In this document: one piece after another, positions 1-35,588 of the stretch
Position numbering within the stretch: position 1 is the first letter of the stretch
How the letters are laid out: each line of letters starts with the position of its first letter
Origin: a virus
DNA: 35,588 nt
Strand: one strand, 5' to 3'
Virus record (IMG/VR): IMGVR_UViG_3300043465_002728
Span: 1-35,588 of that record
Translations under genes and position numbers: made by a program
Notes under the pieces: generated by a model
Databases searched by the model: none
The model's input: only the letters and a program-made list of their open reading frames with translations
Told to the model about the DNA's origin: nothing

Positions 1-1
1 C

Positions 2-508
2 TACAGTGAGAAGCGGCGCTGTGCTACCCACGTGGACAGCGGCATGCAGAAGGTTCGTTGTAATTCGTGCCGCACGTTCTTCAGGGCTCGGAACGAAGTA
101 GAGACCCTGTCCTGTGCAAAGTGCGGCGAGTCAGCTGCTCGAAATAGTGGGATGTGGAAGTTTTATAATCTGATTGCCATTCCTGGCCAGATTCCGGTTA
201 ATGACAGTGACGTACCAATTGAGCAGGAAATCGACCCAGACCTGTCGCAATTTACCGCAATAGGATGCGCTGGCGGCCCGATTACAGTGGATCATAACAT
301 TGATATTTCACGGCTTTTGGACAAGGAAGACGAAGTAAATAAATCAATAATCAATCTAGTTTGTCAGGGATACAGCCGGGCAGAGATCGCGATTAGACTT
401 AATTTGAGTTCTTCAATTGTAAGTAAAAATCTGACGGATGTCTGCAACAGGCTAAGAAATAGGATAACAGAGGATGGTAATGAATTTTCAGCTCTTCAAG
501 ACGGCTAA
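2..508 (+). CDS. Zinc-ribbon and helix-turn-helix protein, cut by left edge
   Basis: Probable DNA-binding regulator. The frame is open to the window edge, and neither the GTG at 32 nor the ATG at 44 has a Shine-Dalgarno site, so the true start probably lies outside the window. A CNSC pair and a CAKC pair form a zinc ribbon near the visible N-terminus, and another Cys and His lie just upstream (around 20-31). The last 50 residues (EDEVNKSIINLVCQGYSRAE onward) read as a LuxR/sigma-region-4 type helix-turn-helix. It overlaps the start of the giant gene by 29 bases, so the two are probably translated together. A role as a phage transcription factor is inference; family and function are not recognised more precisely. 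Confidence 0.6.
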   Translation, partial: YSEKRRCATHVDSGMQKVRCNSCRTFFRARNEVETLSCAKCGESAARNSGMWKFYNLIAIPGQIPVNDSDVPIEQEIDPDLSQFTAIGCAGGPITVDHNIDISRLLDKEDEVNKSIINLVCQGYSRAEIAIRLNLSSSIVSKNLTDVCNRLRNRITEDGNEFSALQDG

Positions 509-3500
509 GCTACAGAACGAGATCACCCTTCCCCGGACCGACTTCCTTGTAGAGGTATTGCGGAGCATCATTGCTCCGCTTTACCTTATGAATGACAAGG
601 CTCATCCGGAGCTTAATGGCATTGCCGAAGCACTGGCCTCTTATTACGAAGAGAGTCAGCCAGGAGAACTGGTGTTCAGGAGCACGCGTTCGCGTGATCC
701 ATATGAGCTGTTCAATCCCAAACTATTGAATCTAAAGCTATCGGATGTCCGCGGCATTGCCTCCAAGGTCTCTAATAGCTCTATTGAGTTGACAGACAAA
801 AGCATTATCAGTCTGATAGATCTCGTAATGCACGAGACGATCTACATTTGCTGGCTAGAGTTTTGTGCAATGCATCCCGGTCTTAGCTTTTTCGCTGGAG
901 CCGAGGGCCTTTCTCCGGCAGAGCTGATTAAGACAGCCGTTGAGCAGGTAGAGGCGGGAGAAGAGGATGGAGAAAGCGAACAGCCAGCAGGCAAGGACAG
1001 GAATACGGGCAGGCGTATAAAAAGGAACAATGAAGTTCTAAAGACTAACCTTGGTCCTTCTTATGATCAAGTTCGTAGAGCCAAGGCGGCATTGGCGTAT
1101 CGCGCTGCATTCAATGGCTATACCCATAAAGGCTGGATGGACCTTATGCCATCGCACCAAGTGCAGACCCCCAAAGGCCTAAAGACCAAGGTGATAAGCA
1201 CTGCTACCAGAGATGCGTTAAAAAATAAAAGCTTTAACATGATGGTGTTTTGGGCAGATAGCTCGGACCACGTCTCAAACGTAATGGCCAATATAGCCGA
1301 AAGGCTTGATCGCGGCGAGCGTCCGAACGTAGATGGCATGCCGCTGACTCGCAATCCTGTTGCATCAAACGCAATTTACACAAATCCTGATTACTACTAT
1401 ACTGCTGGACAGAGCAAGGTCAGCCCCGCTGCCATCTATTCTGCATTCAACCTCGGGCACTCGGAGACAGTTGCCACACAGGCCGCAAACATGGGCCTGC
1501 TTAAGCACAAGCTTCTCTTTGGAGAAGAGGGTGACAGAGAGACGTTAATCTCTGGTTATGCACAGTCTGCAATCGGCGCTCACAAGCGCATCCGCTCGGC
1601 ATTCGGCAAGAATCCGGAACTCCTAAAGGATAAGCTGTCCTCTGTTCTAGTTGACGGCTTTAATTTTCATGTCGAGCTGATGAAGAGCAATGGCGTGAAT
1701 TCTCTTGAGTACCTGAATATCTTCAAGGCTCTGTCCAATAGTTCGTTTAAATCTTCTGCGGATAGATTTCTCGCTCGCATAGTGGCGTCTTTGCGCACAG
1801 ACTATGCATCGCTCCAACAGGCAAGCCAAGACTCATTCAACATTGTAGAAAAGCATATCTTAGAGTCCAAGACAGAGTTTGAGGGGCTTGCATCAGAGCT
1901 CCGGCACATGATGATTAGCGACGAAGACATGGCCAAGATCAATTCCGGCATGGGGTACTCTGACTTCTTGCACTTCTTTGCGGAGATTGAGCTGAATCTG
2001 CCGAGCTATCTCCACTCCAAGTTTTCACAAGAAAACGTAAATAGCTTTTTTGCACCAGTTCCTGTTCTCAATACAGAGGCCTCTATAAAGCTCGGAGATA
2101 AAGAAATTAGGGCTAGCAACATGGTAGAGTCCTTCTTGGGCACCGCCAAAGAGAAGCAGAATCCCGATGAGCTAAAGTTTGAAAGTGCGGTCGCGCAGGC
2201 ACTGAAAACACTTTCTTCGAAAAAAGTTAAGATGTCGCAAGATTCCATCAGTCTAATCCGCTCTGCATTAGAGTCGGTTTCTAAGCCGAACAGGCTCATG
2301 ATGCCAGATGTTGATTTCGAAAGCGCCATCAAAGATCTTCAGACGCTGCAGAATGCGATCAAGCAGGGCGTAGAATTGGCTCCAGAGCAGGTAGACGCGA
2401 TGCTAAAGGGCTTGCAGGTCCGCAATATCTATAGCAAAGAGTCGGCCCCAGAAGATATTCGCGAGGTATCTGCCAAGGCCGCAGCTGCCGTTGCAGATCA
2501 CGGGTACAAGGATACGCTGTTCAATGTGTTTTCTCACTCTACGGTCGCATTGAGAAATCTATACGTACAGACAAAGCAGCTCTCGATACTGCTCGCCAGC
2601 AAAAGAAAAAACAAAGAGCAGACGAGTGCTGCTCAAAAGCAGTGGAGAGAGGCTCCTAGTGGAAGCAGGGACCAGGGCATTGCATTCAAGATGCGAAATC
2701 TCTTAGAGACAGAAGGAAAAGACATAGATGCGCAGATCTCTGCTGCGCGTAAGTCGGTTTCAGTAAGACTGGAGCAGCTACTGCGAGGCGCCAAGGAAGA
2801 CGAAAAGTCTTCTGCTTTGGCCGGAACAGGCCTGAAAAAAACTTCTGAGAAGGTCGTGGGAGAAATAAGGCTTGCTCTTGCCGAGGGCAAAACTTACAAA
2901 AAGCTTGATCGTGATGCAATGCTCAGTATTGTCAACGCTTATGACATGTCTGAGTCAGGTAGACTTAATATTGAGGCGAGCCTGTTAGAGGGGATGCTCA
3001 CCGCGCACGCTACCGCTGGGACACCGCTGTCTGCAGATGGCAAAATTCTAACTACTGCAGATCTAAGCAATGCTTGCCGCGCATTGGTGCAAAACAAGCA
3101 GACTGAGGCCGACTATGACACAATATCTGCATTTCTAGCGTCGTCATTCAGTGACGACTTTAACCCAGATTTGCCTACGCAAACGTACTCGGACTTCTTT
3201 GGAGCTCAAAAGGAGTACCGAGGAACTCTTTCTGTTCTAAAGCCTGACTCAAATGAGCCAGATGAAGAGGCAGATCCTATCTTGCACCTAGGCGTAGGTA
3301 GCGTGCCGTTTACTGTCGATACGGTACTTGAGAAGTTTATCGGAGATGTCTCTGGCCATGCCCTAAACAACCAACTTTTAACAAATGCCGTCTCTAGCCA
3401 GTTTTCTGCAAACAAGGAGAGGATTGAAAAAGAGATCGAAGAGAACTTTGAAGTAGATAGTGACTCGGGCCTTACCAAGGGCACAAGAGACGACTTAAAT

Positions 3501-6500
3501 GAAAAAATAAGACAGCTTGATTCGTCGTCAATATTGGGGCAGCACGGCCTCGATCTTGAGCCACAAGCCGATGAAATTGCGAAATGGGGAACTGGGCCAG
3601 ATGCTCGAGCCTCAGAGATAAAGTTCCGTATTGCGGCACTGGGCAGATTTCTTGGCAAGCGAACGCGCTCCTCTGTAATAGCTGTCCTTGAAAAGACAAT
3701 CAATCCTGGTATTAAGACAAAGAAGAAAGATGGCTCAGAGGAGGATTCGTATTTTGATGAGTCTTATTACGACCCCCTCTTGACTCTAGTCTCCAGAGAG
3801 ATGAGACTTGCTCTTGAGACAGAGATCCAGGACGCAGTAGTTGCGCGCTATAAGCGTGGCAAATTTAGAGAAACCACTAGCCTCGAACAGGCAGAGGGCG
3901 GAGCTGCCCGGGTCGATGAGTCCGAGGGGGACATCTCGGAGAAGAAAAAGAAGACCGTGAAAGAGGATGCTGGAGAATCTGTTGTCAGAGGAGAGGATAT
4001 AAAGCAGTACGTATCTCGTTGGATTCAGTACCCTAATTACGGTGTCCGCGGAGGTCTGACTTCCTACTCAATGGCAGGAGTGATTGCTGATGCGCTCGAG
4101 AAGCGTGACTCTGGAGATGCCGGCCCTTTTTCCAATGCCATATCTTCTGGTTCTAAGCTTTCCTCTGATACGGTCAAGCTAAACAGCCTTCCGCAATTCG
4201 TAAGAGTTCTAAAGAATATGGCCAAGCTCGCCACTGGTTATCAGCTGTTCTATGTTCCAGCTGCCAAGAATCTTTCCCAGATTCTTGCGATCAGCAAGAA
4301 GAGTGGAGGTCTTTCTAGCCATCGCGAGATTGCTATTGACATAGGCGTTTATTGCGATCCGCTGACTGCAGCCAAGAACCTTGCCCGTGGAGCTAAGATC
4401 GGTGACACATTCAAGGAGGCCTTTGATCGCTTACTTATCAAGGTCGGAGACGAAAAGACAGATAGCTATGAAGAGTGGCGAAATGCCGTCATAGAAGTGT
4501 CAAATTACTCTGTTGGCTCAAGGAGAAAGGCGGTATCAGGCTTGCACCAGCTTTCTACCGAGGACAAGGATTTTCTAGATTCTCTTTTGGACAGAAAGTA
4601 CGAACCAAGCCTATCATGGGGAGGAGACATGTACTCTGACTCAGAGAGGACGAGGTTGCGTGTGATCGGAAAAATTCTCCTGGAGCCTCGCCAGATTCCA
4701 TGGTTAAAAGAATTCGTACAAGTTACCAAGGATCCGCAGCTGCTAGATGCCATGAAAAAGCGCTTTCCCAAAAAAGCAGAGGTCCTTGGAAAAGAGTTGG
4801 AAGACCTAGAGAAAAGCGTCGAGATGCGCAAAGCGTTCGCGTACGAGGCAAATGCCGCCCGCGACCAGGAACCCGCATCTACCGGCACAGATCTTGTGAA
4901 GATTTTTCTTTCTGCCTATGCAAAACTAAATCATATTGATGCAGAAAAGAAGAAAACCTATAGAGCAGCTGTGTCCAAGGTGTCATCCGAAGTAAGGCCG
5001 AATGATCTAGTGCTGGCAATTTCTCGAGACACGAAATGCCAGGCGGCGACGGACTCTATGCTAGATAATTTACTCGAAAGCGGCGGAAAGCTAATCAACT
5101 CTGCTCTTGCGGGCGTTGCCGGCTACAAAGATATGGAGAGCGCAAAGGCAGACCCGTCTTTCAAGATAAAACTGCGCGAAGGCTTTTTGCAAAAACTATC
5201 TAAAGACCCATACTTTATCATTTCCTTTAAGGCTGGGCTAGAAGATCTATTTGGAGATGATTTCGATGACGCTGGCGAAGCCAAAGCGATATCCGCTGCG
5301 CTCAGCACGACAGGAGAGGTAGTACAGGATAACCGCGAAGTGGTAACGGGCGCACTTCTTGCCGCAGTGGGCGAGACGTGGAGGATTGTTCTCGGGGTTG
5401 CCTCCAAGGATGACGCATCGCGCGCAGCTGTCGACTCGCACGAATCGACCGCGCTTGCCGCCGTCGAGGGCTTTGCCAGAGTGCAGGGCGATCACCTGTC
5501 CAAGTATTCTGACGGGGTTTCGGTAAGAGATGCGATCCGCAGTGCCTGCGGAGCTAATGCAAACCTAAATAAATTCATTGGCATGGTTGCCATGAAATAC
5601 ACAGGCGAAACGTTGCTCGGTGGGGAGAAGATTGAAGCGACGCGAACAATGATGAGTGATATGGCTTCTCTGTTCACTCCGAACTCAGAGCAGGTAAAGA
5701 AGTTTATAGAGACTGGCGACACCGCGCCAACTGCTTCTAAGACAATAAGAAGAAATGCGCCTGCTGCTCCGCCACAGCCAGTTGTTCGTCCGCCAGGTTT
5801 TTATGAAAATCTTTGCGAGGATGCTCAGTCTGTAGTTACGCAAGTCCTCGATTACTTTAATGCATCTGAGGCTGTCCGTGACCGCGTTTTTGAGGCCAAG
5901 CAAGCAGCATCACGCGCCACTGCAAACTCGCAGGATAATCAGATCCGCCAGTTGTTTGAAGAGATTAGCGTGGCAACAATGCCTGTGGCTGGTGCCCTGT
6001 CTCAGTATAAAACCGCATATCAGCTACATGCTAAGCATATACTTGAAAGGGCGAATGAGCTTACTGGCATAATGAAGCAGGCATATCCCGATATTCACAA
6101 TGTCCTTGACGAGATCTCTGCCAAAGGTATGGATCTTGCTCGAATCACTGACGAAGATCTTAAGAACTTGATTGCTGGAGATATGGCAAAAAATGCTCCA
6201 GAGGTCAAAGCATTTGTCTCTGCAGTGTCGACCGAGGGGGTTGACGCAGTCGTAGCGGCTACGCGTCGACAGGTCTACAGTGGAGTTGTGCCAAAAGGCA
6301 AGAAGATCGTAAGCCCTGCAGAAAGGGACAGGGCAAATATCACTCTGGACAAAATCTCTGCAGAGATAAAAAAATATCTTGATGTCAACGGACTAAACCT
6401 ACTTGGCGACGAGGTGCTTAACAGCAGGATCTTGAGAGCTATCGGAATGGACGTTCTTAATGTATTTAGAAACGGCAAGGTTGTCTTTGCCGAAGCAAGC

Positions 6501-8570
6501 AAAATCCTTGTCTCGCTTGGCGACTCCGCACCGATTACCCAAGAGGAGCTGGACCAGCGCCTGCGCTCCATGGTGCAAGACGCCATGGCGGACAAGGCGG
6601 CCGTCATAACCCGTTATATTTCCGGTAGCACCCAAAGCTTTGAAGACGTAGAAGAAGCAATGGAGTACGAGAGGACCGGGGCGACCGATCAGGATGAGCT
6701 GGAGGCAAGATTTAAGCTTGTTCGCCGCCATGGCCCAGGTATTCTTGAAAAGAAAAAGATCATAACTGAGCGCGTGGTTTTCGCTTCCGATCTTTCAAAG
6801 AAAGCAGAGACGCAGTCGAGCCGCATTTCTCCCGAATTCCAATCAGAATTCCAAAAGGCTCAGGAGAAGATTAATGCGGGACGAAATATTGCTCAAGAGA
6901 TAATTGAAAGTGCTCAGGGGGCAACAGACAGTGTTGACGAAGAGGTCACCATCTCCGAAGCCGAAGAGGCGCAAAAAGAAGACGTCCGCCGAAAGATCTC
7001 GGCTTATCTTGCCGCTCGCGCCGCTTCTGCACAAGGTGTTGCCAAGAAGATGATCGAGCTACTCCAGACAGAGGTAGACTCGGCACTTGGTGACGAAGAG
7101 GTCTTTGCATTCGTCTCTTTGCCAGGACTCAATACCATGTTGCGTTCACTACAGGGAGTAGAGAGCATCAGGCCGAATGAACTAGAGAGATCCGCTCGCT
7201 CACGCATAGAGCTCGTACTATCGAAAGTGAACGAGGCTTTTGAGGGAAGATTCCGCATTGTCTTGGACTACGGCAAAAAGGCTTCAGACTTTGATCTAAA
7301 GTTAGATGAAAAGCTTTTGGCAATAGTTCGTAAAGTAGATGCTCTAGCGAAGAATGTCGACCCAGACTCGGCCTCAGGGATCGGTCTATATAATATTCGA
7401 CTTGCAGCGAGCAGCATACTCGCAGAAAAGAGAACCGTTCGCGATGACGCCAATATCTCCAGTGTCATCTCCTCTTTAAATGATCTTGATAGTCTGATTG
7501 CCATTGATCGCGCTGATCGCGCAAATCCGCGCACTGTCTCAAGTATAATGAGCAGAGTGTCTAACCTTGGCGTATCAAGTGCAGATCGCACTGTGATATA
7601 CAAAGAAGTTCCAGATGGCGCAGGAAGTCAGCAGGCAGTCGCAGACTTTGACAAGGAACTGGCCAAGATTGATGATTTTGTAAAAGCCAGCGAGGGATTC
7701 GGCCTAGAGCCAGAGCTAAAGGCAGTCGTCACACGACTAGGCGAAATGGCAAGTCTCTTGTCTCCTGGTCGCAGAAAGATAGATACCGGCGCCAACATGG
7801 ACGGAGCCCTTTCTGCAATAAGAGAGCTTAATAGAGCACTGATCAGAGGCACTAAGCTAGAGAGAGCACAGCTGGATATGTTCCTTGATAGCATGCATCG
7901 CTTTGGCATAAAGACGGACGAGTTTGGCGCCGAGGTTATCGAGGTCACAGAGGATGTCGAGACCGCGCCGCTAGAGGCCACAGGTCCTACTGCAGAGGTC
8001 CAGGTCGAAGCACCGACAGAAGAGGACGTTTTGGAAATTAGTGAGGATGACGTAACTTCCCTAGAGCCCCCCGCCGCAGAGTCAGGAAAAATGGCGCCTG
8101 ATGAGGAGGAGCCGGTTGAAATCTCACAAGAGGATATTCAGCCGATTGAAGAGCCAGCCGCAGAAGCCCCTCCGGCCCCTGTTGCCCCGGCCTATGACCT
8201 GACCGAGGCACATGATGCCTTGCACCAGGTCGCAGAAGGTACTTCGTCTGCTGCCAAGGCCGCCGGCGCAGTTGGCGATACCGCCAACAAGCTCTCGACC
8301 CTGGTCAGCCGGCTCAGTGCAATGCTGCCCCCAACTGTGGACGTAGCTGCACTGCCCGCCAAGTTGCATGCTGCAACTGAAACGGCCAAGGCGGTGCAGG
8401 CCCTGGTGTCCTCGTCTGTCCGCTCGCCCACATGGACGGCAGGTTCTGAGTTGCCGCACATGCCCGAGTTGGACAAACTGATCTCCGAAGTAGATCAGAT
8501 TATGTCGCCAACACGGCGGGCATCTAGGTCTCTCCGCTTCGTAAGAACAGGAGACTCCTGGTTGATCTGA
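480..8570 (+). CDS. Giant helical protein of unknown function (2696 aa)
   Basis: Not recognised. I chose the ATG at 480 because the AGAGG at 469-473 sits six bases upstream of it; an in-frame ATG at 474 directly abuts that site. The protein is almost wholly predicted alpha-helical, with long charged stretches and no signal peptide, membrane segment or obvious catalytic motif. I looked for RNA polymerase metal-binding motifs and saw none. The last 250 residues include a Pro/Glu-rich acidic linker with two related segments (EISEDDVTSLEPPAAE and EISQEDIQPIEEPAAE), then an Ala-rich helical tail ending in a basic patch. The N-terminus (MNFQLFKTAK) resembles that of the lysozyme-domain protein at 29533. 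A virion-internal or ejected protein is the likeliest role, by size and composition only. A strong terminator follows. Confidence 0.85.
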   Translation: MNFQLFKTAKLQNEITLPRTDFLVEVLRSIIAPLYLMNDKAHPELNGIAEALASYYEESQPGELVFRSTRSRDPYELFNPKLLNLKLSDVRGIASKVSNSSIELTDKSIISLIDLVMHETIYICWLEFCAMHPGLSFFAGAEGLSPAELIKTAVEQVEAGEEDGESEQPAGKDRNTGRRIKRNNEVLKTNLGPSYDQVRRAKAALAYRAAFNGYTHKGWMDLMPSHQVQTPKGLKTKVISTATRDALKNKSFNMMVFWADSSDHVSNVMANIAERLDRGERPNVDGMPLTRNPVASNAIYTNPDYYYTAGQSKVSPAAIYSAFNLGHSETVATQAANMGLLKHKLLFGEEGDRETLISGYAQSAIGAHKRIRSAFGKNPELLKDKLSSVLVDGFNFHVELMKSNGVNSLEYLNIFKALSNSSFKSSADRFLARIVASLRTDYASLQQASQDSFNIVEKHILESKTEFEGLASELRHMMISDEDMAKINSGMGYSDFLHFFAEIELNLPSYLHSKFSQENVNSFFAPVPVLNTEASIKLGDKEIRASNMVESFLGTAKEKQNPDELKFESAVAQALKTLSSKKVKMSQDSISLIRSALESVSKPNRLMMPDVDFESAIKDLQTLQNAIKQGVELAPEQVDAMLKGLQVRNIYSKESAPEDIREVSAKAAAAVADHGYKDTLFNVFSHSTVALRNLYVQTKQLSILLASKRKNKEQTSAAQKQWREAPSGSRDQGIAFKMRNLLETEGKDIDAQISAARKSVSVRLEQLLRGAKEDEKSSALAGTGLKKTSEKVVGEIRLALAEGKTYKKLDRDAMLSIVNAYDMSESGRLNIEASLLEGMLTAHATAGTPLSADGKILTTADLSNACRALVQNKQTEADYDTISAFLASSFSDDFNPDLPTQTYSDFFGAQKEYRGTLSVLKPDSNEPDEEADPILHLGVGSVPFTVDTVLEKFIGDVSGHALNNQLLTNAVSSQFSANKERIEKEIEENFEVDSDSGLTKGTRDDLNEKIRQLDSSSILGQHGLDLEPQADEIAKWGTGPDARASEIKFRIAALGRFLGKRTRSSVIAVLEKTINPGIKTKKKDGSEEDSYFDESYYDPLLTLVSREMRLALETEIQDAVVARYKRGKFRETTSLEQAEGGAARVDESEGDISEKKKKTVKEDAGESVVRGEDIKQYVSRWIQYPNYGVRGGLTSYSMAGVIADALEKRDSGDAGPFSNAISSGSKLSSDTVKLNSLPQFVRVLKNMAKLATGYQLFYVPAAKNLSQILAISKKSGGLSSHREIAIDIGVYCDPLTAAKNLARGAKIGDTFKEAFDRLLIKVGDEKTDSYEEWRNAVIEVSNYSVGSRRKAVSGLHQLSTEDKDFLDSLLDRKYEPSLSWGGDMYSDSERTRLRVIGKILLEPRQIPWLKEFVQVTKDPQLLDAMKKRFPKKAEVLGKELEDLEKSVEMRKAFAYEANAARDQEPASTGTDLVKIFLSAYAKLNHIDAEKKKTYRAAVSKVSSEVRPNDLVLAISRDTKCQAATDSMLDNLLESGGKLINSALAGVAGYKDMESAKADPSFKIKLREGFLQKLSKDPYFIISFKAGLEDLFGDDFDDAGEAKAISAALSTTGEVVQDNREVVTGALLAAVGETWRIVLGVASKDDASRAAVDSHESTALAAVEGFARVQGDHLSKYSDGVSVRDAIRSACGANANLNKFIGMVAMKYTGETLLGGEKIEATRTMMSDMASLFTPNSEQVKKFIETGDTAPTASKTIRRNAPAAPPQPVVRPPGFYENLCEDAQSVVTQVLDYFNASEAVRDRVFEAKQAASRATANSQDNQIRQLFEEISVATMPVAGALSQYKTAYQLHAKHILERANELTGIMKQAYPDIHNVLDEISAKGMDLARITDEDLKNLIAGDMAKNAPEVKAFVSAVSTEGVDAVVAATRRQVYSGVVPKGKKIVSPAERDRANITLDKISAEIKKYLDVNGLNLLGDEVLNSRILRAIGMDVLNVFRNGKVVFAEASKILVSLGDSAPITQEELDQRLRSMVQDAMADKAAVITRYISGSTQSFEDVEEAMEYERTGATDQDELEARFKLVRRHGPGILEKKKIITERVVFASDLSKKAETQSSRISPEFQSEFQKAQEKINAGRNIAQEIIESAQGATDSVDEEVTISEAEEAQKEDVRRKISAYLAARAASAQGVAKKMIELLQTEVDSALGDEEVFAFVSLPGLNTMLRSLQGVESIRPNELERSARSRIELVLSKVNEAFEGRFRIVLDYGKKASDFDLKLDEKLLAIVRKVDALAKNVDPDSASGIGLYNIRLAASSILAEKRTVRDDANISSVISSLNDLDSLIAIDRADRANPRTVSSIMSRVSNLGVSSADRTVIYKEVPDGAGSQQAVADFDKELAKIDDFVKASEGFGLEPELKAVVTRLGEMASLLSPGRRKIDTGANMDGALSAIRELNRALIRGTKLERAQLDMFLDSMHRFGIKTDEFGAEVIEVTEDVETAPLEATGPTAEVQVEAPTEEDVLEISEDDVTSLEPPAAESGKMAPDEEEPVEISQEDIQPIEEPAAEAPPAPVAPAYDLTEAHDALHQVAEGTSSAAKAAGAVGDTANKLSTLVSRLSAMLPPTVDVAALPAKLHAATETAKAVQALVSSSVRSPTWTAGSELPHMPELDKLISEVDQIMSPTRRASRSLRFVRTGDSWLI

Positions 8571-8572
8571 AG

Positions 8573-8601
8573 AAAAGCCCGGCCCCAAGCCGGGCTTTTT
8601 T
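8573..8601 (+). terminator. Rho-independent terminator after the giant gene
   Basis: GCCCGGC (8577-8583) pairs with GCCGGGC (8589-8595) around a CCCAA loop. The stem is extended by four A-T pairs and followed by six T residues. It starts three bases after the stop codon of the giant gene. Confidence 0.9.
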
Positions 8602-8636
8602 GTCTGCTGCTTTTTGTGACAAGTGTAAGTCTTGGC

Positions 8637-9875
8637 ATGAACACACCAACCACAAAGCTAGTCGAAAAAGACGGCAACTTTATAGTGTCAATTACTGTTC
8701 CAACCCGTGATGTCGAGGACGCACTAAATTCTGCCGCCTCGGCAATCATGCCTTCGGCCGAAGTGCCCGGGTTCCGCCCAGGGCACACGCCACTGCCAGT
8801 AATTCGTCAGCATTACTCTACGCAGCTAAAGACGCAGGTGTCGGCCAAGCTAGTGCAGGAGGCAACTCGCACTGCTCTAAAGCAGCTAAGCATCTCGGCC
8901 GGCGCCCGTCCTACGTTAGATGGCGACTGTCGTCCGCGCGGCATTCGCAAGTGGCTCGGCAAGTTCGATATCAATGGTTCATTTTCTTTTTCGGTTGTGA
9001 CTCCGGTCCCACCAAGAGTAGAGGCGGTCTGTGTCGACGGACTCAACATCGACACTAATGCGGACGACTCCTCTCGTGCCGTAGACGAGCAGCTGCACCA
9101 CCTGCGTCATGACTTTGTCATCAAGACAGTTTCAGAACTGCCATCCGCCGACGGTGACGAGGTCGTTTGCTCGATTACCGCTACAGATAGCAACGGACAG
9201 GAGATCCCAGACTTACGCCTGACAAGCTTTCCACTTTCCATGGATTTGCAAGCCAGCAACATGCTTAGCAAGACAATGGCACAGCACCTTCTTGGCAAGC
9301 GCCCCGGAGATATCGCAGAATTCTCCGAAGACGGCACCACGTACCGCATGGCTGTGGAAAGCGTCAGCAACCAGCAGCTGCCCCCCCTTGATGACGAATT
9401 TGCGGTCAAGTGTGGTTTCACGTCGCTTGCAGATCTGCGCCAACAGGTACTTAATGAGTGGTTTCTGAAAAATGCCGGCAGGGTTCGACGAGCGCTACAT
9501 CTGCAGGTTCGCGAGCAGCTTGTAAAGAACAATCCTTTTGAAGTTCCCTCGGAGTGGCTCGCAGATTACGACAACAAAGTCCGCGGTCTTGCTCAAAATG
9601 ACGAAACACTCCAGGGAGCAGATGCAGCGGAGTTCGCAAGGGTTTACGCAGCATCAGACTACCTACTAGAGCTTCTAGAGGATCAGTTCCCGGCAGAGAC
9701 TACAATTTCAGATGTAGATTTGATTCAGTACGCAAAAGAAGAGCTGGCAACTGCTGCCGTCAAGCCCGAAGACTATATCAAATTCCTAGTAAACAATGGC
9801 CAGTATGACTCGTGGGTAATTCAACAGAAAAAGACAAAGACCCTAGACTGGCTAATTTCGCGATCAAATCAGTGA
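8637..9875 (+). CDS. tig: Trigger factor, ribosome-associated chaperone
   Basis: Trigger factor binds ribosomal protein L23 at the exit tunnel and shields nascent chains. The ribosome-docking signature is clear: G45-F46-R47-P48-G49 followed by P52, as in the GFRxGxxP loop of bacterial trigger factor. A middle PPIase-like segment follows (from about residue 165), then the segment with LDDEFA that leads into the helical C-terminal arms. The 412 residues compare with about 430 in E. coli. I chose the ATG at 8637; the GTG at 8616 would lie almost in the terminator T-run and adds residues the family lacks. No Shine-Dalgarno site is seen. Gene order places it with the replication genes. A phage copy could compete for host ribosomes or help fold large virion proteins (inference). 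Confidence 0.9.
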   Translation: MNTPTTKLVEKDGNFIVSITVPTRDVEDALNSAASAIMPSAEVPGFRPGHTPLPVIRQHYSTQLKTQVSAKLVQEATRTALKQLSISAGARPTLDGDCRPRGIRKWLGKFDINGSFSFSVVTPVPPRVEAVCVDGLNIDTNADDSSRAVDEQLHHLRHDFVIKTVSELPSADGDEVVCSITATDSNGQEIPDLRLTSFPLSMDLQASNMLSKTMAQHLLGKRPGDIAEFSEDGTTYRMAVESVSNQQLPPLDDEFAVKCGFTSLADLRQQVLNEWFLKNAGRVRRALHLQVREQLVKNNPFEVPSEWLADYDNKVRGLAQNDETLQGADAAEFARVYAASDYLLELLEDQFPAETTISDVDLIQYAKEELATAAVKPEDYIKFLVNNGQYDSWVIQQKKTKTLDWLISRSNQ

Positions 9876-9903
9876 GCCCCCAGTGGCAGAAAGAGAAAGA
9901 AAT

Positions 9904-10185
9904 ATGAACAAGAAGACCGTTACGTGCACCGTTAGTGGTTTCGCTGTCCGCAAGTACACGTCAGCCGAGGGCAAGAAAGAGGAAGATCCCGGCGTCGTAT
10001 CCCTCGCGCTTATTGGCAACAAGGCCGATATCCGCCCAAATGAGGCCCTGGGTCAGCTGACCGTTTCGGATGTACTGGCCGCTCTTAACGTGCACCAGGA
10101 GTCGCGCGAGCAGGTAGAGATCACTCTGCACTTCTCAGTTCCAGAGGAGCTTGCCAACAAGATCGAACAGGCCCGTCGAGGCTGA
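9904..10185 (+). CDS. Small protein of unknown function (93 aa)
   Basis: Not recognised. The ATG at 9904 is preferred over the GTG at 9883 because purine-rich AGAGAAAGA lies just upstream of it. The sequence alternates strand-like segments (KKTVTCTVSGFAVRKYTS; QVEITLHFSVPEEL), suggesting a small beta-rich fold. It follows trigger factor by 28 bases and is closed by a strong terminator, so it probably shares a transcript with trigger factor. No cysteine cluster or catalytic motif is visible. Confidence 0.75.
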   Translation: MNKKTVTCTVSGFAVRKYTSAEGKKEEDPGVVSLALIGNKADIRPNEALGQLTVSDVLAALNVHQESREQVEITLHFSVPEELANKIEQARRG

Positions 10186-10192
10186 ACGAAAC

Positions 10193-10215
10193 GGGGCCCG
10201 CAAGGGCCCCTTTTT
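10193..10215 (+). terminator. Rho-independent terminator with GCAA loop
   Basis: GGGGCCC (10193-10199) and GGGCCCC (10204-10210) pair around a GCAA tetraloop and are followed by five T residues. The next start codon is only seven bases further on. Confidence 0.9.
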
Positions 10216-10221
10216 GCTTTT

Positions 10222-10533
10222 ATGAACAAGATTAAAGTAGCAAAAGCAACAACGTGTCCTAGGTGTAATTCTTTCATCTATTACCTGCCAACCCCGCTTG
10301 ACGCCGGGTTAGCACAGCATCTTGCGATATTCGGGGAACCGTTTTATCCCCTTGATCGCTTCAAGGTGTTTAAAATAGAGACAGAGGGCATCTTAATCGA
10401 TTCAATGATAGGTCGCGGCGAGATCCGAGTTAAGTTCAAGCAGAACGCGGTATCGATGTCTGCACTTTTCCGGACAGCTCTTCTAGAGTGGGTACAAAGC
10501 AAAGTCGGAGCCGCCGAGTATATCGGCGCCTAG
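10222..10533 (+). CDS. Small protein with one CPRC motif, unknown function
   Basis: Not recognised. The 103-residue product begins MNKIKVAKATTCPRC, so one potential metal-binding cysteine pair is present without an obvious partner pair. The rest is mixed alpha/beta, with KVFKIETEGILIDSMIG resembling a short beta sheet. The ATG lies seven bases after the T-run of a terminator and has no Shine-Dalgarno site. The stop is nine bases before the polymerase gene, suggesting the two are read together. Coding is supported by length and tight packing rather than by homology. Confidence 0.65.
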   Translation: MNKIKVAKATTCPRCNSFIYYLPTPLDAGLAQHLAIFGEPFYPLDRFKVFKIETEGILIDSMIGRGEIRVKFKQNAVSMSALFRTALLEWVQSKVGAAEYIGA

Positions 10534-10542
10534 GTATTTAAA

Positions 10543-13500
10543 ATGAGCAAATTCGTAAACCTCCATGGCCACACATACGGTTCAGTTCTGGACGCGATCA
10601 TTCGCCCTGCAGAGCTATTTAAGCGCGCCAAGGAGCTGGGCCACAAGGCAATTGCCATCACTGATCACGGCAATATGTCGCAGATCTATCCCGCTTACAA
10701 AGAGTCAAAAAAGACCGGCGTAAAGCTTATTCCTGGCAATGAGGTTTACTTTGTCGAAGACCTAGATAATCCCAAGTCAAAGCGCCGGCATCTGGTGCTG
10801 CTCGCCGCCAACCATGAGGGGTACAAGAACTTGTGCCGCATTACATACGAGGGCTTCCTAAATTCAGTTACCGTCATGGGTAAAGAGTTTCCTCGTATTA
10901 CTGCGGACATACTTCGCAAGTACAACGCAGGTCTCTTTGCCACTTCTGCGTGCGGCGGCAGCATCATTGCAGCACATCTGTATGAGGGCGACAACGATGG
11001 TGCTGATCGCCATGCAAAGATTTTTGCAGATATTTTCGGCGACCGCTTTTTCATAGAGATTCAGCCGCATACACTAAAGCGCGGCAATTTTGACCAGGTC
11101 CAGCTTAACAATATGCTCAAGGGCGTTGCAGAGCGCCTCGGCATTCGCATGGTTGCTACGTGCGATTCTCACTATCTAACTCCAGAGGACGAGAAGTTCC
11201 ACGACATGGTTCTTGCTATCAGTGACAAGAAGTCGCTCTCTGATCTAACGCGTCATCGCTACGTGAGCAGCATTCCGTGTGGATCGTGCGCTGGCTCAGG
11301 CTGCGAGGAGTGCGGCAGCACTGGCATTGGAGAGATCATCCCATGCCCAGAGTTTTACCTGAAAACCGAAGATGAGGTCCGCGGCTTCTTCTCGAAGCAG
11401 TATTCCCCTGAGTTTGCCGAGCAGCTAATCTCGAACACCTCCATGATTGCCGACCAGTGCGAAGAGCCAAAGTATCTTGAGCCCAGCGGCGAGCGCATCC
11501 CGAAATATGATATGCGGATGATCACCTCCTGCAAAGACCACGACGAGTTTGTTGCCTGGCTGGCAGAGAAGCCTGCGCGACAGTCGATTCCAGTCGACAA
11601 TGCATACCTGCGCTTTCGCGTGGCAAAGCGTTACCGCGATTACACTAAGGGCTTTGACCGAGTTAAGCAGAAGCAGTACTGGGAGCGCCTGGAAGCAGAG
11701 CTGGAGATTCTTGAGGCTCGAGGTTTTTGCAGCTATATGCTGATCGTAGCAGATGCCATCCAGTGGGCAGAGTCCGAGGAAATCTGGACAGGTATTGCTC
11801 GTGGATCGGCAGGCTCAAGCCTTATCGCATATTTTCTGGGCATTCACAAGCTGGATCCAATTCCTTATGGCCTGCTGTTCGAGCGCTTTCAGAATAAAGA
11901 GCGCGCTCAATGCCCAGATATCGATACCGATATTCTTTCATCTGGCCGTGATCGCCTGATTAAGTATATTTCTGAACGCTGGGGCCCAGAGTATGTTGCT
12001 CAGATCACTAACGTAAACCGCATCACTCCCAAGGTTGCTATCAAGGACATTGCCAAGTCCCTTGAAGTCGGCGGCACTCGCCAGGAGTCTTTTGCTATCG
12101 CTGAGAAGATCACAAAGGAAATCCCGCTCAAGGTTACAAAGCCCGATGGCAAAATTATCGAGATTAATACGGTTGCTCTTGCAAAAGAGTACAGCCCAAC
12201 TCTGGTAGATTTCTTCAAGCGGCACCCAGAGGTCGAGGCCCATGCAGAGAAGGTAGTCGGACTCCCCCGCAGCTGGGGCGTCCATGCCGGCGGCGTTATC
12301 GTCAGCGATGTCCCGCTACCCGAGTTCGTACCACTGCGCCGGGACTCAGATGGCACCGTCAGCGTGCACTATGACAAATACGTATCAGAGGAAGTCGGCC
12401 TAATCAAGATCGACATGCTTGGTCTCGATACCCTAGACGTCCTGCGCGAGGCGCATGCTGCCGCTCACAAGATGGGCATTGCGCTACCTAAACCTTGGGA
12501 AGTCCCAGAGGACGATCAGCGCGTCTACAAGATGATTTCTGATGGCGACGTTCTCGGTCTATTTCAGCTGGAAGGCGGAACGCTTGCACAGCTGTGCAAA
12601 CCAATGCAGCCAAAGACTATAGAAGATATTTCTCTCATTAACGCACTCGGTCGACCTGGTGTTGACAAGGCCAAGCGCAAGCAATTTATTGAGCGCCGGC
12701 ATGGTCGGCAGGAGGTCGAGTATGCTCACCCCGAGCTCGAGCACATCTCCAAGGCAACCCTTGGCATCTCTGTCTATGATGAAGATCTTCTAAAGATCGC
12801 GAACCACATCGCAGGCTGGAGTCTTTCTGAGGCTGACGGACTGCGCAAGCTAACAAAGCTAAAGGAAAAGGGCGCGGAGCTTGCGGCCAAGCTGGAGAAG
12901 AAGTTTGTGGATGATGCCGAAAAGCTCGGCCGTGTCACTCGTAAAGATGCTCAGTTCATCTGGGATAACGTTATTGCAGACTATGCAAAATACGGATTCT
13001 GCAAAGCACATTCTGTAGCTTATTCGCGAATGGGCTATGCAACTGCTTACTACAAGTATCACGCACGTGCCGCATTCCTGTGCGCCTACCTTAATCAGGA
13101 GATCTCTAAAAAGACGCCTGATACCGCTGCCTACATCGAGCAGATCAAGAAAGAGGTTCTTTCTAGCGGCATCTCTATCCGTGCCTGCGACATAAATCTG
13201 AGTGGAGACCGGTATCGCGCCATCAACAAGAAATCAATCGTTACAGGACTTAACGCCGTCAACGGCGTTGGCGACGTAGCAATTGGGCATATCTTTGCCG
13301 GCCAGCCATATAACTCGCTTGCTGACTTCGTCTATCGTAGTCCTTCTTCTGTGAACCGCAAGACCATTATCTCGCTCGCCAAGGCTGGCGCATTCGACGG
13401 CTTTAATATCTCGCGTCGCTGGATCTGCGAGGCTTTCTCTGAGGAGAAGCGCGCCAAGCAGCTGCGAACAAAGATCAACGCCCTTGGCGATGCCGCCACC

Positions 13501-13992
13501 AAAGACGGCAGCGATGCCCGCGATATTGATTGGTCTGGGTTTGACTATCTAGCTGATCAGAATGCACTACGTGTAGAGTGGTCCCGCAAAGACATCCTAC
13601 TCGGAGAAAAAGAAGCTCTTGGTGAATTTATCTCTGGCTCCGCAGAAGAGGTCTTTGGTGGTTTCTTCAAGAACATTGATAATCCTCTTACCAGGGCGAA
13701 TATGATGGCTATGCCAAAATTCCATAAGGTAATTCTAGAAGGCATCGTACTTGGCATAGACCAGCTGCCAGTGCGCACTGGCAAGAATGCTGGTCGGATG
13801 CAAGGCAAGTTGCGCATAGAGTCACTTAAAAAAGAGGACTTTGAGGTGTCTATCTGGCCAGACGACTGGGAGCTTGTAAAACCTCGCCTTGAGGTAGGAC
13901 TGCCGGTAATAATGCGCTGTACTGTAAGAGAATGGAATGAATCTAAATCCCTTAACCTAGAAGACATTGTCTCAATCTGGAAGGAAAAATGA
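10543..13992 (+). CDS. dnaE: DNA polymerase III alpha subunit (DnaE type) with extra zinc motif
   Basis: Replicative DNA polymerase, 1149 residues against about 1160 in E. coli. The N-terminal PHP domain keeps its probable metal ligands (H8, H10, H42, E67, H83, the Cys of TSACGG and the D and H of CDSHYL), so it may be an active exonuclease, unlike the E. coli one. Polymerase motifs are GIARGSAGSS, catalytic D461 and D463 in CPDIDTDI, and D624 in LIKIDMLGL. The YGFCKAHSVAY segment, a helix-hairpin-helix region (VNGVGDVA) and a C-terminal OB fold follow. Odd feature: an insertion at residues 246-268 with C246, C249, C254, C257 and C268, resembling a DnaJ zinc repeat. It overlaps the next gene by four bases (ATGA). 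Confidence 0.96.
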   Translation: MSKFVNLHGHTYGSVLDAIIRPAELFKRAKELGHKAIAITDHGNMSQIYPAYKESKKTGVKLIPGNEVYFVEDLDNPKSKRRHLVLLAANHEGYKNLCRITYEGFLNSVTVMGKEFPRITADILRKYNAGLFATSACGGSIIAAHLYEGDNDGADRHAKIFADIFGDRFFIEIQPHTLKRGNFDQVQLNNMLKGVAERLGIRMVATCDSHYLTPEDEKFHDMVLAISDKKSLSDLTRHRYVSSIPCGSCAGSGCEECGSTGIGEIIPCPEFYLKTEDEVRGFFSKQYSPEFAEQLISNTSMIADQCEEPKYLEPSGERIPKYDMRMITSCKDHDEFVAWLAEKPARQSIPVDNAYLRFRVAKRYRDYTKGFDRVKQKQYWERLEAELEILEARGFCSYMLIVADAIQWAESEEIWTGIARGSAGSSLIAYFLGIHKLDPIPYGLLFERFQNKERAQCPDIDTDILSSGRDRLIKYISERWGPEYVAQITNVNRITPKVAIKDIAKSLEVGGTRQESFAIAEKITKEIPLKVTKPDGKIIEINTVALAKEYSPTLVDFFKRHPEVEAHAEKVVGLPRSWGVHAGGVIVSDVPLPEFVPLRRDSDGTVSVHYDKYVSEEVGLIKIDMLGLDTLDVLREAHAAAHKMGIALPKPWEVPEDDQRVYKMISDGDVLGLFQLEGGTLAQLCKPMQPKTIEDISLINALGRPGVDKAKRKQFIERRHGRQEVEYAHPELEHISKATLGISVYDEDLLKIANHIAGWSLSEADGLRKLTKLKEKGAELAAKLEKKFVDDAEKLGRVTRKDAQFIWDNVIADYAKYGFCKAHSVAYSRMGYATAYYKYHARAAFLCAYLNQEISKKTPDTAAYIEQIKKEVLSSGISIRACDINLSGDRYRAINKKSIVTGLNAVNGVGDVAIGHIFAGQPYNSLADFVYRSPSSVNRKTIISLAKAGAFDGFNISRRWICEAFSEEKRAKQLRTKINALGDAATKDGSDARDIDWSGFDYLADQNALRVEWSRKDILLGEKEALGEFISGSAEEVFGGFFKNIDNPLTRANMMAMPKFHKVILEGIVLGIDQLPVRTGKNAGRMQGKLRIESLKKEDFEVSIWPDDWELVKPRLEVGLPVIMRCTVREWNESKSLNLEDIVSIWKEK

Positions 13993-14534
13993 ACTGCATT
14001 AACTGTAACCTAGAGATTTCTCCAAGCTTCGTCGCATCTATTCGCGACAATAAATGCCCTGCCTGTGGCAAGTCATGTCTGTCGGAGGCCGACCACGGCG
14101 CCATCTTTTCAGTAGTTTCCATCATCACCTCCGCTGTTACCGACCTGTCAGAAGATATGACTGTTCGTCTCGCAACTGCTCTACACGGCAAATTTGATAT
14201 CTTTCCGAAAGGCGTTGTTGTCGACGGTCAGGTGACAAAAGAGGTTGTCTACGTAAGCAGCAATAGCCCGTCTATGCGCAAGCCTGCTCCACTGCCTGTC
14301 CGCAAAGCGCGCTCCGCACCAGAAGCTGAGCTTCCTGGTGAAAAGCTCACGCCGGCCCAGCTAGCGCGTCTCCGCCAGTTCCAGCAAATACAGGAACAAG
14401 AGGCGGGCGATGATGATGAGGCGGTCACCTTTGATGGTCCGGTTGCTGAAGATATTCGCGATGCCGAGGCGATCCGCCTGGCCAAACAAAAGATTGCAAA
14501 GATGCGAGCTGAGCAAGCCGGAATCAAGGGCTGA
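13989..14534 (+). CDS. Zinc-ribbon protein downstream of polymerase
   Basis: Unknown function. The N-terminus holds two cysteine pairs (MNCINC and CPAC, residues 3/6 and 23/26) that form a zinc ribbon. A helical segment and a strand-rich segment (KFDIFPKGVVVDG) follow. The second half is a charged, probably disordered linker and a basic helix (AIRLAKQKIAKMRAEQ). Its ATG overlaps the polymerase stop as ATGA, so translation is coupled. A role as a polymerase or replisome accessory factor is inferred from position only. A similar CPACGKS motif occurs in the protein at 20047. Confidence 0.75.
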   Translation: MNCINCNLEISPSFVASIRDNKCPACGKSCLSEADHGAIFSVVSIITSAVTDLSEDMTVRLATALHGKFDIFPKGVVVDGQVTKEVVYVSSNSPSMRKPAPLPVRKARSAPEAELPGEKLTPAQLARLRQFQQIQEQEAGDDDEAVTFDGPVAEDIRDAEAIRLAKQKIAKMRAEQAGIKG

Positions 14535-14537
14535 TAC

Positions 14538-14807
14538 ATGGAATGGAAAAAGCGCAACATAAGGAACGTGCATGTTTACTGCACAGATCTTGATGAGAAA
14601 AACTTAGAAGGCATGTTGGCAGAGTGCAAGATTGCAGATGCCCGCGGAATCATGTCCTGTGATTTTGAAGGCAAAGTGATGCGCTTTTCTCCGGCCAAGA
14701 GTATGACATGGGGCGTTGTCTGGTATATTCAGAATCTTATGATTATGCAGCGATTGCACCAGGTTGATTCTGCTATAGAGATGCTTAAGAATCGCGGTGT
14801 GATTTGA
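14538..14807 (+). CDS. Small protein of unknown function (89 aa)
   Basis: Not recognised. It begins MEWKKRNIRNVHVYCTDLDE and looks like a small alpha/beta protein. Two cysteines (YCTD, AECK) are not arranged as a zinc site; a third occurs in SCDF. The ATG lies three bases after the preceding stop, with AAGGG about eight bases upstream. Its TGA stop overlaps the TTG start of the next gene (TTGA). Coding is supported by the tight operon spacing. Confidence 0.7.
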   Translation: MEWKKRNIRNVHVYCTDLDEKNLEGMLAECKIADARGIMSCDFEGKVMRFSPAKSMTWGVVWYIQNLMIMQRLHQVDSAIEMLKNRGVI

Positions 14808-15193
14808 AGTTAAAAGAGTACCTGTTGGCTACTAGTGACTTTTCTTCTCTCGGCGACATAGATATCCTGTTCGAAGAAGAACCGTGGGGGCGACCAGGTG
14901 CTATCATATGGGCTAGCGCAAGAAATTATTTCGTCCCTCATCGCGAGGACGTCATAGGACTGACTATGACAATGGACTCTCATAATAAATTCTGGCGCGC
15001 CTATATTACGCAAAATCTGGACAGCTGCATATACGAAGAGCTTTCTTCAATCGGCAGACCAGCTCTCGGTCTACTGAGTATTCGCGTGCACCTAGAAGAG
15101 GAGAGCGACAGCAAGCACCGCGACACCTTGCACAGCATGAACTTTCTTGAAGATGATCACGGCTACTGGTCACATAATATCTGGAGCGAATAA
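14804..15193 (+). CDS. Unknown protein, probable TTG start
   Basis: Not recognised; 129 residues. The proposed start is TTG at 14804, overlapping the previous stop as TTGA. No ATG occurs in frame before residue 56, and the frame is well filled from the TTG on. The protein is rich in acidic and aromatic residues (EEEPWGRPGAIIWASARNYF; DDHGYWSHNIWSE at the C-terminus). No motif is recognised. It sits between the polymerase and SSB genes, so a replication or recombination accessory role is possible but unproven. Confidence 0.65.
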   Translation: MKLKEYLLATSDFSSLGDIDILFEEEPWGRPGAIIWASARNYFVPHREDVIGLTMTMDSHNKFWRAYITQNLDSCIYEELSSIGRPALGLLSIRVHLEEESDSKHRDTLHSMNFLEDDHGYWSHNIWSE

Positions 15194-15745
15194 ATGTCAG
15201 AAGAGCAAAAGTCTGAATCGATCATGGCCCAGCTGGAGGAGCAGATTCGTGCTGCTACTGGCTATCCGAACATACGTATAATGATGCGTACAATTTCTGA
15301 GTACGTTAATCAGATTCCAGATACTGTCTCGACGGTAGATGGGCACACTGCTCGTGAACTAGCTGCTCGCTTCTTAAAGGGCCAGTCGCTCTGTGCAGAC
15401 CTTGTTGCAATTGCAGAATTTTATGAGGGCAAGATGGCTCGTAAACAGAAGGCAACCTATTCTGAAGCGTTTATCGAGGCACACGACAAGTTCAAGACGC
15501 AGAAGGAGAAAGAGTCGTACGCAGAAATCTCTGCTACGCACGTCGATGCGGCTGAAGAGCACCTGCGTGCAAAGATGTTCCGACTTCTTATCGAGAATAA
15601 GCGCGAAGACCTAGAGAAAGCGCATTATTTTATGCGTAAGATTGCAGAGGGTGACACTATGGCTCCGCCAGATCTATCGTCTGTGCAAAATGCTCAAGGT
15701 GGTACTATTCAGCGAAGGAACGAGTCTGGTCGCGTGGGCTTCTAG
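15194..15745 (+). CDS. Helical protein before SSB, possible recombination mediator
   Basis: Unknown; a UvsY-like role is a weak guess. The ATG immediately follows the previous stop, with GGAG about seven bases upstream. The 183-residue protein is nearly all helical. A middle region (ADLVAIAEFYEGKMARKQKAT, then KTQKEKESYAEISATH) has the general layout of T4 UvsY: helix with a Tyr-containing turn, Lys-rich loop, helix. The C-terminal 30 residues are polar and probably disordered. It lies directly upstream of the gp32-like SSB and four genes before the RecA/UvsX-like recombinase, the partners UvsY has in T4. Sequence similarity to UvsY is too faint to name it. Confidence 0.75.
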   Translation: MSEEQKSESIMAQLEEQIRAATGYPNIRIMMRTISEYVNQIPDTVSTVDGHTARELAARFLKGQSLCADLVAIAEFYEGKMARKQKATYSEAFIEAHDKFKTQKEKESYAEISATHVDAAEEHLRAKMFRLLIENKREDLEKAHYFMRKIAEGDTMAPPDLSSVQNAQGGTIQRRNESGRVGF

Positions 15746-15752
15746 ACTACGG

Positions 15753-15860
15753 ATAGTTCAGCATAGCAACGCCACTATGTGGCAGTCAACTATTAACAAC
15801 AGTCTGTAGGCGCAAGCCGGGATAAGAGTATCCTCACTATACGTGCAGACAAAAAGAGGA
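15753..15860 (+). promoter_or_regulatory. Structured 5' leader of the SSB gene
   Basis: The gap before the SSB gene can fold extensively. First comes ATAGTT (15753-15758) with AACTAT (15788-15793) enclosing a GCCAC-TAT-GTGGC hairpin (15771-15783). Then GTCTG (15802-15806) pairs with CAGAC (15846-15850) around three small hairpins: GGC-GCAA-GCC (15809-15818), GGATA-AGAG-TATCC (15820-15833) and CAC-TATAC-GTG (15835-15845). The result is a compact cloverleaf-like junction that ends just before the Shine-Dalgarno AGAGGA (15855-15860). T4 gp32 is known to repress its own translation by binding a structured leader; a similar role here is inference. Confidence 0.5.
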
Positions 15861-15865
15861 AAAAC

Positions 15866-16612
15866 ATGACTACAGTAAATGGACGTATTGCTTGGGGTGA
15901 GAAGGCTGGTGGCGGCGGTGCCGGTGCTTCAAAGCTAGATCAGAAGAACGACTTTCTGCGCCTCAAGGCTGATGGCGACTACATCATTCAGCTGCTCAGC
16001 GAAGCGCCAATGGCTTATCACGAGCACTGGAGTAAGACCGCTGATGGCGCAAACCGCAGCGTTCGATGCTCGCTACGCAATTGCACTCTTTGCAAGGAAT
16101 ACGAGATTGCCAAGAACTCGCCGGATGCAGCGCGACGGGAAGCCTCAAAGCAGATGCGCGCTAGCCCCAAGTATGCCATCGAGGCTTACTTGCTTGCCCA
16201 AGGCAATGAGCGCCTTGGTCAGAGCGTCGGCCGTGCGGTAATCTTTGAGTTTGGCAAGCAGATCTATGACCAGATCTCGCAGGTCGCAAAGACTCTTGAC
16301 AAGATCGGCGGTCAGCTCAACGGCAGCATTCTGCTAGTTAATCGCGAGGCTCGCCGTGGTCCGTCCGGCATGTACAGCGTCACGCTAGTGCCCACGGGTT
16401 ACAAGATGAGCCAGCAGCAGCTTGACTCTGTCAAATCCTTCGAGGAGAAGGGCATTGATCTCAGCAAGCTCTATGCTCCACCAGAGGACGAGGCCAATAT
16501 GCGCCGTCTTGGTCGTCTAGGCGGCCCAGGCGGAGAGGCACCGACTGCCACTGCTGCGCCATCTGATGCTGCTCCATCGGCTGGTGGTGCCAAGTGGGAC
16601 GATAGCTGGTGA
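15866..16612 (+). CDS. ssb: Single-stranded DNA binding protein, T4 gp32-like
   Basis: Coats single-stranded DNA during replication and recombination. The 248 residues have the T4 gp32 layout: a short basic N-terminus, a core with a HEHW segment (H52, H54) followed by C68, C73 and C76 as a probable zinc site, a strand-rich OB-like region (SILLVNREARRGPSGMYSVTL), and a low-complexity Gly/Ala/Pro linker leading to an acidic aromatic tip (KWDDSW). Such acidic tips recruit partner proteins in gp32 and bacterial SSB. The start is fixed by AGAGGA five bases upstream. The gene stands behind a structured leader and before a terminator, so it may be expressed as its own highly expressed unit. Its placing beside recombination genes supports the call. 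Confidence 0.75.
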   Translation: MTTVNGRIAWGEKAGGGGAGASKLDQKNDFLRLKADGDYIIQLLSEAPMAYHEHWSKTADGANRSVRCSLRNCTLCKEYEIAKNSPDAARREASKQMRASPKYAIEAYLLAQGNERLGQSVGRAVIFEFGKQIYDQISQVAKTLDKIGGQLNGSILLVNREARRGPSGMYSVTLVPTGYKMSQQQLDSVKSFEEKGIDLSKLYAPPEDEANMRRLGRLGGPGGEAPTATAAPSDAAPSAGGAKWDDSW

Positions 16613-16634
16613 TTAAAAATTGAATACAGCACAT

Positions 16635-16657
16635 AGCCGGCGTCAGCCGGCTTTTTG
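16635..16657 (+). terminator. Rho-independent terminator after SSB
   Basis: AGCCGGC (16635-16641) pairs with GCCGGCT (16646-16652) around a GTCA loop, followed by a T-run and, after GC, a second run of seven T residues. Confidence 0.9.
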
Positions 16658-16680
16658 CTTTTTTTGATGTAATTCTGAAA

Positions 16681-17391
16681 ATGGAACACGTATTAAGAAT
16701 AGAATCTCTCCTCAGGGCTAGCTCACTCTTTCATACAATGGAAGACGTCTCTACGCAAAACCATTTAGTGATCACCTCGCTGTCCGGACATGCAGTCGGA
16801 CTGTCATATGTAATCATGACAGATGAGATCGTGCTCGACTATGACCTAGTCCTGCAGCCCACTTATGTAAATCTATATACGCTTGGTAAACTCTGCGACC
16901 TTGCCACAAATCTTGGCGTTAGTGTGCAGTCGCCGCGACCAACAGAAATGCGTACTACAAAGGTTGGCTTACGCCGCCGAGTATCTCCGGTACTTCTGCA
17001 AACACTGCAGGATGTCGAGTCAGCGATAAATATATTCTGTTTTGCAGTCGATTCTGCATCTGAATATTTTCAGCGCGTTGCTGTATCTCATACTCTTCCG
17101 AACGTCGACATCTCTATGTGGGAAGGCGTTGATCTGAATTTCACAAACATCGACAGACTTACCGAGCGCAAGGCGATAACATATACGGACTGGCGTGCCC
17201 TAGCAGAAACAGTTGCAGAGCTAGATATTCCTGATGAGTACATAGAAGGCATGGTGGATATTGCCAACCGCTGCCAGCTTTTCGAGGAAGCAAATCCGCA
17301 CCTGCCTATTGCCCAAGTAGTTGATCCGCTGCTTGCACTGCTAGAAGAAATGGATGAGCGTCCGCCACCAAACAGCTATGATGTGAATTGA
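16681..17391 (+). CDS. Unknown protein upstream of RuvC-like nuclease (236 aa)
   Basis: Not recognised. The N-terminal half looks alpha/beta (HLVITSLSGHAVGLSYVIM; EIVLDYDLVLQPTYV), the C-terminal half is helical and acidic (IPDEYIEGMVDIANRCQLFE). No zinc site, Walker motif or signal peptide is visible. The ATG follows the SSB terminator by 24 bases and lacks a Shine-Dalgarno site. Its TGA stop shares one base with the ATG of the next gene (TGATG), so it is translationally coupled to the RuvC-like protein and may act with it. Confidence 0.75.
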   Translation: MEHVLRIESLLRASSLFHTMEDVSTQNHLVITSLSGHAVGLSYVIMTDEIVLDYDLVLQPTYVNLYTLGKLCDLATNLGVSVQSPRPTEMRTTKVGLRRRVSPVLLQTLQDVESAINIFCFAVDSASEYFQRVAVSHTLPNVDISMWEGVDLNFTNIDRLTERKAITYTDWRALAETVAELDIPDEYIEGMVDIANRCQLFEEANPHLPIAQVVDPLLALLEEMDERPPPNSYDVN

Positions 17392-18107
17392 TGCGCCTAT
17401 TATCCCTTGATATATCAAGCCGAAATACGGGCTGGACTCTGCTTGAGAACGGCGTGCCGCTATTGACCGGAGATATAGCTCCTCCGGACACAGGACATCC
17501 AGCCAAGCTCCATTTTTTTCGGAGCAAGGTATTTGATCTCTGTAGCGCTCATTCCCCTGAGCAGTTGTGCATCGAGGATGTTTGGGCTGGTAAAAATAAA
17601 CTAACGTACAAGATACTTTCCCTGTACCATGGAGTCGTCTATCAGCTATCGGCCGAGTTTGGCCTGCAGTTGCAAGTAATGACGCCAAGCCGGTTCCGAC
17701 GACTGGTCGGAGCCGTCCACAAAGTAAAGCTAAACTACGCTGACCGCGAAGATGCAAAGGCAGCAGTTGGAACGCTTGTCTGCTCGCTTTATCCAGAGCT
17801 ATCATCGGCTTCGGAAGACGTGCACGATTCTGTTGGAATTGCACTTGCAGCGCACTATTGGCATGAGAACTTTTCATCCGCGCTTGAAGCTGCAAAAGCA
17901 TCCAATCCAAAGATACGATCCGAGTCACGTCTCGCAGACATAGCAGACCGGGCGACCGAAGCCTACTTTAAAGACTTGGAGAAAGAAAATGCAAAATCCG
18001 TGGGAAACGCTGGGGGTGACTCCGGGAACGCCTCCGGAGGAACTAAAAAAGGCCTACAAAAAGCTGGCCCTGCAGTTCCATCCAGATCGAAATCCCGGCA
18101 ATCCTGA
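17391..18107 (+). CDS. RuvC-like Holliday junction resolvase
   Basis: RNase H-fold endonuclease expected to cleave Holliday junctions during replication and packaging. D7 (LSLDIS), E62 (CIEDVW) and D143/D146 (EDVHDSVGIALA) match the four acidic residues of RuvC. The conserved fold ends near residue 165. The ATG at 17391 is chosen over a TTG three bases earlier because it overlaps the previous stop as TGATG and gives the usual RuvC N-terminus. Odd feature: from about residue 200 the reading frame runs through the beginning of dnaJ in another frame. This adds a Gly/Ser/Lys-rich tail of some 39 residues that is unlike the family and probably disordered. Confidence 0.85.
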   Translation: MRLLSLDISSRNTGWTLLENGVPLLTGDIAPPDTGHPAKLHFFRSKVFDLCSAHSPEQLCIEDVWAGKNKLTYKILSLYHGVVYQLSAEFGLQLQVMTPSRFRRLVGAVHKVKLNYADREDAKAAVGTLVCSLYPELSSASEDVHDSVGIALAAHYWHENFSSALEAAKASNPKIRSESRLADIADRATEAYFKDLEKENAKSVGNAGGDSGNASGGTKKGLQKAGPAVPSRSKSRQS

Positions 18108-18921
18108 GGCCGAAGAGCGGTTCAAGCAAATCACAGCAGCCTACGAAAGCATTACTTCTGGCAGTGCTGACCCGACGCCCGCAGAGCGCGAATTCACAGA
18201 AGATATGCTCAATGACCTTTTTGGGCAGTTCGGCTTTGGCTTTGGAAACCGCAGTCCTCGTAATCAGGCATATGCAGAGGTAGAGCCAATCTCTATATCT
18301 GTGCGAGAGTACTGCACTGGTTCTAAGAAAAGCACAAAGATTCGTATCGACGGACCTTGTGCAACTTGCTCTGGAATTGGCGCCACTCTTGGCAACTACA
18401 CTCAATGCCAGCCTTGCCGCGGCACTGGCAAGGCTACATACCGACAGGGCTTCGTTACTGTGTCTATGGGCAACTGCCCTGCGTGCTCTGGGGCCGGTAG
18501 ATCCATAAAAAAGGCATGCGAAGCCTGTGCGGGCGCTGGTCGGGGAATCCAGGAAAGCTCTATTGCTGTCGATCTGCTGCCAGGGATCAGCAATGGTATC
18601 ATGATTAATTATGGCGGTGCTCGCCTAGGTATTCCTATTGTTGTGCAAGACAGTGGAGATTTACTTATCGAGGGCGCAAACATTCGCTCAAAAATCTCTA
18701 TAAGCCTTGAGCAGGCGCTTTTCGGCTGCAAACTGCAGGTCGAAACTGCCCTTGGCACAAAAACAGTTTCTATCGATCCCCTTAAATACGGGTCTGCTGA
18801 GCTGCGCCTGCGCGGTCTTGGTGTCCAGGGCACCAGTCCTGGCGACCATATGCTTGATGTAAGGGTAACGATGCCAGAAGACGATGTCCGAAGAAAGATA
18901 AAAGAGGCATTAGATGAGTAA
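17989..18921 (+). CDS. dnaJ: DnaJ (Hsp40) co-chaperone, full type I layout
   Basis: Stimulates Hsp70 ATPase and delivers clients. All type I parts are present in 310 residues (about 376 in E. coli): J domain with H31-P32-D33, a short Gly/Phe segment (FGQFGFGFG, residues 79-87), four zinc repeats at C125/C128, C141/C144, C164/C167 and C178/C181, and a substrate-binding C-terminal half (DSGDLLIEG; GLGVQGTSPGDHMLDV). The start is fixed by GGAGAAAG upstream and by the J domain beginning at residue 1. The first 119 bases overlap the RuvC-like gene in a different frame. No DnaK lies in the window, so it presumably works with the host DnaK. The end overlaps recA by eight bases. Confidence 0.95.
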   Translation: MQNPWETLGVTPGTPPEELKKAYKKLALQFHPDRNPGNPEAEERFKQITAAYESITSGSADPTPAEREFTEDMLNDLFGQFGFGFGNRSPRNQAYAEVEPISISVREYCTGSKKSTKIRIDGPCATCSGIGATLGNYTQCQPCRGTGKATYRQGFVTVSMGNCPACSGAGRSIKKACEACAGAGRGIQESSIAVDLLPGISNGIMINYGGARLGIPIVVQDSGDLLIEGANIRSKISISLEQALFGCKLQVETALGTKTVSIDPLKYGSAELRLRGLGVQGTSPGDHMLDVRVTMPEDDVRRKIKEALDE

Positions 18922-20050
18922 TAATAAAGACTTCCTGAAGGCTTTTAACAAAGCATTCTCTAAGAATGGAACGGATGCTGCGCGCAAAGCCAGTGATCCG
19001 CAAGCGTACAAGGGGGAGGTGATTGAATTTCCGTCCTTGACGCTTGGCGACGCTAGCCACTACTGGGGCTTGCCGCTTGGCAAGATCACCCAGTTCCACG
19101 GCCCGGAAGGCTGTGGAAAAACTTTTTTTGCCATGCTCATGGTAAAGCAGGCTCAGGACAAGTATCCTGGCAGCAGCGTTGTGTGGTTCGATGCCGAGTA
19201 TAGCTTCAATGAAACCTGGGCAAAGAATCTTGGAATCGATACGGACCGCCTCGTAATCGTGCCCGAGAATAACGCTGCGGTCATCTTTACGATGATCTGC
19301 GGTCGCTCCAATGACCAGGGCAAGAAGATCGATCTTGGTATTCTTGACCACGTTGGCGGGAAAACGCTTGACTGCAAGCTGATTGTACTAGATAGCATCG
19401 CAAATCTTATCTACCCGATTGAGGAGAATCGCGGCTTCGATGAACAGGAGATGGCCGCTGGTGCTCGCTTCCTTATGAAGGGCATGAAGCGCACCACTCC
19501 AATGCTCGCTGAGACTGGCACGTCCTTTCTGTGTATCAATCAGGCGCGCGAGAAGATTGGCGAGCGAATCCCAACCCTCACGTATCCTGGTGGTCGTCCG
19601 TATCGCCACACTCTGAGTCTTGCTGTTCTCTTCAAAGCCTCTGGCTCAAAAGACGGCCAGATTCAGAGCGAGAACGAGCGCAAGCAGGGTCACAAGATTC
19701 TTGCAACAGTAGAGAAAACGCGCGCTGGTCCGGACAAGTGGAAGAGCGAATTCTGGCTCGATTTCTCTAAAGGCGTCGTCAATCGCGGTGCCGAAGCCGC
19801 AATGCTTGGAGATGCTTATGGCATCATCTCTCGTCCAAATGCTGTCACCTGGATCTATGAAGATCTCACGGTAAAGGGCAAGGATGCGTTCGCCGCGGCC
19901 CTCGAGGCTCGACCCGATCTAGTAGAAAAACTAATCGCACATATTCAGGAGATTAAGACCAGCGGCAATGGCCGACCCGCTGTATTGTCAGAAGACGATA
20001 CTGGTCCGGTTTCTGACTTCGAGGTCGGTGACAGTGGAGAGGTAGCTTGA
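18914..20050 (+). CDS. recA: RecA/UvsX-like recombinase
   Basis: Forms filaments on single-stranded DNA and catalyses strand exchange. The Walker A motif is G63-PEGCGKT, the family glutamate lies in WFDAEYS, Walker B is LIVLDSIAN and the L2-like region is INQAREKIGERIPTLTYPGG. The C-terminal region is longer and more acidic (EDDTGPVSDFEVGD) than in the core fold. The ATG overlaps the dnaJ stop as ATGAGTAA, with AGAGG seven bases upstream. The 378 residues are close to the sizes of bacterial RecA and T4 UvsX; the L2 region departs enough from cellular RecA that a phage UvsX-type protein is the better description. Neighbours SSB, RuvC-like and primase fit a recombination-dependent replication set. 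Confidence 0.9.
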   Translation: MSNNKDFLKAFNKAFSKNGTDAARKASDPQAYKGEVIEFPSLTLGDASHYWGLPLGKITQFHGPEGCGKTFFAMLMVKQAQDKYPGSSVVWFDAEYSFNETWAKNLGIDTDRLVIVPENNAAVIFTMICGRSNDQGKKIDLGILDHVGGKTLDCKLIVLDSIANLIYPIEENRGFDEQEMAAGARFLMKGMKRTTPMLAETGTSFLCINQAREKIGERIPTLTYPGGRPYRHTLSLAVLFKASGSKDGQIQSENERKQGHKILATVEKTRAGPDKWKSEFWLDFSKGVVNRGAEAAMLGDAYGIISRPNAVTWIYEDLTVKGKDAFAAALEARPDLVEKLIAHIQEIKTSGNGRPAVLSEDDTGPVSDFEVGDSGEVA

Positions 20051-20529
20051 AAACTCATTGTCCAGCCTGTGGCAAGTCGTCACTGAACTTCATACACAAG
20101 CAGACCGGACGCCTTTACTGCAGCTCATGCGGGCAGCAGATTGCTGCGTCAGAGACCATATTGGCGGCCCTTGTCCGTAAGGGCGCCTTTCTCCCTGATG
20201 ACTTCTTCTCTCGGCCTGAGCCAGAAGTGGTCAAGGAGGTTGTTCCTGAGCCGTACGATGCGCGAGCAGCCGCCATGCGGCGAATACAGAGCTCTCAGCG
20301 TCAGCTTGACAGCGGTCGCGAGTCTGATATGTCCAGGAAAATTAACATTCCTAAGATGAGTCGCGAAGAGGCAACCGCTCGAAAGCGAGCGATAGTTGCA
20401 AGTCTGGCGAATACTGATGAGTTGATCTCTCAGGCAGCTCAACCACCTAGCCCGGATTTGGCCTCTGACTTTGCAGAGATCGGTCTTGACCTAGGGGAGG
20501 TTGATAGCATCCTGAAGAGCGACCAGTGA
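20047..20529 (+). CDS. Zinc-ribbon protein, possibly the split primase zinc domain
   Basis: Unknown; 160 residues. C5/C8 (CPAC) and a later CSSC form a zinc ribbon in the first 30 residues, with a spacing like the zinc domain of T7-type primases. The rest is charged and helical with Pro-rich linkers. The start is a TTG overlapping the recA stop as TTGA; its own stop overlaps the next gene as GTGA. Because the following gene is a DnaG-type primase core lacking its zinc domain, this protein may supply that domain in trans. That is inference from position and motif; a general zinc-ribbon adaptor is equally possible. Confidence 0.7.
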   Translation: MKTHCPACGKSSLNFIHKQTGRLYCSSCGQQIAASETILAALVRKGAFLPDDFFSRPEPEVVKEVVPEPYDARAAAMRRIQSSQRQLDSGRESDMSRKINIPKMSREEATARKRAIVASLANTDELISQAAQPPSPDLASDFAEIGLDLGEVDSILKSDQ

Positions 20530-21260
20530 TCGAAAAAGAAGCATTAGATACGACAGTGCAACTGTGTGGCCTCGGGATCTGGACTGATCCCGAGGTCCTC
20601 TCTTATTGTCGTGAACGCGGCATAGCGGACAGCACTATTCGCGAGTGGGGGCTTGGAGCCTTCCCGGAAGATCCTAATCAGCTGTTTGCCCTCAGTTCAA
20701 AGATCAATACTCCGAAAATGTTCTCTGGCAGCATCCTGCGTCTCATTGATGGTTATTTTGAGTCTTCGTTTTTAAAGAATCGGCTGATCATACCTGTCAA
20801 CGACCCATATGGCGTACCAATTGCTATCATGGGGCGCACTACACTGTCTCAAGAAGTTGTCAAGCAGCACGACTTCCCAAAGTACTACAATACTCACTAT
20901 AATAAAACTCGCTCACTATTCGGACTTGATCGTGCGATAAGTACCGTTCTGCGTACAGGTGAGATCATACTGGTCGAAGGCAACGTAGACGTCATCATGG
21001 CGCATCAGCATGGCCTAAAGAATGTTGTTGCCACCAGTTCTTCGAACATAAGCTCGCATCAAATTTCGCTGGCTGCAAGATATGCTGAGCGCATCTACTT
21101 GGCGCTAGATGGAGACGAAGCTGGCCGAGCCGGAATACAAAGGGCGCTTGAAAAATATGGCGCGGCGGCCAAGCAGCTGGGAATCACGATAGCTCCCCTT
21201 CATATATCTGGAGGGAAGGATTTAGACGAAGCCCTAAGGGCAGGAGGTATAAGATGGTAG
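20526..21260 (+). CDS. DnaG-type primase core (Toprim), no zinc or helicase-binding domain
   Basis: Synthesises RNA primers for replication. The N-terminal 60 residues match the DnaG polymerase core (VLSYCRERGIADSTIREWGLG). The Toprim domain shows E151 (ILVEGNVDVIMAH) and D195/D197 (ALDGDEAGRAG). At 244 residues it lacks both the N-terminal CHC2 zinc domain and the C-terminal helicase-interaction domain of the roughly 580-residue DnaG. The start is GTG overlapping the previous stop as GTGA. The end of the gene contains the AGGAGGT ribosome site for thioredoxin. Confidence 0.85.
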   Translation: MIEKEALDTTVQLCGLGIWTDPEVLSYCRERGIADSTIREWGLGAFPEDPNQLFALSSKINTPKMFSGSILRLIDGYFESSFLKNRLIIPVNDPYGVPIAIMGRTTLSQEVVKQHDFPKYYNTHYNKTRSLFGLDRAISTVLRTGEIILVEGNVDVIMAHQHGLKNVVATSSSNISSHQISLAARYAERIYLALDGDEAGRAGIQRALEKYGAAAKQLGITIAPLHISGGKDLDEALRAGGIRW

Positions 21261-21532
21261 AAGAGAATTGTCTTGTTAAGTTTTACGCTGATTGGTGCGG
21301 TCCCTGTAAGCAGTTTTCGCCCACGATTGACCGAGTTGTTGCCGAAACCGGCGTAAAGCTAGTCCAAATAAATGTAGATGCTCAGCCGGAGCTCGCCCAG
21401 CAATTTGGAGTGCGCAGCATTCCTGCTCTTTTTGCCGTCAAGGGCGGTGTACCGGTCGGCTCAGTATTTGGTAACAAGCCAGAAGCAGATGTCCGCGAGC
21501 TCGTTAGAAAGGTAGTAGGAACACCTGAATGA
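21254..21532 (+). CDS. trx: Thioredoxin
   Basis: Small redox protein. The active site is W14-C15-G-P-C18 and the conserved cis-proline is P57 in RSIPAL; 92 residues is slightly short for the family but the fold appears complete. AGGAGGT inside the end of the primase gene gives it a very strong ribosome site, and its ATG overlaps that gene by seven bases. Possible roles are reducing a phage ribonucleotide reductase (none in this window) or serving as a replication factor as host thioredoxin does for T7 polymerase; the latter is not expected for a DnaE polymerase. It overlaps the next gene as ATGA. Confidence 0.93.
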   Translation: MVEENCLVKFYADWCGPCKQFSPTIDRVVAETGVKLVQINVDAQPELAQQFGVRSIPALFAVKGGVPVGSVFGNKPEADVRELVRKVVGTPE

Positions 21533-22092
21533 AAGTTGTTATTTATGATGCCAGCTTTAGGGCCGGATGGGTGGGAAATTCCTGGGTACTGGGCGGACGT
21601 CTTTACCGAGCTCTGCGCAAAGTCGATCTTGTTATCCCAGTACTGCTGTGGGAGCAAGTAGCCTCAGAGCTACAGAAATTGCCTAACTATAGTATAAAAG
21701 ACTTGCAGGTCTGGAGCCACGGCCATCCCGGCGGAGTGTCAATAAATGGCGAATCCATTAACAATCGCAATATCAATCCTGCTTTCTGGGGCAGTATTGC
21801 TCGAAAGCTGCGTGGCGACGGACGAGTGTGGTTTCGCACCTGCGCTACGTTTTGTGGTTATGCCGGACATGAATTTGCAAAAAAGCTCGCCGATACCATG
21901 GATCGAACGGTAGTAGGTCATACATATATTATTGGTCCTTTTCAGTCGGGATTGCATGTGCACCAACCTGGACGGGAGCCAAACTGGTCGCCTCAGGAAG
22001 GTTTGGAGGTTAGGAAAGATGGTAGCACGGGCATTAGAATGTCAGGTCCGCTTCAGCCGAACACCGTGACATGCCTACATACTGATTTTTAA
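21529..22092 (+). CDS. Caspase-fold-like protein with His/Cys pair (DUF4347-like)
   Basis: Probable clan CD cysteine-peptidase-like protein. H64 lies in the pattern VWSHGHPGGV and C105 in VWFRTCATFCG, each after a hydrophobic strand, the arrangement of the catalytic dyad in DUF4347 and C80-like caspase-fold domains. The downstream helix and strand (EFAKKLADTM, VVGHTYIIGP) also fit that family. The protein is 187 residues, the size of a single domain, without signal peptide or partner domain. It overlaps thioredoxin as ATGA and sits in the primase-to-protease gene run. Whether it cleaves proteins, and which, cannot be told; an inactive structural relative is possible. Confidence 0.65.
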   Translation: MKVVIYDASFRAGWVGNSWVLGGRLYRALRKVDLVIPVLLWEQVASELQKLPNYSIKDLQVWSHGHPGGVSINGESINNRNINPAFWGSIARKLRGDGRVWFRTCATFCGYAGHEFAKKLADTMDRTVVGHTYIIGPFQSGLHVHQPGREPNWSPQEGLEVRKDGSTGIRMSGPLQPNTVTCLHTDF

Positions 22093-22101
22093 CGAGGACA
22101 A

Positions 22102-22500
22102 ATGAGCAACCCGAAGCAGCCAAAGAAGATGTCCACAGAAGAGTGGATTCAATTACTTCTTGATAACCAAGACGCTTGGAAAGATAGGCTAGCTTACGTA
22201 GATGAAGAAGCCCGGCGCATCTTCTTTAGCTCTTCGGGTCCTCCTCTAGACTCCAACCTACAATTCGTAAGCGTTTACTTTTACGCTACTTATATGTTTA
22301 ACTTCATATCTTCTCTCGTGGCAGACCCGGATATTGGAGTTCCAAAAGAAATACTAGAATACCATTCTGAGCTAGCTGAAGAGCTGGCTCAAAGCGCTTA
22401 CAAGGATTCCACTTCGCACCTGAAGCGCAAGCAGAAACTGTTAGATGGAGATGACATAGATCCAGAACTACTGGTAACAATGAAAAAAGGTGACGCATGA
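22102..22500 (+). CDS. Unknown acidic helical protein (132 aa)
   Basis: Not recognised. ATG with GAGGA five to six bases upstream. The sequence is helical with an aromatic central stretch (FVSVYFYATYMFNFISSLV) that is hydrophobic but contains no clear membrane topology, followed by an acidic C-terminus. Its stop overlaps the lipoprotein protease start as ATGA. It could partner with that protease; there is no direct evidence. Confidence 0.7.
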   Translation: MSNPKQPKKMSTEEWIQLLLDNQDAWKDRLAYVDEEARRIFFSSSGPPLDSNLQFVSVYFYATYMFNFISSLVADPDIGVPKEILEYHSELAEELAQSAYKDSTSHLKRKQKLLDGDDIDPELLVTMKKGDA

Positions 22501-23195
22501 GGATACTGCTGGCTTTTTTACTTTCTTGCTTAATCGCTTGCCAACCAAAAAGCCCGCCGCCTCCTCTAGAAGTATCTGCTGAGAAAAATATATGGAAAAT
22601 GCAGACCCTCACTTCACAATGCACTTCCTTCCAGATCGATAAAGAGCTGATTGTCACCGCAGCCCACTGCGCGCACTCTCAGCTCTTTTTATTTAAAAAT
22701 GGACCAGATACCCTTGAAGGCAAGCTGGTGGGTCTTTCAGAAGAATCAGACATTGCAGTGTTTTTTGTTCCAGGCGCTGATCGCCCAGGATTCCCAGTAG
22801 GCGAGAATCCGCCGGCTCCAGGCGAAGAGCTGGTGGCAATCGGCTTCCCTGCTCGCGTTACAGATAGCTACGTCTTTGTGCCGGTGCGAATTGCAGGACT
22901 TGCTCGCTCTCCTGATGGCAGCATATTTGCCCGAACTATGGGTCCGTCTGTGTGGCCAGGCATGAGCGGCGGTCCACTGGTCAATTCGCGTGGCGAAGTT
23001 GTCGGCGTAGTCTCGAGCACTGGCCAAATATTCTTCGGCCCAGAAAACGATCCAACAAGCCTGATGCGCGAAGCTGGTAACTTCTCAGTGGATCTAATGA
23101 AAACAATAACTGATATAATTGCTGCTGCGAATCGTCGTGCCTATGAGAACGGTGAATCAGAGGAAGAGCCAGAAACTTCCGGCACTAGCGAATAA
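22497..23195 (+). CDS. Lipoprotein trypsin-like serine protease
   Basis: Predicted exported S1-family peptidase. The N-terminus is a lipoprotein signal (MRILLAFLLSCLIAC) with the lipobox ending at C15 and a Pro-rich tether after it. The catalytic triad is visible: H57 (TAAHC), D85 (EESDIAVFF) and S157 (GMSGGPL), with an HtrA/trypsin-type core and a final acidic tail. It would be anchored in the cell envelope facing the periplasm or outside. It is the last gene of a plus-strand run of overlapping genes, closed by a two-way terminator. Possible roles are envelope remodelling, superinfection exclusion or degradation of a host surface protein; all are inference. Confidence 0.88.
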   Translation: MRILLAFLLSCLIACQPKSPPPPLEVSAEKNIWKMQTLTSQCTSFQIDKELIVTAAHCAHSQLFLFKNGPDTLEGKLVGLSEESDIAVFFVPGADRPGFPVGENPPAPGEELVAIGFPARVTDSYVFVPVRIAGLARSPDGSIFARTMGPSVWPGMSGGPLVNSRGEVVGVVSSTGQIFFGPENDPTSLMREAGNFSVDLMKTITDIIAAANRRAYENGESEEEPETSGTSE

Positions 23196-23197
23196 AG

Positions 23198-23224
23198 AAA
23201 CGGGGCCGCGAGGCCCCGTTTTTA
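23198..23224. terminator. Bidirectional terminator with GCGA loop
   Basis: A ten-base-pair stem, AAACGGGGCC (23198-23207) with GGCCCCGTTT (23212-23221), closes a GCGA loop. T residues follow on the plus strand and A residues precede it, so it can stop the plus-strand protease transcript and also the minus-strand aminomutase transcript, whose stop codon is at 23222-23224. Confidence 0.88.
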
Positions 23225-24613
23225 TTTAATCACGCCCGCCTTTGCGGCAGCAATCATCTCATGTCGTCTACCTGGATCTGCCCAGTCTGCTTGTGCAGAC
23301 GACCCTAGTGATACCAGTGGATCATAGTAGCAAAAAACTACACCGGGCTTTACGCTGGGCGCCGCATATACCGAGATGCCGCTGCTCCGGTCGTACGCCT
23401 CGAACGAGTGCGCATCGCGCTTGCCGCCCCCTCCAGGAGCGTCTACAACGAACACAGGCGTGTTGAAGCCGGCAGTACTGCCTCGCACCCCCTTCTCGAT
23501 CTCAAGGGCCGTAGAAACCGCTGTACGCAAGTCCTCCGTGCCGCGCACCAAGTCGTGCACGTATACATAATAAGGATGCACATTAATCCAGCTCAGCCGC
23601 TTTACCAGCATCTTCATAGTTTCTATGCTATCGTTCACGCCGCGCTGCAGTACGCTCTGGTTACGGACAGTGACTCCGCGCTCCATCAGCAGATTGCACG
23701 CCCGTGCACTGATTCCTGTTATTTCCGCAGGATGATTAAAGTGCGTATGAATTACCACTTCCTTGTGCAGCTGGCGACCGCGAGCCGCAATATCGCAGAT
23801 CGCATCAGTCCATGCTGTATCGGTCAGCACCTTCATTGGCTGGATTGCAAGCCCTTTTGTAGCGTAGCGCCACCGCCGTACATGCGGAATGGCCAGTAAC
23901 CGCTCTCCAATAGCACGCACTTGATCGGCGCGCAGCCGGTAGCTGTCTCCGCCACTCACAACGACATCCTCTACCTCGGGCCGCGATTCGATGTACTGGA
24001 AGATCCTCGACCAGCGCTCCTCGTCGGCCTTCAGACTGATCTTTTCTACCATATCTGTATCCAGGCCGACCGCATAACTGCGCGTACAAAAACGGCAATA
24101 GACCGGGCATGTATCAAGTGCTAGAAATAGTACTTTATCTGCATAGCGATGCGTCAACCCTGGCACCGGGCTGTCGTCCTGCTCGTGTAGCGAGTCCAGA
24201 GTCAACATGGGATGATCGGGCTCTAATTCACTGCCTACTGGCAGGAATTGCCGGCGAATTGGATCAGTATACGGGCTTGACCAGTCGATCAGGCTCATTA
24301 GATACGGGCTTATGCGAACGGCCATGGGAGCAGCGGCAAATCCAGCTTGCACATCTGCAATGAAATCTTCTGACACAAGGTCGCGAACCGCGACTACTAG
24401 CCGGTCTGCTGAAGTTATCGCATTTTTTTCCTGCCAGGTGTGGCTTAGGAAAGCCCCCTCGTCGATCTCGCTCCACGCCGGAATCTTCCTCCAAAACTCG
24501 TCCGTGCGCAAGTTGCGGTGATCCAGGGCTGCGGCCGGAGCTGGCGGCTTAAGACTGTTAACGCTGTCAAGAATTTGTAGTTTGCTCATGGCTACTATTA
24601 CAAGATTGCCCAT
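23222..24613 (-). CDS. kamA: Lysine 2,3-aminomutase (radical SAM, PLP)
   Basis: Interconverts L-lysine and beta-lysine. The radical SAM cluster motif is C169-xxx-C173-xx-C176 (CPVYCRFC). The PLP lysine is K398 in DAPGGGGK. The two aspartates that bind the substrate side chain in clostridial lysine aminomutase are kept as D354 (YVHDLVRG) and D391 (VVDAPG), which argues against the glutamate-specific variants. The 463 residues are longer than the typical 416; the extra length is partly N-terminal. The ATG at 24613 has AAGG upstream; an ATG at 24589 is an alternative. The full PGGGGK domain also separates it from short EF-P-modifying EpmB proteins. Beta-lysine could serve as an osmolyte, an EF-P modification or a small-molecule building block; no partner gene is in the window. 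Confidence 0.92.
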   Translation of the reverse strand: MGNLVIVAMSKLQILDSVNSLKPPAPAAALDHRNLRTDEFWRKIPAWSEIDEGAFLSHTWQEKNAITSADRLVVAVRDLVSEDFIADVQAGFAAAPMAVRISPYLMSLIDWSSPYTDPIRRQFLPVGSELEPDHPMLTLDSLHEQDDSPVPGLTHRYADKVLFLALDTCPVYCRFCTRSYAVGLDTDMVEKISLKADEERWSRIFQYIESRPEVEDVVVSGGDSYRLRADQVRAIGERLLAIPHVRRWRYATKGLAIQPMKVLTDTAWTDAICDIAARGRQLHKEVVIHTHFNHPAEITGISARACNLLMERGVTVRNQSVLQRGVNDSIETMKMLVKRLSWINVHPYYVYVHDLVRGTEDLRTAVSTALEIEKGVRGSTAGFNTPVFVVDAPGGGGKRDAHSFEAYDRSSGISVYAAPSVKPGVVFCYYDPLVSLGSSAQADWADPGRRHEMIAAAKAGVIK

Positions 24614-24644
24614 TCATGCGACCTTGAGGCTGGTAGTAGCGTGC

Positions 24645-24673
24645 AACAAAAAACCCCGCTTTTTCAGCGGGGT
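24645..24673 (-). terminator. Rho-independent terminator of the LamG gene
   Basis: Read on the minus strand, ACCCCGCT (24673-24666) pairs with AGCGGGGT (24660-24653) around a GAAAA loop and is followed by a T-run. It lies 25 bases after the stop of the LamG/cadherin gene. Confidence 0.88.
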
Positions 24674-24698
24674 CTCTTATTAAGATTACATCACCCTA

Positions 24699-26990
24699 TC
24701 AGCTGCCTGAAGTCGGATGCGAACCCGGAAGGCCAAAGTTCGCTGTATAGCGAGCAACGCCTTTGGTTATGCGGAAATCATCTATATGCCCAAAATAGCC
24801 AGAAGTACCTGGATTTGTTGTGGAGACTGAGCCAATTACAAGTGGTTCGCCGTTAGATGGAATTGTGCCACTTGCCGTACCAATTGCTGCAGAAGTGCCA
24901 TTGACGTATAGGGTAAACGTGCCTCCACTCCTAACAAATGCCAGGTGCGTCCAAGTGTTTGCAGGGATAATATCACCAGTCGCCGCGCTTACGGCCCAAC
25001 TGGTACCATTAGTTGTGGCATAGTAATACGCACGGTACGCATTAAGTGACGAGTTGAACTGCAAGAATCCTATAACACCTCCGTAAATACTAAGCGACTG
25101 TCTTTTACCAAACAGGTATTTTTGCGTCCCATTTGCAAGGCCGTTAATAGGATTAATCCACATTTCAATTGTATAGTTTCCAGATCCAAATTCAAGACTC
25201 TGGCTTGAAGGAACAGATAGATAATCTCCAACGCCATCAAAATATAAACTCGAGCCGCCATATCTGCTTTGTGCCGTGCTAATAAAGGCATTGCCGACTC
25301 GTGATACCGCAAAGGCATTGGCGCTGCTGTCAACAAACGACGTGCTGCCATTTGCCCCATCGGCCTTCATTAGCAGCGAGACGCTTGAGAAGTACGGGTC
25401 CGAGACTGGGTGGGAGCCCGGAGGCGTAAAGTTCGCAGTGTATCGGGCGATACCTTTGGTCACACGCAAGTCGTCTATGTAGCCGTTGAGGTCGTAGGTG
25501 TAGCCGGGGACAGATGTTCTGCCGACGAGCTGGGCGTGCGTTGTAGTTACATTCTGACTCGACAGTGTTGTCGAGCCTATCAGTGCCCCGTTGAGAAAAA
25601 ATCGCGTCAGAGTCCCTTGCCGAGATACTGCTGCGTGGTGCCACTGGTTTTGGGCAACCGTGGCAGGAGCGTTGAGCCCGCCCCCGCTACCGGACTGGTA
25701 GTTCTCAAAGCCTAGCCCAGTTCCGGTGGTTGACGAGTCGCCTAGTATGTAAAAGTTGTAGCCCATGGAGGATCCTGAAGGTGCAAAACATGAAAATATG
25801 GTCGCGATTCGCTGGTTGCCCGCACTCAGCGGCGAGTTTCCAGCGATAAAAAACCAGCACTCTATGGTGAAGTTGCCAGTCCCGAAGCTGAACAGCGCGG
25901 AGTTTGCAATAGATAGGTTGTCCCCGCTGCCATCAAAATATGCACTGGATCCGCCGAACTTACTCTGTGCGGTTCTAATCGCAGCATTACCAAGCCTTGA
26001 GATGGCAAGATTATTAGCGCTGCTATCGACAAACGACGTGCTGTTATTTGCCCCGTCAGCCTTAAGTAATAGCGAGACGTTTGCGAAGGATGCGTCCACA
26101 GCGTCCGCAACCGTAAGCGTGACCGTAGCTGCAGCAGAATTCGCCGTGCCATCGTTGACCCTGAAGGTAAAGCTGTCTGAGCCGGAATAGCCGCTATTCG
26201 GAGTATACGTCAGGCTTGGAGCCGTACCGGTCAAGGAGCCGTTGGCAGGATTCGTCACAACCGTGTACGTCAATGCGCTGCCTTCGACATCGCTGCCCGC
26301 CAGAGTTATTGCAGTTGCGGTGTCACGGTTCACCGATACGCTCTGGGCAGTAGCCGCAGGCGTGTCATTGACGGCAGTTACTGTGATGCTAACGGTAGCA
26401 GTAGAAGAGTTCACGTACCCGTCGTTAACGCGGAACGTAAAGCTGTCCGAGCCGTTGTAGTTCGCATTGGGCGTATAGACCAGGTTCGGGGCGTTACCCG
26501 TCAGCACGCCATTGCTTGGGCCGGCGACTACTGCGTAGGTCAGCGGATTTCCGTCGATATCACTGCCTGTCAGGGTAATAGCAACGTAGCCGTCTTCGAG
26601 CACGCTGACGCTCTGGGCAGTAGCCTCAGGCGTGTCATTAACCGCAGTTACTGTTATTGAAACAGTAGCCACGGCCGAATCTGCTGTACCATCATTAGCT
26701 TTGAACGTAAAGCTGTCCGAGCCGTTGTAGTTTGCGTTAGGCGTATAAGTCAGGCTCGGAGCGGAGCCACTTAGGACGCCATTAGTCGGGCCGTCAACTA
26801 CTGTATAGGTCAGTATATCGCCATTTGCATCACTGGCAGTGAGCACGATGTTGGCCGCAGCATCCTCAGATGTCGAGATGTTCTGGCCTACAACTACGGG
26901 AGCCACAGGGCCGGTACCAGGTAGAACTGTATCCGAAGTCTGAGAGGTCGATAGTATAGCTGGACTTAATAAACCAAAATTACTGGGCAT
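24699..26990 (-). CDS. Cadherin-like repeat and LamG-domain protein, probable fibre or adhesin
   Basis: Likely surface-exposed virion protein that binds host or environmental glycans. After a 30-residue N-terminus come three tandem repeats of exactly 90 residues (31-120, 121-210, 211-300), each with the pattern LTYTPN-Y-GSDSFTF-NDG of cadherin-like/VCBS-type beta sandwiches. Two LamG (concanavalin A-like) domains follow at about 301-532 and 533-763, each ending in IDD-R-TKG-ARYTANF. The start at 26990 is chosen because AGGGAGAA lies five bases upstream; an earlier TTG/ATG frame to 27101 crosses a 20-base palindrome and is not needed. No signal peptide is seen, which fits a virion part rather than a secreted bacterial adhesin. 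A tail fibre or capsid decoration are both possible. Confidence 0.88.
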   Translation of the reverse strand: MPSNFGLLSPAILSTSQTSDTVLPGTGPVAPVVVGQNISTSEDAAANIVLTASDANGDILTYTVVDGPTNGVLSGSAPSLTYTPNANYNGSDSFTFKANDGTADSAVATVSITVTAVNDTPEATAQSVSVLEDGYVAITLTGSDIDGNPLTYAVVAGPSNGVLTGNAPNLVYTPNANYNGSDSFTFRVNDGYVNSSTATVSITVTAVNDTPAATAQSVSVNRDTATAITLAGSDVEGSALTYTVVTNPANGSLTGTAPSLTYTPNSGYSGSDSFTFRVNDGTANSAAATVTLTVADAVDASFANVSLLLKADGANNSTSFVDSSANNLAISRLGNAAIRTAQSKFGGSSAYFDGSGDNLSIANSALFSFGTGNFTIECWFFIAGNSPLSAGNQRIATIFSCFAPSGSSMGYNFYILGDSSTTGTGLGFENYQSGSGGGLNAPATVAQNQWHHAAVSRQGTLTRFFLNGALIGSTTLSSQNVTTTHAQLVGRTSVPGYTYDLNGYIDDLRVTKGIARYTANFTPPGSHPVSDPYFSSVSLLMKADGANGSTSFVDSSANAFAVSRVGNAFISTAQSRYGGSSLYFDGVGDYLSVPSSQSLEFGSGNYTIEMWINPINGLANGTQKYLFGKRQSLSIYGGVIGFLQFNSSLNAYRAYYYATTNGTSWAVSAATGDIIPANTWTHLAFVRSGGTFTLYVNGTSAAIGTASGTIPSNGEPLVIGSVSTTNPGTSGYFGHIDDFRITKGVARYTANFGLPGSHPTSGS
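26091..26900 (-). repeat. Three 270-bp tandem repeats encoding cadherin-like domains
   Basis: Copies at 26631-26900, 26361-26630 and 26091-26360 encode 90 residues each with no indels between them. The first two are nearly identical over the segment encoding NYNGSDSFTF (around 26440 and 26710), while the third is more diverged. The equal length suggests unequal crossing-over or recent duplication. Confidence 0.85.
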
Positions 26991-27045
26991 TAATTCTCCC
27001 TGGATCACTGGCCTTGCACGAATTTTGCTTGGCCATACTGCAGTA

Positions 27046-27052
27046 TATTTAG
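27046..27052 (-). promoter_or_regulatory. Possible late-type promoter element for the LamG gene
   Basis: On the minus strand the sequence reads GGTACTAAATATACTG, containing CTAAATA, close to the late-promoter core of T4-like phages. It lies 56 bases upstream of the LamG start codon. Short motif; could be chance. Confidence 0.3.
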
Positions 27053-27068
27053 TACCGTCGGCAGCTCC

Positions 27069-27088
27069 CGGCCGGGGTACCCCGGCCG
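27069..27088. promoter_or_regulatory. Perfect 20-base GC-rich palindrome in the divergent intergenic region
   Basis: CGGCCGGGGTACCCCGGCCG is a perfect inverted repeat between the divergently read LamG and Nudix genes. No T-run follows on either strand, so it does not look like a terminator. An operator for a dimeric regulator of the divergent pair is the simplest guess; an RNA hairpin in either leader is the alternative. Confidence 0.55.
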
Positions 27089-27139
27089 CAAAACCTATCA
27101 TTGCAGGCGCATAGAGGTAATGTCAAAAGCCGGAGCACC

Positions 27140-27556
27140 ATGATTTTTTCGCTTTTCAAACGCGCCAGCCCAGCGGTAGCAGCCGGAGCAGTCATAATAG
27201 CAAACAACACTGGCAGGATACTGCTACAACTACGCGCACCATACCTCAGTGCCGGCGGAAAATGGAGCCTGGTTGGCGGCGGAGTCGAGCCCGGAGAATC
27301 ACCAGAACGCGCCATGTTTCGCGAAATCGCCGAAGAAACAGGCGCCGCATTAGAAGGCAAACCTCAGTACCTGCACACGTATGAGAAAAAAGACTTCAAA
27401 TATCACAGCTACCTGCTGCGCATTCCAGAAGAGTTCGAACCAGTAGGCAACCAGGAGTCTGCCGAGCACCGGTGGGTAGATATTGACGACCTGCCCGAAC
27501 CGCTTCATCCCGGGATGAAGCCCCTAATACCCATAATCCTTCTCGCAATAAAATAA
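27140..27556 (+). CDS. Nudix hydrolase
   Basis: Hydrolyses a nucleoside diphosphate linked to another group; the exact substrate is not visible. The Nudix box GX5EX7REUXEEXGU is complete at residues 47-69 (E53, R61, E62, E65, E66, G68). The length is 138 residues, typical for a single-domain MutT-like enzyme. I chose the ATG at 27140 because GGAG lies five bases upstream; a TTG at 27101 would extend it with an unlikely N-terminus. It is read away from the LamG gene and closed by its own terminator. House-cleaning of damaged nucleotides, or mRNA decapping as in other phages' Nudix proteins, are candidates. Confidence 0.9.
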   Translation: MIFSLFKRASPAVAAGAVIIANNTGRILLQLRAPYLSAGGKWSLVGGGVEPGESPERAMFREIAEETGAALEGKPQYLHTYEKKDFKYHSYLLRIPEEFEPVGNQESAEHRWVDIDDLPEPLHPGMKPLIPIILLAIK

Positions 27557-27583
27557 AACAGCCAGAAACCCGTCCGGCTTGCG

Positions 27584-27615
27584 GCCCGCAGATTGTTTGC
27601 GGGCTTCTTCTTTTT
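27584..27615 (+). terminator. Terminator after the Nudix gene
   Basis: GCCCGCA (27584-27590) pairs with TGCGGGC (27598-27604) around a seven-base loop, followed by TTCTTCTTTTT. Confidence 0.85.
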
Positions 27616-27646
27616 ACCTGCCAGCCAAAATATGCCAGACCGCCGG

Positions 27647-27656
27647 CTATAAAATG
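27647..27656 (+). promoter_or_regulatory. Candidate promoter element CTATAAAATG
   Basis: CTATAAAATG lies 50 bases upstream of the proposed ATT start of the HTH gene. The same ten bases occur once more, at 29445, before another plus-strand gene. They resemble the TATAAATA late promoter of T4, which needs no -35 element. Confidence 0.4.
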
Positions 27657-27706
27657 TAATTCAATACGAGATAGGTTAAGATTTTTATTAGCAGTCGAGG
27701 TGATTT

Positions 27707-28141
27707 ATTTCTAAGTCAAGCAATTCCCAGTATCTTTATCGCGAGGTCGTGGTCGACCCTGTTATCCTTTCTACCGTTTATCTCAAAAACGCAACGTATA
27801 ACATCAACGAAGTTGAGCTGATGGAAGAACTCAAAGAACTTCAGGATCGGCTGATTGCCAAGATCAAAGAGGTCATTGATACGTGCTTGACCGAGAGGCA
27901 GCGCGAGGTGATGATACGGACGTATTTAGAGCAAAGAACGCAGATGGAAGTGGCAGACATGCTAGGGGTATGTCAGACGACTGTACATAAGATTATCTCT
28001 GGCAATATCGACTATTCCAACGGAGGGAGACGTTACGGCGGAGCGCTAAAGAAGATAAAGAAGATCTGCGAAACTGATCAAGAAGTGGTGCAGATTCTCT
28101 CTCGTCTCGAGGAGATCAAGGGACTTCTGAGCGAAACCTAG
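27707..28141 (+). CDS. Sigma-region-4-like helix-turn-helix protein, probable ATT start
   Basis: Probable transcription factor. An N-terminal helical hairpin is followed by LTERQREVMIRTYLEQRTQM and EVADMLGVCQTTVHKIISG, the pattern of sigma factor region 4 and related HTH regulators. The frame is open upstream of the GTG at 27749 back to a TGA at 27701. The only good ribosome site, GAGGTGAT (27697-27704), sits correctly for an ATT at 27707; starting there gives a natural N-terminus (SKSSNSQYLYREV). With GTG at 27749 the spacing from GAGG would be only two bases. ATT starts are rare but known, for example in bacterial infC, where they serve autoregulation. Region 2 is absent, so it is not a complete sigma factor. 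Confidence 0.75.
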   Translation: MSKSSNSQYLYREVVVDPVILSTVYLKNATYNINEVELMEELKELQDRLIAKIKEVIDTCLTERQREVMIRTYLEQRTQMEVADMLGVCQTTVHKIISGNIDYSNGGRRYGGALKKIKKICETDQEVVQILSRLEEIKGLLSET

Positions 28142-28231
28142 CGCTTTCAGGTCTTCGTCTGGCCATTATTTCCTATTAAACATGAAACCACAGAGCCCGT
28201 GATCCGGTGAACGGTTGTTTGCAGACACCAA

Positions 28232-28256
28232 CAAAAAGCCCGCTTTGCGGCGGGCC
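28232..28256 (-). terminator. Minus-strand terminator, copy of the one at 29064
   Basis: GCCCGC (28238-28243) pairs with GCGGGC (28250-28255); the T-run is on the minus strand (AAAAA at 28233-28237 of the plus strand). It lies at the end of the degenerate gene copy and resembles the terminator at 29064-29088. Confidence 0.75.
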
Positions 28257-28260
28257 ATTT

Positions 28261-28404
28261 TCATTCTTCTTCTACAGCAAGTCCTAGCAGTACGCCGTCA
28301 ACCGCGTCTCCTTCACGCGCCAGTTCAGCTGCATAAAGCTTGTTCACTACCTTTACAGGACTAGAGAGTAAATCGGCCTTGCGAGCACTTGGGGTAAAAA
28401 CAAC
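28261..28404 (-). pseudogene. Degenerate copy of the C-terminal end of the 29094 gene
   Basis: The minus-strand frame from 28404 to the TGA at 28261 encodes about 47 residues with no start codon, preceded by an in-frame TAG (28405-28407). Its translation (with ARKADLLSSPVKV and EGDAVDGVLLGLAVEEE) closely follows the last 45 residues of the protein at 29094 (ARKADLLTSLVKV, EADAVDSVLRGLAAVEE). The terminator behind it is also copied. This is a partial duplication, probably dead. The intact gene and the 28418 gene stand immediately upstream on the same strand. Confidence 0.85.
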
Positions 28405-28417
28405 CTAGCCCGGTTGC

Positions 28418-28981
28418 TTATTTTTTGATCGTACTGAGCTCTGAACCTGCATGCCCTACCTTACCAACGTTTATAGAGAACTTGCCCTCGTTGGTTTCAA
28501 CATCCAGCGTATCACCGCTTTTTGCCCAAATAAGAATTGACTCTCCATGCTTGGTCTGTTCTGCTCCTTTTGCAGATGTTACAGTTACTTGTCCATCAGC
28601 TGAGTTATGTGTTAGAAAGAGTGCCATATAATTTGGAAAATACTCTACAGTTACGCTAGCAGATTTGGTGGTTTCATCTTCTATTGGGACTATAGAGACG
28701 CCCCAGCCATGAGCATTTAGAAGTTTTAGAAGAGAATCGATTGTCCGTACTCCGTCTAGTGCACCTGCGATCTGCATGCCGGGTAAAGAATGTCGGGTTT
28801 GTCCTTCTCCACCTTGTAGTGATGCGCCACAATGGGGGCAAACTTTTTCTTTGGCACCTGCATCTACTGCAATTTTTTTAAACCGATCTCCGATATCCAT
28901 GGCTAGGCGAGCATTTCGGGCATCACCCTTCTGTAGGAATTTCTGCGCAAGGTCATACGCAGCAGCAGTCTTTTTAAGCAT
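28418..28981 (-). CDS. Unknown protein with CPHC motif (187 aa)
   Basis: Not recognised. ATG at 28981 with AGAGG six bases upstream. The N-terminus (MLKKTAAAYDLAQKFLQKGD) is a helical hairpin that resembles short helical motifs in neighbouring proteins. A single CPHCG pair follows near residue 48. A middle segment looks alpha/beta (TIDSLLKLLNAHGWGVSIV), and the C-terminal 80 residues are strand-rich (SASVTVEYFPNYMALFLTH; GQVTVTS; EGKFSINVG), like a small beta sandwich. A virion or decoration protein is possible. It lies between the intact and degenerate copies of the 29094 gene, so it appears to have been caught inside a duplication. Confidence 0.75.
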   Translation of the reverse strand: MLKKTAAAYDLAQKFLQKGDARNARLAMDIGDRFKKIAVDAGAKEKVCPHCGASLQGGEGQTRHSLPGMQIAGALDGVRTIDSLLKLLNAHGWGVSIVPIEDETTKSASVTVEYFPNYMALFLTHNSADGQVTVTSAKGAEQTKHGESILIWAKSGDTLDVETNEGKFSINVGKVGHAGSELSTIKK

Positions 28982-29063
28982 AAGGAGCCTCTTTATTTGG
29001 GGCCCTTTGCCTGAGCCCGGTCAAACTTTCATATTTCTTATTTTCGGATTCATAGAAGCAACT

Positions 29064-29088
29064 GAAAAACCCGCTTCGCAGCGGGCTT
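29064..29088 (-). terminator. Minus-strand terminator with GCGA loop
   Basis: On the minus strand CCCGCT (29085-29080) pairs with AGCGGG (29075-29070) around GCGA and is followed by five T residues. It lies six bases after the stop of the 29094 gene. Confidence 0.85.
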
Positions 29089-29093
29089 TCAAT

Positions 29094-29435
29094 TCACTCT
29101 TCTACCGCAGCCAGCCCACGCAGTACACTATCAACTGCGTCTGCTTCGTTGGCCAATCCAGCTGCATCGAGCTCGTTCGCGACCTTTACGAGGCTAGTGA
29201 GCAGGTCGGCTTTACGAGCATTTAGGGCAAACTGAATCTGGCCTAATAGTTCTCGCTCGGCCTTTGTCAACTTCTTGTCGCCCTCTGCGCGCGCCTGGAG
29301 CTCCTTCTTTTTCTTTTTTAGAAGTGCGGTTGGGATCTTCTTGTCCGCAGGCACCTTGAGCTTTTTATGCAGCTCGCCCTTTTCCTCAAGATTAACGGCT
29401 CCCTGCATCCACTTGTTTTTTTTCTTAGCAGCCAC
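29094..29435 (-). CDS. Small basic phage protein with LDAAGLANEADAVD-type helical end
   Basis: Function unknown; 113 residues. The GTG at 29435 is chosen because GAGGTG lies four bases upstream. The N-terminal part (KNKWMQGAVNLEEKGELHKK, then KVPADKKIP) resembles a short motif I recall from phage structural-gene neighbourhoods, typically followed by a run of basic residues as here. The C-terminal 45 residues form a helical hairpin with the pattern LVKVANELDAAGLANEADAV, a type also present in the 32368 protein. A degenerate copy of this end lies at 28261. Role inferred as a minor virion or assembly component; no direct evidence. Confidence 0.8.
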   Translation of the reverse strand: MAAKKKNKWMQGAVNLEEKGELHKKLKVPADKKIPTALLKKKKKELQARAEGDKKLTKAERELLGQIQFALNARKADLLTSLVKVANELDAAGLANEADAVDSVLRGLAAVEE

Positions 29436-29444
29436 TGCGCACCT

Positions 29445-29454
29445 CTATAAAATG
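29445..29454 (+). promoter_or_regulatory. Second CTATAAAATG element, upstream of lysozyme-domain gene
   Basis: Identical ten bases to those at 27647. It lies 79 bases upstream of the ATG at 29533, in the gap between divergent genes. Its complement also falls just upstream of the GTG of the minus-strand gene at 29435, so the direction of action is uncertain. Confidence 0.4.
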
Positions 29455-29463
29455 ATCTAGCGC

Positions 29464-29505
29464 ATTGCTTTGCAATATTTAGTAGAGGGGCTGAACTGGC
29501 AGCCC
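29464..29505 (+). promoter_or_regulatory. Two hairpins in the leader of the lysozyme-domain gene
   Basis: ATTGC-TTT-GCAAT (29464-29476) and GGGCTG-AACTGG-CAGCCC (29488-29505) lie between the promoter-like element and the ribosome site AGGAG (29523-29527). They could set mRNA stability or translation; no T-run follows. Confidence 0.4.
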
Positions 29506-29532
29506 TTGCTATTATTGAAGCAGTAGGAGCCC

Positions 29533-30285
29533 ATGAGCAACAAATTCCCTTTGTTTAAGACTGCTGGATCGGGGCTAAAGGCTGAGGCTGGCCTATCGGA
29601 GATTGCAGACAGCGTACTAGATAAGATAAAAGATCTTAGCGACAGTGATGCAGTCAAGACAATAAAACAGTTGCCAAAGGACATCTATAACAAGCTATTT
29701 GGCGATGATGCCGACGAGCCTGTCAGTGATGACAAGCAGGCTCCGGCTCCTCCAAAGACAAAAAAGTATTATCAGCAGGTGCTCTCGGAGAGCGAGAAGA
29801 AGACGCCGGGTGGAAAGCCTATAACTGTCACAAAGCTGCAGACCATTCCTGGTCCCCCTGGATCAGATGATGCTTTTTATGCACGAGTACTAAGTGGCAT
29901 CGGCGCTCCTGTAACACCCGAGACAAAAAAATTTCTATATGCATGGAGAAAGGCAGAGGGAGGGATGGCTGCATTTAATCCATTTAATACCACAAGATCA
30001 CTATCCGGCGAGACACTGACGAATTATAATAGCCACGGCGTAAAAAACTACCCCAGCGAAGACCACGGGGTAGCTGCAACAATTGCCACGCTTCTGGGTG
30101 GAAAGTACAGTTCTATAGTGGATGCCCTCAGGGACCAGTCTCCTGGTGCCGCTATGCGTGCGGCGCAGGCATTGGCAAAGACTCCCTGGGGCACTGGTCG
30201 CGGAGTTATAAACGTACTGCGCAGCAAGCAGATCACTCGCATGCCAATTTACTGGCTACCTGAAGAAGGCAGTGCGCTGACCTAG
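29533..30285 (+). CDS. Lysozyme-domain virion protein, peptidoglycan-degrading
   Basis: Predicted to cut peptidoglycan during infection. The N-terminal 120 residues are charged and linker-like, with Pro-rich spacers, and begin MSNKFPLFKTAGSG. From about residue 125 the sequence matches a lysozyme-like domain known from phage tail and tape-measure proteins: AWRKAEGGM (candidate catalytic E142), NPFNTTRSLSG, NYNSHGVKNYPS, GVAATIATLLGGKY, ending in PWGTG. There is no signal peptide, which favours a virion-borne enzyme over a lysis endolysin, though holin-dependent endolysins also lack one. The start is fixed by AGGAG five bases upstream. Virion-type genes follow. Confidence 0.8.
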   Translation: MSNKFPLFKTAGSGLKAEAGLSEIADSVLDKIKDLSDSDAVKTIKQLPKDIYNKLFGDDADEPVSDDKQAPAPPKTKKYYQQVLSESEKKTPGGKPITVTKLQTIPGPPGSDDAFYARVLSGIGAPVTPETKKFLYAWRKAEGGMAAFNPFNTTRSLSGETLTNYNSHGVKNYPSEDHGVAATIATLLGGKYSSIVDALRDQSPGAAMRAAQALAKTPWGTGRGVINVLRSKQITRMPIYWLPEEGSALT

Positions 30286-30295
30286 ACAGGCTATT

Positions 30296-30326
30296 CATAT
30301 GATCGGTTAATTCCGATCTTTATATG
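30296..30326 (+). terminator. Hairpin after the lysozyme-domain gene, weak terminator
   Basis: GATCGG (30301-30306) pairs with CCGATC (30313-30318) around TTAATT. CATAT (30296-30300) can pair with ATATG (30322-30326) beyond a TTT bulge. The T-run is short, so termination would be partial; a processing or stability hairpin is the alternative. Confidence 0.45.
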
Positions 30327-30393
30327 TAAAATTACCTATTAATCCGGGAGCTCTATTTTGGCCATAGGTCTAAATTACCGGTATTGGAGTAAC

Positions 30394-30873
30394 ATGAAGC
30401 TGGACATTGATTGGAATTCAATTGAGCAGGCGGTTCGGCCCTCAAAGCCTGCCACGCTGGACTTCTCAGCTGTTGGCAGCCAGTTTACAAAGGTAGCGTT
30501 TGACGTGTACAAGCGCACTGGCGAGGATTCGCTGTGGGAGCTTCGCGAGGCCGAGGACGGCCGCAAGATCCTGGTCGCTCTATATGAGGAATCAGAGGGC
30601 GAGACCGTTAAGACCGCATCTGCCTCTGAGTGGTCGGCACATGCCGACGCGTCGCGTCAATTTGTTACGCTAGCTTTCCAGGGCACTCCGGTCTACAAGT
30701 TCTCGTCCAAGGAGCACGGCTTTGATGAGGGCAGCGCAGCGCAGTTTGCTAACTACGTAGTTGCGCAGGCAAAGCAGCCCGACTTTATCGCAAAGATGGC
30801 ATTCAGCCTTACCCCGGCTCGCCGGGCACACCTGCTAGGCATCGTCCGCAATCAGGGGAAAACAAATGAGTGA
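30394..30873 (+). CDS. Probable virion protein, unknown function (159 aa)
   Basis: Not recognised. The ATG at 30394 is chosen over a TTG at 30358 because TTGGAG lies about five bases upstream. A segment near residue 50 (SLWELREAEDGRKILVALYE) forms strands typical of small phage accessory proteins, and the C-terminus is helical and basic. The stop overlaps the start of the next gene as ATGAGTGA, so the two are translated together and are probably parts of one structure. Confidence 0.75.
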   Translation: MKLDIDWNSIEQAVRPSKPATLDFSAVGSQFTKVAFDVYKRTGEDSLWELREAEDGRKILVALYEESEGETVKTASASEWSAHADASRQFVTLAFQGTPVYKFSSKEHGFDEGSAAQFANYVVAQAKQPDFIAKMAFSLTPARRAHLLGIVRNQGKTNE

Positions 30874-32365
30874 TATTAAGCACCAGCTTGATGCTTTTAT
30901 TAAGGCTGCCTCTGCAGCGATTGTCGAAGACTCCAAAGATTATTTTATATCGGATGTACTCGGCCGCATTGAGACTGCCTATGGTCGTACAAAAGATGCC
31001 AGCCTGCATGCGCTTCACAACATCGTGAAGTCGCACAAGGACAGCGTAATCATCAGCCGCGCCGAACTGCGCAGCGGTTGGGAGCGCGTTGCTAGCCTTG
31101 GGCGTGCAGATGTGGTTCGCGACGAGATCGGCGACCTCCTGGGTGCCGCTGCTCCGGACACTGGTGTTGTGCGCAGCTCGGAAAAGACCGCAATGAATGC
31201 AGGTGGCGCTGCCATTGATATCTCGGTTGACGAGTCTGCCAAGTACGCAGCGCTATTTGGTGAGCACGTCGCCACCCGCTCTATCCGCAGTGGTGCCGAT
31301 GCAGTGTCTGCCGAAATTCGCGACTATGGTCTTGACGCCAAGCTTACGCTGGCTGCCCAGGATTCGCGCTTTGCTGTATTCGCAGCAGAGCTAAGCGATG
31401 GCAAGCGCACCGCCAGTGCACTGATTCCTGTTGAAGTAAAAAACGGCAACGTCCTGCTCCCGTCGGTATTCTTCGGCTCCACCTTTTCTGAATTTAATGC
31501 AGACAATCTCAACAAGTGGGCATCCGCTGGTGGTGCCGCATCGGTATCTGCCGTAGGCCTTCTGGATCATTTGAATAATCTTGCTGGTCCAGCGCTGGTC
31601 GAGGCCGGCAAGGCAGAGTGGGACGCCGGGATTGGCATTGCTGGCGGTACAGGCGTTGACCTTGGCCAGGCCGCTTCGCCTGTCCTAGCTAACGCAGAAG
31701 TTCCGGCCGAGCTCACTGCGGCTGCCCGTGATCTGGGTGGCACTGATTTCGAGCAGATCTTTAAAGAGGCTACTGTCAAGTGCGGCCAGGAGAAGCTTGC
31801 ATCTGCTCGCCAGATGCTCGCCAATGAGCTGCGCTTTGCAAACGTTCGCCATGATAAGATTGTAGTCGACAGCGAGCTGGAGAACGGCATTCGCCTTGGC
31901 ACGCATGTCCGCACGGCTGCTGGCAAACAGTACATAACCGTCCCAGTAGAATTTGATGGCAAGAGCGTACTGCTCCCCGGCTTCTTCCAGGCCGGCAACC
32001 GCGTACTTGAATTCTCGGATCACGCTCTGCACTCTGTTGCAGCAGATGGCGAGACGTCATTCCGGTCAATTGCAAGCAGCATGCGCACTGCTTCATTCTC
32101 TGACCTCTACAAAGTAGTCATCAAGAATGCTCAGTTTGGCAACCTAGCTGGTGCCGAAGAGGCGATGGCAGTTATCCTAGAAGAACATGGTGAAGAGCTC
32201 CATCGTCAGGCATTCCAGGATATGATCTCTGTCATTCAGAAGAGCGCCACCATGGAGCGTAACGATTTCGACAAGTACGCAGCAGACCTGGCCGACGGCG
32301 GCAGCGAGACGGCTAATTATGTCTCTAACAAGGTAAACCTGGCCATGTTTGGCCTTCTGGATTGA
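30866..32365 (+). CDS. Probable structural protein with an internal duplication (499 aa)
   Basis: Not recognised, but composition (Ala/Ser-rich, few Cys) and context suggest a virion protein. Residues about 150-222 and 320-392 are related: LIPVEVKNGNVLLPSVFF in the first matches TVPVEFDGKSVLLPGFFQ in the second, each preceded by strands and followed by an F-rich turn. The remainder is helical, including an N-terminal segment (KHQLDAFIKAASAAIVED) and a helical C-terminal region from about residue 400. AGGGGA lies seven bases upstream of the ATG. The gene ends in TTGA next to the following gene. Confidence 0.82.
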   Translation: MSDIKHQLDAFIKAASAAIVEDSKDYFISDVLGRIETAYGRTKDASLHALHNIVKSHKDSVIISRAELRSGWERVASLGRADVVRDEIGDLLGAAAPDTGVVRSSEKTAMNAGGAAIDISVDESAKYAALFGEHVATRSIRSGADAVSAEIRDYGLDAKLTLAAQDSRFAVFAAELSDGKRTASALIPVEVKNGNVLLPSVFFGSTFSEFNADNLNKWASAGGAASVSAVGLLDHLNNLAGPALVEAGKAEWDAGIGIAGGTGVDLGQAASPVLANAEVPAELTAAARDLGGTDFEQIFKEATVKCGQEKLASARQMLANELRFANVRHDKIVVDSELENGIRLGTHVRTAAGKQYITVPVEFDGKSVLLPGFFQAGNRVLEFSDHALHSVAADGETSFRSIASSMRTASFSDLYKVVIKNAQFGNLAGAEEAMAVILEEHGEELHRQAFQDMISVIQKSATMERNDFDKYAADLADGGSETANYVSNKVNLAMFGLLD

Positions 32366-32367
32366 TT

Positions 32368-32892
32368 ATGCTTAAAATCGCAAGTATAGAAAAAGAAATC
32401 ACAGAACTAGATGGTGCTGGTAGCGACGAGAAAACTCGTGCTGCCGCAGCTCTTGATTTTGCAGCATACGATACGGATGATCTGCGTCGCGTAGCTGCAC
32501 TTGTAGTGGGCTTTGCCGATGCATTTGACGCAGACGGCCACAAGACTGCTGCAGATGCACTTGATCGCGTTCTGAATAAGTTCGCTGCCTCGCCAGAAGC
32601 ATTCTGGGATCCGCCAAAGCGCCGTCCTATGGACCTGGTGCCGCCAGTACGCTCTTCCCTGGGGGACATTGGACACAGTCTCAGTACGAGACACTCGCCC
32701 GATCTTCCTGGTGTCCAGCTCGTACGCGTTTCAGATGGCGTATACCGCGATCCAGTAACCAACAAGACATATGACTTTCATCGTGGCTTTGTGCTGGATG
32801 ACGGCACAAAATACGTCGGAGGCTCTGTATCGGCCCAGACGCCGGCCGGAAACGAGAAGTTTAGGCCACTGAAGCAGCAAATAGACTACTGA
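32368..32892 (+). CDS. Protein with ADAFDADGHKTAADALD-type helical motif, unknown function
   Basis: Not recognised; 174 residues. I chose the ATG at 32368; a TTG at 32362 overlapping the previous stop as TTGA is an alternative. The first 75 residues are helical and contain VVGFADAFDADGHKTAADAL, the same kind of hairpin as in the 29094 protein. The second half is a small strand-rich segment with many Asp/Gly turns (VSDGVYRDPVTNKTYDF, then FVLDDGTKYVGG). A minor virion protein is the likeliest role, from context only. Confidence 0.75.
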   Translation: MLKIASIEKEITELDGAGSDEKTRAAAALDFAAYDTDDLRRVAALVVGFADAFDADGHKTAADALDRVLNKFAASPEAFWDPPKRRPMDLVPPVRSSLGDIGHSLSTRHSPDLPGVQLVRVSDGVYRDPVTNKTYDFHRGFVLDDGTKYVGGSVSAQTPAGNEKFRPLKQQIDY

Positions 32893-32898
32893 CTTCAG

Positions 32899-32925
32899 AG
32901 GGGCTCTTAAACGGGCCCCTAATTA
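32899..32925 (+). terminator. Possible terminator or hairpin
   Basis: AGGGGC (32899-32904) pairs with GCCCCT (32915-32920). The downstream sequence is A/T-rich (AATTATTTG) but lacks a clean T-run. It starts seven bases after the preceding stop. Confidence 0.45.
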
Positions 32926-32940
32926 TTTGTAATTAGCTTT

Positions 32941-33645
32941 ATGGCAACAAAAAACAAAGTACTGTCTCATATCGACCGAGATATAATTATCAAGATGCTT
33001 TCTGATGGCGAAAGTCCACAGAAAGTTGCCGAGTTTCTACAGACAAAGTATCCTGGGAAACACAATGCACATCTAAATATTCATTGGCGAACAATCCACG
33101 ACTTCCGTGATCGCTTCATGCCTTCTGGCAAACTAAGCAAAATTGCTATACAGGAGTCAGAGGTTCCGCGCTGGGCAAAAGAGAACGCGGATATAAAAGC
33201 CGAGCTAATGAAGAGCTCTGCGTACCAGAATGCAATAGCGAAGCTGGCCGAGGAAGAGATTAGCGTAAAAAAAGAATTGGTTCAGTTGCTTACTCTTGTC
33301 AAAGGCCGTATGGAGTTCTACTACAACGAGCTGGCAGTGAATAATAAGATGGATGAGCGCAATGAGAAAGTGCTGCTAGAGCAGATGAAACTGCTGCTGT
33401 CCATACTCAGTCAACATGATAAAGCAGAGACGACGGCTGCTGCGGCTGCAACAGAAGTCAACGTTAGCATTAATATCGTAAAAGATCATGCACTTATAAT
33501 AAGAGAAGCAGTGCGCGATACGCTAGACAGCGTAGACCCAAACCTCGCGATAGAGTTTATGGAGCGCCTTAATCTTAAAATGAAGGAGCTTGAGTATACG
33601 GAAACTACAGGTATTATTCCTATAGGCGGGAGAATAAATGTTTGA
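32941..33645 (+). CDS. HTH and coiled-coil protein, possible small terminase
   Basis: Unknown; the small terminase role is a weak inference. The first 60 residues contain a helix-turn-helix-like segment (IIKMLSDGESPQKVAEFLQ and a second helix with WRTIHDFRDRF). A long charged coiled-coil (about residues 75-160) and a short helical C-terminus follow. DNA-binding HTH plus oligomerising coil is the general layout of phage small terminases, and the gene lies among virion genes, but no large terminase is in the window. The ATG has no Shine-Dalgarno site and follows a hairpin by 20 bases. The end overlaps the next gene as ATGTTTGA. Confidence 0.7.
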   Translation: MATKNKVLSHIDRDIIIKMLSDGESPQKVAEFLQTKYPGKHNAHLNIHWRTIHDFRDRFMPSGKLSKIAIQESEVPRWAKENADIKAELMKSSAYQNAIAKLAEEEISVKKELVQLLTLVKGRMEFYYNELAVNNKMDERNEKVLLEQMKLLLSILSQHDKAETTAAAAATEVNVSINIVKDHALIIREAVRDTLDSVDPNLAIEFMERLNLKMKELEYTETTGIIPIGGRINV

Positions 33646-34996
33646 CTATTCCGATCCAAAGCTAGATGGCGAGATGCTCCAGATCCTGGAGCGTATAGCT
33701 GCGCGTGCAGCTGGCAGTGGCGTAAATCCAAATGACCTAGTAAAGTATCTTTTCTTAGAGAGGATTGTACACGATGGACTGCGGCACATTGGACTGCATT
33801 TCTCCGATGCAGAACGAAGACCTCTGATTATGCACCTAATGCGGTGCGACGTGGATGATCTAAAAGGTATAGCAGATGAGATGGTCTCTGTGCTCAAGGG
33901 CATGAGTGATAAGAATATCACTTACAGCTTTAAGTTAGGAGACAGGATCAAGAAGGCTTATCCAGTACGGGTAGATACAGCTGTATATACGGGTATAAAT
34001 AAAGATTTCCCGGGTCTGGCGTCGCGGGCCGCAAACTTAATATCTTCGGGCCTATTAGAACCAGACGCAATTCGTAGAACAATCTCTCACCTCCCAGTGA
34101 GCGACCGACTTGACTTCTTGACCTGGTATGGATTAAAGTACAAGTCAGGAAAAAATATTTCTTACTTGGCTGCCCAGGAGGACGTCTTGATCAAAAAAGT
34201 TGCTAATGGGGACGATCAGTTTCCTAGCTATATCTACGAGTTTGAGCGCCGAAACAAGCCTGCTGCAGAGGTTCCGGTTTCGGTAAGCTTTGCAAAAGAT
34301 TCTGACGCAGATCCAATGTCTGCCGCTGAGTTTAAAAAGATGCGGGAGAAGATGGTCGGCAGGACATTTGCCATTGACAAACTTCTGGAGAAATACCGTC
34401 ACCTTCTCAAGGAAGAGCAGTTTGATGCGGTAGAAGATAGCCTTAATGCGCTGCGCAAAAACATCCGCAGACTAAAGGTTGCTACACTTAGTGACGCAAT
34501 AGAAAAAACTGCATTCATGGCAGAGCAAAACGACTGGTTCGAGGGAGCAGATCTTATTCGCCGCCTGGCAGCTAGTGATGAGCAATTCGTAAAGATTGCA
34601 AATCTAATATCACGTCCAGAGGACTTGGGCAAGGTATTGAAGTCTCTTGATGAAATCTCCGGCTTCCTGCGTCAGCGCGCCATAATAAGAGAGCTGTCGG
34701 CGCGTGATATCGATATCTTTAATCTTGGATTTGGCCATATGCCCGAGATTGGCGACGCAGCGGCAAAGCTAATGGAGGCATTTAATGGCGCTGCAAATAA
34801 AATAGACGATCTTGTTAGCAAGCTTCGCGCAGAGCTCCAGCAGCAGACCGCTCCGAAGATGGCTCCGGAAGTGGTTAAAACGCTCGTCAAGCCCCAGGAC
34901 CTGCCCCTTGTCAAGGCTCTTGAGCCAGGCGTCGCTCCTGCGCAACCAGAGCCATCTGGCGAATTAGCTCCTCTGCCCAAGAAGCCTCTTCTATGA
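33638..34996 (+). CDS. Helical structural-type protein, unknown function (452 aa)
   Basis: Not recognised. ATG with GGGAG six bases upstream, overlapping the previous gene by eight bases. The sequence is almost entirely helical. A segment near residue 75 (DVDDLKGIADEMVSVLKGMS) resembles a segment near the N-terminus of the giant protein at 480, and residues about 285-325 (DAIEKTAFMAEQNDWFEGAD) resemble the helical hairpins of the 29094 and 32368 proteins. It ends in a Pro-rich linker. A portal- or scaffold-like role cannot be supported from sequence alone. It overlaps the CCA-adding gene as ATGA. Confidence 0.78.
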   Translation: MFDYSDPKLDGEMLQILERIAARAAGSGVNPNDLVKYLFLERIVHDGLRHIGLHFSDAERRPLIMHLMRCDVDDLKGIADEMVSVLKGMSDKNITYSFKLGDRIKKAYPVRVDTAVYTGINKDFPGLASRAANLISSGLLEPDAIRRTISHLPVSDRLDFLTWYGLKYKSGKNISYLAAQEDVLIKKVANGDDQFPSYIYEFERRNKPAAEVPVSVSFAKDSDADPMSAAEFKKMREKMVGRTFAIDKLLEKYRHLLKEEQFDAVEDSLNALRKNIRRLKVATLSDAIEKTAFMAEQNDWFEGADLIRRLAASDEQFVKIANLISRPEDLGKVLKSLDEISGFLRQRAIIRELSARDIDIFNLGFGHMPEIGDAAAKLMEAFNGAANKIDDLVSKLRAELQQQTAPKMAPEVVKTLVKPQDLPLVKALEPGVAPAQPEPSGELAPLPKKPLL

Positions 34997-35588
34997 AAAC
35001 CGTAGCGCATCTTATGAAAAAAGTTGCCGATATAGCTCGCATGTGCGGACTACCGCGGCCTTTTATCGTTGGAGGCGCAGTTCGCAATATGATATCTGGG
35101 ACGGACCCTGCGGACTATGACATAACTTGTGGCTCTGAGCATAATCTACGCCTTGCAGACGAAGTCGCCAAACACTTTGGCGTACCGGTTTATGAAACCG
35201 GGGTCGGCGCCAAGAAAATGGTTATAGATGGTGTAGAGCTGGACTTCAGTCCTCATGTCATCTATCATCACAGCGAGAAAGGTCCTTTTGAATCAGAGAC
35301 CTATAGCCGCGATTTCACCATAAATACCATGATGGTGGCATGCGACAATGGTGAATTCGTAGACCTATGTGGCGGGCTACAGGATCTAGAGAGCAGGATC
35401 ATAAGATGTCCAGTCAGTCCTCAGGTAACTTTCAAGGACCCGGCCCGACTACTCAGGCTGCTGCGCCATATCGCAGACGGCCTAAGCCCTGATTCAGAAA
35501 CAGAGGCGGAAGCATGCGCTCAATTTCACAATGTGGCGAAGCTGCATCACCGGCATGCGGGCAAGATGATAAATGATGCTATTCGCAA
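34993..35588 (+). CDS. CCA-adding enzyme / poly(A) polymerase, cut by right edge
   Basis: Class II nucleotidyltransferase that adds CCA to tRNA 3' ends, or A residues to RNA. The visible 198 residues hold the family motifs: FIVGGAVRN, catalytic D41 and D43 (ADYDIT), D84 (VELDF), SRDFTINTMM with R106 and D107, VDLCGGLQDLESRIIR and FKDPARLLRLLR. The start is the ATG overlapping the previous stop as ATGA. The reading frame is intact to the window edge, so the gene is partial. Huge phages often carry tRNA genes and such enzymes; none of their tRNA genes is in this window. CCA-adding and poly(A) activities cannot be told apart from this N-terminal part. Confidence 0.9.
   Translation, partial: MKTVAHLMKKVADIARMCGLPRPFIVGGAVRNMISGTDPADYDITCGSEHNLRLADEVAKHFGVPVYETGVGAKKMVIDGVELDFSPHVIYHHSEKGPFESETYSRDFTINTMMVACDNGEFVDLCGGLQDLESRIIRCPVSPQVTFKDPARLLRLLRHIADGLSPDSETEAEACAQFHNVAKLHHRHAGKMINDAIR

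Follow-up and report, generated by a model that had tools for sequence, protein, structure and literature searches.

A predicted cloverleaf RNA kept ahead of a gp32-like SSB gene in uncultivated phages: a candidate for translational control

Introduction

How does a single-stranded DNA-binding protein (SSB) that coats any single-stranded DNA pick its own message? This is called unclear in passages of PMC535899, where it is also given as not known whether other Ssb proteins regulate translation. The T4 gene 32 operator, as outlined in parts of PMC535899 and PMC3014915, consists of a pseudoknot followed by more than 40 less-structured bases, in which both the ribosome site and UUAAA repeats lie; the proposed course is that gp32 nucleates on the pseudoknot and spreads over the less-structured stretch. 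The same question is raised by the virus-derived DNA analysed here (35,588 bases; the window). A first-pass annotation had proposed that the gap before its SSB gene folds into a hairpin domain followed by a closed junction, possibly a solution independent of T4 with a different fold. Is this junction a conserved RNA, and what might it do?

Results

The locus and its SSB gene

The gap before the SSB gene is present as annotated: it covers 120 bases (15746-15865) between a 183-aa ORF, which has no Pfam or PHROGs match, and a 248-aa SSB ORF (Table 1). Among the neighboring genes are those for a DnaE-type polymerase, a RuvC-like resolvase, a UvsX-like recombinase and a primase, which makes the region a phage replication cluster. 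The SSB hits phrog_1192, annotated as single strand DNA binding protein, with E 7.4e-07, a family matched by three of the four SSB members, and Pfam gp32 at E 0.00055, which is under the family cut-off; no Pfam match was found for the SSB protein of the most distant relative, L021. An AlphaFold model of the SSB, calculated from the four-member alignment, is weak (mean pLDDT 55, pTM 0.48). When it was compared with the PDB by Foldseek, T4 or RB69 gp32 took each of the first five ranks (E 3.6e-06 to 4.2e-04), although the superpositions are poor (TM 0.31-0.42 and rmsd 13-14 in the top five). A sequence profile of the SSB returned four PDB chains to E 1, gp32 not among them. Together, the phrog_1192 and Foldseek matches mark the SSB as gp32-like. 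The comparison with gp32 drawn in the annotation thus holds for the protein family, and in this respect the locus resembles a T4-type operator.

A terminator scan placed a hairpin with a T-rich tail 3′ of the SSB gene. It has a counterpart at 4764-4791 of L010, so the SSB message may end there; the scans found two terminator-like sites in the window against 2.0 expected in shuffles and one in L010 against 2.8. In L021 a possible hairpin followed by a short T tail lies at about 7443-7475; the scan did not list it.

Several other features of these genomes were recorded. An insert of about 400 bp splits the dnaE-like gene between residues 820 and 822 in L010 (695-1096) and L021 (about 3285-3676). 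By eye, the L010 insert is in frame, starts with Cys and has a His-Asn end before Cys; it is probably a mini-intein of 134 aa, which the window lacks. After its SSB gene, L021 carries a GIY-YIG/NUMOD3 ORF (7468-8202; Pfam E 6.9e-13 and 1.1e-11) that probably encodes a homing endonuclease; the window has the ORF 16681-17391 at this place. The GIY-YIG gene segG adjoins gene 32 in T4, according to a passage of PMC535899. Elsewhere in the window, internal repeats at 25233-26813 (74-77% DNA identity, L012 vs the window) lie inside a minus-strand 800-aa ORF (24699-27101), and a 2698-aa ORF (474-8570) has no Pfam family at E 0.001.

Table 1. Features of the SSB leader and its surroundings (window coordinates).
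Feature	Position	Strand	Remarks
P0 competing strand CUACGGAU	15747..15754	+	Can pair with 15802-15809, excluding P1; invariant in L002 and L003
5′ hairpin GCCAC-UAU-GUGGC	15771..15783	+	Invariant in L002 and L003; L021 has a different hairpin there
P1 5′ strand GUCUG	15802..15806	+	Partner 15846-15850; UCUG/CAGA invariant in all three lineages
P2 hairpin GGC-GCAA-GCC	15809..15818	+	Pairs 15809-15811/15816-15818; L021 GUGG-AAUUGA-CCAC; both sides changed in 2 of 3 pairs
P3 hairpin GGAUA-AGAG-UAUCC	15820..15833	+	Pairs 15820-15824/15829-15833; L021 GGAUC-GUA-GAUCC; both sides changed in 1 of 5 pairs
P4 hairpin CAC-UAUAC-GUG	15835..15845	+	Pairs 15835-15837/15843-15845; L021 CGC-AUUAC-GCG; both sides changed in 1 of 3 pairs
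P1 3′ strand CAGAC	15846..15850	+	Outermost G-C pair absent in L021, counted as gap
A-rich ribosome-binding region AAAAAGAGGAAAAAC	15851..15865	+	Directly 3′ of P1
gp32-like SSB gene, 248 aa	15866..16612	+	phrog_1192, Pfam gp32, Foldseek
Terminator-like hairpin and T-rich tail	16635..16662	+	3′ of the SSB gene; terminator scan

Relatives of the window phage

Viral contigs were scanned with the SSB, the RecA and the upstream gene, with three degenerate peptide-derived patterns from the SSB and the upstream gene, and with a 17-mer of the leader. Three independent lineages were obtained. The first is the window itself, which is the same phage as L001 (a record of 371,675 bases); L012, another cut of that record, is 99.995% identical to the window across 21,134 bases. 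L002 and L003 form the second, with SSBs 86% and 85% identical to that of the window. The third, L021 and L022, was reached via the upstream protein; the two are mutually identical across 10,953 bases, and the L021 SSB is 49% identical to the window SSB.

Other candidates were rejected. L008 contains the leader 17-mer, but the bases that follow do not continue the element, and the match was taken as chance. L015-L017 gave distant RecA matches only (26-42%), and the L015 and L016 records are without an SSB relative. L024-L026, L028 and L029 matched a pattern, but 14 window and two L021 proteins give no match to them at 1e-3. Genome contigs yielded nothing by DNA pattern and no relative by the upstream protein (113 stretches). 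In the phage collection the window SSB had no match at 1e-5 and three weak ones to E 10, neither the L021 SSB nor the upstream protein had any to E 1, and no DNA match was found around the leader.

The cloverleaf and its conservation

The predicted element is a four-way junction at 15802-15850, in which P1 (GUCUG/CAGAC) encloses three small hairpins and stops 15 bases before the SSB ATG; the sequence and the descriptor give 2, 1, 1 and 0 joining bases between the helices. This part of the annotated fold is borne out by the comparisons below, both the model search and the double changes. The hairpin domain placed 5′ of it is not conserved in detail. A possible outer pairing around the 5′ hairpin (GAUAGUU with AACUAUU) is lost in L002 and L003, and on sequence comparison the structure of the first half of the leader appears less secure than the junction.

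Between the window and L002 or L003, 46 of the 49 core bases are identical, the three changes all falling in the loops of P3 and P4, and the three leaders agree in 52 of 55 columns around the cloverleaf. The 5′ blocks CUACGGAUA and GCCACUAUGUGGCAGUCAA are likewise invariant in these leaders. Identity between the window and L002 at four-fold degenerate sites is 49% in the SSB gene (51/105) and 38% in the upstream gene (27/72); the cloverleaf is thus held far tighter than such sites. At the same place L021 reads UCUG-AA-GUGG..CCAC-G-GGAUC..GAUCC-U-CGC..GCG-CAGA.

MAFFT alone misaligned P1 and P2 of L021, hence pairs were counted in a model-fitted alignment, which has three distinct rows only and leans towards the structure. 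Standard pairs occupy 47 of 47 counted cells; one cell, the outermost P1 pair of L021, where no pair can form, was set aside. The annotation had named a lack of compensatory changes in homologous leaders as its refutation; such changes are found, from three distinct sequences only: 4 of 16 pairs, in three helices, are double-changed in L021 (two in P2 and one each in P3 and P4), and the five pairs of P1 never vary. Six slid versions of the structure paired 24-50% of cells with zero double changes, and control shuffles reached the observed values in 6 of 500 cases (12 of 500 for pair types). When the seven aligned changes were scattered randomly in a simulation, all twelve tested pairs survived in 0.33% of trials; for the L021 P2 stretch, set aside there, shuffles close four pairs in 2.0% and three in 5.6% of cases.

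By eye, UCCUC at 15831-15835, invariant in the three lineages, complements GAGGA (15856-15860) of the ribosome site; in L021 the complementarity between the P3 region and the ribosome site is only UCCU to AGGA. With this complementarity, opening of P3 could hide the Shine-Dalgarno sequence.

Occurrence of the element

Covariance model R1 was built from the window, L002 and L003 only and is blind to L021, which is included in model R3. R1 detects the L021 leader (6585-6638) with 20.0 bits and E 0.0013 when both strands of 46,541 bases are searched; the match after it, of eight listed to E 10, scores 10.6 bits (E 0.98). A sequence-only model of the same leaders scores the L021 leader at 4.2 bits (E 2.3), covering just part of the model and ranking below six unrelated places. 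The bit scores are not strictly comparable, because the effective sequence number is 2.9 in this model vs 1.78 in the structure model. The R1 search is the independent test of the fold, and a better one than the pair count.

When whole records were searched with R1, the SSB leader came out on top in six of six clade records, scoring 87.5-90 bits in four and 20 bits in the pair containing L021 and L022; a further match (10.4 bits, E 8.9) lies in the 371-kb record. At E up to 1, R3 matches 6 of 16 records, one match each and always the SSB leader, from three lineages; the scores for L021 and L022 are by construction, and the searched records may be fragments. R3 has no match in the ten other records (eight virus, one Bacteroides phage and one T4-type Serratia phage). 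Across both strands of the window, a loose cloverleaf descriptor fits at 9 places (20 start positions), one of them the cloverleaf itself. Separately, CUAUACGUACAGACAAA at 2559-2575 of the window is similar to the 3′ portion of the cloverleaf (7.9 bits, E 0.16, sequence-only model); R1 gives no match there to E 10.

Folding energy and a competing helix

The annotation had also weighed whether random sequences fold equally well, and here the answer is graded. The window leader has an MFE of -28.6 kcal/mol (z -2.20; 5 of 200 shuffles equal or better) and its 50-base core a z of -2.66 (2 of 200 as good); the L021 core has a z of -1.74 (15 of 200). For the whole leaders of L002, L003 and L021 z is -1.84, -1.99 and 0.07, with 7, 5 and 109 of 200 shuffles as good. 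By folding energy alone, the junction is modestly better than chance.

The MFE structure of the window leader holds helix P0 (15747-15754/15802-15809), not the closed junction. The probability of P1 is 0.01 in the window and, at 37 C, about 0.42 in L002, about 0.68 in L003 and 0.17-0.19 in L021; folded on its own, the window core is most stable with a 7-pair P1 and an open P4. In constrained folds the P0 state is better than the P1 state by 7.1 kcal/mol in the window, and the two are at most 0.8 kcal/mol apart in L002, L003 and L021 at 37 C. Out of 1000 shuffles, 24 match the best P0 duplex in the window, 22 in L002, 25 in L003 and 569 in L021. A GGAUA/UAUCU pairing is present in the L021 MFE structure and, by eye, no P0 pair is double-changed relative to the window. 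Folding could not decide the structure, and the comparative evidence carries its support.

Pairing of the ribosome site was computed over the whole ensemble. In the window, 15851-15865 is mostly unpaired, except for A15857 and G15858 (unpaired 0.20 and 0.13) within GAGG; the GGU of the ribosome site is mostly paired in L002 and L003, and L021 is intermediate.

Comparison with known RNA elements

At gathering thresholds, Rfam 15 gave zero matches in the window and none in L010, L011 or L005. To E 10, 15700-15900 had two chance-level matches only (9.3 bits on the - strand and 8.9 bits), and the L021 leader had nothing relevant. A tRNA reading was rejected, as ARAGORN finds zero genes in the window, and so was a yjdF riboswitch, which has no covariance match to E 10 in the window leader or the L021 leader. 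By these searches the RNA is a predicted conserved element without a match among the families covered. In a literature search of titles and abstract openings, with subscription papers mostly out of reach, a cloverleaf leader of a phage SSB was not found among the matches listed.

Like the T4/RB69 gene 32 operator, the element precedes a gp32-family SSB gene and places conserved folded RNA 5′ of the ribosome-binding region (A-rich here, A+U-rich in T4). It differs from that operator in its supported fold, a nested four-way junction where T4 has a pseudoknot, and in its spacer, which in the window is 15 bases without UUAAA repeats against more than 40 bases with repeats in T4; L021 has 27 bases after P1 with a single UUAA. 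The cloverleaf may work like the T4 operator, but it is not filed as one, because the spacer differs and SSB binding is putative. A yjdF riboswitch, described in a passage of PMC9142559 as a four-helix junction upstream of the ribosome-binding site, shares with it a junction upstream of the Shine-Dalgarno sequence and a possible competing state; the phage element differs in its lack of an Rfam match, its short loops, the absence of any sign of a small-molecule ligand and the SSB gene downstream. STAXI motifs are also structured and near SSB genes (and other DNA-handling genes), but passages of PMC2864571 describe two or three repeated pseudoknots, in contrast to the single nested junction in this leader.

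Discussion

Judged by the alignments and model searches, the structure is conserved to an extent that exceeds chance, within the limits set by three lineages and an invariant P1. Folding of an ordinary gap by chance would agree with an MFE z of only -2.2 and with the nine places that fit the loose descriptor. It is already contradicted by the confinement of changes in the core to loops, the result of R1 set against that of the sequence-only model, the double compensatory changes and the rarity with which randomly placed changes spare the tested pairs, and we consider it scarcely credible. The position of the element makes a regulatory role likely. Its position, the gp32-relative gene downstream and the precedent of T4 make autogenous control by the SSB the leading mechanism by analogy, with SSB binding putative; since the supported fold is unlike that of T4, position and protein family are what sustain the analogy. 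That the leader is a cis-acting translational element controlling the phage's own SSB is the most likely reading and is given roughly an even chance. The four-way junction would be held directly upstream of the A-rich ribosome-binding region; SSB in excess of its single-stranded DNA ligand would nucleate on the folded element, spread over the A-rich start region and block ribosomes, in the manner of T4 gp32 and its pseudoknot. What the comparisons themselves show is the fold, the compensatory changes, the single occurrence per searched record, the position and the kinship with gp32. Against autogenous control stand the predicted preference of the window leader for P0, the z of the whole L021 leader, the predicted pairing of part of the L002 and L003 Shine-Dalgarno sequences, a spacer that is short compared with that of T4, and terminator-like sites that are not above shuffles.

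The main rival is a cloverleaf that acts without a ligand, a compact 5′ structure beside the ribosome site that raises translation or protects the message, so that a protein required in quantity is well made. Passages of PMC9142559 report that translation in vitro rose 2- to 6.3-fold with tRNA-like elements upstream of the Shine-Dalgarno sequence and describe yjdF as a junction so placed, and the predicted ensemble leaves most of the window's start region unpaired. The sequence of the core is itself so tightly kept that specific recognition is suggested, however, the 3-6-base hairpin loops look too short for a tRNA elbow, and ARAGORN sees no tRNA in the window; we regard this rival as rather unlikely. 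A two-state switch, in which a ligand or the SSB decides whether 15802-15809 joins 15747-15754 (P0) or, for part of its length, 15846-15850 (P1), would account for the invariance of both UCUG partners between the window and L002 or L003, for the near equality of the two states in L002, L003 and L021, and for P0 duplexes that beat 97.5-97.8% of shuffles in the window, L002 and L003. It is improbable, given the strong lead of the P0 state in the window, an L021 duplex no better than shuffles and the lack of any double-changed P0 pair by eye. Slightly less probable again is an element of processing, transcription or DNA, such as an RNase site, a promoter neighborhood or a single-strand structure at a replication site. 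Reference titles in PMC3014915 indicate that T4 gene 32 mRNA is processed by RNase E, and passages of PMC2864571 raise the possibility that STAXI repeats close to SSB genes form structures in single-stranded DNA; but the element occurs once per record, always directly before the SSB ribosome-binding site, and a simple sigma-70 scan finds no + strand site within the leader (one - strand site lies at 15789-15760, and the site count equals that of shuffles).

A broader proposal is tentative, and we give it somewhat less than an even chance: the gp32-family SSB of an uncultivated phage clade may recognize a four-way junction in its own leader, so that at least two unrelated RNA folds would serve SSB autoregulation, here possibly tuned by a competing helix. 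A second folded leader, different from that of T4 and on a distant relative of gp32, would allow the question of how such a protein picks its own message to be put to another RNA shape, and would reveal what the gp32 family needs in its RNA target.
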